From positions 1 to 64,000 of the forward strand of contig CANMKS010000002.1 in assembly GCA_947498645.1 (NCBI GenBank): 64,000 nucleotides of DNA, written 5' to 3'. Positions 1 to 64,000 of this stretch are shown piece after piece. Each line of letters begins with the position of its first letter. Position 1 is the first letter of the stretch. A program made the translations under genes and the position numbers. A model generated the notes under the pieces. It was not told the DNA's origin. It worked only from the letters and a program-made list of their open reading frames with translations, and did no database searches. Origin of the DNA: an uncultured Paracoccaceae bacterium (GTDB lineage: Bacteria; Pseudomonadota; Alphaproteobacteria; Rhodobacterales; Rhodobacteraceae).

Positions 1-1
1 T

Positions 2-73
2 GAGGTTGCTGAGGTTGCTGAGGTTGCTGAGGTTGCTGAGGTTGCTGAGGTTGCTGAGGTTGCTGAGGTTGCT
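2..73. repeat. 9-bp tandem repeat, 8 copies (EVA codons)
   Basis: GAGGTTGCT is repeated eight times without a mismatch inside the reading frame, giving (Glu-Val-Ala)8. The array may extend beyond the left edge. The unit is a multiple of three, so copy-number change would not shift the frame. Confidence 0.95.
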
Positions 74-1981
74 GAGGAGCAATCGCCGGAACCGGACGAC
101 GTGCAAGAGGAAATGCAACGCAAACAACAGATTTGGGTCGATGCTGTTCCGGCAGAAACTTACCAACCTGTTGCCGAAACACCCGCACCCGCCAAACCCG
201 CAGCGCCGCTTGTGCCAGCGAATCCCATGCTCGCGGCTTTGCCTTTGCTGGACAGGATCATTCCAGAGGTGCATCAACGCCCGGCCCAAAGGGCCAAGGC
301 ACCGCTGGTCGCCCCCAAGGCCAAAACCGCAATTGCTGCACCGAAACTTGCCGCTGCCGCGCCAGCCGCAAACCGGACAACCACGCCAGCGCCCAAACGT
401 GACAGCCGCACACCGCTGATCGCCGCAGGCATTGCGGCGGCTGCCCTCTTGCTGGGCGGTTTGGTTTGGTCGCAGATGGATCAGCGCGAGACCACTCCGG
501 CCACCGAAATCGCTGTGGCCCCGAGCGAGGTTGCACCTGCGCCTGCTGAACCTGAAACCACCGCTGCGGTAGCACCCGAATTGCCGGACGTGTCCCCAAT
601 CATTCCCGACGTTGCAGTTGGCGCATTCGGCCTGACCGCGACCACAGCCACCGATCTGCCCTCGATGACGACACTTGATGTTTTTTCGGCCGCCGACGCA
701 CCTGCACCCATCTTAGCTGCCGAAGCTGATCTGCTGCCGCGGCCCATAGGGCCGCAACCTGAACCTCCTGCCGAACAGACGGCAGAAGTGGAAACTGCGC
801 CACGCCCCACGGGTCAGGTTCTCAGCCCGGATGAAGCAGCGCAGATTTATGCGGCCACAGGCGTCTGGCAGCGCGCACCGCGCTTTTTCGACCTGCCTTC
901 CGGCGTGATCCCGTTTGACTTTACGGCACCCGCAGGCACGCTTGCCCCGGAACGGGTGGCGCAGCCCGCGTTGCCTGCGACCGACAATATTGAAACCGAT
1001 CTGAGCTTTCTCACGCCCGCAAACCCACCGCCACCAGAGGCCGTTTTCCCGCGTGATGAGAACGGGTTTATTCTCGCAACACCCGAAGGCACCCTCACCC
1101 CCGAGGGCGCGCTGGTTATCGCGGGCCTGCCGGATCTTGCGATCACTTTGCGCCCGGAACTGACACAGGCCGATCTGGATCGCATGGCGCTTTTGGCCCC
1201 CGCGCCAGAGGGGGTTGTGATCATTGCCGGACCACCACCGGTCAATCCGCCGCTGCGCCCGGCAAACGCCGCCTTGCCAGTGCCTGAAGATGCGCCCGCC
1301 GATGATGCAGAGGTCGCGGCAGCAGAAGACACACCGCAACAGCCAGACGCGCAAGAGGACACCCTGACGCCGGGCAGTGTCGGCCTTGCCGGGTTGGAAT
1401 TGCAAAACAGCGGTGCGGTGGCCTTGGACGGCGAAACTGTCGCCACTGATGACCTGCGCCCGCAATTGCGCCCCAACGGCCTGGCCCCGCCCAGTGATCC
1501 TGCCACGCCAGATATCACCGCGATTATTGCCGGGATCGAGGCCGAAGCCGCCACGCTGCGCTTTGACAACAGCACCTCACTTGCGGTCGCACAGTCCATC
1601 CGCCCGGATCGCCGCCCCGGCGGTTTCGACACAGTTGTCGCCTCGGCTCTTGCGCGGGCTGCGACCCGCCCTGCGTCAACCACCCCTGCCCCCGCAGTTG
1701 CAGCAGCAACCGTAGCCCCGCAAAACTATGCCCCCGTCCCCGGTGGCGTGGCCCGCGCTGCCACTCAGGAAGACGCGATCCGCCTGCGCGAGATCAATCT
1801 GATTGGTGTCTACGGGCGGCCCAACGCCCGCCGCGCCTTGGTACGACTGAGCAATGGGCGCTATGTCCGGGTAGAGGTGGGCAGTGCGCTGGATGGTGGT
1901 CAGGTCACGGCGATTGGCGATTCCGCATTGAATTATGTCAAACGCGGACGCACCTATGCGATAGAGCTACCAAGCGGATAG
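2..1981 (+). CDS. Pro/Ala-rich membrane-anchored protein, 5' partial
   Basis: The frame is already open at the left edge, so the N-terminus lies outside the window; 659 residues are visible. It begins with eight Glu-Val-Ala repeats followed by an acidic stretch (EEQSPEPDDVQEE). One hydrophobic segment (about residues 137-159, IAAGIAAAALLLGGLVW) is preceded by Lys/Arg, suggesting a cytoplasmic N-part and a periplasmic remainder. Around 430 residues of Pro/Ala-rich, low-complexity sequence follow. The last 65 residues look folded (LIGVYGRPNARRALVRL, then GSALDGGQVTAIGD) and resemble the small beta domain of GspC/PilP-type proteins. I do not recognise the family with certainty. A periplasm-spanning envelope protein is an inference from architecture only. 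Confidence 0.75.
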   Translation, partial: EVAEVAEVAEVAEVAEVAEVAEVAEEQSPEPDDVQEEMQRKQQIWVDAVPAETYQPVAETPAPAKPAAPLVPANPMLAALPLLDRIIPEVHQRPAQRAKAPLVAPKAKTAIAAPKLAAAAPAANRTTTPAPKRDSRTPLIAAGIAAAALLLGGLVWSQMDQRETTPATEIAVAPSEVAPAPAEPETTAAVAPELPDVSPIIPDVAVGAFGLTATTATDLPSMTTLDVFSAADAPAPILAAEADLLPRPIGPQPEPPAEQTAEVETAPRPTGQVLSPDEAAQIYAATGVWQRAPRFFDLPSGVIPFDFTAPAGTLAPERVAQPALPATDNIETDLSFLTPANPPPPEAVFPRDENGFILATPEGTLTPEGALVIAGLPDLAITLRPELTQADLDRMALLAPAPEGVVIIAGPPPVNPPLRPANAALPVPEDAPADDAEVAAAEDTPQQPDAQEDTLTPGSVGLAGLELQNSGAVALDGETVATDDLRPQLRPNGLAPPSDPATPDITAIIAGIEAEAATLRFDNSTSLAVAQSIRPDRRPGGFDTVVASALARAATRPASTTPAPAVAAATVAPQNYAPVPGGVARAATQEDAIRLREINLIGVYGRPNARRALVRLSNGRYVRVEVGSALDGGQVTAIGDSALNYVKRGRTYAIELPSG

Positions 1982-2039
1982 CATCTGCGCAGGTGAAAAT
2001 GGGGCGGCCGCCGGTGGTATCAACCGCCCGCTTCACCCC

Positions 2040-3134
2040 TTAGCTGGCCTTCAACACACCCCGGTCAATCTGGTCTGCCTCGATGCTTTCAAAGAGCGCC
2101 TTGAAGTTACCTTCGCCAAAGCCATCATCACCCTTGCGCTGAATGAACTCAAAGAAGATCGGGCCAATGACTGTCTTTGAAAAGATTTGCAGCAGGATAC
2201 GGGTTTCACCGCCGTCAACGACCCCTTCCCCATCGATCAGGATACCGTGTTTCATCATCCGATCCTTGGGTTCATCGTGACCCACCACGCGCTCATAACT
2301 GAGATCGTAATAGGTGTTGGGTGGCTTCGGCATGAACTTGATACCGCGGTCTGCAATCTCATCAGTTGCGTCATAGAGGTCATGCGCGCCTACAGCGATG
2401 TGCTGGATGCCTTCACCATTGTAACGCTTGAGGTATTCGACAATCTGCCCGGTCTCACCCCGGTCCTCATTGATCGGGATACGGATGCGCCCGCAAGGCG
2501 AGGTCAGCGCGCGCGACAGCAGCCCGGTGAATTTGCCTTCGATGTCAAAAAAACGGATTTCGCGGAAGTTGAACAGATCACCGTAAAACTTGAACCATAG
2601 GTCCATGTTTCCCTTGTGCACGTTGTGCGTGAGGTGATCGAGGTAGTGAAACCCGACGCCAGCGGGATGCGCATTCGACACCCAGTTGAATTCTTCATTG
2701 TAAGGATTGGTCTCGTAGTATTGATCAATGAAATAGATCAGGCTACCGCCGATACCCACAATGGCCGGAACATCCATTGTCTTGCCGTCACCGTGGTAGG
2801 GTGTGGCGCCCTTGCTGACCGCATGATCAAACGCATGCTGCGCATCAACGACGCGCCAGCCCATCGACGGCGCACATGGGCCGTGCTCGGTCACGAATTC
2901 GCGGGCATGGCTGCCGGGCTCATTGTTGATCACGTAAGTGATGTCGCCCTGCTGCCAAAGCTCGATGTCCTTGGATTTATGTGTGGCGGTGTGGGTATAA
3001 CCCATTTTGCCAAACAACTCGCGCAGGGTCTCGGGCTCGGGATGTGCGAACTCCACAAACTCAAACCCGTCGGTGCCGGCAGGGTTTTCTTCGCTGATCG
3101 TGGCTTTCGGTGCGTCGTGAGGGAAAGGTCCCAT
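2040..3134 (-). CDS. hppD: 4-hydroxyphenylpyruvate dioxygenase
   Basis: Converts 4-hydroxyphenylpyruvate to homogentisate in tyrosine/phenylalanine degradation, using Fe(II) and O2 in the cytosol. The 364-residue length is normal. The expected 2-His-1-Glu iron triad is visible: H167 (LDHLTHNV), H245 (IQHIAVG) and E329 (FFEFIQR). The C-terminal block GGETRILLQIFSK is typical of the family. The ATG is preceded by an AGGAGA ribosome-binding site. The gene is divergent from an Lrp/AsnC regulator gene 131 bp away, a pairing that suggests amino-acid-responsive control (inference). The other homogentisate-pathway genes are not in the window. Confidence 0.96.
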   Translation of the reverse strand: MGPFPHDAPKATISEENPAGTDGFEFVEFAHPEPETLRELFGKMGYTHTATHKSKDIELWQQGDITYVINNEPGSHAREFVTEHGPCAPSMGWRVVDAQHAFDHAVSKGATPYHGDGKTMDVPAIVGIGGSLIYFIDQYYETNPYNEEFNWVSNAHPAGVGFHYLDHLTHNVHKGNMDLWFKFYGDLFNFREIRFFDIEGKFTGLLSRALTSPCGRIRIPINEDRGETGQIVEYLKRYNGEGIQHIAVGAHDLYDATDEIADRGIKFMPKPPNTYYDLSYERVVGHDEPKDRMMKHGILIDGEGVVDGGETRILLQIFSKTVIGPIFFEFIQRKGDDGFGEGNFKALFESIEADQIDRGVLKAS

Positions 3135-3265
3135 GGCTCATCTCCTGAAATGCTTTGTGCCAGCATAGCCGCGATGTGTTGACTATTTCGGGCAACATCG
3201 GCGAATATACACCAAGATTGCGCGCAAATTACGCATGTATCACATCAAACTTGCAGGATTCTCGC

Positions 3266-3724
3266 ATGCAGCTTGACCCGGCTGACCTTCAACTCCTCGC
3301 GGCGCTTCAACGCGATTCCACCCAGACAGCGCAGGAACTGGGTGACGCACTCAATATGTCGGCCTCTCAGGCCGGGCGGCGCAAGCAGCGGTTGGAAAGC
3401 GATGGGATCATCGCGGGGTATCGCGCCTATCTGGACCCCGAGAAGGTCGGGCTGACCGTTCAGGCCTTCATCCAGATCGTGATGGCCACCCATACAGAGC
3501 AGAACGCCCGCGATTTTGTGCGCCTGACCAAAACCCGCGCCGAGATCGTCGGCGCATGGACCCTGACGGGTGATGCCGACTATCTGCTGCGTATCTACTG
3601 CGCCGACCTGACGGCCCTGAACCTGCTGGTGCAGCAGGTGCTGCTGCCCCACCCCGCAGTCAGCCGCGTGCAAAGCCAGATCGTGATGGAACGGGTGAAA
3701 TCGGATGCCCCTTTGCCCTTGTAG
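3266..3724 (+). CDS. Lrp/AsnC family transcriptional regulator
   Basis: A 152-residue protein with an N-terminal winged helix-turn-helix (MQLDPADLQLLAALQRD, then TAQELGDALNMSASQAGRRKQRLE) and a C-terminal RAM effector domain (GLTVQAFIQIVMATHTEQNARDF to the end), the standard Lrp layout. The frame is open further upstream to 3155, but the extra 37 residues look non-coding and would run into the hppD promoter, so the ATG at 3266 is preferred. Divergent from hppD, it is the obvious candidate regulator of that gene. The bound amino acid is unknown. Confidence 0.9.
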   Translation: MQLDPADLQLLAALQRDSTQTAQELGDALNMSASQAGRRKQRLESDGIIAGYRAYLDPEKVGLTVQAFIQIVMATHTEQNARDFVRLTKTRAEIVGAWTLTGDADYLLRIYCADLTALNLLVQQVLLPHPAVSRVQSQIVMERVKSDAPLPL

Positions 3725-3844
3725 CGCTGCCCCATGCGACAGATCGCCGGGGGCTGCATCACCTCTTTCAAGTCTGTTGAGACCCGGTAAACTGGCCATG
3801 AGGCATTTGAGACAATTTAACGCTTAGGCGGGCATAAAGCACAT

Positions 3845-5728
3845 ATGGAATCGTTCCTCTTTCAAGCCACGATCTATCTTGGGGCCGCGGTCATCGCCGT
3901 GCCGTTGGCGGCACGGCTTGGGCTTGGGTCTGTGCTGGGGTATCTGCTTGCAGGCATTGTCATCGGGCCACTGACCGGGCTTGTTGGGTCCGAAACCAAG
4001 GATCTGCAACATTTCGCAGAATTTGGTGTTGTGATGATGCTGTTTCTGATCGGGCTGGAGCTTGAGCCGCGGGCGCTGTGGAACATGCGCCAAAGGTTGA
4101 TCGGCATGGGTGGTTTGCAGATTGGTCTGACGATGCTTGCGATCACCGGCTGCGCATTGGCGATGGGGTATCCGCCAAACACTTCACTTGCGATCGGGAT
4201 GATCTTTGCGCTGTCATCAACCGCGATTGTGCTGCAAACCCTGACCGAAAAAGGGTTGATGCAAACCGGTGGCGGCCGGGCGACGTTTTCGGTTCTGCTG
4301 ACACAGGATATCGCCGTCATCCCGATGCTGGCTTTCTTGCCGCTGCTGGCGGTCCCGGTGCTGATGCAGGCCGAACCTGATGGATCGCTTTCCCTGCCCG
4401 CAGTGGAACATGACAAGGCGCAGCACGCCGCGCTGAGCCTTGTTGAAGGTCTGCCCGGCTGGGGTGTGACGCTGGTGACACTGGGGGCTGTGGCCCTTGT
4501 CATTCTTGCTGGTGTTTTCCTGACCCGCCCGGTGTTCCGTTATATCCACCATGCACGGTTGCGCGAAATGTATACCGCCCTTGCCCTGCTGATGGTGGTG
4601 TCCACCGCCGTCTTGATGGGCCTTGTTGGCCTGTCCCCGGCGTTGGGTACGTTTCTGGCGGGTGTCGTGCTGGCCAACTCGGAATTCCGGCACGAGCTGG
4701 AAAGCGACCTTGAACCGTTCAAGGGGCTGCTGCTGGGCCTGTTTTTCATCACTGTGGGTGCGGGGATCGACTTTGAACTGCTTTTCGGCAACCCCTTTTT
4801 CATTGTCAGCCTCGCGGTGGGGGTCATCGTTGTCAAAGGGCTGATCCTTTATGGGCTTGCCCTGCTTTTTCGGCTGCGGGGCAAGGATCGGTGGCTCTTT
4901 ACACTGGGGCTGGCGCAGGCCGGTGAATTTGGCTTTGTGCTGGTGTCTTTCTCTCTCCAACAAGGTGTGTTGAGCGATGGCCTTGGTGGCAGGCTGTTAC
5001 TGATCATCGCGCTCTCGATGCTGATCACACCGCTACTGTTCATCATCTACGATATCCTTAGCCGACAGATGCATGTGGCCGAAGACGACGAACATGACGT
5101 CGTTGATGAGCAAGGCACGGTGATCATCGCAGGTATCGGGCGCTTTGGGCAGATCGTGAACCGTTTGGTCCAAAGTGCGGGGTTCGATACGGTTGTTGTT
5201 GATAACAATCTTGCCACCGTCCAGATGATGCGCAAGTTCGGGTTTCGGGGCTTTTTTGGTGATCCGACCCGCCCTGATCTGTTGAATGCGGCCGGGCTGG
5301 AAGACGCCCGTGTGCTCGTTGTCGCAATTGATGACAAACCGGCGGCGGTCAAGGTTGTGCGCCACGCCCGCAAGACCCGCCCTGACCTGCATATCATTGC
5401 CCGCGCACGCGACAGGGTGCATGTGCACGAACTATATGATGCAGGTGCCAATGATATCGTCCGTGAGATGTTCGACAGCTCACTGCGCGCTGGCCGCTAT
5501 GCGTTGGAAAACCTCGGGCTTAGCGAATTTGAGGCCGCAGAGGTCGAAACCGCCTTTTACCATCATGATCGCATGGCCCTGCGCGAACTGGCCGAGTTGT
5601 GGAAACCGGGCGTCCCGATGAGTGACGTGCCAGAGTATGTAGAGCGGGCGCGCGAACTCAACAGCGCCTTGGAGATGGAGCTTTCGGCCCGCCAACAGGC
5701 CAACGAAACAAAGTCGCAGAAAGACTAG
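3845..5728 (+). CDS. CPA2/Kef-type monovalent cation:proton antiporter
   Basis: 627 residues. The first ~400 form a polytopic Na+/H+-exchanger-type membrane domain with about 12 hydrophobic segments. From about residue 423 there is a soluble TrkA-N/RCK domain with a Rossmann start ([18 protein letters not shown]) and an acidic residue after the second strand (VVVDNN). This is the KefB/KefC layout: potassium efflux gated by nucleotide or glutathione adducts. No KefF/KefG partner is adjacent, so glutathione gating is not established. The gene stands alone between lrp and cobT. Its stop overlaps the convergent cobT stop (CTAG at 5725-5728). The Shine-Dalgarno is weak. Confidence 0.9.
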
Positions 5729-6735
5729 CCGTCGCTGACGCCCGCTTCGGCAAAGGTTGCCATGCCGGAATGGCAGGCAATTGCGCCTTTGAGCACACCA
5801 ATTGCCAATGCAGCGCCCGATCCTTCACCAAGGCGCAAGCCGAGGCTAAGCAACGGGTCTTTGTCAATGGCGGTCAGCAGGCGCTGGTGCGCCCCCTCAG
5901 CACTGAGGTGCCCCGCCACGGTATGATCCAGCGCGCCTTCAACTGCTTTTTCAAGCACGGCAGCCGCAGCAGAGCAAATAAACCCGTCAAGGATCACGGG
6001 AATGCGGTGATGCCGTGCCGCCGCTATCGCACCCGCCATCGCAGCCAGTTCGCGCCCGCCAAGGCAACGCAGCGCCTCTAACGGGTCATCCGTGGCATGC
6101 AGGGCGAGGCCCCTGGCCACCACATCGGTTTTCCGCTCCAGCCCGTCATCATCCACGCCAGTGCCACGCCCGGTCCAATCGGCGGCGTCGCCCCCCAGGA
6201 CTGCCGCAGCAACCGCCGCCGCAGCCGTTGTATTGCCGATCCCCATTTCGCCGGTGACCAGAAGGTCCGCGTCCGGATCCACGGCATTCCAGCCGGTTTG
6301 CAGCGCCTCCACAACTTCGGCCTCGGTCATGGCCGGGGCGGTCGTGAAATCGGCGGTGGGTGTGTCCAGTGACAGCGGATACACATCCATCTTGGCCCCA
6401 AACGCCTTGGACAGTTGATTGATTGCGGCGCCGCCATGCTGAAAATTGATCACCATTTGGGCGGTAACCTCTGGCGGGAAGGCCGACACACCCTGTGCAC
6501 AGACCCCATGGTTGCCTGCAAATATGATGACCTGCGGTGCGTTGATCTGGGGCTGCGCCGTCCCCCGCCAACCCGCATACCAGATCGCCAGATCCTCCAG
6601 ACGGCCCAGCGCGCCGGGCGGTTTGGTCAACTGCCCATTGCGCGCTTGCGCATCTGAAAGGGCGGTTGTGTTCGGCCCTGGGGCCTTGGCAAGCGTGTCA
6701 CGAAAGGTGGCTAGGGTCGAAAATGGCGCTTGCAT
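5725..6735 (-). CDS. cobT: Nicotinate-nucleotide:dimethylbenzimidazole phosphoribosyltransferase
   Basis: Makes alpha-ribazole phosphate for the lower ligand of cobalamin. Diagnostic motifs are [29 protein letters not shown], a central [14 protein letters not shown] and the C-terminal GEGSGAALA block, whose Glu is the catalytic base in characterised CobT. The ATG at 6735 has GAGGA four bases upstream and yields 336 residues. An in-frame GTG at 6750 would add five residues without a better signal. It is divergent from cobS, the next step of nucleotide-loop assembly. Its stop codon overlaps that of the antiporter gene, so the two transcripts converge. Confidence 0.96.
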
Positions 6736-6813
6736 CGGGTCCTCGTTCACGGCAAATCTTGCGCCCTGTTTAGCGCAGATCGCACCTTAGAAAACCCCTG
6801 ATAGGACGCCCCC

Positions 6814-7571
6814 TTGTTCAAACACGACACGCGCCTGGTTGCCCCGGTCGATTTGCCAGCTGCACTTGGGCTTTTGACACGGCTGCCCGTTGTCGTGGAT
6901 GGCAAGGCTGCAACCACGCGCGGGGCCGCTGCGGCTTGGGCCTATCCGCTGGCTGGTGTGGTTGTGGGCGTGATCCTTGCCACTGTGATCCCCCTTTTTT
7001 TGTGGATTGGCGTGCCCGGCGGCATCATCGCGGGGCTAGTTCTGGCGCTGTCGGTGATCCTCACCGGCGCGATGCACGAAGACGGGCTGGCTGATAGCGC
7101 TGACGGGCTCTGGGGCGGCTGGACCACGGCACGCAGGTTGGAAATCATGAAGGACAGCCATATCGGCGCATACGGCGTCTGTGCGGTTGCACTGTCGTTG
7201 CTGATCCGCTGGCTGGCATTGGTGGTGATCATCTCGGTCGGGGGCTATTGGGTGGCTTTCATCGCGGTGGGCGCGCTGAGCCGGGCAAGCATGGTGGTGA
7301 TGATGGCCGTTCTGCCCAACGCGCGCGGCAGCGGGTTGAGCAGCAGCGTGGGACGCCCGCCAGAGGCCGCGGTATGGCTGGCAATCGCGATTGCCGTGGC
7401 GTTTGCCGCGCTGTGCGGGATGATGACGCTGGTTTTGGTGGCCGCGGCTGCAACCGCGGTTTGCACCGCGATTGCCAAGGCCAAGATTGGCGGTCAGACA
7501 GGTGATATTCTGGGGGCAACACAGCAAATCACAGAAATGGCGATGCTGATCGCAGTCGTCGTGATGGTAAC

Positions 7572-7575
<4 letters not shown>
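6814..7575 (+). CDS. cobS: Adenosylcobinamide-GDP ribazoletransferase (cobalamin synthase)
   Basis: Integral membrane enzyme joining adenosylcobinamide-GDP and alpha-ribazole (phosphate) to finish cobalamin. 253 residues, with the family signatures GAMHEDGLADSADG (residues 85-98) and RRLEIMKDSHIGAYG (107-121) between several membrane segments. It begins at TTG, supported by AGGA eight to nine bases upstream and by the protein start. The 78-bp gap to divergent cobT is too short for a cobalamin riboswitch, and I see none. The stop overlaps the convergent VCBS-protein gene by 4 nt. Confidence 0.94.
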
Positions 7576-8626
<1,051 letters not shown>

Positions 8627-8773
8627 CTAAGTAGTGCACGATTCTTACGCTCGCTACCCCCAAATGCACCTTTCAATTGCGCGAACGCGGCGCTGCACTG
8701 TGGACATTCGCCACTTTCCATTTACCCTTTGCCTATGTTGGGTCGGGGAGGCCCAGAATAAAGGGAGAGATCA

Positions 8774-9787
8774 ATGAAGTTTTTATCCAAAGCCGTTCTG
8801 GCGGCCAGCATCGCTATTGCTGCACCTGCGGCACAGGCGCAGGACGCCGAAGAGGCAAGCTATATCCTTGCGACGGCCTCAACCGGCGGCACATACTACC
8901 CCGTCGGCGTGGCCCTTTCGACGCTTGTGAAGGTCAAGCTCGAACCACGCCAAAAGATCGGCATGTCCGCGATCAGCTCTGCCGGTTCCGGCGAAAACGT
9001 CCGCCTGATCCGTGAAGGCGAAGCGCAGTTTGGCATTCTGCAGGGCCTCTTTGGCTATTATGCAGCCTCGGGCACTGGTCCGGTTGCAGATGCAGGCCCA
9101 CAAGATCACCTGCGGTCCGTCACAATGCTGTGGCAGAATGTAGAACAGTTTGTCATAGCCTCTGACGTGGCCACCACCGGCACGATCGAGGACATGGTTG
9201 CGCTGAAAGGCGAAGGCATGGCCTTGGGTCGCCAGAACTCTGGCACGATCGGGTCAAACGCCACGATCATGTCCGGTTTCGGCATTGATATCGAAGCTGA
9301 TTACGAGCTGGTCTTTGCAGGCTACGGCCCGTCCGCCGAGGCGTTGCAAAACGGTCAGGTCAAGGGCATCGGGACACCGGCGGGCGTGCCCACAGGTGCC
9401 GTCAGCCAGTTGATGGCCGCCGCCGGTGACAGCGTCACCATGCTGAACTTCACCGATGAACAGGTGGCCATGGCAGATGGCGGTCGCGGCCTTTGGACGC
9501 GTTATGTCATCCCGGCAGGCACCTATCCGGGTCAGGCTGAGGATATCAACACGATTGCGCAGCCAAACTTCCTGGCGACACATGCTGATCTGCCAGAGGA
9601 AAACGTCTATCAGATCACCAAGACGATCTATGAGAACTTGCCGTTCCTGCAAGCGATCCACCCGGCCACAAAAGCCATGGCGCTAGAGGCCGCGATTGCC
9701 GGTCTGCCAGTGCCACTGCACCCCGGTGCCGCCCGGTTCTATCAGGAGCAAGGGATCGAGATCCCAGAGCGCCTGATCGCCAACTAA
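8774..9787 (+). CDS. TAXI-family TRAP transporter solute receptor
   Basis: Periplasmic binding protein of 337 residues with a signal peptide (cleavage about AQA-QD, residue 23). The TAXI signature follows directly: ILATASTGGTYYPVGVALS, then IGMSAISSAGSGENVRLI. It is followed by the fused TRAP permease, so it delivers its ligand to that sodium-driven importer. TAXI ligands are mostly organic acids such as glutamate or 2-oxoglutarate; nothing here identifies this one. GGGAGAG precedes the ATG. A strong hairpin separates it from the permease, consistent with higher expression of the receptor. Confidence 0.94.
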   Translation: MKFLSKAVLAASIAIAAPAAQAQDAEEASYILATASTGGTYYPVGVALSTLVKVKLEPRQKIGMSAISSAGSGENVRLIREGEAQFGILQGLFGYYAASGTGPVADAGPQDHLRSVTMLWQNVEQFVIASDVATTGTIEDMVALKGEGMALGRQNSGTIGSNATIMSGFGIDIEADYELVFAGYGPSAEALQNGQVKGIGTPAGVPTGAVSQLMAAAGDSVTMLNFTDEQVAMADGGRGLWTRYVIPAGTYPGQAEDINTIAQPNFLATHADLPEENVYQITKTIYENLPFLQAIHPATKAMALEAAIAGLPVPLHPGAARFYQEQGIEIPERLIAN

Positions 9788-9794
9788 GCACGAT

Positions 9795-9830
9795 CCGGCC
9801 CGCGCCATTCTGGTGCGGGCCGATTTTATT
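9795..9830 (+). terminator. Hairpin between TRAP receptor and permease (attenuator)
   Basis: Stem CGGCCCGCGCC (9796-9806) pairs with GGTGCGGGCCG (9812-9822) with one G-U pair and a 5-nt loop ATTCT, followed by ATTTTATT. This resembles an intrinsic terminator. Because the permease begins only 14 nt later in the same direction, partial termination or 3'-end protection of the receptor mRNA is the likely role. Confidence 0.75.
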
Positions 9831-9843
9831 CAAGGGGACGCCC

Positions 9844-11940
9844 ATGTCAGACGAAACCCAAACCGACGCACTGGGTTTGCGTACATTCACCGGGCTGCCC
9901 AACACCGCCCTGACCGTTTTGTGTTTTCTGATCGCGGTCGGACATATCGTTGTCGCCCTCTATCCCCAACTCATGACAGAGTTTCACCGCAACGCATTTC
10001 ACTTTGCCGGCTTTGCGTTTCTGGCGGCTGTGCTGCACCCGATGATCAAGGGCAAGGCGCGCAGCAAACCGATGCTGATATTTGATCTGACGTTGGGCAC
10101 ATTGATTGCAATGTCAGCCATATACCTGCCCTATGCCGAGCAAGGCATTTACGACCGCAGCGTCAAATTCAACGCCTTGGACTGGATCGCGGCCGTGATC
10201 TGCATTGCCGGCGCGATTGAATTGACCCGCCGCCTGACCGGTTGGGTGATCCCCTGCCTGATCGTTATCGCGATCTCTTATGTCGGCTGGTGGGGCCAGT
10301 TGATTGGCGGGGTGTTTTCGTTCCCCGGCCTGAGTTGGGAATCCATCGCCTTCCGCTCGATCTTTGGGGATGATGCCATGTTCGGGACCATCGCGCGGAT
10401 TTCATCCACCTTTGTCTTTCTCTTCATCATCTTTGGTGCATTCTTGCTGCGCTCTGGTGCGGGTGATTTCGTCATCAATATTGCCCGTGCGATTGCGGGC
10501 CGTTTGGTTGGTGGGCCGGGCATTGTTGCCGTCATCGCCTCTGGTCTCACAGGCACGATTTCCGGCTCTGCCGTGGCCAACACCGCATCGACAGGCGTCA
10601 TCACCATCCCCTTGATGAAAAAGGCGGGCTTTCCTGCCAAATTCGCGGGCGGGGTCGAGGCCGCGTCGTCCACAGGTGGCCAATTGATGCCCCCCATCAT
10701 GGGTGCCGGTGCTTTTGTCATGGCAAGCTTTACCCAAATTCCTTACGAAACCATCGTCGCGGTCGCGGCCCTGCCCGCCCTGCTTTATTTCCTGTCCGTC
10801 GTCTTCTTCGTGCGGATCGAGGCACGCCGCCTGGGCCTGCAACCGATGGACAATGATGGCGAAACGGTTGGCTCTGCCTTTAAGAAAGGCGGCGCCAGTT
10901 TCGTCATTCCCATCGGATTGCTGATCACCCTGCTGGTGTCCGGCTTTACGCCCGCCTATGCCGCCGTTTACGGCATTTTGGCTGTGATCGGATCAAGTTG
11001 GTTGACGGAAAACCGCATGGGCCCGCGCGCCGTGTTCGAGGCCCTGGTGATGGGCACCAAGGGCATGATCATGACGGCTGTCCTGCTGTGTGCCGTGGGC
11101 CTTGTGGTCAATGTGATTGCAACAGCGGGGATCGGAAACACCTTCAGTCTGATGATTGCGGATTGGGCCGGTGGTAACCTGCTGATCGCCATTGTCATGG
11201 CGGCGATTGCCAGCCTTGTGCTGGGCATGGGGTTGCCTGTGACGGCGGCCTATATCGTGCTGGCCACATTATCCGCCCCTGCCCTTGCGGGCATGATCGC
11301 GGACCGGTTTGTGATTGATGCACTGGCCAGCGGCAATCTGCCCGAGACGGCCCGCGCGATCCTGATGATTGGTGTCCCCGATCCTGCGGTCCTTGCAGGC
11401 CCGCTGAGTTTTGAAGACGCACGTGACCTGATCCGCGCCTTGCCGCTTGAAATCGCGGCCCCCTTGCGTGATCTGGTCGTTCCGCAGGATATCGCGATTG
11501 CGGCATTACTCTCGGCCCATATGATTATCTTCTGGCTGAGCCAGGACAGCAACGTCACACCGCCTGTGGCCCTTGCAGCCTTTACCGCAGCGGCCATCGC
11601 CAAGGCCCCCGCAATGGCGACAGGCATTGCAAGCTGGAAGCTGGCCAAGGGCCTTTATATCGTGCCGCTGATGATGGCCTACACACCGCTGCTATCGGGC
11701 GATTGGGCTGTCATGCTGGTCCTTTTTGGCTTTGGTGTTGTCGGTATCTACGGGCTCGCCGGGGCGTTGCAGGGCTGTATGGAGACACTACTGAATCCAG
11801 GTCTGCGCGTCGTATCAGGACTGGCCGGGATGGCATGTCTTTGGCCCGGAATGCTGTGGGTCAACCTCCTTGGGGCGGCTGTGGTTATCGGTCTGTTGAT
11901 GATCAACGCACGGCAACGGCACGCAAGGGCGCTGGCATGA
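9844..11940 (+). CDS. TRAP transporter fused 4TM/12TM permease
   Basis: 698 residues, almost entirely hydrophobic segments. The N-terminal ~150 residues correspond to the small (DctQ-like) subunit and the rest to the large (DctM-like) subunit, as usual for TAXI systems. Conserved large-subunit blocks are ASGLTGTISGSAVANTASTG, GGVEAASSTGGQLMPPIMG, LGMGLPVTAAYIVLATL and SQDSNVTPPVALAAFTAAAI. GGGGA precedes the ATG. Its stop overlaps the start of the GFA protein gene (ATGA, 11937-11940), so the two are co-translated. It works with the receptor encoded just upstream. Confidence 0.94.
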   Translation: MSDETQTDALGLRTFTGLPNTALTVLCFLIAVGHIVVALYPQLMTEFHRNAFHFAGFAFLAAVLHPMIKGKARSKPMLIFDLTLGTLIAMSAIYLPYAEQGIYDRSVKFNALDWIAAVICIAGAIELTRRLTGWVIPCLIVIAISYVGWWGQLIGGVFSFPGLSWESIAFRSIFGDDAMFGTIARISSTFVFLFIIFGAFLLRSGAGDFVINIARAIAGRLVGGPGIVAVIASGLTGTISGSAVANTASTGVITIPLMKKAGFPAKFAGGVEAASSTGGQLMPPIMGAGAFVMASFTQIPYETIVAVAALPALLYFLSVVFFVRIEARRLGLQPMDNDGETVGSAFKKGGASFVIPIGLLITLLVSGFTPAYAAVYGILAVIGSSWLTENRMGPRAVFEALVMGTKGMIMTAVLLCAVGLVVNVIATAGIGNTFSLMIADWAGGNLLIAIVMAAIASLVLGMGLPVTAAYIVLATLSAPALAGMIADRFVIDALASGNLPETARAILMIGVPDPAVLAGPLSFEDARDLIRALPLEIAAPLRDLVVPQDIAIAALLSAHMIIFWLSQDSNVTPPVALAAFTAAAIAKAPAMATGIASWKLAKGLYIVPLMMAYTPLLSGDWAVMLVLFGFGVVGIYGLAGALQGCMETLLNPGLRVVSGLAGMACLWPGMLWVNLLGAAVVIGLLMINARQRHARALA

Positions 11941-12323
11941 GTACACACCAAGGCAGCTGTCTTTGCGGGAAAGTCACCTTTGTAATCAAAGGCGATCTGC
12001 CCCCGCTTAATGCCTGCCATTGCACGGCCTGCCGCAAGCAGTCTGGCCATTTTGAAGCATCGGTCGATGTGCCCCGCAGCTCTCTGTCGGTCACCGGAGA
12101 GGCACAAATCGGGTGGTATCAGTCGTCTGCGAAAGTGCGGCGCGGGTTTTGCAAGACCTGCGGCTCAACTCTGTTTTGGGATCCCGTTTTTCAGGATTGG
12201 ACAGCAGTGGCCATGGGGGCCTTTGATACGCCAACACATACCAAAATCGCGCGGCACATCTTTGTGTCGGAAAAAGGCGACTATTACGACATCGCCGATG
12301 GTTTGCCGCAAAACGAGACCTGA
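11937..12323 (+). CDS. GFA-family (glutathione-dependent formaldehyde-activating-like) protein
   Basis: 128 residues in the GFA/CENP-V zinc fold. The zinc-binding cysteines expected for the fold are all visible: C8 and C10 (SCLCG), C27, C29 and C32 (CHCTAC), C72 and C75 (FCKTCGS). Despite the family name, most members have no proven formaldehyde activity, and some are involved in other thiol chemistry. The ATG overlaps the permease stop, so it is the third gene of the TRAP operon. That association could be functional or merely positional. Confidence 0.9.
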   Translation: MSTHQGSCLCGKVTFVIKGDLPPLNACHCTACRKQSGHFEASVDVPRSSLSVTGEAQIGWYQSSAKVRRGFCKTCGSTLFWDPVFQDWTAVAMGAFDTPTHTKIARHIFVSEKGDYYDIADGLPQNET

Positions 12324-12330
12324 GCAAACA

Positions 12331-12366
12331 AAAAAGGCGGCCCCTGCTGGGACCGCCTTGTCTTTT
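12331..12366. terminator. Bidirectional terminator between GFA gene and degP
   Basis: AAGGCGG and CCGCCTT arms, extended by CCC/GGG across one mismatch with a TGCT loop, are flanked by A-rich sequence on the left and TCTTTT on the right. It ends both convergent transcripts. Confidence 0.85.
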
Positions 12367-12381
12367 GATTGATCGCGCAGG

Positions 12382-13863
12382 TTACTCTTCAAGCACGAGC
12401 GCTACAAACCGTGGATCACCACCGCGACGTACCAACAGCAGGATTGATTTGCGCCCCGCCTCGGATGCCGCTTCGACCTGGGCGGTCAGATCATCGACAG
12501 TTGCGACCGCTTCCTGCCCTGCCTCAGTGATCACATCACCTTCCAGCAGGCCTTTGGATGCGGCCTCGGAGTCTGGGTTGATCGCGGTGATCACAAGACC
12601 AGTTTCGACTGACAGGGAAAACTGGTCTGTCAGCTCTGGTGTGATCTCGGACAATGTCAGGCCAAGGATTTCCGACTGTTCCTGCTCTTCGCTTTCCTCG
12701 GTCGAGGCTGGGAATGCCACAGCTTCCGAGGTTTCACGGCGGCCCAGAACAACGATCAGGTCTTCCATGTCACCATCGCGCAGAACGGCGACGGGCACTT
12801 CTTTACCCACCGGGCTGTTGCCAACGATGCGGACCAATTCGCGGGTGTCTTCAATCTCGATCCCGTCGAAATTCAGGATCACGTCACCGGCCAGCATACC
12901 TGCGTTCTCTGCTGGGCCAGCAGGGACATCCGTGACCAATGCACCGCGTGCGAGGTCCAACCCTTCGATGGCATCAACCATATCAGGGGTCACATCCTGA
13001 ATACGCACGCCCAGCCAACCACGGCGGGTTTCGCCAAATTCGATCAGCTGATCCACGACATTGGTGACAACAGCAGAGGACATCGCAAAGCCGATCCCGA
13101 TAGAGCCGCCATTGGGCGACAGGATTGCGGTGTTCACGCCGACAACGTCACCGTCCATGTTGAATAGCGGACCGCCAGAGTTACCGCGGTTGATCGCGGC
13201 GTCAGTCTGAATGTAGTCGTCATAAGTGCCGGACAGCGCACGGTTGCGGGCAGAAACGATCCCGGCAGAGACCGAAAAGCCCTGACCAAGGGGGTTGCCC
13301 ATGGCCATGACCCAATCACCCACGCGGGCACCTTCGGCATTGCTGTCGCCAAATTCGACAAATGGCAGGCCTTCCAGATCAACTTTCAACACGGCGATAT
13401 CCGTGTTGGGGTCTGTGCCAACCAGTTCAGCAGGAACGCCGGGTTCGCCGCCCGGATAGAATTCGATCAGGATCTCATCAGCACCTTCGATAACGTGGTT
13501 GTTGGTGACGATATAGCCGTCGTCAGAGATCACAAAACCAGAGCCAAGCGCCGAAGAACGCTGTGTTCCGTCGCCCGGTCCACGCTCAAGGTCATTGAAA
13601 AAATCCTCAAAAGGGGAGCCATCCGGCACAAGCCCCTGCGGCCCGGTGCGGCCTGCGATTGTTGTGCTGGTGGTAATGTTGACAACCGATGGGCTGACCT
13701 GTTCGGCCAGATCGGCGAATGTTGCAGGACGCGATTGCGCGGCGGCGGCTGTGACCTGTGCCAGCACCATCGCAAAGGCGATGGCTATGGCCGTCACGAG
13801 CGCCATGATCAGGCGGCGCGTGCGCGTCTCTTGGTGTTGAATTGCGATTGCCTTGGCTTTCAC
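12382..13863 (-). CDS. degP: Do/DegP-family periplasmic serine endoprotease
   Basis: HtrA-type protease for envelope quality control. 493 residues from the preferred GTG at 13863: AAGGAG lies eight bases upstream of it but only two bases before an alternative TTG at 13869. A signal/anchor segment (about residues 19-43) precedes the trypsin-like domain with triad H123 (TNNHVIEG), D155 (NTDIAVLKV) and S229 (GNSGGPLF). Two PDZ domains follow (about 275-365 and 395-490). The length and two PDZ domains fit DegP/MucD. Downstream of hflKC on the same strand but separated by a terminator; all three serve membrane protein quality control. Confidence 0.92.
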   Translation of the reverse strand: MKAKAIAIQHQETRTRRLIMALVTAIAIAFAMVLAQVTAAAAQSRPATFADLAEQVSPSVVNITTSTTIAGRTGPQGLVPDGSPFEDFFNDLERGPGDGTQRSSALGSGFVISDDGYIVTNNHVIEGADEILIEFYPGGEPGVPAELVGTDPNTDIAVLKVDLEGLPFVEFGDSNAEGARVGDWVMAMGNPLGQGFSVSAGIVSARNRALSGTYDDYIQTDAAINRGNSGGPLFNMDGDVVGVNTAILSPNGGSIGIGFAMSSAVVTNVVDQLIEFGETRRGWLGVRIQDVTPDMVDAIEGLDLARGALVTDVPAGPAENAGMLAGDVILNFDGIEIEDTRELVRIVGNSPVGKEVPVAVLRDGDMEDLIVVLGRRETSEAVAFPASTEESEEQEQSEILGLTLSEITPELTDQFSLSVETGLVITAINPDSEAASKGLLEGDVITEAGQEAVATVDDLTAQVEAASEAGRKSILLLVRRGGDPRFVALVLEE

Positions 13864-14021
13864 GGGCAAATCTCCTTTGTCATTTCTCGGGGCGGTCTGG
13901 AACCTGCCCTATCAATTCATGATGTTCTATGTAGGGCGCAGAATGTGCAACGCAAACTTCTTGCACAGCTGCTCAATAGGCCGTGATTGGTTGTGTGAGG
14001 TATGATTTTCTTGGATTGAAA

Positions 14022-14054
14022 CGAAAAAGGGCCAGCAAAACGCCGGCCCTTTCG
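14022..14054 (-). terminator. Intrinsic terminator downstream of hflC
   Basis: Read on the minus strand, AAAGGGCCGGC is followed by a short loop and GCTGGCCCTTT (one mismatch), then TTCG. It lies 19 bp beyond the hflC stop, in the gap to degP. Confidence 0.8.
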
Positions 14055-14072
14055 TATCGTATCACCGCAGGC

Positions 14073-14951
14073 TTACTCGCTCGCCGCACCTTGATCGGAC
14101 TTCAGATAATTGAAGAACTCACTGTCAGGCGACAGAACCATTGTTGAATTTCCGGGCCGCAGCGACCGCTGGTAAGCGGTCATCGAGCGGTAGAATTCAA
14201 AGAACTCAGGATCAGCGCCAAAGGCATTTGCAAAAATCTCGTTCCGTTCAGCGTCAGCCTCACCCTGAATGATCTGGCTTTCGCGCTCTGCCTCGGACAC
14301 CAGCTCGATCACGGTACGGTCGGCCTGCGCACGGATACGCTGGGCCGCTTCGTTACCACGCGCGCGTTCGTCTGCGGCTTCGCGGTCACGCTCTGCTTTC
14401 ATACGCTCGTAAGTGGCGTTGAGGTTCTCTGGCGGCAGGTCAGTACGCTTGAGACGCACGTCAATCACCTGAAGACCCAATGCTGTGGCCTCGGCAATGG
14501 CCGAGTTGCGGATGCGCAGCATCAACGCTGCACGATCAACCGAAAGGATGTCGTTCGAGGACACCGAACCCAGAACCTCGCGCGTTTCAGCGCGCAGGAT
14601 GCTGTCCAGACGACGGGCCGCTGCCTCTTCACCACCCGAACCAACAGCACGGCGGAACCGTTCAACATCGGCAATGCGGTAGCGGGCAAAGGCATCAACG
14701 ACCAAACGACGGTCATCCGATGGCGTGACCTCAAGCGGTTCCAGGTCACGGCTCAGGATACGGTCGTCATAGCGCACGACCTCCTGAATGAGCGGGATTT
14801 TGAACCCAAGTCCGGGTTCTTCCTGCACTTTCACGATCTGACCAAACTGGAGAACCAGCGCCTTTTCGCGTTCGTCCACGATAAAGACCGACGACAAAGC
14901 GCCGATCACGACAACCGCAACTGCGGGCAGTAGGAATGCTGACTTACGCAT
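14073..14951 (-). CDS. hflC: FtsH protease modulator HflC
   Basis: 292 residues: an N-terminal membrane anchor (residues ~5-27), an SPFH/band-7 domain (about 28-200), and a charged helical tail (ERDREAADERARGNEAAQRI) as in HflC. Together with HflK it forms the large periplasm-facing vault that surrounds FtsH and restrains its activity. Its ATG overlaps the hflK TAA by one base (TAATG), so it is translationally coupled to hflK. Motif VDAFARYRIADVERFRRAVG is typical. A terminator follows the gene. Confidence 0.95.
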   Translation of the reverse strand: MRKSAFLLPAVAVVVIGALSSVFIVDEREKALVLQFGQIVKVQEEPGLGFKIPLIQEVVRYDDRILSRDLEPLEVTPSDDRRLVVDAFARYRIADVERFRRAVGSGGEEAAARRLDSILRAETREVLGSVSSNDILSVDRAALMLRIRNSAIAEATALGLQVIDVRLKRTDLPPENLNATYERMKAERDREAADERARGNEAAQRIRAQADRTVIELVSEAERESQIIQGEADAERNEIFANAFGADPEFFEFYRSMTAYQRSLRPGNSTMVLSPDSEFFNYLKSDQGAASE

Positions 14952-16099
14952 TAGTTTGACCCCTCGGTTGTATTGCGACGCAATTCGTTGAGCGGCAGAT
15001 ACGGGACAACACCTTGTCCGCCGCCGGCACCTTCGTCGAGAAGGATAATATCAACACCGCCAAGAACGCTTTCCATCGTTTCCAGATACAGACGCTTTCG
15101 CGTGACCTCTGGTGCCTTTTCATACTCGGCCAGAACGGCAGAGAAACGGCTCGCTTCACCCGTCGCTTCGTTCACGACCTGCGCACGGTAACCTTCGGCC
15201 TGCTCAAGGATCTGGGCCGCTTGACCACGGGCCTCGGCCACAACCTGGTTGGCATAGGCATCAGCCACGTTCTGCACCCGGTCACGTTCCTGTTCCGCGT
15301 CCTGCACGGCGCGGAAAGAGGCGATAACGGGTTCTGGCGGGTCGGCCTTGTCAAAGTTCACACGGATGATCGTCACACCTGAATCGTAGCTATCCAGCGT
15401 GGACTGGATCAAATCCGCCAAACGATCGGCAATCGCACCACGGTCACGGTTCAGGATCGGTGCAAGGTCGGATTGCGAGATAATCTCGCGCATCGCGGAT
15501 TCTGCCACGGCTTCAATCGTTTGCGGTGGGTTAGCGAGGTTAAAAAGGTACTTTTCTGGATCGTTGATGTTCCAGACAACCTGAAAGTCGATATCGACGA
15601 TGTTTTCATCACCTGTCAGCATCAGGCCCGCATCCATCCCCGACCGGCTGGTGCCGATGTCAATGTTGCGCTCGGTTGTGACGGCGATCACTTCGCGGGT
15701 CACAATCGGCCAAGGAGCAAAGTTCAGACCGGGATCGCCGATTTCCAGGAAATCACCCAGCAGCAGTTCAACAGACTGCTCTTCCGGGCGCACAGTATAG
15801 AACGATGCAAAAAGCCAAAGTGCCACGGCACCAAAAATCCCCAGCGCCACAGTCCCGCGTGTCAGTTGTGGCCCGCCTGATCCGCCGCTGCCACCGCCGG
15901 AACGCCGGCTGCCATCGCCGCCACCGCCCATCAGCACGCGCAGCTGTTCGCGCCCCTTGTTTACCAGATCATCGATCTCGGGAATGTTCGGGCCGTCATT
16001 GTCGGGCCTGCGTCCACCGCTGGGGCGATTGTCGTCGTCGCCCCCGCCTGAGCCGTTATTTCCACCGCCACCCCAAGGGCCACCGTTATTTCCTGCCAT
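14951..16099 (-). CDS. hflK: FtsH protease modulator HflK
   Basis: 382 residues from the ATG at 16099, which has AGGGA five bases upstream; the open frame to 16159 lacks a signal. The N-terminal ~80 residues are Gly/Asp-rich and disordered (GGGGNNGSGGGDDDNRPSGG), then a membrane helix (GTVALGIFGAVALWLFASFYTV), an SPFH domain (to ~290) and a helical tail. This is the classic HflK layout. It pairs with HflC, encoded immediately downstream with a one-base overlap. The minus-strand run rpiA-gor-hflK-hflC suggests at least partial co-transcription. Confidence 0.95.
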   Translation of the reverse strand: MAGNNGGPWGGGGNNGSGGGDDDNRPSGGRRPDNDGPNIPEIDDLVNKGREQLRVLMGGGGDGSRRSGGGSGGSGGPQLTRGTVALGIFGAVALWLFASFYTVRPEEQSVELLLGDFLEIGDPGLNFAPWPIVTREVIAVTTERNIDIGTSRSGMDAGLMLTGDENIVDIDFQVVWNINDPEKYLFNLANPPQTIEAVAESAMREIISQSDLAPILNRDRGAIADRLADLIQSTLDSYDSGVTIIRVNFDKADPPEPVIASFRAVQDAEQERDRVQNVADAYANQVVAEARGQAAQILEQAEGYRAQVVNEATGEASRFSAVLAEYEKAPEVTRKRLYLETMESVLGGVDIILLDEGAGGGQGVVPYLPLNELRRNTTEGSN

Positions 16100-16180
16100 C
16101 GTTTCCCTATGCTTCCTTTTCAACGGTGCGCAGATCATGCCCGCGCCTTGCATTGCCATGTGTGTCTTAATGATGCGAAA

Positions 16181-17617
16181 TCAAGCGGTCCGCATCGGTT
16201 CCTTCATTGTCACAAGCTCTTCCGCCATGGTGGGGTGAACGGCCACCGTGCGGTCAAAATCTTCTTTTGTTGCACCCATTTTGACGGCGATCCCCGCCAG
16301 TTGGATCATTTCACCTGCATGGTCTGCCACGATATGACAGCCCAGCACTTTGCGGGTTTCGACGCTGACCACCAGCTTCATCAGGACACGATCGTCGCGG
16401 CCTGCAAACGCGTGGTTCATTGGTTTGAACGAGGTGCAGTATATCTCAACCGGTTCCTGCGCGCGCGCGTCTTCTTCGGACAGACCCACAGTGCCCATTT
16501 CGGGCTGGGTAAATATCGCCGATGGGATCAAGGCGTGATCTACGGGCGTCGGGTTGCCCTTAAAGACGGTCTCGACAAAGGCCATGCCTTCACGAATGGC
16601 CACAGGCGTCAACTGCACACGGTTTGTCACATCTCCGATGGCATAAATCGAGGGCACAGCGGTTTGACTGTATTCATCCACCACAACCTCACCCCGGCGG
16701 CCCACTTCGACGCCTGCGGCTTGCAGGCCCATGTCATCAGTATTTGGCGCGCGCCCGGTGGCAAACATCACCTGGTCATAAATTGCTTCCTGACCATTGG
16801 TCGCTTTGACCCAAATGCCCTTGCCCCCACCGGTCGAAGGCAGTTGCGCAGGTCTGCCTTCTTCCATGGGCATCCCGTGGTCGCTGCCTTTGTGGTCGTC
16901 CTCGGTGGCCGCACGCATTTCCACGATGTTCGTGCCAAGGTGCAGATCAACGCCTTTGGCGCGCATACCCTCGGCCACAAGGCCGCGTGCTTCATCGTCA
17001 AAGCCGCGCAGGATTTGCGCCCCGCGATAGAATTGCGTCACCTTCACGCCCAGACCATTCAGGATGCAGGCAAACTCTGATGCAATATACCCACCGCCCA
17101 CGATGAGGATATTCTTGGGCATCTCATCAAGCAGGAAGATCTCGTTCGACGTGATCCCCAGCTCAGCGCCCGAAATTTCCGGCAATACAGGCCGCCCGCC
17201 TGTCGCGACCAGAATATGCTTTGCCGTCACGTCCTTGCCGTTCGACAGGGCCACGGTATGTGGGTCTTTGAGTGTCGCGCGCGCATCGAAAATCTCAACG
17301 TCCGAGCCGTCCAGCAGCTTGCGATAGATGCCTTCCAGACGGCTTAGCTCTGCGTGCAGTTTGTCACGAAAGCGCGGCCAGTTGAAATCACCCTCTTGCA
17401 AGTCCCAGCCATAGGCGCGGGCATCGTCAAACATTTCAGAATAGCCAGAGGCGAACACCATCAGCTTTTTGGGAACGCAGCCGCGGATCACACATGTGCC
17501 GCCCATTCGGAACTCTTCCGCCAGTGCAACCTTTGCTCCGGTTGCCGCCGCAACCCGCGCCGCGCGCACCCCGCCCGAGCCGCCGCCGATCACAAAGAGG
17601 TCGTAGTCAAAAGTCAT
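16181..17617 (-). CDS. gor: Glutathione-disulfide reductase
   Basis: NADPH-dependent reduction of glutathione disulfide in the cytosol. FAD-binding GGGSGGVRAAR (residues 11-21), redox-active disulfide C42/C47 (GGTCVIRGCVPKK), NAD(P) Rossmann GGGYIASEFA (174-183) and the C-terminal active-site HPTMAEE (from ~461) are all present. At 478 residues it is about 25 longer than usual because of an extra acidic/Gly stretch at about residues 236-265 (ATEDDHKGSDHGMPMEEGRP and on). It lies 42 bp downstream of rpiA and 81 bp upstream of hflK on the same strand. Mycothione or trypanothione specificity is unlikely in this lineage. Confidence 0.94.
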   Translation of the reverse strand: MTFDYDLFVIGGGSGGVRAARVAAATGAKVALAEEFRMGGTCVIRGCVPKKLMVFASGYSEMFDDARAYGWDLQEGDFNWPRFRDKLHAELSRLEGIYRKLLDGSDVEIFDARATLKDPHTVALSNGKDVTAKHILVATGGRPVLPEISGAELGITSNEIFLLDEMPKNILIVGGGYIASEFACILNGLGVKVTQFYRGAQILRGFDDEARGLVAEGMRAKGVDLHLGTNIVEMRAATEDDHKGSDHGMPMEEGRPAQLPSTGGGKGIWVKATNGQEAIYDQVMFATGRAPNTDDMGLQAAGVEVGRRGEVVVDEYSQTAVPSIYAIGDVTNRVQLTPVAIREGMAFVETVFKGNPTPVDHALIPSAIFTQPEMGTVGLSEEDARAQEPVEIYCTSFKPMNHAFAGRDDRVLMKLVVSVETRKVLGCHIVADHAGEMIQLAGIAVKMGATKEDFDRTVAVHPTMAEELVTMKEPMRTA

Positions 17618-17659
17618 CAGGCAGGCTCCATTTAGGTTTAGGTGTGTTAGGGGATAAGA

Positions 17660-18448
17660 TCAGTTTGTTATGTCGGCGAAGATGTTATCGTCGTCCCGCA
17701 CATCGAAACGTACAACCTCCGACGTGTCGTTGGTGATGTCACGAATGGTCACCTTGCCGTCACCATGGCCGACAATGACCACATCGCAGATATCAATGAA
17801 CAAACCGTTTTCGACAACGCCGGGGATCTGGTTAATGATCAGGCTCAACTGGCGCGGGTCGCCAATGCGCTTGAGATGCAGATCAATGATGAAGTTGCCT
17901 TCGTCAGTGATATAGGGTGCATCACCGGCCATGCGCTGCACGATATCGCGGCCCAGCACATCCATCCCGATCAGCGTTTCTTCAATCAGGCCCTGCGTGA
18001 CGGGCAGGCCGAATGGCACAACTTCGACCGGCAACGGGAAGGCGCCCAATGTATCGACCTTTTTGCTGGCGTCTGCGATCACGATCATCCGGTCGCTTGC
18101 GGTTGCCACGATTTTCTCGCGCAGGTGCGCGCCGCCGCCGCCTTTGATCAGCGTCAGTTCATCATCATATTCATCGGTGCCATCAATGGTGACATCCAGC
18201 CATTTGGCCTCGTCCAGTGTGACCACATCTATGCCAACTTCGCGTGCCAGTTTCGCCGTGCGATCCGAGGTCGGCACGCCTTTGATCTTGAGCCCTTCAT
18301 CACGCACCATCTCGCCCAGACATTGCACCAGCCAAGCGGCAGTTGACCCGGTACCCAGCCCTACCTTCATGCCGCTTTCGACATATTCCGTCGCCTGTTT
18401 GGCCGCGATGAATTTTGCGGTATCAATGGGGGATAATTCGCTACTCAT
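17660..18448 (-). CDS. rpiA: Ribose-5-phosphate isomerase A
   Basis: Interconverts ribose 5-phosphate and ribulose 5-phosphate in the pentose phosphate pathway. 262 residues from the ATG at 18448, preceded by GGAGTGGG. The open frame runs 28 codons further upstream, but those residues do not resemble the family. Signatures: VGLGTGSTAAWLV, DVTIDGTDEYDDELTLIKGGGGAHLREKIVA, DASKKVDTLG and PLPVEVVPFG. Followed by gor, which consumes NADPH made by the same pathway's oxidative branch. Confidence 0.95.
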   Translation of the reverse strand: MSSELSPIDTAKFIAAKQATEYVESGMKVGLGTGSTAAWLVQCLGEMVRDEGLKIKGVPTSDRTAKLAREVGIDVVTLDEAKWLDVTIDGTDEYDDELTLIKGGGGAHLREKIVATASDRMIVIADASKKVDTLGAFPLPVEVVPFGLPVTQGLIEETLIGMDVLGRDIVQRMAGDAPYITDEGNFIIDLHLKRIGDPRQLSLIINQIPGVVENGLFIDICDVVIVGHGDGKVTIRDITNDTSEVVRFDVRDDDNIFADITN

Positions 18449-18612
18449 GGGGCCCACTCCGGCAAAGACTTCAGCGAAGTTATAGGCAAGATTGCAGCGG
18501 GGCGCGAGAGCAGAATCAACACAAACAAACAAGTGCCTGATCTGAGCGTCTTTTTGAGGTGAAAGGTCGGATTTGAAGCGACGGCATGGCCCCGATCCGT
18601 TAGCGTCCGCGC

Positions 18613-19299
18613 ATGACCGCCCCGCTGCGCCTTCACTATGCCCCTGACAACGCCTCGCTTTGCGTGCGATTGGCCTTGGCCGAGCTTGGCCTGCCCTATG
18701 AAACAGTGCTGGTTGATCGCGCGGTGCAGGGCCAAAAATCGGCGGCGTTTCTGCGGCTGAACCCGAACGGGCTGATCCCTGTACTGGAAACGCCCCACGG
18801 TCCGATGTTCGAGACTGCCGCGATCATTTTGTGGCTGGCCGAGCAGCAGGGCAATCTGATGCCCCCGACAAATACCCCCCAGCGGCAAAACGCGCTGCAA
18901 TGGATGGTCTGGCTGGCCAATACCCTGCATCCAACGCTGCGAATAATGTTTTACCCCGATCAATACACCGACCGTGACAGCACAGCACTGCGCCAGAACG
19001 CAGGCGCGCGGCTGATTGCCCATCTTGATGTGCTTGCCGCAAGTCAGACAGTGCCCTGGCTTGACCATGATGCGCCCAGCGCTCAGGGCTGTTATCTGGG
19101 TCCGATGCTGCGATGGGCGGCCCTTTATGGCGGCGGCAACACCTGGTTTGACCTGCAACGATGGCCGCGCCTGTACGCCTTTGCCCAGCGCACCGAACAA
19201 CGTGCGGCCACCATTGCCGTGGCACGTGCCGAAGGTCTGGGCCCAACACCGTTTTCCGCCCCATCGCCTTGCGATCCACCTGAAGGGAGTGCGCTTTAG
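18613..19299 (+). CDS. Glutathione S-transferase family protein
   Basis: 228 residues. The N-terminal thioredoxin-like domain (residues 4-80) carries the GST blocks LHYAPDNASLCVRLALAELGLPYE, the cis-proline site NGLIPVLE and a glutathione-contacting FETAAIILWL. The C-terminal helical domain follows. An exact class cannot be assigned. The stop codon lies one base before the sdaA ATG, so the pair is an operon; a direct link between GST and serine dehydratase is not obvious. Confidence 0.88.
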   Translation: MTAPLRLHYAPDNASLCVRLALAELGLPYETVLVDRAVQGQKSAAFLRLNPNGLIPVLETPHGPMFETAAIILWLAEQQGNLMPPTNTPQRQNALQWMVWLANTLHPTLRIMFYPDQYTDRDSTALRQNAGARLIAHLDVLAASQTVPWLDHDAPSAQGCYLGPMLRWAALYGGGNTWFDLQRWPRLYAFAQRTEQRAATIAVARAEGLGPTPFSAPSPCDPPEGSAL

Positions 19300-19300
19300 C

Positions 19301-20674
19301 ATGTTTCTATCCGTCTTCGATATGTTCAAAGTGGGCGTCGGTCCGTCGTCATCCCATACCATCGGGCCGATGGTTGCCGCCGCCCGGTTTCTTGACCACC
19401 TGCGCGCACAACCATTCTCTGTTGCCGGTGTGCAGGCCTCGCTGCACGGCAGCCTTGCGTTTACCGGTGTTGGCCATGCCACAGATCGCGCTGTCATCCT
19501 TGGGCTGGCCGGGTTTCGGGCTGATGACTATGACGCGGCCAAGGCAGAAGCCGAACTGGAACGCATTCGCACCGAAGAGACGGTTATGCCAAAGGGGCTT
19601 GGCACGCTGAAGTTCCATCCCAAGGATGATGTGGTCTTTGACTACGGCCCGCCTCTGCCCGGCCACGCCAATGGCATGATCCTGCGCGGCACCGATGGGC
19701 AGGGCGATGTCATTACGCAAGTCACCTATTATTCCATCGGCGGTGGCTTTGTGCTGACCGATGCCGAACTGGCCGCAGGCAAGGACAGCGACACCGGCGC
19801 GCCTGTGCCCTACCCGTTTCACAGTGGCCAGGAAATGCTGGATATGGCGGAACGGTCCGGCAAATCCATTGCCCAGATGAAGCGCGCCAATGAGCTGTCG
19901 CGAATGCCCGGCGCAGATCTTGACGCAGGCCTCGCCCGGATCTGGGAGGTTATGAACAATTGCATCACGCGCGGACTAGAGACCGACGGCATTCTGCCCG
20001 GCGGCTTGCAGGTGCGTCGCCGTGCCAAAGGCATCTATGATGCGCTACTGGCCGAACGCGGTATGAACCTGACCGCACCGCATACCATCAACGACTACAT
20101 GTCGACCTATGCGATGGCCGTGAATGAAGAGAATGCAGCAGGTGGGCAGGTTGTAACAGCACCCACAAATGGTGCAGCGGGCGTTGTACCGGCAACCATC
20201 CGCTATTGGCTGGATCATGTGCCAGGTGCATCGGCGGCACGGGTGCCGGAATTCTTGCTGACAGCGGCGGCGATTGGCGGATTGATCAAGTTCAACGCCT
20301 CGATTTCGGGGGCGGAATGTGGCTGTCAGGCGGAGGTGGGCAGCGCATCTGCCATGGCCGCAGCAGGCCTTGCCGCCGTTCTTGGTGGCACCACCGAGCA
20401 GATCGAGAATGCCGCTGAAATCGCGTTGGAACACCATCTGGGCATGACCTGCGACCCCGTCAAAGGGCTGGTGCAGGTCCCTTGTATTGAACGTAATGGC
20501 CTGGGTGCAATCAAGGCTGTATCAGCCGCGTCATTGTCGTTGCGCGGCGATGGCAAGCATCTGGTCGCTTTGGATGTGGCCATTGAAACGATGCGCCAGA
20601 CCGGCGCCGACATGAGCGAGAAATACAAGGAAACCGCCTTGGGTGGATTGGCTGTGAATGTGCCGAACTGTTGA
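19301..20674 (+). CDS. sdaA: L-serine ammonia-lyase, iron-sulfur-dependent, single-chain
   Basis: Deaminates L-serine to pyruvate and ammonia using a [4Fe-4S] cluster. 457 residues. The N-terminal beta domain starts [20 protein letters not shown], the family hallmark. The catalytic alpha domain includes the cluster cysteines in [20 protein letters not shown] and VPCIERN. The open frame extends far upstream through gst in another phase, but the ATG at 19301 fits the protein start and has GGGAG upstream. The ending [15 protein letters not shown] is also typical. Confidence 0.96.
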
Positions 20675-20770
20675 TAGCTGGGTGTAATCGGCAGACCTGA
20701 GGATTTTTCCGGGCGGGATGACCAGACAGGCCCTGCGCGAATTGCGGGGGACCGTTGTGACCGCTAGGGT

Positions 20771-21688
20771 ATGGCCATGAATACGGATCGTCCTTTCCTT
20801 GGTGTCATGCTGATGCTGGCCTTTTGTGTGCTCGCACCCTTGGGCGACAGCATTGCAAAGCTGCTGGGTGGCAGTGTCGCACTGGGGCTTTTGCTGATTG
20901 TCCGCTTTGGCATTCAGGCTGCAATCCTTGTACCCATTGTTGCGCTGAGCGGTGCAGGGTTTCGCCTGCCCCCCGGCATCCTGGGCTGGACCCTTTTGCG
21001 CACGCTTCTGCATATTGCCGGTATCGGTCTGATGTTCAGCGCTTTGCGCTATCTGCCGCTGGCGGATGCTTTGGCCATCGCCTTTGTGATGCCCTTTATC
21101 ATGTTGATATTAGGGCATTTTGTGATGGGCGAAGAAGTTGGCATTCACCGCATGATTGCCTGCGCCGTCGGTTTTGCGGGCACGTTGCTGGTGATACAGC
21201 CCAACTTTGTCGAGGTCGGCGCGCCTGCCCTGTTACCTTTGGGCGTTGCTGTGATTTTTGCGTTGTTCATGCTGGTGACGCGCAAGATTGCGCGCGCGCT
21301 GGACCCGATCAAATTGCAGGCGATCAGTGGGATGCAAGCGACGGTACTGCTCATTGTCGTTGTAATGCTGCGGCCCGATCTGGCGGGGGCGGCACCCTTT
21401 GCGCTGACGGCATCTTCGTTGTGGCTTCTTGCAGCATTGGGTGTGCTCGGCACGCTGGCCCATCTGTTCATGACCTGGAGCCTGCGGTTTGCCCCTGCCT
21501 CGACCCTCGCACCGATGCAATATCTGGAAATCCCGTTTGGCACCGCTATTGGCTGGCTCGTCTTTGCCGACCTGCCCAATGGGCTGGCGGCCATCGGCAT
21601 TTGCATCACTGTTGGCGCTGGCCTTTACATCATCCTGCGCGAACGGCGGCTTGCAAAGCAGTCTCAAGATACACTTGCGGCAGCGTGA
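20771..21688 (+). CDS. EamA/DMT-superfamily transporter
   Basis: 305 residues with about ten hydrophobic segments in two EamA repeats (first ends near VIQPNFVE, second from LGVAVIFALFML). RhaT/YdcZ-type drug/metabolite exporters have this shape; the substrate cannot be read from sequence. Motifs ALRYLPLADALAIAFVMPF and APMQYLEIPFGTAIGWLVFAD are characteristic. Its last 59 bases overlap the 3' end of the thiamine pyrophosphokinase gene on the opposite strand. Confidence 0.9.
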   Translation: MAMNTDRPFLGVMLMLAFCVLAPLGDSIAKLLGGSVALGLLLIVRFGIQAAILVPIVALSGAGFRLPPGILGWTLLRTLLHIAGIGLMFSALRYLPLADALAIAFVMPFIMLILGHFVMGEEVGIHRMIACAVGFAGTLLVIQPNFVEVGAPALLPLGVAVIFALFMLVTRKIARALDPIKLQAISGMQATVLLIVVVMLRPDLAGAAPFALTASSLWLLAALGVLGTLAHLFMTWSLRFAPASTLAPMQYLEIPFGTAIGWLVFADLPNGLAAIGICITVGAGLYIILRERRLAKQSQDTLAAA

Positions 21689-22298
21689 TCAACATCGGGC
21701 CGTCGGTGGTGATGCACACAGTGTTCCCACTGGCCGCATTTGAGGGGCTGGTAAACCCATCAGGGGTCATCACCTGATCCGTGAATGACCACACCAACCC
21801 GCGCACCGAGACCGTCGCCGTACCCAAAGGCATGATCGACACGCGTGTGTCGGCGGGCAGTTCAACGCGCGTTTCACCCCGGTTTGCCACGAAACTGGCA
21901 TCATCGCCGTCAAGCAGAACAATCGTGCGGTCGGCGTATCTGGCCATGACATTGAGCACCGAAAGCGTGTGATCCATGCGCCCGCCGGTAAAGCCCAGAC
22001 AAATCATCATGGGGGCCGTCACCCGTTGCAGCACTTTCTCGAAATCCGTTGTCGATTGATCGTCCACTTGGCACAACAGATCGGCAAATGTGGCACGCGC
22101 GCGGCGTGAAAGACTGTCCAGATCTCCGATGACTGAAAGGGGTGTCAGATTAGCCGCAAGCAGATGATCCGCACCCCCATCAACGCCGATAAACCCACCT
22201 ACCAAGGGTGAAACCGCCAAAATCGATTTTTTTTCGACGGAGGCTCCCCCTACGAGGCAGACTGGTTTAGATGTAGAAACAATGGGTTCAAAGGACAC
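21630..22298 (-). CDS. Thiamine diphosphokinase
   Basis: Transfers pyrophosphate from ATP to thiamine, giving the active cofactor. Family motifs are in order: GVDGGADHLL, SVIGDLDSLS, DDQSTTDFEK and GFTGGRMDHTL, then a C-terminal beta-rich domain. The GTG at 22298 is preferred because GAGG sits eight bases upstream; an in-frame GTG at 22307 overlaps that site. Length 222 residues is normal. The 3' end overlaps the EamA transporter gene by 59 bp tail-to-tail, in the part encoding the less conserved C-terminus. Confidence 0.88.
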   Translation of the reverse strand: MSFEPIVSTSKPVCLVGGASVEKKSILAVSPLVGGFIGVDGGADHLLAANLTPLSVIGDLDSLSRRARATFADLLCQVDDQSTTDFEKVLQRVTAPMMICLGFTGGRMDHTLSVLNVMARYADRTIVLLDGDDASFVANRGETRVELPADTRVSIMPLGTATVSVRGLVWSFTDQVMTPDGFTSPSNAASGNTVCITTDGPMLITLPQVYLETALQAAVRAG

Positions 22299-22433
22299 GG
22301 ATTGCACCTCAATTCACAAACATTCCCTAAAAGGGTCATAAAATGAGCCTGAATGTAACGTGTTGCTGTTCTTGACTAAGAACCAATGTCTGTCCAGCGG
22401 GTGACTGCTGATTAACTGGGAAAGCGAATACGC

Positions 22434-24359
22434 ATGGATGATGCCAACAAGATTCTAGATGTGACCTATGGCAGCTTTTCCTGCCGTCTTGAAGGGTTTG
22501 AAGATTCCGTTGAGACGATGAAGACGGTTGTGTCTTACTTTCATGATTTGGCTGGCCATGATCGTTTTATGGATATGGAGCCGCAGGCCCCTGACATGGA
22601 CACGCTCGCACGTCTGACAGAAGAGCAATCCGGCGTTGCCGTCGAGATTGAAGGCGAAGGCCAGAACGTCACCCTGCGCGCTGCCGCGGCAGCTGTTGCT
22701 GCGGGCGCGATGCACGACGATGACGACATGGCAGAAGCTGAAGAGGAAGAGGCCACCCAGAACGTCTGGTCCGATAGCGAACCCGCCGATGAGATCGAAG
22801 TTGACGAGATCGAGTTTGCGGATGAAAGCGATCCGCTCGAAGAAGACGCAGTCGAAGACAGCGTTGCGGACAAACTCAAGCGTATCCGCGAAGTTGTTGA
22901 TCAGGGACCAGTGCAAGAGACCGAAGAGGTCTATGCCGAAGATGAGGTTGATCCGGACGAGGCGCTTACAGATACCGATCCGCTGTCCCAACGGCTGAGC
23001 GCGCTGGCGGCACAAGCCTCGCAACCTGAACCTGAGGATGCCGCCGAGCCACAGGATGACGCAGAAATCGTTGAAGATGATGAAGCCGCTATTCTTGCTG
23101 ATGCAGAGACCGTAGAGCAAGCACCAGAAGAGGCGCATGTTTCTGATACTGCAGAAGACACTGCCGATGACGTCGAAGCCGTTGCAGAAGATGCCACCGA
23201 CGACGTTTCAGAAGCCGAAATGGATGACACCTGGGCACAAGAGGCAGAGGCTGATGACTTTGAAGAAGACGTTGAAGTAGAAGCAGATGTCGCAGCGACA
23301 GAAAGCGATGATGTCGCACAGGAAGATGCGCAAAGTGATGCTGACGAGGATGTGGATGAAATAGAGGCGCTGGAAGACACAGCCCACGCCGAAGAGGCTG
23401 ATGAAGAAACCGCAGCGCCCGAGGCCGAACCAGAGCAAGCCGCCGAAGAGGTTCAGCAGTCAACTGACACCGGCCCGTTGGTTCTAACACCGCAGGACGC
23501 CGCGCCGAAAACGCAAGCCCCGGACGATGACGACGACTTTGATCTGCAAGCCGAAGTGGCAAAAGTCGCCGCCGAACTGGCCGCGCGCAAAGGCAATGAG
23601 CTTGCCCGCCACGGCCTGCCCCGCAGCGTCGACGATGCGATGAGCCGGATTCTGTCGCAGACCGATCAGCACCTTAATCAGCCCGAAAGCCGCCGTCACC
23701 GCGATGCATTTGCCCAACTCAAGGCCGCCGTTGCCGCGACCGAGGCCGCGCGCCAACTGGGTGACGAAGGGGCCGGAACCAAAGACGCGGGCGATGCATT
23801 CAAGGATGATCTGGGCGCACATGATGCCGAAGAACGCAGCCAAACACCGCCTCCAGCGGCACCGCCACTGAAGCTGGTCAAGACGGTTGTTCTGGAAGAG
23901 ACACCCGAAGAGATTGCCAACTATGTTGCGCAAACTGCTGAAGAGCCCTCGACGCCAGCCCCAGCCGCTGCGGAAGAGGCACCAACGTCCAAGCCGATGG
24001 ATGCGGCATCGCAACGCCTGCGCCAGATTGCTGCAAGCAAGGAAACTTCAGAAGAGGTGACAAGTGGCGACGGGTTCCGCGAATTTGCAGCAAAGCAGGG
24101 GGCAGTAGACACCATCGACCTGATCGAAGCGGCGGCAGCCTATCTTTACTATGTGGAGTCAGAGGATGACTTTTCTCGCCCGCAGGTCATGAAAAAGGTG
24201 CAAGCGGCAACCGGTCAGGAAATCAGCCGCGAAGACGGATTGCGCGCCTTTGGCCGCCTGCTGCGTCTGGCCAAGATTGTGAAGCTCAGCAATGGGCGGT
24301 TCCGCATCTCTGACAGTTCCGATTATCGTCCGGATGATGCACAGGCCGCACAGGGCTAG
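22434..24359 (+). CDS. Large acidic protein conserved in Rhodobacterales, function unknown
   Basis: 641 residues in three parts. The N-terminal ~75 residues look folded (ILDVTYGSFSCRLEGFEDSV, then VVSYFHDLAGHDRF). A very acidic, Ala-rich disordered region runs from about 85 to 360. A C-terminal part follows with helical segments, including IDLIEAAAAYLYYVESEDDF and a basic region (FGRLLRLAKIVKLSNGRFRI) that could bind nucleic acid or another acidic partner. I recall similar starts in Rhodobacterales proteins, sometimes mis-annotated as CheA or lipoprotein; no signal peptide or kinase motif is present here. Monocistronic, ending at a strong terminator. Confidence 0.8.
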   Translation: MDDANKILDVTYGSFSCRLEGFEDSVETMKTVVSYFHDLAGHDRFMDMEPQAPDMDTLARLTEEQSGVAVEIEGEGQNVTLRAAAAAVAAGAMHDDDDMAEAEEEEATQNVWSDSEPADEIEVDEIEFADESDPLEEDAVEDSVADKLKRIREVVDQGPVQETEEVYAEDEVDPDEALTDTDPLSQRLSALAAQASQPEPEDAAEPQDDAEIVEDDEAAILADAETVEQAPEEAHVSDTAEDTADDVEAVAEDATDDVSEAEMDDTWAQEAEADDFEEDVEVEADVAATESDDVAQEDAQSDADEDVDEIEALEDTAHAEEADEETAAPEAEPEQAAEEVQQSTDTGPLVLTPQDAAPKTQAPDDDDDFDLQAEVAKVAAELAARKGNELARHGLPRSVDDAMSRILSQTDQHLNQPESRRHRDAFAQLKAAVAATEAARQLGDEGAGTKDAGDAFKDDLGAHDAEERSQTPPPAAPPLKLVKTVVLEETPEEIANYVAQTAEEPSTPAPAAAEEAPTSKPMDAASQRLRQIAASKETSEEVTSGDGFREFAAKQGAVDTIDLIEAAAAYLYYVESEDDFSRPQVMKKVQAATGQEISREDGLRAFGRLLRLAKIVKLSNGRFRISDSSDYRPDDAQAAQG

Positions 24360-24380
24360 ACACCGGAAACAACAAAACAA

Positions 24381-24408
24381 AAAGGCGGGGTCATCCCCGC
24401 CTTTTTTG
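24381..24408. terminator. Bidirectional intrinsic terminator
   Basis: Perfect 10-bp inverted repeat AAAGGCGGGG / CCCCGCCTTT with a TCAT loop, followed by TTTTG on the plus strand and preceded by A-rich sequence. It separates the acidic-protein gene from the convergent DUF2842 gene. Confidence 0.95.
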
Positions 24409-24409
24409 T

Positions 24410-24625
24410 CTACTCACGCTGGTCTGGATCTGACTGCCCGATCCCCTTGAACACCCATTTCAGCGGGAAAGCCCAGCCGATGCCAAGCACCACATAGATC
24501 AGAAACTCGATACCTTTGGGAAAGCGCGATGCCCCGCCCATCAAAGTGACAGCCACCACAATGTAGACGGGCAAGCCTACCACAAGCACAAATAATGCCA
24601 GCCGTTTGCGCGCTTTATAGGTCAT
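24410..24625 (-). CDS. DUF2842 small membrane protein
   Basis: 71 residues with two membrane helices (ALFVLVVGLPVYIVVAVTL and FLIYVVLGIGWAFPLKWVF) and a basic N-terminus (MTYKARKR), matching the DUF2842 family of alphaproteobacteria. GAGGA lies upstream of the ATG, within the 6-bp gap after the purA stop, so it is translated from the purA transcript. No function is known. Confidence 0.85.
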   Translation of the reverse strand: MTYKARKRLALFVLVVGLPVYIVVAVTLMGGASRFPKGIEFLIYVVLGIGWAFPLKWVFKGIGQSDPDQRE

Positions 24626-24631
24626 CGGTCC

Positions 24632-25924
24632 TCAATCCGCGAAAGGGTCGGTTACCAGAATGGTGTCATCCCTTTCTGGCGAAGTGGAAACGAGGGCAAC
24701 TGGGCAATCAATCAACTCTTCGATGCGGCGCACATATTTGATCGCCTGTGCTGGCAGATCCGCCCAGGATCGCGCGCCTTCGGTCGATTCCGACCACCCG
24801 GCGATTTCCTCGTAAACCGGCGTGCAACGGGCCTGCTCATCCGCGGCCGTTGGCAGATAATCTAGCGTCTTGCCGTCTAGTTCATAGCCCACACAAATCT
24901 TGAGCGTCTCGAACCCGTCCAGAACATCCAGTTTGGTCAGCGAAATACCCGAAACACCCGAAGTGGCACATGTCTGACGCACCAGACAGGCATCAAACCA
25001 CCCACAGCGGCGTTTGCGCCCGGTTGTTGTGCCAAATTCATGGCCACGCTCGCCCAGACGCTGGCCGTCGTCATCTTCCAACTCGGTCGGGAACGGCCCT
25101 TCACCCACGCGCGTGGTGTAGGCTTTTACGATGCCCAGAACGAAATCAATCGCACCGGGGCCAACACCCACGCCCGTGGCCGCCTGACCCGCAATGACGT
25201 TGGAAGAGGTCACAAATGGGTATGTGCCGAAATCAATATCAAGCAGCGCGCCCTGCGCCCCTTCGAACAAGATGCGTTTGCCCGCCTTGCGCTTTTCGTT
25301 CAGAACTTTCCAAACAGGGGCTGCGTATTCCAGAATACCCGGCGCAATCTCGCGCAGCTTGGCCAGCACCGCATCGCGGTCAATCGGTTCAAGACCCAAA
25401 CCCCGGCGCAGCGCATCATGGTGGATCAGTGCCCGGTCAAGACGCAACTCCAGCGTGGCATCATCGGCCAGATCAGCGACGCGGATCACGCGGCGGCCGA
25501 CTTTATCTTCGTAACAAGGGCCGATGCCACGCCCTGTTGTGCCGATCTTGGCGACCGAATTCTGATTTTCGCGCGCCCGGTCCAATTCACCGTGAAACGG
25601 CAGTATCAGCGGCGTATTTTCGGCAATCATCAATGTTTCTGGGGTGATGGTCACGCCTTGGGCGCGCAGCGTCTCGATCTCGCCCAGCAGGTGCCAGGGG
25701 TCCAGCACAACACCGTTGCCAATGACCGACAGCTTGCCACCACGCACAACACCCGAAGGCAACGCATGGAGTTTGTAGACTTCACCATCAATCACCAAAG
25801 TGTGGCCTGCGTTATGGCCACCTTGGAAACGGGCGATCACATCGGCCCGCTCGGACAACCAGTCAACAATCTTGCCTTTGCCCTCATCACCCCATTGGGC
25901 GCCGACAACCACTACATTCGCCAT
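24632..25924 (-). CDS. purA: Adenylosuccinate synthetase
   Basis: Condenses IMP and aspartate with GTP in the first committed step of AMP synthesis. 430 residues. Motifs: N-terminal [19 protein letters not shown] (P-loop-like, catalytic Asp), [10 protein letters not shown] (catalytic His), [36 protein letters not shown] and [11 protein letters not shown]. First gene of a two-gene unit with DUF2842. The opposite strand carries a long open frame here that is only a shadow. Confidence 0.97.
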
Positions 25925-26069
25925 AAGAATCCGTTCCTCTGCTCGGGTGCGTGCCCCCTATATCGCCGCCCCCACGCCGGGGAAACAGCAAATTTGCGCC
26001 AACGCCGGGCTGGACAGCCCAGAACTGCCCCGGCATTGTCTGCCCAACGTCACGGACAAGAGGCAAATC

Positions 26070-26465
26070 ATGGGTTTCGTCATTCGGTGGATTTTCGCGT
26101 TTGTGTTGCTGGCGGCGACTTACAACCCGACACAATGGAACTATGTCAGCTGGAGCATGGCCAACTACGAGACAGGCCTGTCGCTGACCGTCCTTTTTGG
26201 CCTGATCTTGCTTGTTGGTTACATCATCTACCTGCGCGCCACGCTCCGCTCGATCGGGATTTTCGGCATGGTGCTGGTGCTGGCTGTGGTTGGCACCTTG
26301 CTCTGGGTCCTTTTTGATCAGGGAATCATCAGCCTCGACGATCCGACGATCAACACATGGATCGCGATTGTTGCACTGTCGGTTGTGCTGGCCATCGGTT
26401 TGTCGTGGTCAATTGTGCGCAGACGCTTGTCCGGACAGGCCGACATGGACGATGTCGACGAATAA
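26070..26465 (+). CDS. DUF6524-type four-helix membrane protein
   Basis: 131 residues with four hydrophobic segments (FVIRWIFAFVLLAATY, LTVLFGLILLVGYIIYL, IFGMVLVLAVVGTLLWVLF, IAIVALSVVLAIGLSWSIV) and the early motif NPTQWNYVSW, which matches a family I recall as DUF6524. The ATG at 26070 is supported by AGAGG eight bases upstream. It precedes secG by 78 bp on the same strand. No known function. Confidence 0.78.
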   Translation: MGFVIRWIFAFVLLAATYNPTQWNYVSWSMANYETGLSLTVLFGLILLVGYIIYLRATLRSIGIFGMVLVLAVVGTLLWVLFDQGIISLDDPTINTWIAIVALSVVLAIGLSWSIVRRRLSGQADMDDVDE

Positions 26466-26543
26466 AGGCGCATCCAAGGGGTTGCGGGACGGCGGCGCAG
26501 CTTTTAGATACCGCGTGTTCGCGAACGCCCTGAAAGGCCTGAC

Positions 26544-26894
26544 ATGGAAAACGTCGTCCTCATTATCCACCTGATCCTTGCGCTTGCGTTGATCGGTACT
26601 GTGCTATTGCAGCGGTCCGAAGGTGGTGGTCTTGGTATGGGCGGCGGCGGCGGTGCAACCAACTCACGCCCGGCGCCCACAGCGATGAGCAAGTTCACCT
26701 GGCTGCTCGCAATTGCGTTTATCTGCACATCCATTGCGCTGACACTGATTTCGGCAAGCAACTCTGCAGGTTCATCTGTGGCCGACCGCTTGGGGATTGA
26801 GCCAACAGAAAATGGCGTCGAAGTACCCGATCTGGGTGATAGCCTTTTGCCGCCATCCTCGGATGATGCGCCCTTGGTCCCATCTGGCGACTAA
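26544..26894 (+). CDS. secG: Preprotein translocase subunit SecG
   Basis: 116 residues: two membrane helices (VVLIIHLILALALIGTVLL and FTWLLAIAFICTSIALTLI) joined by the SecG loop LLQRSEGGGLGMGGGGGATNS. An acidic C-terminal extension is common in Rhodobacterales. SecG stimulates protein export through SecYEG. It lies 159 bp upstream of pyrG. Confidence 0.94.
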   Translation: MENVVLIIHLILALALIGTVLLQRSEGGGLGMGGGGGATNSRPAPTAMSKFTWLLAIAFICTSIALTLISASNSAGSSVADRLGIEPTENGVEVPDLGDSLLPPSSDDAPLVPSGD

Positions 26895-27053
26895 CCACTA
26901 GTAGTTGCAGCAATTGCATTTGTTGCAACATGATGTTGGGTCAACGGTTGCCAAAAGCGCCCGAATCCGCTAAGGCTTAAATCCCGTGATGATGCGAATT
27001 TTCGGGTTCGCTTTCCCACAGTTTTTGGAAGATTTCACGGGGGTCCCCTACCG

Positions 27054-28697
27054 ATGGCACGCTATATTTTTATCACCGGCGGCGTGGTTTCCTCGCTTGG
27101 CAAAGGGCTGGCCTCGGCCGCACTGGGTGCTTTGCTGCAAGCGCGCGGTTACTCGGTAAGGCTGCGCAAGCTTGATCCTTATCTGAACGTTGACCCCGGT
27201 ACGATGTCACCGTTTGAACATGGTGAGGTCTTCGTCACCGATGATGGCGCGGAAACCGATCTCGATCTTGGACACTACGAACGCTTTACCGGAGTGCCTG
27301 CGCGCAAGACAGATTCCGTGTCCTCGGGCCGCATCTATTCCAACGTGCTCGAAAAAGAGCGGCGCGGCGACTACCTGGGCAAAACCATCCAGGTCGTGCC
27401 GCATGTCACCAATGAAATCAAAGAGTTTCTCGCCATTGGTGAAGACGAGGTTGATTTCATGCTCTGCGAAATCGGCGGCACCGTTGGCGATATCGAAGGC
27501 CTGCCCTTCTTTGAGGCCATCCGGCAGTTCGCCCACGACAAACCGCGCGGGCAATGCATTTTCATGCATCTGACGTTACTGCCCTATCTGGCCGCATCGG
27601 GTGAGTTGAAAACAAAACCCACCCAGCACTCGGTCAAGGAACTGCAATCCATCGGCATCGCGCCGGATATCCTTGTCTGCCGCTCCGAGCATCCGATCCC
27701 GGAAAAGGAACGCGAGAAAATCGCGCTGTTTTGCAATGTGCGCAAGCAATGTGTCGTGGCGGCCTATGATCTGAAATCAATCTATGAGGCCCCGCTGGCC
27801 TATCACGATCAGGGTCTCGATCAGGCAGTGCTGGACGCCTTCGGCATCTCGCCCGCCCCTGCCCCGAAACTGGACGTTTGGCACGATGTCTATGACCGCA
27901 TCCACAACCCCGAAGGCAAGGTGAAGGTCGCGATTGTTGGCAAATACACCCAGCTTGAGGATGCATACAAATCGATCGCAGAGGCGTTGACGCATGGCGG
28001 CATGGCCAATCGGGTGAAGGTCAAGATCGAGTGGGTCGATGCAGAGCTGTTTGACCGCGAAGATGCGGCCCCCTTTTTGCAAGGCTATCACGCCATTCTG
28101 GTGCCCGGCGGTTTTGGCGAGCGCGGCACCGAAGGCAAGATCAAGGCCGCACAATTCGCCCGCGAAAAGAAAATCCCCTATCTGGGCATCTGCCTTGGCA
28201 TGCAAATGGCCGTGATCGAGGCTGCGCGCAATGTGGCGGGCATGGAAAAAGCCGGGTCAGAGGAATTTGACCACGAGGCTGGCAAAAAGCGGTTCGAACC
28301 GGTTGTCTATCACCTCAAAGAGTGGGTGCAGGGCAACCACATGGTGGCCCGCAAGGCTGACGACGACAAAGGCGGCACCATGCGTCTTGGTGCCTATGAC
28401 GCCACGCTGACCGAAGGGTCGAAAGTTGCCGAGGTCTATGGCGGCACCGCCATCGAAGAACGCCATCGCCACCGCTATGAGGTTGACGTAAAGTACCGCG
28501 ATACGCTGGAAAAGGCCGGGCTGAAGTTCTCGGGCATGTCACCAGATGGCAAATTGCCCGAAATCGTCGAATGGAATGACCACCCGTGGTTCATCGGCGT
28601 ACAGTTTCATCCAGAGCTAAAGTCAAAGCCCTTCGCGCCGCATCCACTGTTTGCTGATTTTGTGCGGGCCGCCGTGGAAACCTCGCGGCTGGTCTGA
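27054..28697 (+). CDS. pyrG: CTP synthase
   Basis: Aminates UTP to CTP with glutamine and ATP. 547 residues. The N-terminal synthetase domain opens with [19 protein letters not shown] (P-loop) and contains [14 protein letters not shown]. The C-terminal class I amidotransferase has catalytic C380 ([10 protein letters not shown]) and the His/Glu of FHPELKSKP. Length matches the family. It follows secG and ends 6 bp before the convergent MipA/OmpV gene. Confidence 0.97.
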
Positions 28698-28703
28698 CAC
28701 AGT

Positions 28704-29480
28704 TCAAAAGCCGAATGTGATCCGCCGGGTCAACACGATGCTGCCACTGAACTGTTCGTCCGATTGCGTGAGCGGGCTGCTGGCTGCGTCCTCGCGCAGT
28801 TGGTCGTAACGCAGGGTGCCGACCACCTCCCAATCGTCGTTGATCGCATAGGTCGCCTCGGCCTTGGCGCCTGCGCTGATAATACCGCCCCGCGCGTCAA
28901 AAGCATCAAAGCGACTGGCCGCGCCCTCTGCGGCACTGACGCCGAAATAGGTCTGCGCATAGTCATCATCGCCCAGCAAAACCCGCGGCCCCGCACTTAA
29001 TGTCAGTTGATCGGTTGGTCGGTAAAACAGATCACCACCAACAACGGCCACAAAGGATTCATGCCCGATCACACCATAGCGGACCTTGGCAAAAAGCTCG
29101 TAACCGGGTGTCGTAAATTCCAACCCGCCTCCGATTTCAAGCGCCGGGTCAATATCATCCAGCCCGGTCAGTTCTTCAAAGTCATCCGAATCTCGGGCAC
29201 CGACAAAACGTACCGAGCCGCCAAACCCCAAACCATAGCTATCAAGGCCATTCCCGGCCGACAGCCCCCCCAGTCGCAGTTCTTCCAACTTGAATTTAGG
29301 GGCCACGCCGGGATCAATATCATCATCTCCGAAGTATCCCGGGCTGACCGACGGGCCCAGTCCAAAGCGGAAGGTCACGCCATTGCCGCCGTCTTGCGCC
29401 ACGGCCGCGACCGGACAGGCAACCAACGCTGTCAGAGTAATCACACGAAGCAAATCTGCGTCCTTCCTTGTCCCAAGCAT
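28704..29480 (-). CDS. MipA/OmpV-family outer membrane protein
   Basis: Predicted outer-membrane beta-barrel. The ATG at 29480 is chosen because AAGGGG lies nine bases upstream and because it gives a compact signal peptide (hydrophobic LLRVITLTALVACPVAAVA); upstream ATGs at 29498 and 29534 are poorer. The mature part begins FRFGLGPSVSPGYFGDDD, the usual MipA/OmpV start with alternating-residue strands, and ends in an aromatic Phe (RRITFGF), as outer-membrane proteins do. Length 258 residues is normal. Ligand or scaffolding role unknown. Confidence 0.86.
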   Translation of the reverse strand: MLGTRKDADLLRVITLTALVACPVAAVAQDGGNGVTFRFGLGPSVSPGYFGDDDIDPGVAPKFKLEELRLGGLSAGNGLDSYGLGFGGSVRFVGARDSDDFEELTGLDDIDPALEIGGGLEFTTPGYELFAKVRYGVIGHESFVAVVGGDLFYRPTDQLTLSAGPRVLLGDDDYAQTYFGVSAAEGAASRFDAFDARGGIISAGAKAEATYAINDDWEVVGTLRYDQLREDAASSPLTQSDEQFSGSIVLTRRITFGF

Positions 29481-29577
29481 AAGGGCAGTCCCCTTCATCA
29501 CGCAAGCAAGCCCGATAGACAGCCCCGCACCCATGGGTTAGGCGCATGTTGAAACGTGTCCAAAGGCCTGCCTGACC

Positions 29578-30369
29578 ATGCTGTCTTACCAACACATATA
29601 CCACGCCGGAAATCTGGCCGATGTGCATAAGCACAGCCTGTTGGCATGGGCCCTGTCCTATATGACGCGCAAGGACAAACCGCTCAGCTATCTGGAAACA
29701 CACGCAGGGCGGGGCCTATATGATCTGAGCGATGACGCCGCCCTGAAAACCGGTGAAGCCGCCAAGGGCATCAATATCGCGCGCGACTGGTTTGCGCCCG
29801 ATCACCCCTATCGCCAGACCTTGACGCGCGTCGCAAATACACATGGCCCTACTGCCTACCCCGGCTCGCCACTGATCGCGGCGGAAGGCTTGCGCCCGAT
29901 GGACAGCATCCACCTGTCCGAATTGCACCCGCAGGAATTTGCTGCCCTTCAGGCCAATATGGCACCATATGGCGGTGTCTTTCGTCAAAAGGACGGCTGG
30001 GAAATGGCCCTGTCCCAGTGCCCGCCAGAGCCGCGTCGCGGTCTTTTGCTGATTGATCCATCCTTCGAGGTCAAAGCGGATTACCAGACCATTCCAAAGA
30101 CCATCGCCCAGATCCATCGCAAGTGGGGCGTCGGTGTCATCATGCTCTGGTATCCGATCCTGACCGATGCCCCCCACAAACCCATGATCCGCGAATTGCA
30201 GGACGCCCTGCCCGACGCTCTGACGCATGAGGTTCGCTTTCCGCCGGCCCGCCCCGGCCACCGTATGGTGGGGTCGGGTCTCTTTGTGGTAAATGCCCCT
30301 TACGGATTTGCCGAAGAGGGCGCGCGGATTTCTGCCCTCTTTCAAGACCGGCTTTCCCACCTTATGTAG
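29578..30369 (+). CDS. rlmJ: 23S rRNA (adenine2030-N6)-methyltransferase
   Basis: 263 residues. The start MLSYQHIYHAGNLADVHKH and the block YLETHAGRGLYDL (SAM site) are diagnostic for RlmJ, which methylates A2030 of 23S rRNA. The catalytic N6-methyltransferase tetrapeptide, DPPY in E. coli, reads DPSF here (LLIDPSFEVKADY); D and the aromatic residue are kept. First gene of a tight three-gene unit, 5 bp before the TerB-like gene. Confidence 0.93.
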   Translation: MLSYQHIYHAGNLADVHKHSLLAWALSYMTRKDKPLSYLETHAGRGLYDLSDDAALKTGEAAKGINIARDWFAPDHPYRQTLTRVANTHGPTAYPGSPLIAAEGLRPMDSIHLSELHPQEFAALQANMAPYGGVFRQKDGWEMALSQCPPEPRRGLLLIDPSFEVKADYQTIPKTIAQIHRKWGVGVIMLWYPILTDAPHKPMIRELQDALPDALTHEVRFPPARPGHRMVGSGLFVVNAPYGFAEEGARISALFQDRLSHLM

Positions 30370-30374
30370 GTGTC

Positions 30375-30812
30375 ATGTTTCAAGATCTTCTCCGGCGTTT
30401 GACCGCCCCCGAACCCCAAGCCCTTCCCGACCTTGACGCCCGTTTGGCGCTTGGGGCGCTACTGGTGCGCATCGCCCGGACCGACGGCGATTATGCCGAG
30501 GTTGAGATTGCCCAGATTGATCAGGCCTTGATGAAACGCTACGGTCTGTCTGCGGTAGATGCTGCGGCCCTGCGCGCCGAATGCGAAACGCTTGAGGCCG
30601 AAGCCCCCGATACCGTTCGCTTTACCCGCGCAATCAAGGCGACCGTGTCCTACGAAAACCGTTTCAGCGTGATCGAGGCGCTATGGTCGGTTGTTCTGGC
30701 CGACGGCGTGCGTGACGACGAAGAAGACAGCATGATGCGCATGACCGCTTCGCTGCTAGGGGTATCTGATCAGGACAGCCACCGCGCAAGGCTCAGGGTC
30801 GCGGCTGGATGA
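30375..30812 (+). CDS. TerB-family protein
   Basis: 145 residues, all-helical, with the TerB/TerB_N-like repeat pattern: ARLALGALLVRIARTDGDYAEVEI and, about 70 residues later, RFSVIEALWSVVLADGVRDDEED, each with the acidic D-G-x-x-x-x-E turn. The stop overlaps the next ATG (ATGA). TerB domains occur in tellurite and stress-response systems and bind metal; no other ter genes are here, so a tellurite role is not implied. Confidence 0.87.
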   Translation: MFQDLLRRLTAPEPQALPDLDARLALGALLVRIARTDGDYAEVEIAQIDQALMKRYGLSAVDAAALRAECETLEAEAPDTVRFTRAIKATVSYENRFSVIEALWSVVLADGVRDDEEDSMMRMTASLLGVSDQDSHRARLRVAAG

Positions 30813-31561
30813 GTGCCAGCCTGCCGATGTATGCGACCCCGCTGACTGCGGGAGCGGATGCACGGTACTGGGGCTTGATCCGTGATGGGCTGCGCGCGCA
30901 GGGCGTCGACGCGCCCGAAACGCTCAGCCCTCCTCCATCAGACCTGATCGCGCATTGGCGCGATCCGCAGTTGGTGTTTTCGCAGACCTGCGGCTTTCCC
31001 TTTCGCGCGGTTCTCAAGGATGACGTTTCGCTGATCGGCACCCCGGACTATGGGGTCGCCGGGTGCCCACCGGGATATTACTGCAGCTTTGTGATTGCCC
31101 GTGAAGATGATCCACGCACCACGCTTTCGGCCTTCACATCCGCCCCGTTCGCCTACAATGACCCGATGTCGCAATCCGGTTGGGCCGCACTGGCGCTGGA
31201 AGCCCCCGAGGTTTTGCGTGGGCCGCGCCTTTGCACTGGCGGGCACCGTCAATCTGCTCTTGCGGTGCGCAAGGGTGACGCGGATTTCGCAACGATTGAT
31301 GCGGTCACCTGGCGGCATCTGGAGGCTGCCGGTGAAACAACCGACCTCAAGATCATTCACAAAACGTCACCAACGCCGGGCCTGCCCTATATCACGGCCA
31401 AATCGGGACCGGTCGACATACTCTTTGATGCAACGGCGCAGGCGATAGCAATGCTCAGGCCTCAAGACCGCGCCACACTGCACCTCAAAGGGCTCATCGC
31501 ACTTTCACCAAGCGCCTATGCGCTGCCTTTACCGCCCCCTGTCGGGGCAATCGCTGATTAA
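30809..31561 (+). CDS. PhnD-like phosphate/phosphonate-binding fold protein, no signal peptide
   Basis: 250 residues matching the periplasmic-binding PhnD family: SLPMYATPLTAGADARYWGLI, LVFSQTCGFPFRAVL, FAYNDPMSQSGWAAL, TGGHRQSALAVRKGDADFATIDAVTW. It starts directly at the first beta strand, so no export signal is present and the protein is predicted cytoplasmic, unlike true ABC receptors. It is the third gene of rlmJ-terB-phnD-like and is coupled to terB by ATGA. A transporter is not adjacent in the same unit; the ABC genes that follow are of the amino-acid type. Confidence 0.82.
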   Translation: MSASLPMYATPLTAGADARYWGLIRDGLRAQGVDAPETLSPPPSDLIAHWRDPQLVFSQTCGFPFRAVLKDDVSLIGTPDYGVAGCPPGYYCSFVIAREDDPRTTLSAFTSAPFAYNDPMSQSGWAALALEAPEVLRGPRLCTGGHRQSALAVRKGDADFATIDAVTWRHLEAAGETTDLKIIHKTSPTPGLPYITAKSGPVDILFDATAQAIAMLRPQDRATLHLKGLIALSPSAYALPLPPPVGAIAD

Positions 31562-31633
31562 CCTGAGGTCAACTCTTAACTGACCGTTGCAAATATCTCA
31601 GAAATCGGCACTACTCCGCGCCGAACAACAAAA

Positions 31634-32416
31634 GTGCTCAATGTGACAAACGCTGCCCCCGTTATCGAAATTCGCGACCTGCACAAAGCATATGGCGACC
31701 TTGAGGTGCTCAAGGGCGTGGATATCGTGGCGCCTGCCGGGCATGTGGTGTCACTGATCGGATCGTCCGGGTCGGGCAAGTCAACACTGTTGCGCTGTGC
31801 CAATCTGCTAGAGGACAGCCAGCAGGGTGACGTCCTGTTCTGCGGTGAACCTGTGATCTGGAAAGGCAACGGCGCGCACCGGCATCCCGGTGACCACGCG
31901 CAGATGATCCGTATTCGCACGAACCTGTCGATGGTGTTCCAGCAGTTTAACCTCTGGGCGCATATGACCATTCTGCAAAATGTCATGGAAGCGCCGGTGA
32001 CCGTGCTGAACCGCGACAAGACAGAGGTTGAAGCGGCGGCCCGCAAGTACCTCGCCAAGGTTGGCATCGGCGATAAATGCGACGCCTATCCTGCCCAGCT
32101 TTCGGGTGGGCAACAACAACGGGCCGCGATTGCGCGCGCGCTGTGCATGGAGCCCAAGGCCCTGCTCTTTGATGAGCCGACAAGCGCCTTGGACCCTGAA
32201 CTTGAACAGGAAGTTGTCAAAGTCATCAAAGATCTGGCCGCCGAAGGGCGCACAATGATCATTGTCACCCACGACATGCGACTGGCCGCTGATGTCAGCG
32301 ATCACGTCGTCTTTCTGCACAAAGGCAGAATCGAGGAGGAAGGCGCACCCGCCGACCTTTTCGGCAAACCAAAGACCGAGCGGCTACAGGGGTTCCTGTC
32401 CGCCACGGTTTCATAA
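31634..32416 (+). CDS. Polar amino-acid-type ABC transporter ATP-binding protein
   Basis: 260 residues with Walker A GSSGSGKST, Q-loop VFQQFNLWAHMT, ABC signature LSGGQQQRAAIARAL, Walker B ALLFDEPTSALDP and switch His (VTHDM). Closest in style to HisP/GlnQ/OccP ATPases. Start GTG at 31634 (another in-frame GTG at 31643); no strong ribosome site. Followed 24 bp later by its binding protein. The permeases lie beyond an opposite-strand oxidase gene. Confidence 0.94.
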   Translation: MLNVTNAAPVIEIRDLHKAYGDLEVLKGVDIVAPAGHVVSLIGSSGSGKSTLLRCANLLEDSQQGDVLFCGEPVIWKGNGAHRHPGDHAQMIRIRTNLSMVFQQFNLWAHMTILQNVMEAPVTVLNRDKTEVEAAARKYLAKVGIGDKCDAYPAQLSGGQQQRAAIARALCMEPKALLFDEPTSALDPELEQEVVKVIKDLAAEGRTMIIVTHDMRLAADVSDHVVFLHKGRIEEEGAPADLFGKPKTERLQGFLSATVS

Positions 32417-32440
32417 ACGCATCAACTCGGGAGAAAACTG

Positions 32441-33163
32441 ATGAAAAACCTCTATCTCACCACGGCTGCACTTGCTGTTGCAGGGTCCATGGCATTTGCA
32501 GACGCACATTCTGTCGTGCGTCTGGGCACCGAAGGCGCCTACCCCCCCTATAACTTCCTTAATGACGACGGCGAAGTTGACGGTTTCGAGCGTGAAGTCG
32601 GCGACGAGCTTTGCGCCCGCGCTGAGCTGACCTGCGAGTGGGTTACCAACGAATGGGACAGCATTATCCCCAACCTGGTCTCCGGCAACTACGATGTCAT
32701 CATCGCTGGTATGTCCATCACCGACGAGCGTGACGAAGTCATCGACTTCTCCGAGGCTTACACACAACCCGATCCATCCGCCTATCTTGCACTGTCCGCT
32801 GATGTTGACCTTGCAGGCGGTGTGGTTGCGGCCCAAACCGGCACAATTCAGGCGGCATTTGTCGCATCCACCGGTGCGACACTGCTGGAATTCGCAACAC
32901 CTGACGAAACGGTTGCCGCTGTGAAAGCGGGCGAAGCGGATGCTGTTCTTGCCGACAAATCCTTCCTTCAGCCCATCGCGGACTCCGATGGCGAAGTGAT
33001 GCTTCTCGATCAGGAAGAACTGATCGGCGGCGGCGTTGGTCTGGGTGTGCGCGAAAGCGACGGTGAGCTGCGCGATGCGCTTTCCGCTGCGATTGCATCC
33101 ATGAAAGCAGACGGTTCATTGAACGTGCTGATCGAAAAATGGGGTGTTGGCGCAACTTTCTAA
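32441..33163 (+). CDS. Periplasmic amino-acid/polyamine-type substrate-binding protein
   Basis: 240 residues, signal peptide cleaved about AFA-DA (residue 20). Family-3 extracellular binding fold: VRLGTEGAYPPYNFLNDDGEVDGFE, then WDSIIPNLVSGNYDVIIAGMSITDERDEVIDFS. Binding-protein families of this kind take amino acids, opines or amines. It belongs with the ATPase upstream. A terminator follows, limiting read-through into the convergent oxidase gene. Confidence 0.93.
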   Translation: MKNLYLTTAALAVAGSMAFADAHSVVRLGTEGAYPPYNFLNDDGEVDGFEREVGDELCARAELTCEWVTNEWDSIIPNLVSGNYDVIIAGMSITDERDEVIDFSEAYTQPDPSAYLALSADVDLAGGVVAAQTGTIQAAFVASTGATLLEFATPDETVAAVKAGEADAVLADKSFLQPIADSDGEVMLLDQEELIGGGVGLGVRESDGELRDALSAAIASMKADGSLNVLIEKWGVGATF

Positions 33164-33183
33164 GTTGCCGGAACACCGCTTTG

Positions 33184-33214
33184 AAAGGGTCGCCCAACGG
33201 GGCGGCCCTTTTTC
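33184..33214. terminator. Intrinsic terminator after the binding-protein gene
   Basis: AAAGGGTCGCCC and GGGCGGCCCTTT arms (one G-U pair) around AACG, followed by TTTCG; it sits between the binding-protein stop and the convergent oxidase stop. Confidence 0.88.
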
Positions 33215-33216
33215 GT

Positions 33217-34290
33217 TTAGGCACCGGCGAACCGATGCGGACGGTAAGGGGCCAGCATCGCGCCTTCAGCATTGCTCAGCTTGCCATCAATATCCGCTGC
33301 AATCAGCTCTGCCATGATAGGGCCCAGCGTGATCCCTGAATGCAACACTGCTACATACACCCCCTCCGCAAGCGCACCCACAACGGGGAGATCATCAGCA
33401 GGCACGGGGCGTTCGGCGCGAAGGGTCTCTGACCATTGCACATCCTCAAGACCCGCAATCAGACGCCGCAGACGCATCATCGCGTCATCAGCAGCAGAGA
33501 CAGGCGTTTGCGTCAGAACGTCAGAGCGGTCGCCCTGATGCCCTACCGCCACTGGCATCAGCAATTGGCCTGATGGTTCTTGTCTGATCTCGCCGTCTGG
33601 TGTCGCCAAGATGTGCCGCAGCAGTGGTGGTTGCGGCGACGTGCGCATGATGTAGGCGGGGCGCAAAGCCAGCGGAACCTGCACGCCAACACTCTGCGCC
33701 AATGCCGATGTGCCGGTCCCTGCTGCAATGATCACCTGATCGGCCACGATCACCCCTTCCGCCGTTTCAACGCCAACCGCGCGATCCCCCTGCATAGCGA
33801 TCCCGTTCACCCGAACGTTGCTGATCAGTTGGGCACCCAGATCCTGCGCAGCCCTCAATAATTGCCCTGACAAATCAGGCGAATGCGCTGCCCCTTCGGT
33901 TGGAAAGAACAAAGCCTGCGCGGGAACGATTTTCAGCGATGGTTCACGGGCAGCGATCTGTGCCTGTGTCAGGATTTCCACCGGGTAATCGAAGGCGCGC
34001 AGCTTGGTGTACGTGTCCTCAACATCGACATCCCAGCACAGGCAGCCGGGCCATGTCACGCTGATCGGAACGGCGGTGGTCAGGCGATGCCAGGCCGCGA
34101 TGCCGGCTGCCCGCAGGTGGTGATGATCATCATCAATGAAGAAGCTCGCATTCACCCAGCCAAAGGCGGCGCGTGTCGCCTCTGGCAGGCCTGCACTGAT
34201 CAAACGCACAGCATGACCTGCCTGTGCAAGCCGCAATGCGGTAGCCGCACCGATGATGCCTGCCCCGACAATCACAACGGACTGCGCCAT
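33217..34290 (-). CDS. FAD-dependent glycine/D-amino-acid oxidase-family enzyme
   Basis: 357 residues with an N-terminal dinucleotide site (VVIVGAGIIGAATALRLAQAG) and DAO-family blocks such as AFGWVNASFF and ADQVIIAAGTGTSALA, ending in DLPVVGALAEGVYVAVLHSG. The ATG at 34290 has AGAGG upstream; the frame to 34314 is an extension without support. It lies on the opposite strand within the transporter locus, between the binding protein and the permeases. It probably oxidises an amine or amino acid imported by that system (inference from location). Confidence 0.87.
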   Translation of the reverse strand: MAQSVVIVGAGIIGAATALRLAQAGHAVRLISAGLPEATRAAFGWVNASFFIDDDHHHLRAAGIAAWHRLTTAVPISVTWPGCLCWDVDVEDTYTKLRAFDYPVEILTQAQIAAREPSLKIVPAQALFFPTEGAAHSPDLSGQLLRAAQDLGAQLISNVRVNGIAMQGDRAVGVETAEGVIVADQVIIAAGTGTSALAQSVGVQVPLALRPAYIMRTSPQPPLLRHILATPDGEIRQEPSGQLLMPVAVGHQGDRSDVLTQTPVSAADDAMMRLRRLIAGLEDVQWSETLRAERPVPADDLPVVGALAEGVYVAVLHSGITLGPIMAELIAADIDGKLSNAEGAMLAPYRPHRFAGA

Positions 34291-34407
34291 GTTCAGCCTC
34301 TTCTCAATTGCCACAGCTTGGAAACGACGTGGCCATATTGGAGACTATACGTTGACACGCAAGGCCATTTGTTGGACGGATACCCCCAAGAGCGCAAAAG
34401 GCAATTG

Positions 34408-35292
34408 ATGTTCAGTTTCTGTACCGACCCGGCAAGCCTTGAAGGCGTAAAATGGCTTAGTTGCTATCTGACCACCGTCAAACACATGTCGATGTATTAT
34501 GCCGTTGGCACGGTGTTGTTGCTGTTGTCGATCACGGCGCCTACCGCGCTGGCCTTTGGGTTCGCAGGCGCCTCCGCTGCGCGCAGCCAGATTGCCCCAC
34601 TGCGCTGGATCGGCAAGACCTATATCGCTTTGGTGCGTGGCATCCCCGACATTGCCTTCTTCTTGTTCTTCGTTATCGCGCTGGATCAGGCGTTTGAATA
34701 CATCAGGCACCGCATCAAATGCCCCGATTGGGAAGAACCGGTGCGGCAAGGCAATGATTTTATCGTCTGTACGGCGGCCAAGCTGCCGCTGGGCAATGCG
34801 CCACAATGGGTGCATGAAACCTACGGCTTCATGCTTGCCGTGCTGACGTTTGCCATCGTCTTTGGAGCCTTCGCTGCCAATGTGTTGTTCGGTGCAATGC
34901 GCGCCGTTCCCAAAGGCCAGCTAGAGACCGCCGAAGCCTACGGAATGAGCCGCCGTCAGACATTCTGGCGGGTGCTGGTGCCGCAGATGTGGGTCTTTGC
35001 GCTGCCCGGTCTATCGAACCTCTGGATGGTGTTGATCAAGGCAACCCCTCTGCTGTTTTTGTTGGGCGTGGAAGATATCGTCTATTGGGCGCGCGAATTG
35101 GGCGGGGCCAAGCAACCGCAATTCACCGAATACCCCCACCCCGACTGGCGGATGTGGTATTTCGCAGCGCTCTTGGTGTTCTACCTGTGCTTCACGAAGG
35201 TTTCCGAATTTGCGCTTGACCGGATCATGGCCAAGCTGACCCATGGTCAGGCGACCGCCGCAGGCGAAGCCCAGCGAAAGGCCGCAGCATGA
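34408..35292 (+). CDS. Amino-acid ABC transporter permease (HisM/HisQ type), first
   Basis: 294 residues with about five membrane segments and the inner-membrane EAA loop (LETAEAYGMSRRQTFWRVLVPQMW). An early IALVRGIPDIAFFLFFV block is typical of polar amino-acid permeases. The open frame starts far upstream antisense to the oxidase, but coding character begins at the ATG at 34408 with AAAAGG upstream. A hydrophilic insert of about 50 residues (DQAFEYIRHRIKCPDWEEPV and on) separates two helices. Stop overlaps the next start (ATGA). Confidence 0.91.
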   Translation: MFSFCTDPASLEGVKWLSCYLTTVKHMSMYYAVGTVLLLLSITAPTALAFGFAGASAARSQIAPLRWIGKTYIALVRGIPDIAFFLFFVIALDQAFEYIRHRIKCPDWEEPVRQGNDFIVCTAAKLPLGNAPQWVHETYGFMLAVLTFAIVFGAFAANVLFGAMRAVPKGQLETAEAYGMSRRQTFWRVLVPQMWVFALPGLSNLWMVLIKATPLLFLLGVEDIVYWARELGGAKQPQFTEYPHPDWRMWYFAALLVFYLCFTKVSEFALDRIMAKLTHGQATAAGEAQRKAAA

Positions 35293-36095
35293 GTTGTTGG
35301 GAAACCATCGCAGACTACGCATTGCGCAGCCAAGGTATTGGTGAACGGCTTCTGCCAAGAACCGATTTCACATTGTGCCAGCAGTTCACGCTGATCGGCT
35401 CTGGGATGATCTGGAATATCTATTTTGGTGCTGTGGCGCTTTTCTGTGGGTTCTTTCTGGCCACGGCTGTGGCGATGGGCAAAGCCGCGAAAAACCCGCT
35501 TCTGCGCAAACCGTCTGAATGGTTCATCTTCATTTTCCGCGGCTCGCCGCTCTTTATTCAGTTCTTCTTTGCCTATTTCGTGTTTCTCAGCCTGAAGGGC
35601 GTCTATCCGTTTTTCAGCCCGCTGACATCCGCTTGGGCCGGGGCGTTGGTTGTGCTGTTCCTGAACACTGCCGCCTACACAGGTGAAATCTTCTATGGCG
35701 CGCTCCAATCCATCCCCAAAGGCGATACCGAAGCCGCCGACGCCTATGGCCTGTCCGGTTGGTCGCGCTTTCGCCGGGTGATCTGGCCTACAATGCTGCG
35801 GCTCGCATGGCCCGCCTATACCAACGAGGCGATCTTTCTGTTCCAGTCTACAACGCTGGTCTTCTTCTCGGGCTTCCCGGCGACCCAACAGCGCGGCGAT
35901 GCGCTTTATTATGCCAACTATTTTGCCGACAAGACGTTCAACCCCTTTGTGCCCTACCCGATTCTGGCAGGGTATTTCATCCTCCTGACGCTTGTCGTCA
36001 TTGGTCTGTTTGGGCTGATCAACGCCCGCCTGAACCGGCACCTTCCGCAAGAAAGACGCAAATCCCTCAAGGTGAGGCCGCAGATCATCCGATGA
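35289..36095 (+). CDS. Amino-acid ABC transporter permease, second
   Basis: 268 residues, about five membrane segments, with the FRGSPLFIQFFFAYF block and EAA loop GDTEAADAYGLSGWSRFRRVIWP. Forms the heteromeric membrane channel with the preceding permease. Both ends overlap neighbours by ATGA, showing tight translational coupling through permease-permease-ligase. Confidence 0.93.
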   Translation: MSCWETIADYALRSQGIGERLLPRTDFTLCQQFTLIGSGMIWNIYFGAVALFCGFFLATAVAMGKAAKNPLLRKPSEWFIFIFRGSPLFIQFFFAYFVFLSLKGVYPFFSPLTSAWAGALVVLFLNTAAYTGEIFYGALQSIPKGDTEAADAYGLSGWSRFRRVIWPTMLRLAWPAYTNEAIFLFQSTTLVFFSGFPATQQRGDALYYANYFADKTFNPFVPYPILAGYFILLTLVVIGLFGLINARLNRHLPQERRKSLKVRPQIIR

Positions 36096-37423
36096 GCTGG
36101 CTTGACGACCATCCCGAAATTCGGAACCTGCGCTGTGGTGCTGCTGATCTCAACGGGCAAGCACGGGGCAAACGCGTGCCGCGCCGGTTTGCGCAGAAGC
36201 TGGAAAAGGACGGCACCCGCTTTCCGCTGTCGGTGCTGAACCTTGATATCTGGGGCGAAGATATCGACGACAGCCCGCTGGTGTTTGAAACCGGCGATGC
36301 CGATGGCCTGCTGCTGCCGACCGAACGGGGCTATGTCCCCATGCCATGGCTCAGCGCGCCAACGGCGCTATTGCCGCTGTGGGCCTTTCTTGATGATGGC
36401 ACACCGTTCTCTGGTGATCCCCGGCATGCGCTGGCCCGCGTTCTGGAAAGATATAAGGAACATGGTCTGACGCCGGTGGCCGCGACCGAGATGGAGTTTT
36501 ATCTGGTCGACGACAGCGGCAAGGAAATCCGTCAGCCCAAATCCCCGCGCTCTGGCAAACGCCGCGCGGGCGCTGAAATCCTGTCGCTGCGGGCGCTGGA
36601 TGGGTTTGATGCGTTCTTTAACGAGCTCTACGACGCCTGCGACGCCATGAATATACCCGCCGAGGCCGCGATTTCCGAAGGTGGCGAAGGCCAGTTCGAG
36701 GTGAACCTCGAACATGTGCCCGACGCGCTCAGGGCCGCCGACGATGCGTGGCTGTTCAAAATGCTGGTGCGCGGACTGGCCCGCAATCACGGCATGGCCG
36801 CCAGTTTCATGGCAAAGCCCTATGATGACTTTGCAGGCAACGGGCTGCACACGCATTTTTCGGTGCTCGACAAGGACGGCAACAACGCCTTTGCCAATGG
36901 CACGCATGAAGGCACGGCTTTGCTGCAAAACGCGATTGCCGGATGCCTTGCAGGCATCCCCGACCTTGCGCTGATCTTTGCCCCACATGGCAATAGCTAT
37001 GAACGGCTGGTGCCGGGGGCACATGCACCCACCAGTATTTGCTGGGCCTATGACAACCGCACGGCCTCGGTCCGCATCCCCGGCGGCAGCTTTGCTGCGC
37101 GGCGAATCGAACATCGTTTGGCCGGGGGGGACGTGAACCCCTATCTGTTTCTAGCTGCCGTTCTGGGATCGGCCCTGATCGGGATTGAGGATGGCATGAC
37201 ACCCCCCGCCCCAATCACCGGCAATTCATATGAACAAAAACTACCGCAAGTGCCCAGCACCTGGGACGATGCGATCAACGCCTTTGAGGCCAGCAAACTG
37301 GCGCGCCGCATCTTTGATCCGCAACTGGTCGACAATCTGATCCGCACCAAACGGCAAGAGATGGCGCATTTTGCCGAAATGACACCGGAAGAACAAATCG
37401 ACCACTACCTTGATCTTGTGTAA
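36092..37423 (+). CDS. Glutamine-synthetase-family gamma-glutamyl-amine ligase (PuuA-like), first
   Basis: 443 residues from the ATG overlapping the permease stop. GS catalytic-domain motifs are intact: AATEMEFYLV, SEGGEGQFEVNLEH, NGLHTHFSVLDKDGNN and VPGAHAPTSICWAYDNRTASVRIPG. The N-terminal AADLNGQARGKRVP segment marks the GSIII/PuuA-like group that ATP-dependently joins glutamate to amines, rather than true glutamine synthetase. Position behind an uptake system and near an FAD oxidase suggests gamma-glutamylation of imported polyamine or related amine. Substrate is not determined. Confidence 0.9.
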   Translation: MSWLDDHPEIRNLRCGAADLNGQARGKRVPRRFAQKLEKDGTRFPLSVLNLDIWGEDIDDSPLVFETGDADGLLLPTERGYVPMPWLSAPTALLPLWAFLDDGTPFSGDPRHALARVLERYKEHGLTPVAATEMEFYLVDDSGKEIRQPKSPRSGKRRAGAEILSLRALDGFDAFFNELYDACDAMNIPAEAAISEGGEGQFEVNLEHVPDALRAADDAWLFKMLVRGLARNHGMAASFMAKPYDDFAGNGLHTHFSVLDKDGNNAFANGTHEGTALLQNAIAGCLAGIPDLALIFAPHGNSYERLVPGAHAPTSICWAYDNRTASVRIPGGSFAARRIEHRLAGGDVNPYLFLAAVLGSALIGIEDGMTPPAPITGNSYEQKLPQVPSTWDDAINAFEASKLARRIFDPQLVDNLIRTKRQEMAHFAEMTPEEQIDHYLDLV

Positions 37424-37459
37424 GTCTTAGGCAACACGCGTTTTTCAAAGAGAGTCGCC

Positions 37460-38143
37460 ATGAAGATCGGCATCCTGCAAACCGGCCACGCCCCTGATGA
37501 GCTTTTGTCAGACCGGGGCGATTACGATGTGCATTTTGAGCGGCTTCTGGCCGGGCACGGGTTTGACTTTGTGACCTACAATGTCGTCGATATGCAGTTT
37601 CCTGACGCGATCAGCGAGTGCGATGGCTGGCTGGTCACCGGGTCAAAACATGGCGCCTACGAAGACCACCCGTTCATCCCACCGCTTGAGACGTTGATCC
37701 GCGAAATCTATGACGCTGATCTGCCGTTGGTGGGCATCTGCTTTGGTCACCAGATCATCGCGCAAGCCATGGGCGGGACGGTCGAAAAATTCGCCGAAGG
37801 ATGGGCCGTTGGTCGGCGTGAATATGACTGGAACGGCGCGCAGATTGCCTTGAATGCGTGGCATCAGGATCAGGTCACGCAGCGGCCCGAAAACGCGCGC
37901 GTTGTTGCCAGCAATCATTTTTGTGAAAACGCAGCGCTGATCTACGGAAAACGTGCGTTTACCATCCAGCCGCACCCCGAATTCGACGCAATACTTGTTG
38001 AGGGCCTCGCGCATCATCGCGGGCCCGGCGTCGTCCCTGATGAACAACTGGCCGAAGTGCGCGATAACCTCGCCCGCCCCATCGACGCACAGTTGGTCGC
38101 AAACCAGATCGCAAAGTTCTTCAAAGAAAGATCATTGGCATGA
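37460..38143 (+). CDS. Class I glutamine amidotransferase-like hydrolase
   Basis: 227 residues of the GATase-1 fold (GMP-synthase-like). Nucleophile C94 in VGICFGHQ and the His/Glu pair H172/E174 (IQPHPEF) are intact. Between two gamma-glutamyl ligase genes, it most plausibly hydrolyses a gamma-glutamyl amide, the job PuuD does in the E. coli Puu pathway, though it is not a C26-type PuuD by sequence style. AGAGAG precedes the ATG; the stop overlaps the next ATG (ATGA). Confidence 0.88.
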   Translation: MKIGILQTGHAPDELLSDRGDYDVHFERLLAGHGFDFVTYNVVDMQFPDAISECDGWLVTGSKHGAYEDHPFIPPLETLIREIYDADLPLVGICFGHQIIAQAMGGTVEKFAEGWAVGRREYDWNGAQIALNAWHQDQVTQRPENARVVASNHFCENAALIYGKRAFTIQPHPEFDAILVEGLAHHRGPGVVPDEQLAEVRDNLARPIDAQLVANQIAKFFKERSLA

Positions 38144-39492
38144 GTTGGACAAAGAATATCCCCGAAGCGGCCACCGCCTATCTTGAGGCCAACAGCCTGG
38201 ACGAGGTCGAATGCGTGGTCGCGGACCTTCCCGGCATTGCCCGCGGCAAGGCCGTACCTGCGGCGAAATGGGAAAAGCAGCAGAAAATGCATCTGCCCAA
38301 TTCGATTTACTTTCAGACGATCACCGGCGGATGGGGCGAGGCCGCAGGGCCTGACGGCTTTCTTGAGCCTGACATGATCCTCAAGCCTGATCTGTCCACG
38401 GCCACGGCGGCCCCATGGGCGCATGATGGCACCTTGCAGGTCATCCATGACGCCTTTGACCAGAAGGGCAAGCCGATCCCCTTTGCGCCGCGCAACGTGC
38501 TGCGCCGGGTCTGCGACCTTTATGCCAAAGAAGGCTGGACGCCCATCGTGGCCCCCGAGATGGAGTTCTATCTGGTTGGTCGCAATACTGATCCTGCCAA
38601 ACCCATTGCCCCCATGATGGGCCGTACCGGCCGGCCCGCTGCCGGGCGACAGGCCTATTCGATGACGGCAGTGGATGACTACGGTCCGGTGATTGACGAC
38701 ATTTACGAATACGCCGAAATCCAGGGGTTTGAGATTGACGGCATTACGCAGGAAGGCGGCGCTGGCCAGCTTGAAATCAACCTGCGCCACGGCGATCCGA
38801 TCAAACTGGCGGATGAGGTGTTTTTCTTCAAACGACTGATCCGCGAGGCCGCCCTGAAACACGATTGCTTTGCCACCTTCATGGCCAAACCAATCGAAGG
38901 CGAACCGGGGTCTGCCATGCATGTGCATCACTCGGTTATTGATGCGGGCGGCAACAATATCTTTGCAGGGCCAGAAGGCGGTGAGACCAATGCGTTTTTT
39001 CACTTTATCGGCGGTTTGCAGGAATACATGCCCAGCGCCATCGCCCTGATCGCACCTTACGTGAACAGTTATCGCCGGTATGTGCCGGACGAGGCCGCGC
39101 CGGTGAACCTCGAATGGGGCCGCGACAATCGCACGACCGGTATCCGCATCCCGATCTCTGATCCTGCTGCGCGTCGGATTGAAAACCGCCTGCCCGGCAT
39201 GGATTGCAACCCTTACCTGTGCATCGCTGCCTCACTGGCTTGTGGTTATCTGGGGATGAAGAATGAAATCCGTCCTGACAAGCGCTGGCGCGGAGAGGCG
39301 CAGGACAGCGAAGCGGTCATCGCAGAATCACTCTGGACGGCGCTGGATCTGTTCGACGAGGCCACAGAGCTGCATGATGTCCTCGGCCCCGATTTCGCCC
39401 GCGTCTATTCTATCGTCAAACGCGCCGAATATACCGAGTTCCTGCAAGTTATCAGCCCGTGGGAGCGCGAACACCTGTTGCTGAACGTCTGA
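38140..39492 (+). CDS. Glutamine-synthetase-family gamma-glutamyl-amine ligase (PuuA-like), second
   Basis: 450 residues. GS motifs: APEMEFYLVG, TQEGGAGQLEINLRHGDP, GSAMHVHHSVIDAGGNN, RRYVPDEAAPVNLEWGRDNRTTGIRIP. The N-terminus (VECVVADLPGIARGKAVPA) parallels the first ligase. The two copies are clearly diverged, so they probably act on different amines or form a hetero-oligomer. Start overlaps the amidotransferase stop; its own TGA overlaps the following ATG by one base (TGATG). Confidence 0.91.
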   Translation: MSWTKNIPEAATAYLEANSLDEVECVVADLPGIARGKAVPAAKWEKQQKMHLPNSIYFQTITGGWGEAAGPDGFLEPDMILKPDLSTATAAPWAHDGTLQVIHDAFDQKGKPIPFAPRNVLRRVCDLYAKEGWTPIVAPEMEFYLVGRNTDPAKPIAPMMGRTGRPAAGRQAYSMTAVDDYGPVIDDIYEYAEIQGFEIDGITQEGGAGQLEINLRHGDPIKLADEVFFFKRLIREAALKHDCFATFMAKPIEGEPGSAMHVHHSVIDAGGNNIFAGPEGGETNAFFHFIGGLQEYMPSAIALIAPYVNSYRRYVPDEAAPVNLEWGRDNRTTGIRIPISDPAARRIENRLPGMDCNPYLCIAASLACGYLGMKNEIRPDKRWRGEAQDSEAVIAESLWTALDLFDEATELHDVLGPDFARVYSIVKRAEYTEFLQVISPWEREHLLLNV

Positions 39493-40799
39493 TGGCAAAT
39501 CCGCTCTACCGCAACGACCGGCCGGGGCAGTTACCCCAAAGCTGGTATGTAGCGAGCACCGATATTCCACCCGAACGCCCCCCGCTTTACGGCCATACAA
39601 CCGCTGACGTCTGCATCATTGGCGCAGGCTTTACCGGGCTGTCCGCTGCGCGACATCTGGCGGCCAAAGGTCTGGAGGTGGTGGTGCTTGATGCACACCG
39701 CGTGGGGTTCGGCGCGTCGGGGCGGAACGGCGGACAGGTCTGTAGCGGCTACAACACGCCGCAACGGGCATTGGCCGCCAAATACGGCGCCGACCATGCA
39801 GCCCAACTCTGGGCGCTGACCGAAGAGGCGAAGGATGACATCCGCATGCTTTGCGCAGCAGAGGTGCCAGAGGCCAACTATCGCGCCGGGTTGGCCGAGG
39901 CCGCAACCCGCCCCGGCGAAGTGGCGGACATGCACCGTAACGCCGAATACCTGCAAGAGACATATGGCTATGACAAAATCAGCGCGCTTGGCCGCGACGC
40001 TGTGCGCGGATTGATCAAGACAGACGATTACTTTGGCGGTCATCTGGATATGGGGGCCGGGCATTTCCATCCGCTGCGGTTCGTCTTTGGTATGGCCCGA
40101 TTGGCCGAGGCCGCAGGTGCCCGCATCTTTGAACGCGCCGAGGTACATCACATCGCCCATGGCGACCCCGCTGAGTTGCGTACGAACAAGGGCCGCGTGA
40201 AGGCCAATCACGTGATCCTCGCAGGCAACGGCTACCTGCCCAATATTGAACGCAAGGTCACCGCCAAGATCCTGCCAGTAAACAGCTTTATCGCCGCCAC
40301 CGAACCGCTGGGCGATCTGGCAGCAAAAGTGCTGTCACAGGACATTGCCGTCAGCGACAGTAAATTTGTACTCAATTACTACCGCATGTCCGAAGACAAA
40401 CGCCTGCTTTTTGGTGGGCGACCCAGCTATCAAATTGCCTTTCCCAAGGACATCGCATCAGTGCTGCACGACCGGATGATCGCCATGTTTCCACAACTTG
40501 CCGGGGTTCGGGTCGACTACGCCTGGGGCGGCACATTGGGGATCACACCCAGTCGCTTGCCTGCGGTGCAAAGGGTGGCGCCAAATGTCGTGTCAGCCTC
40601 GGGTTTTTCGGGGCATGGCGTGGCTTTGTCCGGCCTGGCTGGCAAGATCATGGCCGAGGCCATTGCAGGTCAGGCAGGGCGGTTTGACACACTGGAGGCG
40701 CTGAACGTCCCCAGTTTTCCGGGCGGTCCGGCACTGCGGGCACCGATCTTGCGGCTTGCCATGACGTGGTACGCAATGCGGGATCGTCTGGGTCTCTGA
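39492..40799 (+). CDS. FAD-dependent oxidoreductase (PuuB/gamma-glutamylputrescine oxidase-like)
   Basis: 435 residues from the ATG at 39492; a further 11 codons of open frame lie inside the ligase gene. N-terminal RPGQLPQSWYVAS, the FAD-binding ADVCIIGAGFTGLSAARHLA, and SGRNGGQVCSGYN are hallmarks of the PuuB/ordL group that oxidises gamma-glutamyl-amines. C-terminal WGGTLGITPSRLPAV and SGFSGHGVALSGLAGKIMAE agree. Last gene of the permease-ligase-amidase-ligase-oxidase operon. No aldehyde dehydrogenase (PuuC) is present here. Confidence 0.91.
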   Translation: MANPLYRNDRPGQLPQSWYVASTDIPPERPPLYGHTTADVCIIGAGFTGLSAARHLAAKGLEVVVLDAHRVGFGASGRNGGQVCSGYNTPQRALAAKYGADHAAQLWALTEEAKDDIRMLCAAEVPEANYRAGLAEAATRPGEVADMHRNAEYLQETYGYDKISALGRDAVRGLIKTDDYFGGHLDMGAGHFHPLRFVFGMARLAEAAGARIFERAEVHHIAHGDPAELRTNKGRVKANHVILAGNGYLPNIERKVTAKILPVNSFIAATEPLGDLAAKVLSQDIAVSDSKFVLNYYRMSEDKRLLFGGRPSYQIAFPKDIASVLHDRMIAMFPQLAGVRVDYAWGGTLGITPSRLPAVQRVAPNVVSASGFSGHGVALSGLAGKIMAEAIAGQAGRFDTLEALNVPSFPGGPALRAPILRLAMTWYAMRDRLGL

Positions 40800-41178
40800 G
40801 ACTAGAATCTTTGCAATAAGGCAATAAATGGGCGATACTTGCAGAAGTCCCCTCGAAATCGGGGCGACAATGTGGGGTTGTACCACCTGGTTTTGCCATT
40901 TGCATCCGCATCAACTCACCAAGAAAAACAAAAAGCTGTTCGAAGTCCGTGTGTTAACCTTGACAGTAGCGGCCAGACTGCCTGAACAAAGGCGGCTTTG
41001 ACCGTCAAAAAATACCTTTGAAAGAAACAATATTTGGACACAAATTACACTAATTTGGCCGCTTTGTTTCCAGTTGTGATTTAGGGCAGTCTTAGCGAGT
41101 AGCTTTTCTGACTGTCTGTTTTTTGGTCTTCGGCAACGGGTCCATCCAACCTTGGAAATTTAGATAGGAGAGAAGACT
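40800..41178. other. Intergenic region, 379 bp
   Basis: Contains no convincing gene. It is more AT-rich than the flanks, especially 40990-41120. A TTGACA at 40960-40965 could be a -35 element, but the hexamer 17 bp downstream (TGAACA) is a poor -10. AGGAGAGAA at 41167 onwards is the ribosome site of the next gene. Confidence 0.6.
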
Positions 41179-42777
41179 TTGACGTTCAATCTCAACAAAC
41201 AACTGAAAACCTCTGCCGCAGCCATTGCATTGGCCACCGGTATGTTACTTCCATCTGCTGGTATCGCAGCAGAAGTGACGCTCAAATCGACCGACGGCAC
41301 GATCAACGTGTCGGGCGAGTTCATTGAGCTGAAAGACGACACATATGTGATCCGCACCGCACTTGGCGATCTGCGGATCGCCGCAAGCAGCATGATCTGT
41401 GAAGGGGCCGCATGCCCGTCCTTTGATGATCTGACAGCGGATGTCACGATTGTCGGCTCAGAGGCCATCGGCCAAGGTATGATGCCCCTCTTGATGACGG
41501 GTTTTGCCTCGTCAATGGATGCGGACGCCGAGATTACCAACGCATCAGCGGGCGAGACATTGGCAACGTTGATTGATGACGGTGGTTTTGGTGACGAAAT
41601 CGGCGCTTATCTTGTTTCAGCGACAAATGACGACGACGCATTTCAGTCATTGCTTGATCGCAGCGCACAGATCGGCATGTCATCACGCCGCATCACACAG
41701 GACGAAGCCCGCGCACTGCGCGCAGATGGTGCCGGCAGCATGGTCAGCCCCAATCAGGAACGTATTCTTGCGGTTGACAGCATGGTTGTCGTGACCCACC
41801 CATCCAACCCGGTTCAGGAACTGACCAAGGACCAGTTGGGTCGCATTTTTGCAGGCCAACTGACAAATTGGTCAGAACTGGGCGGTCCGGATCGTGACAT
41901 CAACGTCATTGCCCGTGCACCTGACTCTGCCAGCTATGAGTTCTTCATGACGTATCTTTATGGTGAAGATCGGCCAAACTTCTTGCCGCAGGGCATTTCG
42001 GCTGATGACCAGGATCTGTCCAACATCATCTACCATGACCGCAACGCCATTGGTTACCTTGGTTACGCCTTCCAGCGTGGGGCCAAGCCAATGACACTGG
42101 TCAATGAATGCGGTATCGCCACAACGCCTGATGCGTTCTCGGCCAAAACCGAAGAATACACCTTGAACCGCCGGATGTATCTCTACAACCGTTCCGACAA
42201 CCTTGATGCAAGCAGCCAGGCCTTTCTTGACTTTGCTATCTCGCCAGAGGCTGACGGTGTGATCGGGAAATCAGGCTTTATTGATCTGAGCATCTCACGT
42301 CGGAGCCAGGACGCCACCGACACGCGCCGCATGTCGCTGACAGACGAAGCAGCGCGCTACGACGCTGGTTTCGAAGGTGAAGTCATGCAGGAAATGCTGG
42401 GCGAAATGGACACCAACGACCGCTTGTCCACGACATTCCGCTTCCGCACCGGGTCTTCGCGGATCGACGAACGTGGCCGCCTCGATATGGCGCGTCTGGT
42501 CGAATACCTTCAGGATGTTCCAGCAGGCACAAAGGTGACCTTCGTTGGCTTCACCGATGACGTCGGCGCTTTCGAAGCAAACCGTCGTCTGGCAAACGAG
42601 CGTGCAAACGCCGTGCGCGATCTGATCATCGAAGCCGCAGGCAGCCAGTTGGACAACGTCGAGTTGGCAACCACAGGCTACGGTGAAATCGCACCATCCG
42701 CTTGTAACATTTCGGATCGTGGCCGTTCCATCAACCGTCGGGTCGAAGTGTGGATCTCTAACACAATCGAGAGCTAA
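41179..42777 (+). CDS. PstS-like phosphate-binding domain fused to OmpA peptidoglycan-binding domain
   Basis: 532 residues from a TTG start with AGGAGAGAA upstream. A signal peptide ends about AGIAA-EV (residue 31). Next comes a short beta-rich segment with a Cys pair (MICEGAACPSF). A PBP-like domain follows (about 85-375: TIVGSEAIGQGMMPLLMTGF, AVDSMVVVTHPSNPVQELTK, RIFAGQLTNWSELGGPDRDI). The C-terminus (about 420-530) is an OmpA domain (FRTGSSRIDERGRLDMARL; TDDVGAFEANRRLANERANAV). So a PstS-type ligand binder is anchored to the cell wall. No pst transporter is nearby, so sensing or storage at the wall is more likely than transport. Confidence 0.87.
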   Translation: MTFNLNKQLKTSAAAIALATGMLLPSAGIAAEVTLKSTDGTINVSGEFIELKDDTYVIRTALGDLRIAASSMICEGAACPSFDDLTADVTIVGSEAIGQGMMPLLMTGFASSMDADAEITNASAGETLATLIDDGGFGDEIGAYLVSATNDDDAFQSLLDRSAQIGMSSRRITQDEARALRADGAGSMVSPNQERILAVDSMVVVTHPSNPVQELTKDQLGRIFAGQLTNWSELGGPDRDINVIARAPDSASYEFFMTYLYGEDRPNFLPQGISADDQDLSNIIYHDRNAIGYLGYAFQRGAKPMTLVNECGIATTPDAFSAKTEEYTLNRRMYLYNRSDNLDASSQAFLDFAISPEADGVIGKSGFIDLSISRRSQDATDTRRMSLTDEAARYDAGFEGEVMQEMLGEMDTNDRLSTTFRFRTGSSRIDERGRLDMARLVEYLQDVPAGTKVTFVGFTDDVGAFEANRRLANERANAVRDLIIEAAGSQLDNVELATTGYGEIAPSACNISDRGRSINRRVEVWISNTIES

Positions 42778-43005
42778 TTGGCTTCAGGCGATGCGCACGC
42801 CGGACGGGTGCATCGCCAAAACAGCCAGCCTCAAGTTACAGACAACCTACTGCAAAATAACGATTTATCCTTGTTTCCAGTCGACGTAACGGTTGCAGCT
42901 TTCATCAGCTGCCTGGCACTCTCAAGCCCCACATCAACTTGGATTGCCCACTCAGATTGTTCACGCAGCCCCCCCTTGCGATGACCTGAAGTTCGGGCCC
43001 AGAAA

Positions 43006-44496
43006 ATGGAAAAAGAAATGCAAACAAGAAAATCCAATTCATTCCGCCAAAGGAAGAGCGGGTCTTTGACCACGCATTTTCTAAAAAGCATGACGTGCTG
43101 CGCCGCACTGGGCTTTGCCCCTGCTGCGCTCACCCTGACTGCAACGCCCGCCGACGCCCAGCAGTTTGACGAGGCTCTTTACGACGGCGCCAAGGCCCGC
43201 GTGAACCGCTCGGCCAGCCTGCGTTCGCTCAGCGAAGCTCTCGCTTCGGCCAGTTGCCGGATCGGCGCAAGTTATGGCACCGACACGGCAGAACGTGATC
43301 TTGCAACATATCACGACGACTTTGCTCGCATTCTGGACGGTCTGGAAAACGGGAGCGCCATCCTTGGTATGCCCGGCGAAGAAAGACGTATGCGCACGCT
43401 CAACACAATCCAGCAGACATCGGCAAGCTGGGCACCAATGGATGCAGCGGCGCAGAACCTGCTCAACGGCGGCGGCAGCAGTGCTGACGCGCAAACCATC
43501 CGGCAATCCTATGCTGATCTGTTTGAGCAAACGGTGCAGCTGGCGGCTGTCATTTCCGGGCAATATGCGGACCCGCAGCAACTGTTGCAAAGTGACGCGA
43601 CAGTGCTGAACTTTGCCGTGCGTCAACGCGCGCTGGGTTACCGTATGGCCCGTGCCATGTGCGAACTCGCCTCCGGTACGGCGAACGATGGTACGCTGGA
43701 CGAGCTGGCAACCACCGTTGACCTTTTTGAACGGTCTCTGATTGCTCTGCGCGATGGTTTCCCTGCCGTGGGCATCAACCCACCACCAAACGAAGCTGTC
43801 TCCGACAGCCTCACCGCAACTTACGAGTTGTGGATTGCCAACCGCAGTATGTTCGATTCTGCATTGGCTGGTGCCACACCAACCGAAGCAGACGTCGTTG
43901 CGGCAGCGGACCTTTCGAAGGACCTCTCGGTCGCGATGAACAACACGATCACGCTTTATCTGATCGCAACACCTGGTCAGGATGGCGTTTATCGTGTGCC
44001 GCTGGAAGCCTATTCACGGGATGAGTTGACAGGCTGGCTTGATAATCCGGCGTTGATCGAGGCGATCAAGGCCCAGAATGCACGCCATGCTGATTTGTCA
44101 GAGGACGAGATCATCGCCCTTGACCAACAGTGGCGCGCAGAGGCCGGTGAAGGCGGTGGTCCGCTGATTTCCCAACTGCTTGAAGGTCCGGTTTCAAAAT
44201 GGCTCTTGGCGCAGCAAACCGCAACTGCCGGCTTTGTCACCGAGGTCTTTGTGATGGACAACAAGGGTCTGAACGTCGCCCAAAGTGTCGAGACATCCGA
44301 CTACTGGCAGGGTGACGAATCCAAATGGCAGCAAACCTACAGCGTCGGCCCCGATGCGCTGCACATCAGTGAAGTCGAATTTGACGACAGTACGGGCTTT
44401 TATCAGTCACAGGCGTCGCTTTCGATCAAGGATCCTGAATCCGGTGAAGTGATCGGCGCTGTGACCTTTGGTATCAACGTACAGAACCTGATGTAA
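43006..44496 (+). CDS. Secreted protein with PilJ-type helical sensor domains and Cache-like C-terminus
   Basis: 496 residues with a long basic n-region, hydrophobic core and cleavage about ADA-QQ (residue 52). Residues ~53-170 and ~185-300 are helical repeats of the type IV pili methyl-accepting (PilJ) sensor kind, each with RM/RA-Cys positions (ALASASCRIGAS; YRMARAMCELASG). The last ~110 residues look like a single Cache/PDC ligand domain (TEVFVMDNKGLNVAQSVETS, then DYWQGDESKW). There is no transmembrane helix after the signal and no kinase or MCP output domain, so it must signal through a partner. It follows the PstS-OmpA gene by 228 bp in the same direction and ends at a strong hairpin. 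Confidence 0.75.
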   Translation: MEKEMQTRKSNSFRQRKSGSLTTHFLKSMTCCAALGFAPAALTLTATPADAQQFDEALYDGAKARVNRSASLRSLSEALASASCRIGASYGTDTAERDLATYHDDFARILDGLENGSAILGMPGEERRMRTLNTIQQTSASWAPMDAAAQNLLNGGGSSADAQTIRQSYADLFEQTVQLAAVISGQYADPQQLLQSDATVLNFAVRQRALGYRMARAMCELASGTANDGTLDELATTVDLFERSLIALRDGFPAVGINPPPNEAVSDSLTATYELWIANRSMFDSALAGATPTEADVVAAADLSKDLSVAMNNTITLYLIATPGQDGVYRVPLEAYSRDELTGWLDNPALIEAIKAQNARHADLSEDEIIALDQQWRAEAGEGGGPLISQLLEGPVSKWLLAQQTATAGFVTEVFVMDNKGLNVAQSVETSDYWQGDESKWQQTYSVGPDALHISEVEFDDSTGFYQSQASLSIKDPESGEVIGAVTFGINVQNLM

Positions 44497-44504
44497 CGAT
44501 CCCG

Positions 44505-44536
44505 CGCGGGTGGACGAAAGTTCACCCGCGGTTTCT
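44505..44536 (+). terminator. Terminator with GAAA tetraloop
   Basis: CGCGGGTGGAC (44505-44515) pairs with GTTCACCCGCG (44520-44530), including one G-U pair, around a GAAA loop and followed by GTTTCT. It lies just after the sensor-protein stop. Confidence 0.85.
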
Positions 44537-44629
44537 ACCGACAAATGCGCCCTGCCGTTGCTCTCAACCGCAGCCAGAACAATCAGATCTTTATCGGGAT
44601 AACGCAGATGGACGGCACGGGTGCCGACC

Positions 44630-45169
44630 CTATTTTCCCATCTTCGACAGTTTTTCCTGCAACGCAGCAAGCTGTTCCTTAATCTCGCCCAGATCATCGC
44701 CGCTTTCTTTGCCGCCATCAGTACCGCCGGGTATCATGCCGCCTGTCATGGCCTTGAAGAATGCTTCTTGTTGGGCACGCATCGCCTCAAATCCGGGCAT
44801 GGTGGCCATGGGGTTGGCTTTGCCCATATTCTCCATCGCCTTGGATTGGCCTTCGCGCAGCATCTCGAAACTGGCTTGCAGGAATTGCGGTACGACAGAC
44901 GCGGCCTGGCTGGTATAGCTGCGCACCAGATCGGTCAGCACATCAACGGGCAACACACTTTCACCGCGGCTTTCGTGTTCGGCGATAATCTGCAAAAGAT
45001 ATTGGCGGGTCAGGTCATCACCGGACTTCAGATCGACGATCTGCACCTCGCGCCCTTCACGGATAAACACGGCGATATCTTCCAGTGTGACGTAGTCGCT
45101 CGTCTCGGTGTTATACAGACGGCGGCTCGCGTAGCGCTTGATCAGCAGTGGTTTGTTCGTGTCGGCCAC
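44630..45169 (-). CDS. phaR: Polyhydroxyalkanoate synthesis repressor PhaR
   Basis: 179 residues from a GTG at 45169, chosen because GGGAGG lies eight bases upstream and the protein then begins MADTNKPLLIKRYASRRLYNT, the PhaR DNA-binding domain start. The second conserved PHB-accumulation domain follows (VDVLTDLVRSYTSQAASVVPQFL). PhaR represses phasin and synthase genes and is titrated off DNA by nascent PHB. Candidate operators are visible upstream of phaP and between phaC and phaZ. None is seen before phaR itself. Confidence 0.95.
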   Translation of the reverse strand: MADTNKPLLIKRYASRRLYNTETSDYVTLEDIAVFIREGREVQIVDLKSGDDLTRQYLLQIIAEHESRGESVLPVDVLTDLVRSYTSQAASVVPQFLQASFEMLREGQSKAMENMGKANPMATMPGFEAMRAQQEAFFKAMTGGMIPGGTDGGKESGDDLGEIKEQLAALQEKLSKMGK

Positions 45170-45252
45170 GGGCGTCCCTCCCAAGACATGTTGCGGTGCA
45201 GAGAAGCCTATGCCGCGCCTGCGCAAAAAGAAAGCACTTCGTAACGGCCAAC

Positions 45253-45282
45253 AAAAAACGGCCCGCAAATGCGGACCGTTTT
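45253..45282 (-). terminator. Intrinsic terminator after phaP
   Basis: On the minus strand AAAACGGTCCGCA and TGCGGGCCGTTTT flank a TT loop (one mismatch) and run into a T tract. It separates phaP from phaR, so phaR needs its own promoter or read-through. Confidence 0.85.
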
Positions 45283-45326
45283 CGAAAATCGAACCCTCAG
45301 GGAGGCAAGGGTGATTTTAGCTAGAC

Positions 45327-45779
45327 TTACTTCGCAGAAGCAGTCGCTTTTTTCGCAGCAGCTGTGATTTCTGTCTGTGCTTTCTTCGCAGCAGCAGTCA
45401 TGTCCTCGGACATGTCTTTGCCAGCGGCCAAAACCAGTTCCATTGTCTGTGTCTGAACTTTTTTCGCGATTTCAGCGAAAGCGGACATGTGCTCGGCAGC
45501 GGACTCAGCAGATGCGGAAGCAAAGTCTGTCATTGCTTTTGCATAGTCAGCAGGCTCTGCCTTTGCTTTGGACATCGCTTCAACTTTGGCAAGTGTGTCC
45601 TGTGTCCACTTTGCAGACAGCTCAGCAGATTTGCCAGCAGCGTCGATTGCAACTGCGGACATTTTTTCGGCCAGGGCAGTCTGGTTCTTGAACTGCTCTT
45701 CCATTGCTTTGGTGTCGACAGGGAAAGCGCCTGTCATGTCTTTGAAGATCGCTGTGAAATCTTGTGTCTTAGTAGCCAT
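45327..45779 (-). CDS. phaP: Phasin (PHB granule surface protein)
   Basis: 150 residues, wholly helical and Ala/Lys-rich, with the phasin pattern (DMTGAFPVDTKAMEEQFKNQ; ALAEKMSAVAIDAAGKSAELS) and a Lys/Ala tail. Coats PHB granules and controls their size. AAGG precedes the ATG. Upstream lie two PhaR-operator-like palindromes, consistent with PhaR repression relieved during PHB accumulation. Transcription ends at the terminator before phaR. Confidence 0.94.
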   Translation of the reverse strand: MATKTQDFTAIFKDMTGAFPVDTKAMEEQFKNQTALAEKMSAVAIDAAGKSAELSAKWTQDTLAKVEAMSKAKAEPADYAKAMTDFASASAESAAEHMSAFAEIAKKVQTQTMELVLAAGKDMSEDMTAAAKKAQTEITAAAKKATASAK

Positions 45780-45855
45780 TTGATCAACCTTTCAGGTATC
45801 AGTGAATTTGCGGTGCAAGCGGTTAGCCTGCTTTTCTGTTCTGACACCAATATGA

Positions 45856-45872
45856 ATGCTGCGCTGCAGCAT
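45856..45872. promoter_or_regulatory. PhaR operator 1 upstream of phaP
   Basis: Perfect inverted repeat ATGCTGC-GCT-GCAGCAT, containing CTGC-N3-GCAG, the motif reported for PhaR of Rhodobacter/Paracoccus. It lies 77 bp upstream of the phaP start. Confidence 0.8.
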
Positions 45873-45882
45873 TTCAAGGTTT

Positions 45883-45899
45883 TTTCTGCACTGCAGCAT
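45883..45899. promoter_or_regulatory. PhaR operator 2 upstream of phaP
   Basis: CTGC-ACT-GCAG with full right arm GCAGCAT and imperfect left arm; its centre is 27 bp from operator 1. It lies between phaP and the phaC 3' end. Confidence 0.75.
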
Positions 45900-45937
45900 A
45901 AATTTTTACGCGAACGCGGATTATTTAGGAAAATCGC

Positions 45938-47734
45938 TTACTTAGCGACAACATAGGTGCCTGGTGCTGGTGCCAAAACAGGGTGTTTGGCATCTCCGGG
46001 CTCTCTCGCTGTGACTTTTTTGCCGGATTTTTTGGACAGCCAGGCATCCCAGCGCGGCCACCATGATCCCTCATGGCGCTCTGCTGCATCTTGCCAGTCT
46101 TCGGCCGTCAGCCCCAACTCCGGGTTGGTGTAGTGCCCGTATTTATTCTTGCTTGGCGGGTTCACGATCCCGGCGATATGGCCACTTTCAGAAAGGATGA
46201 AAGTCTTGTCCTTCGACCCCATTTTCTGAATACCGGCATAGCTGCTTTTCCACGCCGCAATATGGTCCGTCTCGCAGGCAATGGCGCAAAGGGGTACAGT
46301 CACGTCTTTGATTTGCACCGTCTCGCCCGCGATCTCGAACCCGGTGGTGGCAAACAGATCGTTCTGACACAGCCCGCGCAGGTATTCGACAGACATGCAG
46401 GCGGGCAGATTGGTCCCGTCACCATTCCAATACAGCAGATCAAAAGCCGGGGGCGCCTTGCCCATCATGTAGCTTTTGATCGCAGGACCATAAATCAGGT
46501 CGTTGGAGCGCAGATAAGAGAACGTCCGCGACATAAAAAAGGAATCGAGCACACCGTTTTCCTGAACTTCCTTTTCGATCCCATCCACGAAATCATCGTC
46601 CAGAAACACTCCAACCTCGCCCCTGTCCGAGAAATCGGTCAGCGTCGTAAAGAACGTGGCGCTGTTCACCGAGGTATCCTTGCGCCTTTTCATCAGGGCG
46701 AGGGCCAGCGAAAGCGTGGTCCCCGCAATGCAATAGCCAACCGCGTTCACCTTCTTGACGCCGCAGATCGCCTTCACTACTTTGAACGCGGTCAGATAAC
46801 CGTCTTCGACGTAGTTGGTCATTGATGTATCGCGATAACCCGCGTCTGGGTTCACCCAAGACACAACAAACACGGTATAGCCCTGCTCTACCGCCCATTT
46901 GATCAGGCTGTTTTGCGGCTTGAGGTCCAGAATATAGAACTTGTTGATCCACGGCGGAAAGATGATCAGCGGCGTCTCATGCACCTTTTCTGTGCTTGGC
47001 GCGTATTGGATCAACTCGAACATATGGTTGCGAAACACGACCGAACCGGGAGTTGTGGCAAGGTTCTCTCCCAGCTTGAACGCCTTCTTGTCGGCCAGTG
47101 TCACGACCAGATCGCCATCATTGGCCTCCAGATCGGCAATCATGTTCTCTAAACCGGCAACAAGGCTTTCGCCTTCCGTTTCCGCCGCCAGCGCAAGCGC
47201 TTCAGGGTTTGTCGGTAGAAAATTGGTCGGGCTGATCATATCGACCAATTGCTGACTGAAATAGCGCAGCCGCTTCTTTTCCTCAGAATCGAGCGTGTCG
47301 ATATCTTCCACCGCTTGCTGCACCGCAGAAGCGTTCATCAGGTATTGCTGCTTGATAAAGTTGAAATAGGGATTGGTCTCCCACAGTTCATGGGCAAAAC
47401 GGCGGTCCTTGGGTGTTTCATCCGTTGCTGGCTCCAGCTTTCCTTGGGCAAGCAGGTGCTGTGCCTCAACGTAGTGCTTTACCGATTTGCCCCAAAATTC
47501 CAGCTGATGCTCAATCAATTTGGCAGGATTATGCATCATTTCAGTCATATAGGCGGTCGCCGCCTTGAGGTAGAGCTCCTGGCTGGGCCCTTGCAGCGAC
47601 GGCGCGACCTTCCGCCCCTGCCCCATGACTTTCAACAAACGCTGGGTCAATACTTCCACTCGGGCAAGGTTTGTTTCCAGCTTTGCAACACTATCACTAT
47701 CAGTGTCAGCTGAACCTAAATCGTTTGTTGTCAT
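45938..47734 (-). CDS. phaC: Class I poly(3-hydroxybutyrate) synthase
   Basis: 598 residues from the ATG at 47734 with AGGAAGG five bases upstream; an upstream ATG at 47770 overlaps the operator. PhaC N-terminal domain, then an alpha/beta hydrolase core with the synthase lipase box G-Y-C-I-A-G (catalytic C335), the Asp of ETDHIAAW and the His of SGHIAGIVNPP. Size and motifs indicate class I (short-chain monomers, no PhaE/PhaR subunit). It polymerises (R)-3-hydroxybutyryl-CoA on the granule. Divergent from phaZ over a 64-bp gap with a shared palindrome. Confidence 0.97.
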   Translation of the reverse strand: MTTNDLGSADTDSDSVAKLETNLARVEVLTQRLLKVMGQGRKVAPSLQGPSQELYLKAATAYMTEMMHNPAKLIEHQLEFWGKSVKHYVEAQHLLAQGKLEPATDETPKDRRFAHELWETNPYFNFIKQQYLMNASAVQQAVEDIDTLDSEEKKRLRYFSQQLVDMISPTNFLPTNPEALALAAETEGESLVAGLENMIADLEANDGDLVVTLADKKAFKLGENLATTPGSVVFRNHMFELIQYAPSTEKVHETPLIIFPPWINKFYILDLKPQNSLIKWAVEQGYTVFVVSWVNPDAGYRDTSMTNYVEDGYLTAFKVVKAICGVKKVNAVGYCIAGTTLSLALALMKRRKDTSVNSATFFTTLTDFSDRGEVGVFLDDDFVDGIEKEVQENGVLDSFFMSRTFSYLRSNDLIYGPAIKSYMMGKAPPAFDLLYWNGDGTNLPACMSVEYLRGLCQNDLFATTGFEIAGETVQIKDVTVPLCAIACETDHIAAWKSSYAGIQKMGSKDKTFILSESGHIAGIVNPPSKNKYGHYTNPELGLTAEDWQDAAERHEGSWWPRWDAWLSKKSGKKVTAREPGDAKHPVLAPAPGTYVVAK

Positions 47735-47752
47735 CTTAACCTTCCTATGCGT

Positions 47753-47770
47753 ATGCTGCATCCGCAGCAT
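47753..47770. promoter_or_regulatory. Shared PhaR operator between phaC and phaZ
   Basis: Inverted repeat ATGCTGC-N4-GCAGCAT (CTGC-ATCC-GCAG), same arms as the phaP operator with one extra spacer base. It is central in the divergent phaC/phaZ gap, so one site could control both polymer synthesis and breakdown. Confidence 0.75.
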
Positions 47771-47798
47771 TCCTGCATGCCCATCGGAGACCGGTACA

Positions 47799-49076
47799 AT
47801 GAAGTATATGATGACCTATGACCTGATGGAAAGCGTGCGCAACACCAATCAATGGCTGGGCGCCACTGCACGCGCGTTTGCCTCTTACCCGATGATGTCC
47901 TGGGGCGCCAATCCTGCCATGGATTGGCTACAGGCCTGGGGTGAAGTGACGGAACGCACATTCGCCCGCATGATCGTCAAGCCGGACTGGAACATTCCCC
48001 CGGTATCAGGCGAAAAAGGCAAAGATTACCCCGTCGTTGTGGAAACCGAGGTCGAACGACCGTTTGGCGATCTCATCCATTTCACCATGCCGGGGCGCAA
48101 ACCCAGCAAACGCCGTGTGTTGCTGGTCGCGCCGATGTCCGGCCACTACGCCACATTGCTGCGCAAAACCGTGATCAGCCTGCTGCCGGACGCGGACGTC
48201 TATGTCACCGACTGGCACAACGCCCGCGACATTCCCGTCAGCGCAGGCAAATTCGATATCGAAGACTACACGCTCTATCTGATGGATTTCATGCGTGCGC
48301 TGGGTTCTGATATTCACGTCATTGCTGTCTGCCAGCCTGTCCCCCTGGCCTTGGCCGCGACTGCCTATCTGGCAGAGCTTGATCCAGACGCGCAACCGCG
48401 CTCGCTGACGCTGATCGGCGGCCCCGTCGACCCAGAGGCGAACCACACCGAGGTCACAGATTTTGGGCGTTCGGTGACCATGGGCCAGCTTGAGGAAACC
48501 ATGATCCAGCGGGTCGGCTTCAAATACGATGGCGTGGGCCGCATGGTCTATCCCGGTCTACTGCAACTGGCGTCATTCATTTCGATGAACGCCGAAACCC
48601 ACACCAATTCATTCCGCGATGAGATCATTCGCGTGGCCAAACGCGAAGCGTCCGAGCATGACCGCCACAATGCGTTCTATGACGAATACCTCGCGGTCAT
48701 GGACATGACGGCCGAATTCTATCTTTCAACTGTCGAACGTATCTTCAAAGGGCGCGAAATTGCGCAAAACGAATTCATGGTCGCAGGTCACAAGGTCGAT
48801 ATGAGCAAGATCACCACCGTGGCCGTCAAAATCGTCGAGGGCGAGGAAGATGACATTTCCGCCCCCGGTCAGTGCCTTGCTGCTTTGGACCTGCTGACAG
48901 GCCTGCCCGATGACAAGAAAGCCGCGCATCTTGAACCGGGCGCCGGTCACTATGGCATCTTTGCGGGCCGTAGCTGGCGCAACAACATCCGGCCTTTGGT
49001 GCTGGACTTCATTGATGCCAACGCAGACGCGCCCAAGTCTAAGTCCAAGTCTGCCAAGGTCGTAAAGCTGAAGTAG
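47799..49076 (+). CDS. phaZ: Intracellular PHB depolymerase
   Basis: 425 residues from the ATG at 47799 (GGAGA nine bases upstream). N-terminal MKYMMTYDLMESVRNTNQWLG and the FDIEDYTLYLMDFMRAL block are characteristic of PhaZ1-type granule depolymerases. The nucleophile is C178 in HVIAVCQPVPLALA, a Cys in place of Ser as in Ralstonia PhaZa1; the late GHYGIFAGRSWR holds the catalytic His. A Lys-rich tail (KSKSKSAKVVKLK) may contact granules. Mobilises stored PHB; divergent from phaC. Confidence 0.94.
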   Translation: MKYMMTYDLMESVRNTNQWLGATARAFASYPMMSWGANPAMDWLQAWGEVTERTFARMIVKPDWNIPPVSGEKGKDYPVVVETEVERPFGDLIHFTMPGRKPSKRRVLLVAPMSGHYATLLRKTVISLLPDADVYVTDWHNARDIPVSAGKFDIEDYTLYLMDFMRALGSDIHVIAVCQPVPLALAATAYLAELDPDAQPRSLTLIGGPVDPEANHTEVTDFGRSVTMGQLEETMIQRVGFKYDGVGRMVYPGLLQLASFISMNAETHTNSFRDEIIRVAKREASEHDRHNAFYDEYLAVMDMTAEFYLSTVERIFKGREIAQNEFMVAGHKVDMSKITTVAVKIVEGEEDDISAPGQCLAALDLLTGLPDDKKAAHLEPGAGHYGIFAGRSWRNNIRPLVLDFIDANADAPKSKSKSAKVVKLK

Positions 49077-49085
49077 GCTGTCGGG

Positions 49086-49802
49086 TTACTGCCGCAACAT
49101 CAGCGGCAGCTTCAGCCAGCGGCGCAGCGCATCGGTTGTTGCCTCAGGTGCTTCCAACGTGGGCAGATACCCTGCACCTTCGATGATCTCCAGTTTCGCA
49201 TCGGGGATCAGCTCGGCCAAAAACTCGTGCCGCTTGAGGTGATACTGCCCATCGTGCCGCCCGCATATCACCGCCGTTGGCGCCTGCGTCTTGCTGAGCG
49301 TGGCCTGCTGATCCTTGCGGCGCTGCATGGCACGGGCCTGTTTGACATAGGTGTCGCGCCCGATCCCATGGCCCATATCGGTCAGCAGCCTGACCAGTTC
49401 AACCTTGTCGGTGTTGGGCGCCATCCAGGTAGAGTTGATCTCATGTTGCAGCACGTCCTCCCAACGGCCAGCTTTGGCCGCGATCATATGCGGCTCGCGG
49501 GCGGCGGCGTTTTCGGGGGTATCAGCCTGCGGGCTGGTGCTGATCAGGGCCAGCCGCGCAATGCGTTCCGGCGCCCGGCGCAGCAGTTCCATCGCGACCA
49601 TACCACCCAGCCCCATGCCAACGAGCGCAAATCTCGACGGCGTCCAAGACAGGATCTGGCTTGCGATTTCTTCCATCCGCTCACCACAAGTCGGCGGGGC
49701 CAGCATCACGGCGTGGTCGCGGGACAGATCCTGCATCTGATGCGCAAAGACACGCGCATCACTCAGTATCGGCGGAATAAAGACCAGCGGATCACGCGAC
49801 AT
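49086..49802 (-). CDS. Alpha/beta-hydrolase-fold protein lacking the catalytic Ser and His
   Basis: 238 residues of clear alpha/beta-hydrolase fold. The nucleophile elbow, expected G-x-S-x-G, reads G62-M-G64-L-G66 (ALVGMGLGGMVAMELLRRAP): the serine is Gly. The acid is present (D184, CGRHDGQY). The expected His after the last strand is Tyr212 (EGAGYLPTLEAP; relatives have GHLPTLE). I confirmed both codons on the minus strand. It is therefore probably non-hydrolytic: a scaffold or ligand binder, or an enzyme using unusual residues. It lies 10 bp beyond the convergent phaZ. Confidence 0.85.
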   Translation of the reverse strand: MSRDPLVFIPPILSDARVFAHQMQDLSRDHAVMLAPPTCGERMEEIASQILSWTPSRFALVGMGLGGMVAMELLRRAPERIARLALISTSPQADTPENAAAREPHMIAAKAGRWEDVLQHEINSTWMAPNTDKVELVRLLTDMGHGIGRDTYVKQARAMQRRKDQQATLSKTQAPTAVICGRHDGQYHLKRHEFLAELIPDAKLEIIEGAGYLPTLEAPEATTDALRRWLKLPLMLRQ

Positions 49803-49883
49803 GGCGCTTATGCCCTAACAACTGCTCACCTTTTTGATGCTTTTGTGAGAGTGTGACGCGCGAAATGCATTCGCGCAAGCCCC

Positions 49884-50756
49884 TCAACTGGCAGGCAAAC
49901 CCTGGACCCAAGCCAGAATTCGCCGGGCCAGTGGCAAGGTTTGGCCGGGCGAAAACACATCGCCGGCCATCACATGGCCCATGGCGTCGTCCTCGGGGGT
50001 CTGGATCAGCCTGACCTCTTCAACCGGGCCGCCCCAACGCCGCATCGTGGCGCGTATCTTGTCAGGGTGGACCACCTGATCGTCGTCGTTGAAGCAAAAC
50101 AGCGCGGGCGTCTTGATCTGTGACACCGCAGCACGCCGCGCCGCCCGCACCGCATCTGCCATCACATGCACGGCTTCAGTCGGGTAGCTGACGGTCCAGT
50201 ATTTAGCGTGGGCATCATTGATCGCAGGAAAGCACCGCTCGCGCCCGCCAATGTATTTTGCCCAGCGGCGCGAGCCCGGCAGGTCGAGCAGGAATTGCAC
50301 AGCCCCGTGCCGCAACCCGAAATTGGGCGAGACATGCACCATCGCCTTGGCTTGCGCGCCGCCCGCCAAGGCCAGCGTCGCCAGCGTGCAGCCGGTTGAA
50401 CATCCCATGATGATCACCTCATCACCGATGGTCTGTGCAATGGCAATCGCCTCGGCCACATCGCGTATCCAGCCCTCGAACGTCGCGCGGCCCATTGCTG
50501 GCCCGTCCTGGCCGTGCCCTGACAGCCGCGTGAAATGCAGATTTGCACCAAGCCCTTCGGCCACCAGATCAGGCAGCGGGCGCAGCTCTTCGCCGGTAGC
50601 TGAAAAGCCATGAATATATAGCACAGAGACAGCAGTCTTGGTCGCTGGTCTCCCTGCCCAGACGATCCGCTTCTCGCAGCCGGGGCGCAACGCGGGAACC
50701 TGCGCCTCGGCTTGGGCCAGTTCGGCCTCGATTGTGTTCAAATCAGGCAAGGACAC
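49884..50756 (-). CDS. Alpha/beta hydrolase (serine hydrolase)
   Basis: 290 residues. Oxyanion start LYIHGFSATGEEL, nucleophile S120 (IMGCSTGCTLA), Asp in FCFNDDDQVVHP and His near DAMGHVMAGDVF make a complete triad. Similar to carboxylesterase/lysophospholipase-type enzymes; substrate unknown. It starts at GTG inside the end of the GPH symporter gene (14-nt overlap) with no strong ribosome site, so translation is probably coupled. The pair may import and then hydrolyse an ester or glycoside. Confidence 0.87.
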   Translation of the reverse strand: MSLPDLNTIEAELAQAEAQVPALRPGCEKRIVWAGRPATKTAVSVLYIHGFSATGEELRPLPDLVAEGLGANLHFTRLSGHGQDGPAMGRATFEGWIRDVAEAIAIAQTIGDEVIIMGCSTGCTLATLALAGGAQAKAMVHVSPNFGLRHGAVQFLLDLPGSRRWAKYIGGRERCFPAINDAHAKYWTVSYPTEAVHVMADAVRAARRAAVSQIKTPALFCFNDDDQVVHPDKIRATMRRWGGPVEEVRLIQTPEDDAMGHVMAGDVFSPGQTLPLARRILAWVQGLPAS

Positions 50757-52080
50757 GCGCCGCCATTGGCCGGTAGATCAGCCAAAGCCCAAGGATCGCC
50801 ACCACCAGAATACCTGCCGGGATCAAGGTGATCGACATTTGTAATGACGTGAGCGCCGCATCCGTCTGCTGCACAACGCCCTCGGTCGCCTCTTGCCAGC
50901 CGGCTGCGGCCAGTGTGATCCCCAGAACGGCAGGCGCCACCGCATTGGCCAGCTTCTGCCCAAACAACCAAATCGCCGAAAACGCCCCTTCGATGGCGAT
51001 GCCGCTTTCGCGCCGGGTCACATCCATCAGGTCAGGGTAAATCGCCCATGGGATCTGTTGATAGGCACCGTTTGTCATACCCGCGAGCACAAACATGCCC
51101 GCCATCGCCGTGACGTTGACAGAGGGCAAGACGGTAAACAGCACACCAAGCAACACAACATATAGGCACAGACCAAAGACCAGCGCCGCAACCTTTCCCA
51201 ACCGGTGCGACAAGAGCACCCAAACAGCTTGGCTCAGGATTGAACCAATAACAAAGGCTGCAAACATCAGGCTCAGCGTGCTGAGTGCGGCAGCAGCGCC
51301 CGACAGTGCCGTATCGCCACTATCAACAATCAGATAAAGCGCTGCAAACGGCAGCCCGGCCGTAATCATCGCAATCGCAAGCGTCATCACACCATAGAGC
51401 AAGACCAACACCACAAATGCCTTGTTGGAAAAGACCAATCCAAACATCCCCGATAGATTGACCGTTGCGGCTTGTTCAATGCGCGGTGCCTTGCGCGTGG
51501 CCCAAAGCGAAATCCAGACCGCACCAACCATCAGTGGTGTCACCACAAGGGCGGCGCTGGCATAGCCCATCGACCCAGCCAAACCGGGGATCAACGCGCC
51601 ACCGATCAATATGCCGATACTCGCAAACGCCATGCGAAACCCTGTCATGGCTGATCGTTCCTTGGGGTCTTGCGTGATCTCGCCGGATTGCGCGCCATAG
51701 GGAATGGCGACCATGGTAAAGCCCACCGTGGCCACGACAAAGAACCCGACAACCCAGACCAAATTACCTGTTGTGGTCAAACCTGCTGGGGTTGCAAACA
51801 GGCCCACCATGCCTGCGGCCATCACAAGGACACCGACAAACATCCAAGGGGCACGGCGTCCCCAGCGGCTTTGCGTGCGGTCACTCAGATAGCCGATCAA
51901 AGGGTCGGTGATCATGTCAAAGATCAGAACAGCGGTTGTTACAAAGCCTGCAATCGCCACCGGCACGCCCAGAAAGGCCGTCAGATAGGTCAGCACCAAC
52001 AGTTGTTTGACGATGACAAAAACAACGATGCCCATATCGGCCAGACCCCAGCCCGCCTTTTGGCTCAGCGATAATGCCAT
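50743..52080 (-). CDS. GPH-family (glycoside-pentoside-hexuronide type) MFS symporter
   Basis: 445 residues, twelve membrane segments. The loop-2 signature DPLIGYLSDRTQSRWGRRAPW is the GPH/MelB hallmark, and YGAQSGEITQDPKERSAMTGFR matches the family's central loop. GPH carriers bring sugars or related solutes in with Na+ or H+; the substrate is open, and sterol- or lipid-linked members exist. Its end overlaps the downstream hydrolase gene by 14 nt, forming a two-gene unit. Confidence 0.91.
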   Translation of the reverse strand: MALSLSQKAGWGLADMGIVVFVIVKQLLVLTYLTAFLGVPVAIAGFVTTAVLIFDMITDPLIGYLSDRTQSRWGRRAPWMFVGVLVMAAGMVGLFATPAGLTTTGNLVWVVGFFVVATVGFTMVAIPYGAQSGEITQDPKERSAMTGFRMAFASIGILIGGALIPGLAGSMGYASAALVVTPLMVGAVWISLWATRKAPRIEQAATVNLSGMFGLVFSNKAFVVLVLLYGVMTLAIAMITAGLPFAALYLIVDSGDTALSGAAAALSTLSLMFAAFVIGSILSQAVWVLLSHRLGKVAALVFGLCLYVVLLGVLFTVLPSVNVTAMAGMFVLAGMTNGAYQQIPWAIYPDLMDVTRRESGIAIEGAFSAIWLFGQKLANAVAPAVLGITLAAAGWQEATEGVVQQTDAALTSLQMSITLIPAGILVVAILGLWLIYRPMAARVLA

Positions 52081-52162
52081 GCTGATCCCCTCCCAAGGAT
52101 TTTTGGCAACTTACGCAGAGTGCTGATTGATCCCAAAGTGAAACGTCGCGTCAGACCGTAGG

Positions 52163-52178
52163 GTGGGTGCTAACCCAC
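52163..52178. repeat. REP-like/terminator palindrome at hydrolase 3' end
   Basis: GTGGGT-GCTA-ACCCAC within GTAGGGTGGGTGCTAACCCACGC; the right arm includes the stop codon of the hydrolase gene. I recall similar GTAGGGTGGG palindromes dispersed in roseobacter genomes; only one copy is seen in this window. Confidence 0.5.
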
Positions 52179-52925
52179 GCGCTCCAAAACCTCTTCAACG
52201 GAGGACACAATCAAATCCAGACAATCATCATCAGAAAAACGATGATCTGCGCCATCCACCAACGTCAGACGCATATCTGGGCTTTGCGCATGATCAAGCA
52301 GACGCAAGGCCACCGACATATCCACATCGGCATCCGCGGTGCCTTGCAGCGACCTCACCGGAAATGGGAGCGGCAGTGGATCGCGCAAGACCAAACGGTC
52401 CCGTCCTTCTTCGATCAGGCGGCGGGTAATGATGTAGGGCTCGCCATATTCAGAGGGCAGCGCCACCTGCCCGGCCATCAGTTCCTGCTTCTGCGCGTCC
52501 GAGAACCCGGACCACATACTGTCCTCGGTAAAATCGGGGGCGGCGGCAATTGTCACGATGCCTGCAACGCGCTCAGGCATCGCGCGGGCCACCAGCAAGG
52601 ATATCCAACCACCCATGCTGGAGCCGACCAAAACGACCTTGCCCGCCAACAGGCCGATGGCGGCACAGGCATCCTCGAACCAATCACCTATTGCGCCGTC
52701 GGTGAATTCTTCGCCGCTTTCGCCATGGCCTGAATAATCAAACCGCAAAAATGCACGGCCCGCGTCGCGCGCCCATTTTTCCAGATGCACGGCTTTTGTG
52801 CCGCCCATATCCGATTTGAACCCACCCAGAAAGACGACAGCCGGCCCCGTGCCATCACTCAGATGATAGGCAATGCGGCGGCCCTGCGGCGTGACAAATG
52901 ATGGCGTATCTTGTGTGTTTTCCAT
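52170..52925 (-). CDS. Alpha/beta hydrolase, ABHD10/YbbA-like serine hydrolase
   Basis: 251 residues with complete triad: S103 (VLVGSSMGGWISLL), Asp198/200 (LQGTADADVD) and H228 (VDGADHRFS). The RFDYSGHGESGEEF motif before the nucleophile is common in acyl-protein thioesterase-like hydrolases. Monocistronic as far as visible. Its stop codon lies within a palindrome that may serve as terminator. Confidence 0.88.
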   Translation of the reverse strand: MENTQDTPSFVTPQGRRIAYHLSDGTGPAVVFLGGFKSDMGGTKAVHLEKWARDAGRAFLRFDYSGHGESGEEFTDGAIGDWFEDACAAIGLLAGKVVLVGSSMGGWISLLVARAMPERVAGIVTIAAAPDFTEDSMWSGFSDAQKQELMAGQVALPSEYGEPYIITRRLIEEGRDRLVLRDPLPLPFPVRSLQGTADADVDMSVALRLLDHAQSPDMRLTLVDGADHRFSDDDCLDLIVSSVEEVLERVG

Positions 52926-53000
52926 GTCGTCAAAGCACCATAACGGCCAATCCGCTGCAAGCCCCTGATATAGGGCAAAGGACGGTTGCCGCTGTTGGGC

Positions 53001-53246
53001 CTACCCGCTGACGTAGAGGTCCGTCTTGGGGCGATAGAAAGTCTTTTGACCGTGCATCCGTCCCAGCAGTTCTTCGTTCTTGCGCTGGTCACGCTCGACA
53101 ACGCGGATCGATTCCAGATGGGCGGGGTTGTCGTCTTTCAACGCCATCCGCATACTGGAAAGCTCACGCCCGCGGGCGCGCAGAGCCTCTTCAATCATAT
53201 CCACATCACGGATGCTCAGATCGAATTGACGATTGTAGCTTGGCAT
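53001..53246 (-). CDS. Small charged helical protein of unknown function
   Basis: 81 residues from the ATG at 53246, which has AGGGGG upstream; the longer open frame to 53462 lacks coding character. Predicted largely helical and charged (SIRDVDMIEEALRARGRELS; RVVERDQRKNEELLGRM), possibly a coiled coil, ending in a Lys/Tyr tail. No family recognised. It is divergent from thrS over 209 bp. Confidence 0.7.
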   Translation of the reverse strand: MPSYNRQFDLSIRDVDMIEEALRARGRELSSMRMALKDDNPAHLESIRVVERDQRKNEELLGRMHGQKTFYRPKTDLYVSG

Positions 53247-53455
53247 ATGTCGTCCCCCTGGATGTTGGCTTGCGTCTGGTGTTGATGTCGTATTTAGCCG
53301 CTCAGGTGTCGCAGTCAACGTATATCTGCGTATGCTGTTTGCGCCTACCCCGTATGATGCACTTGACCATTCCCGGCTGTCCCGGCATTTAGCGCACTCA
53401 CATAACCCGCAACCGGGCGTTTTGTAGGCGCCAAACAGACGAGGAGACGGCCAAT

Positions 53456-55402
53456 ATGGCACAGATTTCCCTTACTTTTCCCGATGGCAATGCACGCAAC
53501 TATGATGCGGGCGTGACCGCTGCTGATGTAGCTGCCGATATCTCATCCAGCTTGCGCAAAAAGGCGATCAGCGCGACCGTCAATGGCCAGCACTGGGATC
53601 TGCAATGGCCGATTGAGGCTGACAGCAGCATCGCCATCAACACCATGAAAGACGAAGAACCGGCCCTTGAGCTGGTGCGCCACGATCTGGCGCATATCAT
53701 GGCCCGTGCGGTGCAGGAAATCTGGCCCGAAACGCAGGTCACAATCGGCCCGGTGATCAAGGACGGCTGGTATTATGACTTTGACCGCAAAGAACCCTTC
53801 ACACCAGAAGACCTCGGCCTGATCGAAAAGAAGATGAAAGAGATCATCAACAAGCGCGAGCCTGTGCGGACCGAGATTTGGGAGCGGGATGTCGCGATCC
53901 AATACTACAAGGACCGGGGCGAGCCCTACAAAGTCGAGTTGATCGAAAGCATACCCGGCAATGAACCCCTGCGCATGTATTGGCACGGCGACTGGCAAGA
54001 CCTTTGCCGTGGCCCTCACCTGCAACACACAGGGCAAGTGCCTGCCGATGGGTTCAAGCTGATGTCCATCGCCGGCGCCTATTGGCGTGGCGACAGTGAC
54101 CGCGCGATGTTGCAGCGGATTTATGGTGCCGCCTTTACCAATAAGGAAGGGCTCAAGGCCCATCTGCACATGCTGGAAGAGGCCGCCAAACGCGACCACC
54201 GCAAGCTGGGCCGCGAAATGGACCTGTTCCACATGCAGGAAGAGGCTCCCGGTCAGGTGTTCTGGCACCCCAATGGCTGGACCGTCTACACCGAATTGCA
54301 GGACTACATGCGCCGCCAGCAACGCAAAGGCGGCTATGTCGAGGTGAACACACCGCTGGTTGTGGACCGCAAGCTGTGGGAAGCCTCCGGGCACTGGGAA
54401 AAATATCAGGATCATATGTTTATCGTCGAAGTCGACGAGGACCACGCGCGCGAAAAATCGGTCAACGCGCTCAAGCCGATGAACTGCCCCTGCCACGTGC
54501 AGATCTTTAACCAAGGCCTGAAATCCTACCGCGACCTGCCGTTGCGCATGGCCGAGTTTGGGTCATGCAACCGCTATGAACCCTCAGGTGCCTTGCACGG
54601 CATCATGCGCGTGCGCGGGTTCACGCAGGACGACGGGCATATCTTCTGCCGCGAGAACCAGATTGAATCCGAGACTGCCGAATTCATCAGCTTTCTCAGC
54701 CGCATCTATAAAGACCTCGGGTTTGAAAACTTCAAAGTGAAGTTCTCGGATCGGCCCGAAATGCGGGCCGGGTCAGATGAAGTCTGGGACAAGGCAGAAG
54801 AGGCGCTTCTTGCCGCGACACGCGCGGCAGGGATCGAGCCTGAACTGAACCCCGGCGAAGGGGCATTTTACGGCCCCAAGCTGGAGTTTGTGCTGACGGA
54901 CGCCATTGGCCGTGACTGGCAATGTGGCACGCATCAGGTGGATTTTGTCCTGCCAGAGCGGCTGGACGCGACCTACATCGGCGAGGACGGGGCAAAGCAT
55001 CGCCCTGTCATGTTGCACCGCGCGCTGCTGGGATCATTTGAGCGTTTCATCGGTATCCTGATAGAAGAACACGCCGGCAAACTGCCCTTCTGGCTGGCTC
55101 CGCGTCAGGTGATTGTCGCGACGATTGTGTCGGATGCGGATGACTATGCGCATGAGGTTGTTGCAGCCTTGCGTGCGGCAGGTGTCCGGGCCGAGGCTGA
55201 TCTGCGCAATGAGAAGATCAACTTCAAGGTGCGCGAACACTCGGTTGGCAAGGTGCCTGTGATTCTCGCACTGGGCGCGCGCGAAGTGGAAGAGAAGACA
55301 GTCACAGTGCGACGGCTGGGTGAAAACAAGACATCTGTAACATCATTGGATGAAATTGTTTCAGCTCTTGCAAAAGAGGCAACGCCCCCGGACCTTTTGT
55401 AA
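53456..55402 (+). CDS. thrS: Threonyl-tRNA synthetase
   Basis: 648 residues, standard full length: TGS domain (residues 1-60), second additional/editing domain ([16 protein letters not shown], with the YWRGD region), class II catalytic core ([53 protein letters not shown]) and anticodon-binding C-terminus. Zinc ligands lie in the MNCPCH and DDGHIFC blocks. GAGGAG precedes the ATG. I see no T-box; control is not evident. A palindrome and a terminator follow. Confidence 0.97.
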
Positions 55403-55404
55403 CA

Positions 55405-55418
55405 TTCCAGCGCTGGAA
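55405..55418. repeat. 14-bp perfect palindrome after thrS
   Basis: TTCCAGCGCTGGAA, self-complementary, beginning three bases beyond the thrS stop. It could be part of the 3' end structure or a protein-binding site. Confidence 0.6.
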
Positions 55419-55430
55419 CCTGTAACAAAC

Positions 55431-55466
55431 CCGCCGATGGGAACATCGGCGGATGCCTTGTTTTTT
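55431..55466 (+). terminator. thrS terminator
   Basis: Perfect 9-bp stem CCGCCGATG / CATCGGCGG around a GGAA loop, followed after ATGCCTTG by TTTTTT. Confidence 0.8.
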
Positions 55467-55640
55467 AAGGCAAATTCCGCTCTGCCGCCCCACCTCAGGC
55501 AAAGCCTTGCTCACATCACCTCACGGACTTGCGATGCACGGGTCTGTGAATGGCCGATGAACGGTCCGGGCGGTTAGGGTCTGGGCATCGCCGAGATAAG
55601 GTGACGATCCAAAACTGACCCAAACCAAGGAACCCTACTT

Positions 55641-55943
55641 ATGTCCAACGCTACAAAAACACTCGTTCTTGCTTCCGCCGTTGCCTCTGCTGTTGCAGGC
55701 CTGACAACTGCCGCTCACGCGCAGGAAAACGTCAAGTGCTACGGCGTATCCCTCGCTGGCGAAAACGACTGTGCTGCTGGCCCAGGCACAACATGCGCCG
55801 GTACATCCACAGTTGACTACCAGGGTAACGCCTGGACATTCGTGCCAGCCGGTACATGCGAAACAATGGAACTGCCAGCTTCTGACGATGGCACAGAGCG
55901 CATGGGCTCGCTCGAAGCGCTTGAGCGTGATATCCCTGCATAA
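55641..55943 (+). CDS. bufA1: DUF2282 secreted peptide, bufferin precursor (BufA1-type)
   Basis: 100 residues. A Sec signal peptide (core [16 protein letters not shown]) ends about AHA-QE (residue 27). The mature part has exactly four cysteines, C33 ([10 protein letters not shown]), C44 (ENDCAAG), C52 ([10 protein letters not shown]) and C73 (AGTCETM), with the DUF2282 pattern [13 protein letters not shown] and [17 protein letters not shown]2282 peptides preceding a DUF692 enzyme are now described as bufferins: ribosomally made peptides whose cysteines are oxidatively modified and which sequester copper in the periplasm. AAGGAA lies nine bases before the ATG. First gene of the operon. The unmodified acidic tail is typical. 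Confidence 0.9.
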
Positions 55944-55956
55944 GCGAACTATGGCG

Positions 55957-55980
55957 TAAGGTGGATCTTGATCCACCTTA
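55957..55980 (+). promoter_or_regulatory. Inverted repeat between precursor and MNIO gene
   Basis: TAAGGTGGATC is followed after only TT by its exact reverse complement, giving an 11-bp stem. There is no T tract after it (CATCACAC), so it is more likely an mRNA-stabilising or partially terminating stem that keeps precursor above enzyme than a full terminator (inference). Confidence 0.7.
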
Positions 55981-56007
55981 CATCACACTACTCAAGGGGC
56001 TATTCCA

Positions 56008-56862
56008 ATGCTTGACGCGACCCATCCTGCTTCCCTCCCCGCACGGCCCGGCGTTGGTTACAAGCCTCAGCATTATTCGGCTATCATGGCTGATCCCGGC
56101 CCTCTTGGGTGGCTCGAAATCCATGCCGAAAACTACATGGGTGACGGCGGCCGGCCGATTGCGCAGCTGCGCCACCTTGCCGAACGCTTCCCTATTTCCG
56201 TGCATGGTGTTGGCCTGTCCATTGGCGCCGAAGGCGATCTGGACAAGGATCACCTTGCCCGCCTCAAGCACCTTGTCTCATGGCTGAACCCCGCCAGCTT
56301 TTCCGAACATCTGGCCTGGTCGACCCACGACAGCCATTTCTTCAACGATCTTTTGCCCCTGCCCTACACGCCCAAAACGCTCGACCGTGTTGCCGCCCAC
56401 ATCAACGAGGTCCAAGATACTGTCGGACGGCGCATGTTGCTGGAAAACCCCTCCAGCTATCTGGCCTTCGCCGAATCCACCCTGTCCGAGACAGATTTCC
56501 TGCGTGAGTTGACCCAACGCACCGGCTGCGGCCTGCTGCTGGACGTCAACAACGTCTTTGTCAGCGCGACAAACCTCAAAACCTCGCCCCAGGCCTATAT
56601 CGAAAACTTCGCGCTGGACGCTGTTGGTGAAATTCACCTTGGCGGCCATGACGAGGATGAAGATGAAACCGGCGCGCCGCTGCTGATCGACAGCCACGGC
56701 AAGGCGGTGGTTGATCCGGTCTGGGCGCTGCTGGACTATACTCTTGCCAAATCCGGGCCCAAGCCGCTGCTGATCGAATGGGACACTGACGTCCCCGAAT
56801 GGCCCGTACTGGCCGAAGAGATCACCCGCGCTGACAAGGCGCTGTCGCTGGTGACGGCATGA
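56008..56862 (+). CDS. bufB: DUF692 multinuclear non-heme iron oxidase (MNIO), BufB-type
   Basis: 284 residues of a TIM-barrel fold. MNIO metal-ligand-type residues are in the expected places: H22 (KPQHYS), E41 (HAENYMG), H66 (SVHGVGLS), E100/H101 (FSEHLAWS), E146 (LLENPSSY), D179/N181 (LLLDVNNVFVS), H210/H214 (EIHLGGH), H230 (DSHGKAV) and E257 (LIEWDTD). MNIOs use a di/tri-iron centre and O2 to modify peptide cysteines; MbnB and TglH are characterised relatives. The substrate is surely the DUF2282 peptide just upstream. Stop overlaps the bufC ATG (ATGA). Confidence 0.93.
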   Translation: MLDATHPASLPARPGVGYKPQHYSAIMADPGPLGWLEIHAENYMGDGGRPIAQLRHLAERFPISVHGVGLSIGAEGDLDKDHLARLKHLVSWLNPASFSEHLAWSTHDSHFFNDLLPLPYTPKTLDRVAAHINEVQDTVGRRMLLENPSSYLAFAESTLSETDFLRELTQRTGCGLLLDVNNVFVSATNLKTSPQAYIENFALDAVGEIHLGGHDEDEDETGAPLLIDSHGKAVVDPVWALLDYTLAKSGPKPLLIEWDTDVPEWPVLAEEITRADKALSLVTA

Positions 56863-57596
56863 GTGTCACCCAAGCCCAGTTCCGCACCGCAATGCTGGAC
56901 CCGAATGCCGCCGTGCCGGACGGTATCGTCAACCCCGATGGGGCACAGGCAAGCAAGCGGTTCAACGTCTACCGCAACAATGTAGCCGTCAGCCTGTCCG
57001 ATGCGCTTGAGGCGGCTTTTCCTGTCGTGCGCAAATTGGTCGGTGACGAATTTTTCCGTGCAATGGCGGGGGTTTACCTGCGCAAGCATCCACCAAAGTC
57101 ACCGCTGATGATGTTCTATGGCGATGCGATGCCGCAGTTCCTGCGCCGGTTTGAACCTGCCAAATCCGTCCCCTACCTGCCCGATATCGCCGCGGCGGAA
57201 CTGGCCTTGCGCCACGCCTATCACGCAGCCGACGCAACGCCTGCACCACCAGATGCCCTTGGTGCTATCGCCCCCGACGCATTGATGGGCACACGGTTGC
57301 GCATCGCCCCTGCTGTGCAGACGGTGACCTCCAACTTTCCCATACACGCGATTTATCGCGCCAACACACAAAGTGATGCCCCCAAGCCCGTGATGCAGGC
57401 CGAGGCCGTACTGATTACCCGCTCGGGGTTTGATCCTGATATTCATCCCATCAATGCCGCCGCTGCCAAAGCGATCAGCCTTTTGCAAAATGGGCAAACG
57501 CTGGGCGAGGCCATCGCCACCGCTGATGACACCCTTGATCTGGGGTCTGTGCTGGGGTTGTTATTGGCCCAAGGCGCGATCACTGAAATTTACTGA
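56859..57596 (+). CDS. bufC: DUF2063 MNIO partner protein, BufC-type
   Basis: 245 residues. The DUF2063 N-terminal helical domain is clear (FNVYRNNVAVSLSDALEAAF; VVRKLVGDEFFRAMAGVYL; LPDIAAAELALRHAYHA), followed by a beta-rich C-terminal half. By family knowledge this protein binds the precursor and presents it to the DUF692 enzyme. Start is translationally coupled to bufB, as needed for a stoichiometric complex. The DoxX gene follows after 13 bp. Confidence 0.92.
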   Translation: MSVTQAQFRTAMLDPNAAVPDGIVNPDGAQASKRFNVYRNNVAVSLSDALEAAFPVVRKLVGDEFFRAMAGVYLRKHPPKSPLMMFYGDAMPQFLRRFEPAKSVPYLPDIAAAELALRHAYHAADATPAPPDALGAIAPDALMGTRLRIAPAVQTVTSNFPIHAIYRANTQSDAPKPVMQAEAVLITRSGFDPDIHPINAAAAKAISLLQNGQTLGEAIATADDTLDLGSVLGLLLAQGAITEIY

Positions 57597-57609
57597 AAGG
57601 CCCAACCCC

Positions 57610-58158
57610 ATGACCACTGCACCTTTCGCGCATCTGGCGCAGCCACTCAACCGTGCCGGTGACCAGATCCTGCCACTGCTTGCCCGCTTTGTCGTTGCTG
57701 CGGTGCTGCTGCTTTATTATTGGAATTCTGGCCTGACAAAGATCGGTGATGGCATTTTCGGTGTCTTCTCACCGTCTGTTGGCGGCTATGCCCAGATATT
57801 TCCCAAAGCGATGGAGGCCGTGGGCTTTGACATCAGCCAAATGAACATCTTTCACTGGGCTGTCGTTGTGGCAGGCACCATTGCTGAATTTGTGCTGCCT
57901 TTGCTGATTGTTATCGGGCTCCTGACCCGTCTGGCCGCATTTGGCATGATTGGGTTCATTTTCGTGCAATCGCTGACCGATCTTTATGGCCACGGCGGCA
58001 TCGAACACGCTGCCACCGTCGGCGCATGGTTCGACCGCATGTCCGATGCCGCCATTCTGGATCAGCGCGCCTTTTGGGTGCTTTGCCTGCTGATCCTGGT
58101 GTTCAAAGGGGCCGGCGCGATTTCAGTTGATCGCGGTCTTTTTAGAAATGCGCCTTAG
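57610..58158 (+). CDS. DoxX-family membrane protein of the bufferin operon
   Basis: 182 residues with four hydrophobic helices (LLARFVVAAVLLLYYW; AVVVAGTIAEFVLPLLIVIGLL; AAFGMIGFIFVQSLTDLY; AFWVLCLLILVFKGAGAI). DoxX proteins regularly end DUF2282-DUF692-DUF2063 operons; a membrane redox or delivery function is proposed but not proven. AAAGG precedes the ATG. The last 17 bp overlap the convergent small membrane-protein gene. Confidence 0.9.
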   Translation: MTTAPFAHLAQPLNRAGDQILPLLARFVVAAVLLLYYWNSGLTKIGDGIFGVFSPSVGGYAQIFPKAMEAVGFDISQMNIFHWAVVVAGTIAEFVLPLLIVIGLLTRLAAFGMIGFIFVQSLTDLYGHGGIEHAATVGAWFDRMSDAAILDQRAFWVLCLLILVFKGAGAISVDRGLFRNAP

Positions 58159-58510
58159 GCTCATCAGGTTTGCCCGCAGCCACGGCCAATAGGCCACCCA
58201 ACGCGGCAAAGCCAATGGGGAACATGGTGAAGACGTTAAAGCCGAACGCTGTGTAGAAACACAGTGCCGCAAGGATCATCAGAATACCGCCCCACAACGC
58301 GCGCGCCTTGGCCATTGCCCCACCGGCAATGGCCAGCAAAGGTGCAACAAAGCTCGCGAATTGGGTGAACACAGGGTTCTCGAAAAGGCCAAAGATTTCG
58401 CCCACCTCTGGCCGCCGCAAGGACAACTCGGAATAGCCAAAGCCAAACAGCCCGACAAAAATGCCCATTATGCCTGCGATCAGGCCAAGTATCATTGCGG
58501 CGTTGCGCAT
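58142..58510 (-). CDS. Small four-helix membrane protein (DUF4064-like)
   Basis: 122 residues from the ATG at 58510, which has AAGGAGA upstream. Four hydrophobic segments (MILGLIAGIMGIFVGLFGF; FASFVAPLLAIAGGAMA; LWGGILMILAALCFYTAF; MFPIGFAALGGLLAVAA). The pattern resembles DUF4064-type proteins, but I am not certain. Convergent with DoxX (17-bp overlap). Transcribed after the ArsC-like gene in the same direction, 44 bp apart. Confidence 0.78.
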   Translation of the reverse strand: MRNAAMILGLIAGIMGIFVGLFGFGYSELSLRRPEVGEIFGLFENPVFTQFASFVAPLLAIAGGAMAKARALWGGILMILAALCFYTAFGFNVFTMFPIGFAALGGLLAVAAGKPDEPKAHF

Positions 58511-58554
58511 GGTGGTCTCCTTACTGCTCTGACACCGACATAAGCACCCAAAGG

Positions 58555-58884
58555 CTATGCGCCAAGGTATTTGGCCTGCACATCCGCTTTCCAGCCGATG
58601 GTCCATTCTCCCTCAACCTCAATCGCGGGGCGTTTCAGCAGCGTTGGGTGGGTGGCCAGAAGGGTAGCAGGATCCGCCTCTTTTTCGGCATCAGACAGGC
58701 CGCGCCATGTGGTTGAGGCCCGGTTGACGGCCTTATCGCCAAAGGTGCTTATGATCGCCGCGATATCGGCGGCAGGGATGCCATCGGCACGTACATCAGT
58801 CACCTCGGGCGATTGTCCGGCATCTGCCAAAGATTTCAGCGCTTTCCGGCAGGTGTCGCAGCTTTTTAAGCCAATAAATCGCAT
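58555..58884 (-). CDS. ArsC/Spx-family reductase-like protein
   Basis: 109 residues from the ATG at 58884 (GGAGG upstream); the longer open frame has no support. Thioredoxin-like ArsC fold with C9-D-T-C12 near the N-terminus (GLKSCDTCRKAL) and KRPAIEV in the second half, which in the family holds the substrate-binding Arg. The CxxC form fits the YffB/Spx-like branch more than true arsenate reductase. No ars genes are nearby. Probably co-transcribed with the small membrane protein. Confidence 0.88.
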   Translation of the reverse strand: MRFIGLKSCDTCRKALKSLADAGQSPEVTDVRADGIPAADIAAIISTFGDKAVNRASTTWRGLSDAEKEADPATLLATHPTLLKRPAIEVEGEWTIGWKADVQAKYLGA

Positions 58885-59040
58885 GGTGCCTCCAGATTGT
58901 GCAAACTCTCGCCGGATCGCCAACTGCGACCATCTGTCATTTGATTTTTGCATAAAACACCCAACCTTAGGAATATCAAGTGAAGGAAGGTCCGCTGTCG
59001 CGGGACCCAAGACCTCACGACACGAAAGGGAGTGCGGACA

Positions 59041-59250
59041 ATGCCAAGTGGCACCGTCAAGTGGTTCAACACAACAAAAGGTTACGGTTTTATTGCCCCC
59101 GACGAGGGCGGCGCGGATATTTTCGTGCATATCTCTGCGGTGGAACAATCCGGGCTGACCGGCCTCGCCGACGACGAAAAGGTTACATTTGACCTGATCG
59201 AAGGGCGCGATGGCCGCAAAATGGCCGGCAACATCGCAAAAGCAGGGTAA
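59041..59250 (+). CDS. Cold-shock domain protein
   Basis: 69 residues, a single OB-fold cold-shock domain with RNP1 KGYGFIAPD and RNP2 DIFVHISA. AGGGAG lies eight bases before the ATG at 59041; three upstream codons are open but not likely used. Binds single-stranded nucleic acid as an RNA chaperone. Transcribed divergently from the ArsC-like gene over a 156-bp leader region. Confidence 0.95.
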   Translation: MPSGTVKWFNTTKGYGFIAPDEGGADIFVHISAVEQSGLTGLADDEKVTFDLIEGRDGRKMAGNIAKAG

Positions 59251-59271
59251 GCGCCCGCGCGGATCGCGCGT

Positions 59272-60246
59272 TTAGCTATCCTTGTTTTGCATCCGACTGC
59301 GCACCAGCGCCATCACGTCGATATCCTCGGCGGTGGGCTGGTTATCGCTTAGCTCGGCCTCAACCGTTTTGGCATAGGCGCTGTTCGCCTCTCTGACGGC
59401 GTCCTTGTGGCGCATGTAGACCAAGACACCACCCGCACATTGCAGGCTGAAGAAGAACAAGTAGAAAAAGACGCAAAGGCCTGCGAAAATCAGGCCCTCC
59501 GTGCCAAAAATCGCGAAATCATTGAATGAATCAAGGTTTCCGGCCCGTTCGAGCTTTTTCGCCAAACTATCCGCGATGCCTAACGGGATCGATAGAAACG
59601 CAACAATCGGGATAACCAGCAAGGCCCCAATCTGCGAGATCAGGACCAGAAAGAACAACGGAAACAAGCCACTTCCAAATCCATAGAACGGGGTATGTGG
59701 CCGCCCGCTGGGGTCTGCACCGATGGCGGCCCCGGCCATGGGCATCAAAAGGGCAGCGTGCAGCGCGATGATCAAGCCGCCACCGATCAGGCCGACGGCG
59801 AGCGTCAAAATCGGGCTGGTCTGAAACAACAACCCAATGACAGCATTGGTGTTATCGCGATCAATCGCCTCGAAATCCGCTGCGGTCAGCGGCGTTGTCA
59901 GCACAAATGCCGCCACGCTCGCCACAAGTATGATCAGCGCGCAGAAAGCCTCAAGAAAACCATAGCCGATGGCGGGTAACATCAGGCCAAGATAGGTATT
60001 GCGCGGGCGGAGTTCTTTGGCCTGCAAACCAACGCGCATCCCCACCATGATCGGCACAACACCAGCCGCCGCACCACAGGCCGCGGCCACGAGCGTACCC
60101 ACAAAAGGGGATGCAAGCATGATGATCAGCACCGGAATGATCGCCACGATCCCAAAGAAAAACAGGGCAATGATCAGCACTGGCAACACTATTGCGTAGC
60201 GCCACAGGATCGAGAATGAGAACGGAATCGCGCGCAGAAATATCAT
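59272..60246 (-). CDS. Polytopic membrane protein of unknown function
   Basis: 324 residues with roughly seven to eight hydrophobic segments, among them YAIVLPVLIIALFFFGIVAI, LMLPAIGYGFLEAFCALIIL, LIGGGLIIALHAALLMPM and LFFLVLISQIGALLVIPIV. The C-terminal ~60 residues are soluble and charged (YMRHKDAVREANSAYAKTVE). No transporter or enzyme motif recognised; I recall homologues only as 'hypothetical' in Rhodobacterales. Convergent with the cold-shock gene. Confidence 0.75.
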   Translation of the reverse strand: MIFLRAIPFSFSILWRYAIVLPVLIIALFFFGIVAIIPVLIIMLASPFVGTLVAAACGAAAGVVPIMVGMRVGLQAKELRPRNTYLGLMLPAIGYGFLEAFCALIILVASVAAFVLTTPLTAADFEAIDRDNTNAVIGLLFQTSPILTLAVGLIGGGLIIALHAALLMPMAGAAIGADPSGRPHTPFYGFGSGLFPLFFLVLISQIGALLVIPIVAFLSIPLGIADSLAKKLERAGNLDSFNDFAIFGTEGLIFAGLCVFFYLFFFSLQCAGGVLVYMRHKDAVREANSAYAKTVEAELSDNQPTAEDIDVMALVRSRMQNKDS

Positions 60247-60597
60247 GCAAGTCTCCGGGCCGTTGGGTTGCGCCGATTATGCGCGGCGAAACCGGCAAGG
60301 GAAGCCCAAAACCTCACGTTGTTGGCCAACTGTGTCATTCACCGCGCAGACAAGCGGCACAGAGGACGACCGCCGGGTCGCGCAACGTACGGTGCAAGGG
60401 GACAGGGTGCTGCGCCGCCGGACGCCGAAACGTGGTTAATTCATAGGAAAACAAGAGGTTTGGGCGCGTATATCTTGCGTACATAAGTTGTACATATCCT
60501 GTACGTACAATTGTACGGATTGACCGTGGTTAACGCACCGCGCGGCAGCAAGTGTTGACGCGCCCTTAACCCATTTCCGCCATGGTCGGGACCGTGA
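60247..60597. other. Intergenic region, 351 bp, with GTAC palindromes
   Basis: No convincing gene. The stretch 60477-60519 carries four GTACA/TGTAC-type elements, including the perfect 14-bp palindrome CGTACAATTGTACG (60504-60517). It may be an operator for the polytopic membrane protein gene or for something read to the right. The binding protein is unknown. Confidence 0.65.
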
Positions 60598-60771
60598 TCA
60601 AAGTCGAGGAAAGACAACCCCGGCGGCCATCAACGCCCAGGCCAAGGTCATCATGCCAAAGCTGGACACTGGCAAGGCCAGAACGCTGATCCCGATCACG
60701 GGCAGAATGGCCAGCACGGCACAAATGACGGAGGCGGCGAAGGTCACAAATGAAGGGCGGCTGCGGCGCAT
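60598..60771 (-). CDS. 57-residue small membrane protein
   Basis: Short but credible gene: AGAGGA six to seven bases before the ATG at 60771, then MRRSRPSFVTFAASVICAV, two hydrophobic stretches (VICAVLAILPVIGISVLAL; FGMMTLAWALMAAGVVF) and PRL before TGA. Basic residues at the N-terminus suggest an N-in topology. Function unknown. It lies between the GTAC region and the transposase gene. Confidence 0.6.
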   Translation of the reverse strand: MRRSRPSFVTFAASVICAVLAILPVIGISVLALPVSSFGMMTLAWALMAAGVVFPRL

Positions 60772-60888
60772 GGGGTATCCTCTGACGGCGTGTTTTTAGC
60801 AGGTTAGCTTGGCGCGTGGCGGGCGTCGCCTGAAATAGCAGCGTGAGCCGTCTTGCACCCTTCATTAACCTTTAAACTGCATCCTGGG

Positions 60889-61428
60889 ATGATGTCGCAT
60901 TACCGCCGTCCACACCAGCCCGGTGCCACCGTATTCTTTACCGTCAATCTTGCCGACCTCTCGTCGGGATTGCTGGTGCGGCAGATTGATATCCTGCGTG
61001 ACGCGGTGCGGCAGACGCGGGTGGCGCGACCCTTTGTGATTGATGAGTGGGTGGTGTTGCCCAACCACATGCATTGTGTCTGGACGTTGCCGAAAGGGGA
61101 TGCGGATTTTTCCAATCGCATGGGCGAAATCAAGGGACGGTTTTCAAGGATGGTGCGTAGGTCGGGGCCTGCCCCGACTCCGACGGTGAACAACAGATAC
61201 GGGGTTGTCGGGGGGCGGAAAAGAGTCGGGGCAGGCCCCGACCTACGTGATGAAGTTTCCATTTGGCAGAAACGTTTTTGGGAGCATCACATCCGCGATG
61301 ACGCCGATTACGTGGCGCATGTGAATTATTGTTGGATTAATCCAATAAAGCACGGGTTGGTGAAAGATGTCCGCGATTGGCCGTATTCGTCGTGGCATCG
61401 GGATTGTGGTGACGTTGGGCGGGGGTGA
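60889..61428 (+). CDS. REP-associated tyrosine transposase (RAYT, Y1/IS200-like)
   Basis: 179 residues with the Y1 transposase marks: catalytic HxH in PNHMHCVWTLP, and the WQKRFWEHHIRDDADYVAHVNYCWINPIKHGLV block holding the nucleophilic Tyr and the family's WPYSSWHR ending. Two adjacent ATGs (60889, 60892) could start; both lack a strong ribosome site. RAYTs mobilise or process REP palindromes. Here two inverted copies of a REP-like sequence lie inside the reading frame (61156-61180, 61223-61247), and a third follows the gene. The encoded insert (MVRRSGPAPTP to VGAGPDLRDEV) makes the central part about 15-20 residues longer than in usual RAYTs. Confidence 0.88.
   Translation: MMSHYRRPHQPGATVFFTVNLADLSSGLLVRQIDILRDAVRQTRVARPFVIDEWVVLPNHMHCVWTLPKGDADFSNRMGEIKGRFSRMVRRSGPAPTPTVNNRYGVVGGRKRVGAGPDLRDEVSIWQKRFWEHHIRDDADYVAHVNYCWINPIKHGLVKDVRDWPYSSWHRDCGDVGRG
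61156..61180 (+). repeat. REP-like palindrome, copy 1 (inside RAYT gene)
   Basis: 25-nt unit with core GTCGGGGCCTGCCCCGAC (self-complementary except at the centre) preceded by CGTAG. The exact inverse complement recurs at 61223-61247. Confidence 0.88.
61223..61247 (-). repeat. REP-like palindrome, copy 2 (inside RAYT gene, inverted)
   Basis: Exact reverse complement of copy 1 over all 25 nt, 42 bp away, still in the RAYT frame (encodes RVGAGPDLR). The two together could form a long cruciform/BIME-like hairpin. Confidence 0.88.
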
Positions 61429-61439
61429 GCGCCGTCTTG

Positions 61440-61462
61440 GAAACGGTCCGGGGGACCGTTTC
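61440..61462 (+). terminator. Hairpin after RAYT gene
   Basis: Perfect 10-bp stem GAAACGGTCC / GGACCGTTTC with a GGG loop, 12 bp after the RAYT stop and without a T tract. A second weaker stem CCGGATT / AATCCGG follows at 61482-61503. Possibly the end of the RAYT unit. Confidence 0.65.
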
Positions 61463-61530
61463 AGGCGCGAACGGGCGGAGCCCCGGATTTGCCCGCCAAT
61501 CCGGTGGGTGATGTGAGGTGTTGGGGGGTG

Positions 61531-61552
61531 TCGGGGCAGGCCCCGACCTACG
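61531..61552 (-). repeat. REP-like palindrome, copy 3 (downstream of RAYT)
   Basis: TCGGGGCAGGCCCCGAC plus CTACG, same orientation as copy 2 and identical over 22 nt. It ends six bp before the stop of the minus-strand protease-like gene. Confidence 0.88.
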
Positions 61553-61557
61553 GCTTG

Positions 61558-62382
61558 CTAAAGGTTGCAGCAAATCTCCGCCAAGTAACGTTTAATGGTA
61601 TCAACCTTTACAGTGTGCAGCACCTGTCCATTTGAAGACATATTAATACCTGCCAGCTTGGCTACAAAACCTTCTGACGTGTTGACTATTGCGAAGGTTG
61701 GACCTCCACTGAAACCAGAGAGTTCGGCAATTCCACCGTCTCCCCTCATCCACTTACAAAGTGTATCGTCAAAAGATTCACCTTCGTACTGAACGTTATA
61801 CTCGCGCAATTTCATATGCATCGCTAACATGCGGTAATCGTATTCGCCTGTTTCGTCGTAATCGAATTCGAGATCATCAAATGCATATCCGTAGGAAACT
61901 CCGTGGCCGACATCGTCCCCTGCGGTGCAGCAGTTGTTGGGCACAAGGGGCAAGAAATCACTTCTATTCAATGTACTACCTGCCACGTGATCCGAGAGGT
62001 TCAAATAACATAACTCGTCTCCATAGCTCTCGGATTTATTCGGAACGAAAAACTGTCCACCACAAGCTATTGCTCGGTCGGCATTTCCCGGGAACGACAC
62101 CTCTTCCGGATTCAAAAGAACATACTGGTGCTTAGTCACTACGGCGAAGAAATGCGCATCATCAACAGAAAGGAGTGTAGCAGACCCTTTGGTGGAAACG
62201 TTTTCTCGATCACCATCTGCCGAATGAAATAGAGGTCGACAGAAGCGAGCGAGACCAGCTGAAATTGTCCGCGCGGTGTAAACAAAGCTGTTGAACTTCA
62301 CCGATGAGGCCTTTGCATAGCCAACTATGCCATAACCCCGCAATATTTTTGTAAGTTTATCTTCCACGCAAGCTGAACTCAA
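61558..62382 (-). CDS. Trypsin-like serine protease-fold protein, atypical composition
   Basis: 274 residues, no signal peptide. A late LSGFSGGPTF motif (S225, G-x-S-G-G-P) matches the nucleophile site of chymotrypsin-fold proteases; FFAVVTKHQYVLL (H85) and GDELCYLNLSD (D122) could complete the triad. Rich in Cys and Tyr and unlike its neighbours in base use: a sampled 60-bp stretch (61741-61800) has 24 G+C, about 40 percent. Start is uncertain: TTG at 62382 or GTG at 62367, both with weak ribosome sites. It lies between REP copies and thyX, suggesting acquisition. Function unknown; an intracellular defence or regulatory protease is one possibility. Confidence 0.65.
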   Translation of the reverse strand: MSSACVEDKLTKILRGYGIVGYAKASSVKFNSFVYTARTISAGLARFCRPLFHSADGDRENVSTKGSATLLSVDDAHFFAVVTKHQYVLLNPEEVSFPGNADRAIACGGQFFVPNKSESYGDELCYLNLSDHVAGSTLNRSDFLPLVPNNCCTAGDDVGHGVSYGYAFDDLEFDYDETGEYDYRMLAMHMKLREYNVQYEGESFDDTLCKWMRGDGGIAELSGFSGGPTFAIVNTSEGFVAKLAGINMSSNGQVLHTVKVDTIKRYLAEICCNL

Positions 62383-62441
62383 TCACCCGACGCCCTTTAA
62401 GAGCAAGCTCTTGCTAGGTTCTTCAAAAGTGAAATCGCCCA

Positions 62442-63347
62442 CTACCCAATAATCCCCTCAAACTCCCGCCACTCACCCTTCGACATACCCGAATTCTCCT
62501 GCGTGACCTCCTCACCTTTAAGCATACGCCGCACGCAGTCAATCGCCTTGGACGAGAGTGTGGCCCCGCCCATCCGGTAGTCCTCGAACGCGCCGTAAGC
62601 TGCGGGCACCCAGTCGGCCACCACTTTGCAGATCGCATCCGCATAGACCCGGATTTCGTATTGCGCGTGGGCGTCCGCCCGCAGCCGCAGGAAGTGGAAG
62701 AGGTTGTGCAGGTCCACTTTCCAGTACCATTGCGTATAGATGTTCGCGGGCAGGTTCATGCGGGCCAGTTCGCGGGCGAGGCCTTGTTGCCCCTCCTGGT
62801 CGATCATCTCGGCGTAGTGGTCATAGCAGCGCGCGGCGTCCCCTTTGAGGTATTCAAGCACCCGCGCCGCTTCCTCTCCTGTCAGTGCCTCACCCCTGCC
62901 CTGATTGTTGATCACCGATTGTGCGGCCAGCTTGTCAGGTTCGGGGATGTAGAATTCGCGGTCGAGGATCGAGTAGCGCGCGGAATATTCGTTCACATTC
63001 GCCGTCCGGTGCCGGATCCACTGGCGGGCGACAAAGACGGGCAGTTTGACGTGCAGCTTGATCTCGCACATCTCAAACGGTGTCGAATGCCAGTGCCGCA
63101 TCAGGTAGCGGATCAGCCCCGCGTCGTTCTGCACCGATTTGGTGCCTTTGCCGTAGGACACCCGCGCCGCCTGACAGATTGCCGCGTCATCGCCCATATA
63201 GTCGATGACCCGGATGAACCCATGGTCCAGCACGTCGTAGGCGGTGTAAAGATGCTGCTCCATCCCCGGCGCGACCGTGCGTAGCGTCGGCTGGGCGTTG
63301 CTGCGCAATGCGTCGATTTCGGCCTGTTGTTCGGGGGTCATGGGCAT
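62442..63347 (-). CDS. thyX: Flavin-dependent thymidylate synthase
   Basis: Makes dTMP from dUMP with FAD and methylene-tetrahydrofolate. 301 residues; the ThyX motif RHRx7S is R112-H-R...S122 ([17 protein letters not shown]). Also [17 protein letters not shown] and [25 protein letters not shown]. The ATG at 63347 has GGAG six bases upstream; a second ATG two codons later is possible. No thyA or dfrA is visible. Confidence 0.96.
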
Positions 63348-63519
63348 CTGCTTCTCCGGGGGATCAGGGTCTGAGTCGCGCCACTATAGAAAATGGGGGG
63401 CTGTGACAAAACCTCCATCCCTCTACGTCAATGCGATTAAATCGCAGGTTGCATATTGACATGCAATATTGCCGCAACGAAGTTGCGCGCGACTGTGGTG
63501 GTAATCAAGGACCTTATTA

Positions 63520-64000
63520 TGAACAAGTTCATAGCAATAACTGTATCAGCCGTCGTTTTGGCCGCATGCACAGACCAAAGCAACAGCGACTCAACCAACA
63601 ATGGCGGCGGTGTCACCGACCCGCCCCCAGGTGCCGTAACACGCGACAATGTTGTGGTTGGCGATCTGAAGTCTGCGACATATGGCGCCGGTGACGGCAG
63701 CCTTGTCGTGCAGATCACACTGGATGGCAACGACCTTAACCAATCCTACGGTACGCCAACGGCCGACGGCGATTATAACCGCTATACGCTGCAAAACAGC
63801 GCGACCGACCGCTTTTTCACCGCTTTTGCCGGTGCATCGACCGATGGCAGCGTAAGCGCTGTGGTTGTATCCGATGGTGGGCAGTTTAACCGTTTCTTTG
63901 GCGGGGCCACTGCAAATCAGGTCTCTTACTCGGCACCTGCGAGCGGAATCGCCAACTATTCCGGTGATTATGTTGGTTTGCTGAACTTCGGCCCTGCTGC
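63520..64000 (+). CDS. Lipoprotein, 3' partial
   Basis: 160 residues to the right edge, where the frame is still open. Signal with lipobox VLAAC (Cys17) after MNKFIAITVSAVV, then a Ser/Asn/Gly-rich linker (SNSDSTNNGGGVTDPPPG) and a beta-rich domain (NVVVGDLKSATYGAGDG; SLVVQITLDG; FGGATANQVSYSAPAS). The later part resembles heme-receptor/transferrin-binding-protein-like beta-barrels of roseobacters, but this is only a suggestion. AAGGA lies upstream of the ATG. Confidence 0.8.

Follow-up and report, generated by a model that had tools for sequence, protein, structure and literature searches.

The locus at positions 55641–58158 of the window (by which we mean the whole 64,000-nucleotide stretch of DNA that was analysed) raises two questions: what its four consecutive genes encode together, and how they are switched on. 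As judged from their sequence, the genes form a complete operon of the Buf1 bufferin type, a kind of system that has already been published. They are listed below, with the start of bufD taken as the ATG at 57610; the mechanical list of open reading frames starts this gene at the TTG at 57430.

55641..55943, + strand: bufA, Buf1/DUF2282 bufferin precursor, 100 aa (Pfam profile)
56008..56862, + strand: bufB, MNIO-family bufferin maturase, 284 aa (Pfam and the NCBIfam BufB equivalog)
56859..57596, + strand: bufC, DUF2063 plus RRE-like domain, MNIO partner protein, 245 aa (Pfam and structure model)
57610..58158, + strand: bufD, DoxX-family membrane protein, 182 aa (Pfam)

All four predicted proteins exceed their Pfam cut-offs: DUF2282 on BufA (86.6 bits, E 1.1e-24, cut-off 22.4), MbnB_TglH_ChrH on BufB (340 bits, E 9e-102), DUF2063 (PF09836) on BufC (93 bits, E 1.2e-26) and DoxX (PF07681) on BufD (30.7 bits, E 4.9e-7, cut-off 23.6). 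The initial annotation had assigned these families to genes at these positions and had called the set a complete bufferin-type operon, proposing a profile search for DUF2282, DUF692 and DUF2063 as a check. That search matched all three above cut-off, the ATGA by which bufC overlaps bufB was borne out at 56859–56862, and the gene set equals the Buf1 core given in the available part of PMC12452194.

The bufferin 1 operon of Caulobacter vibrioides/crescentus (CC3254–CC3257) contains the same four families in the same order, but the window operon, unlike its Caulobacter counterpart, stands downstream of thrS. The gig operons of Cupriavidus metallidurans and Legionella pneumophila are also bufferin clusters according to the accessible parts of PMC12452194 and PMC12668002, and the Legionella gig operon responds to gold and copper, as stated in the portion of PMC5413113 at hand; their likeness to the window's operon is taken purely from literature descriptions. 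Captophorins with EGKCG repeats (HvfA, FonA) likewise use an MNIO and a type-1 partner that install 5-thiooxazole (PMC12452194 / PMC12668002, both in part), but their precursor is a Lys-Cys repeat, whereas that of the window belongs to DUF2282. BufB separates the two kinds in the same way, passing the NCBIfam BufB model NF050167 (368 bits, cut-off 310), in support of its earlier identification as an MNIO enzyme, and failing the HvfB model of the captophorin type (227 bits, cut-off 360). The HvfB, ApyH, MbnB and ChrH models all remained under their own cut-offs on BufB in the NCBIfam scan, as did HvfC on BufC (52 bits, cut-off 142) and HvfX on BufD (27.4 bits, cut-off 80). A further cited source, available in part, is PMC12538549.

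The bufferin system is common in the family, since DUF2282 is present in 140 of 198 sampled genomes; the window's genome has one DUF2282 match and two MNIO matches. Loktanella sp. Alg231-35 came out as the nearest named relative, with a BufA that is 98% identical. Among 81 loci, comprising the window and its 80 best named relatives with flanks of up to 6 kb each, tblastn located bufB in 80, bufC in 80, bufD in 71 and thrS in 64, although these loci are mutually related and the counts represent non-independent events. This recurrence of bufB, bufC and bufD shows that the gene order is not due to chance. Two loci (L068 and L058) stop short of the genes not found in them, and in the other DoxX-negative loci the gene is absent or too divergent.

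BufA contains the four cysteines that the initial annotation had named (C33, C44, C52 and C73). They are invariant in 44/44 BufA sequences chosen for alignment, and their 11-8-21 spacing was found in 111 of 112 copies, using a pattern that permits ranges. A short tail with an RDxP-like motif ends 99 of the 112 copies, and the hydrophobic N-terminus with its AHA|Q-like end reads, by eye, as a putative Sec-type signal sequence. The AF2 model of BufA is poor (pLDDT 59.6), with a helix at residues 5–24 predicted at low confidence; the sole BufA match in NCBIfam, to BufA2, lies under its cut-off, and a PDB sequence search with BufA found nothing. The founding Buf1 member likewise carries four cysteines, as described in the available part of PMC12452194. 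Maturation of Buf1 converts the two central cysteines to thiooxazoles and joins the outer pair in a disulfide, yielding a periplasmic product that binds copper (PMC12452194, PMC12668002, both in part). By analogy, C44 and C52 are expected to become 5-thiooxazoles and C33 and C73 to form a disulfide, with copper as the metal. Modification of all four cysteines, at which the initial annotation had proposed looking for mass shifts, is rejected, because the precedent in the accessible text of PMC12452194 modifies the central two alone; a shift at every cysteine is therefore not expected.

The two predicted modification proteins could be compared with known structures. In the PDB, BufB matches 3bww (5e-47), 8hci_D, the DUF692 chain of TglHI (1e-13), and MbnB 7dz9 (1e-11) by sequence. 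Nine residues (H66, H101, E146, D179, N182, H210, D228, H230 and E257) are invariant in 29/29 chosen sequences, a set that includes the second MNIO of the same genome (27% identical), and each aligns with an identical residue in the TglHI DUF692 chain, in agreement with the MNIO ligand residues annotated previously. We take this invariant His/Glu/Asp/Asn set to be the expected iron-binding site. PDB sequence searches with BufC and with a BufC profile found nothing. The predicted model of BufC (pLDDT 90.6) resembles 8hi7 chain A of TglHI, which we take to be TglI (E 2e-6, TM ~0.6), and 3dee/NGO1945 (E 2e-4, TM 0.5–0.6), both matches spanning most of its length with an rmsd above 6; the match to 7dz9_C, the MbnC of MbnABC, is weak (E 0.98, TM 0.4–0.5). 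BufC thus folds in its model like known MNIO partner proteins, as its annotation as a DUF2063 partner implied, and on this model it is a DUF2063 domain fused to an RRE-like domain, that is, a type 1 partner.

The initial annotation was silent on three points taken up in the following: a stem-loop after bufA, a palindromic promoter element and the missing NrsF. The first of these lies in the gap between bufA and bufB.

55956..55981, + strand: perfect 12-bp inverted repeat with a 2-nt loop, predicted intercistronic mRNA stem-loop (folding and relatives)

A stem of at least eight pairs, with small bulges allowed, occurs within 65 nt 3′ of bufA in 78 of the 81 loci and in 30/30 further loci of the family, compared with 338 of 960 random 65-nt windows taken from the 80 named loci. 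Against dinucleotide shuffles, the median z-score over the 81 loci is −2.91, with z ≤ −2 in 58, and three of ten consensus pairs have changes on both sides among 16 hand-chosen close relatives. Six loci (L010, L011, L017, L027, L029 and L030) appeared short or unstructured when the gap after bufA was taken to end at the earliest candidate start codon; with the fixed 65 nt, each has a stem of at least ten pairs. Rfam gave zero matches at gathering score within the window. We infer that the stem-loop acts as a processing or stabilising element that would lift the substrate above the enzyme. An intrinsic terminator with read-through would also account for a GC-rich stem immediately 3′ of the bufA stop codon, but at least five T in the eight bases after the stem were found in merely 5/81 loci and 2/30 further loci, and we consider this explanation fairly unlikely. 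On the same counts, we reject an ordinary intrinsic terminator at this place for the majority of the relatives.

Upstream of bufA, the window contains a palindrome, an imperfect second copy of it and a −10-like element.

55522..55534, + strand: imperfect upstream copy of the palindrome, CACGGACTTGCGA (sequence)
55537..55549, + strand: palindrome CACGGGTCTGTGA, proposed activator site (sequence and relatives)
55574..55580, + strand: TTAGGGT with a sigma-70-like −10 (TAGGGT), presumed promoter activity

With both strands of the window considered, CACGNNNNYGTGA is matched exactly by CACGGGTCTGTGA alone, which lies 24 nt from the −10 region at bufA. In many relatives, an upstream second copy can be made out by eye, and no consistent −35 hexamer was seen by eye. 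A consensus promoter scan returned a single site, on the opposite strand. The upstream scan covered 110 loci (77 thrS-linked, 11 with sigF/nrsF beside bufA and 22 others), excluding L048, where the pattern missed BufA, which was kept in the 81-locus gene and stem-loop counts. CACGNNNNYGTGA is present exactly in 50/77 thrS-linked, 3/11 sigF/nrsF-linked and 8/22 other loci, and with at most one mismatch in 75/77, 10/11 and 17/22; among 1991 random segments, there were no exact matches and 63 with at most one mismatch. A frequent arrangement at thrS-linked loci is the palindrome, then NTGG or NTAG, 20 nt and a TA that opens a −10-like hexamer, the spacer to the −10 region being 20 nt in 26 of 28 sites and 19 nt in the other two. 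This strict composite occurs in 30/77 thrS-linked, 0/11 sigF-linked and 5/22 other loci and in 0/1991 random segments; that no more than 30 of the 77 thrS-linked loci, and 26 of 40 genomes of one genus, carry it indicates that it is degenerate or genus-biased.

In Caulobacter, bufferin operons are under a different kind of control. According to the available parts of PMC3511200, the SigF regulon consists of two bufferin operons and YedY (MsrP), the SigF promoter reads GTAACC-N16-CGAA, and YedY induction depends just partly on SigF, for which reason its authors suspected a further regulator. Whereas Caulobacter Buf1 is under SigF–NrsF, the window's genome has no NrsF match and carries the palindrome with a sigma-70-like −10; across the family, NrsF was matched in 29/198 genomes. 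The SigF-type pattern GTAAY-N15-18-CGAA is absent from the 220 bp before the window's bufA, and on both counts a SigF-type promoter is rejected at this gene. Elsewhere, this promoter was found in 1/77 thrS-linked, 7/11 sigF/nrsF-linked and 8/22 other loci, and in 11/1991 random segments. Palindrome and SigF-type promoter occur together in 15 loci; over the spacings from 0 to 14 nt, GTAAC follows the palindrome after 5 nt in 11 of them, after 6 nt in 2 and at no other distance. The palindrome therefore lies 24 nt before the −10 in one class of promoter and, per pattern, 25–28 nt before CGAA in the other. When the palindrome plus SigF-promoter pattern was searched with two mismatches in the 198 genomes, it gave 15 matches versus 35 for a reversed control, so this composite is not supported genome-wide, which slightly lowers the odds of the regulon proposed below.

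The position of the palindrome bears on how it might work. A symmetrical site near a promoter could be an operator from which a metal-sensing repressor departs on stress; however, the palindrome is placed further upstream than a −35 would be expected, at 24 nt from the −10 of promoters with no consistent −35, and ends 5–6 nt before GTAAC in loci with a SigF-type promoter. Such a location, upstream of the −35 and beside GTAAC, fits direct contact with RNA polymerase better, and we regard a repressor as unlikely and favour an activator. Beside the inspected loci, no candidate regulator was seen except the sigF/nrsF genes of L053.

The full composite was additionally searched genome-wide in the 40 genomes of one genus, where it has 36 matches in the 26 positive genomes, compared with 5 for the reversed control. 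Thirty of the 36 matches were fetched: 18 lie at bufA, 10 in the intergenic region between msrP and a fasciclin gene, and 2 in rpsD-like coding DNA (named by eye), which we take as chance. GTGANTGG-N18-22-YTAGG has three matches in the window's own genome (reversed control, 1): one at bufA, one in the gap that separates msrP from the fasciclin gene and one before an aroC-like gene. The site at the aroC-like gene (a by-eye name) is ~84 nt from it, a promoter-like distance, and a palindrome inside a carbonic-anhydrase-like gene (C1:2601199, also named by eye) is taken as chance. Over 19 fasciclin loci of the genus, 8 or 9 of the 9 palindrome positions are kept in 16 and 6 or 7 in 3; these three low-scoring loci are L140–L142, and no msrP was found in L141 and L142. 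The script did not find the fasciclin gene in four more distant loci (L145–L148).

At the msrP/fasciclin locus, the element points towards the fasciclin gene, and its action on the divergent msrP is assumed. The divergent cluster consists of msrP, a MerF-like gene, a GDCCVxC gene and msrQ; MsrP (434 bits, cut-off 207), MsrQ (134, cut-off 130) and the GDCCVxC protein are above their cut-offs, and the MerF-like protein is below (33.5 of 50 bits). The SigF regulon of Caulobacter likewise joins a bufferin and MsrP, but the window's set is joined by a palindromic element and adds fasciclin. A different element thus seems to connect, in the window's genome, the bufferin and MsrP functions that SigF joins in Caulobacter; since SigF controls the same two functions there, the membership of the regulon was apparently retained through a change of promoter type. 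The accessible text of PMC12452194 makes no mention of promoter, hairpin, thrS, Rhodobacter, palindromes or msrP, and among the open-access papers searched, none mentions msrP together with DUF2282, or the full set of fasciclin, methionine sulfoxide reductase, Rhodobacter and promoter.

The composition of this cluster also touches on the metal. With the same enzymes, the peptide might mainly handle another metal or stress (gold, cadmium, chromium or reactive sulfur) in place of copper, as could be suggested by the GDCCVxC protein and the sub-threshold MerF-like protein in the msrP cluster, by the gold-induced gig operons being bufferin clusters in the partly available literature, and by the Caulobacter bufferin operons, which respond to chromium and cadmium through SigF (PMC3511200, in part). 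However, Caulobacter Buf1 is reported to chelate copper and to aid growth in excess copper (the authors' own summary, in the available parts of PMC12452194 / PMC12668002), and the same cysteine core is conserved in the window's BufA, making a metal other than copper improbable.

That bufA and msrP/fasciclin share the palindrome by chance or by recent copying of promoter DNA is very unlikely, for although the strict element was sought genome-wide in one genus and found chiefly there, the flanks of the two promoters differ by eye, the palindrome is present at bufA across many genera, and 28 of the 30 fetched whole-genome matches lie at bufA or msrP/fasciclin. We lean, if only slightly, towards a previously undescribed activator of the Rhodobacteraceae that binds CACGNNNNYGTGA and defines a two-locus envelope-protection regulon, made up of the bufferin operon and the fasciclin/msrP-(MerF-like)-GDCCVxC-msrQ locus, in which members and site would have been kept while the core promoter was swapped between ECF (SigF) and sigma-70 at a near-equal distance.

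Taken as a whole, a Buf1 operon with precedent-based maturation, an activator-driven promoter, a stem-loop and a shared regulon is in our judgement a very probable explanation of this locus; the four core genes, the cysteine spacing, the stem-loop and the palindrome with its fixed spacing to a −10-like element are read directly from the DNA. The promoter, with a sigma-70-like −10 and little in the way of a −35, would start transcripts ~55 nt ahead of bufA and would depend on an activator occupying the adjacent upstream palindrome. Protection or partial isolation of the bufA message by the stem-loop would give more substrate than enzyme. In the cytoplasm, BufC would present the precursor to BufB, which would oxidise C44 and C52 to 5-thiooxazoles; the peptide would then be exported by Sec, the C33–C73 disulfide would form, and mature BufA would chelate excess periplasmic copper, with a putative redox role for the DoxX protein. 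The same activator would also switch on fasciclin and, perhaps, the divergently oriented msrP/MerF-like/GDCCVxC/msrQ genes, so that one signal, probably copper or envelope oxidative damage, would elicit both copper buffering and periplasmic methionine repair.

Bufferins are a very widespread and recently described bacterial copper defence, whose control has so far been described, in the partly available literature, for the gig operons and, with SigF, for Caulobacter. The conserved stem-loop points to a way in which the substrate peptide could be produced in excess of its modifying enzyme, and the palindrome provides a short DNA site that could be used to fish out its regulator. While the operon itself is of a known kind, the regulon is a new and testable addition worth following up: in marine Rhodobacteraceae, its shared promoter element would link copper buffering with the repair of periplasmic proteins that have been oxidised.

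The genome from which the window comes (G000) encodes a second MNIO, a strongly divergent protein of 477 aa with a C-terminal extension, and the gene just before it encodes a 144-aa protein carrying the motifs CPACCSG and CATGC. This pair and the other loci considered here are as follows.

C1:1689426-1691297 of G000 (862-2733 of fetched locus L002): second MNIO gene and the preceding small-protein gene
C1:702263-704175 of G000 (6264-8176 of fetched locus L156): msrP, MerF-like, GDCCVxC and msrQ genes, divergent from the fasciclin gene
Window 58142-59250: genes 3' of DoxX, by Pfam profiles DUF4064-like and ArsC-family (minus strand) and cold-shock (plus strand)
Window 60853-61552: Y1-transposase-like gene, Pfam match below cut-off

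The 144-aa protein fits the description of 'adjamnio-IV', which PMC12452194 gives as a rare type of 119–146 aa with 5–6 cysteines and a CxxCC motif, represented by 10 sequences. Proteins of the 144-aa type occur in two of the 149 Rhodobacteraceae genomes, adjoined in both by an MNIO of the second type. The product of a minus-strand gene (2098-2664 of fetched locus L197) next to the pair's second copy, in another genome, contains a CGCCVAW-type motif and, judged by eye, looks like a candidate DUF411 copper-related protein.

The msrP, MerF-like, GDCCVxC-protein and msrQ genes appear to form a single cluster, the 69-aa MerF-like protein scoring below the profile cut-off, as does the DUF4064-like membrane protein 3' of DoxX. 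By eye, several of eleven relatives inspected have comparable genes 3' of DoxX. Further downstream, the Y1-transposase-like gene has copies of the palindrome GTCGGGGCAGGCCCCGAC, two within the reading frame and one 3' of it, and resembles a REP-associated transposase.

A tandem pair of bufA genes, each encoding four cysteines, was observed in another family genome (G007, locus L029). Among 112 copies of the bufferin precursor BufA (window 55641-55943 and relatives), 13 gave no match to an LERDLPA-like C-terminal tail, five of them from loci with sigF/nrsF beside bufA (L003-L006, L017). The tail is present in the other 99, and might be a recognition element.
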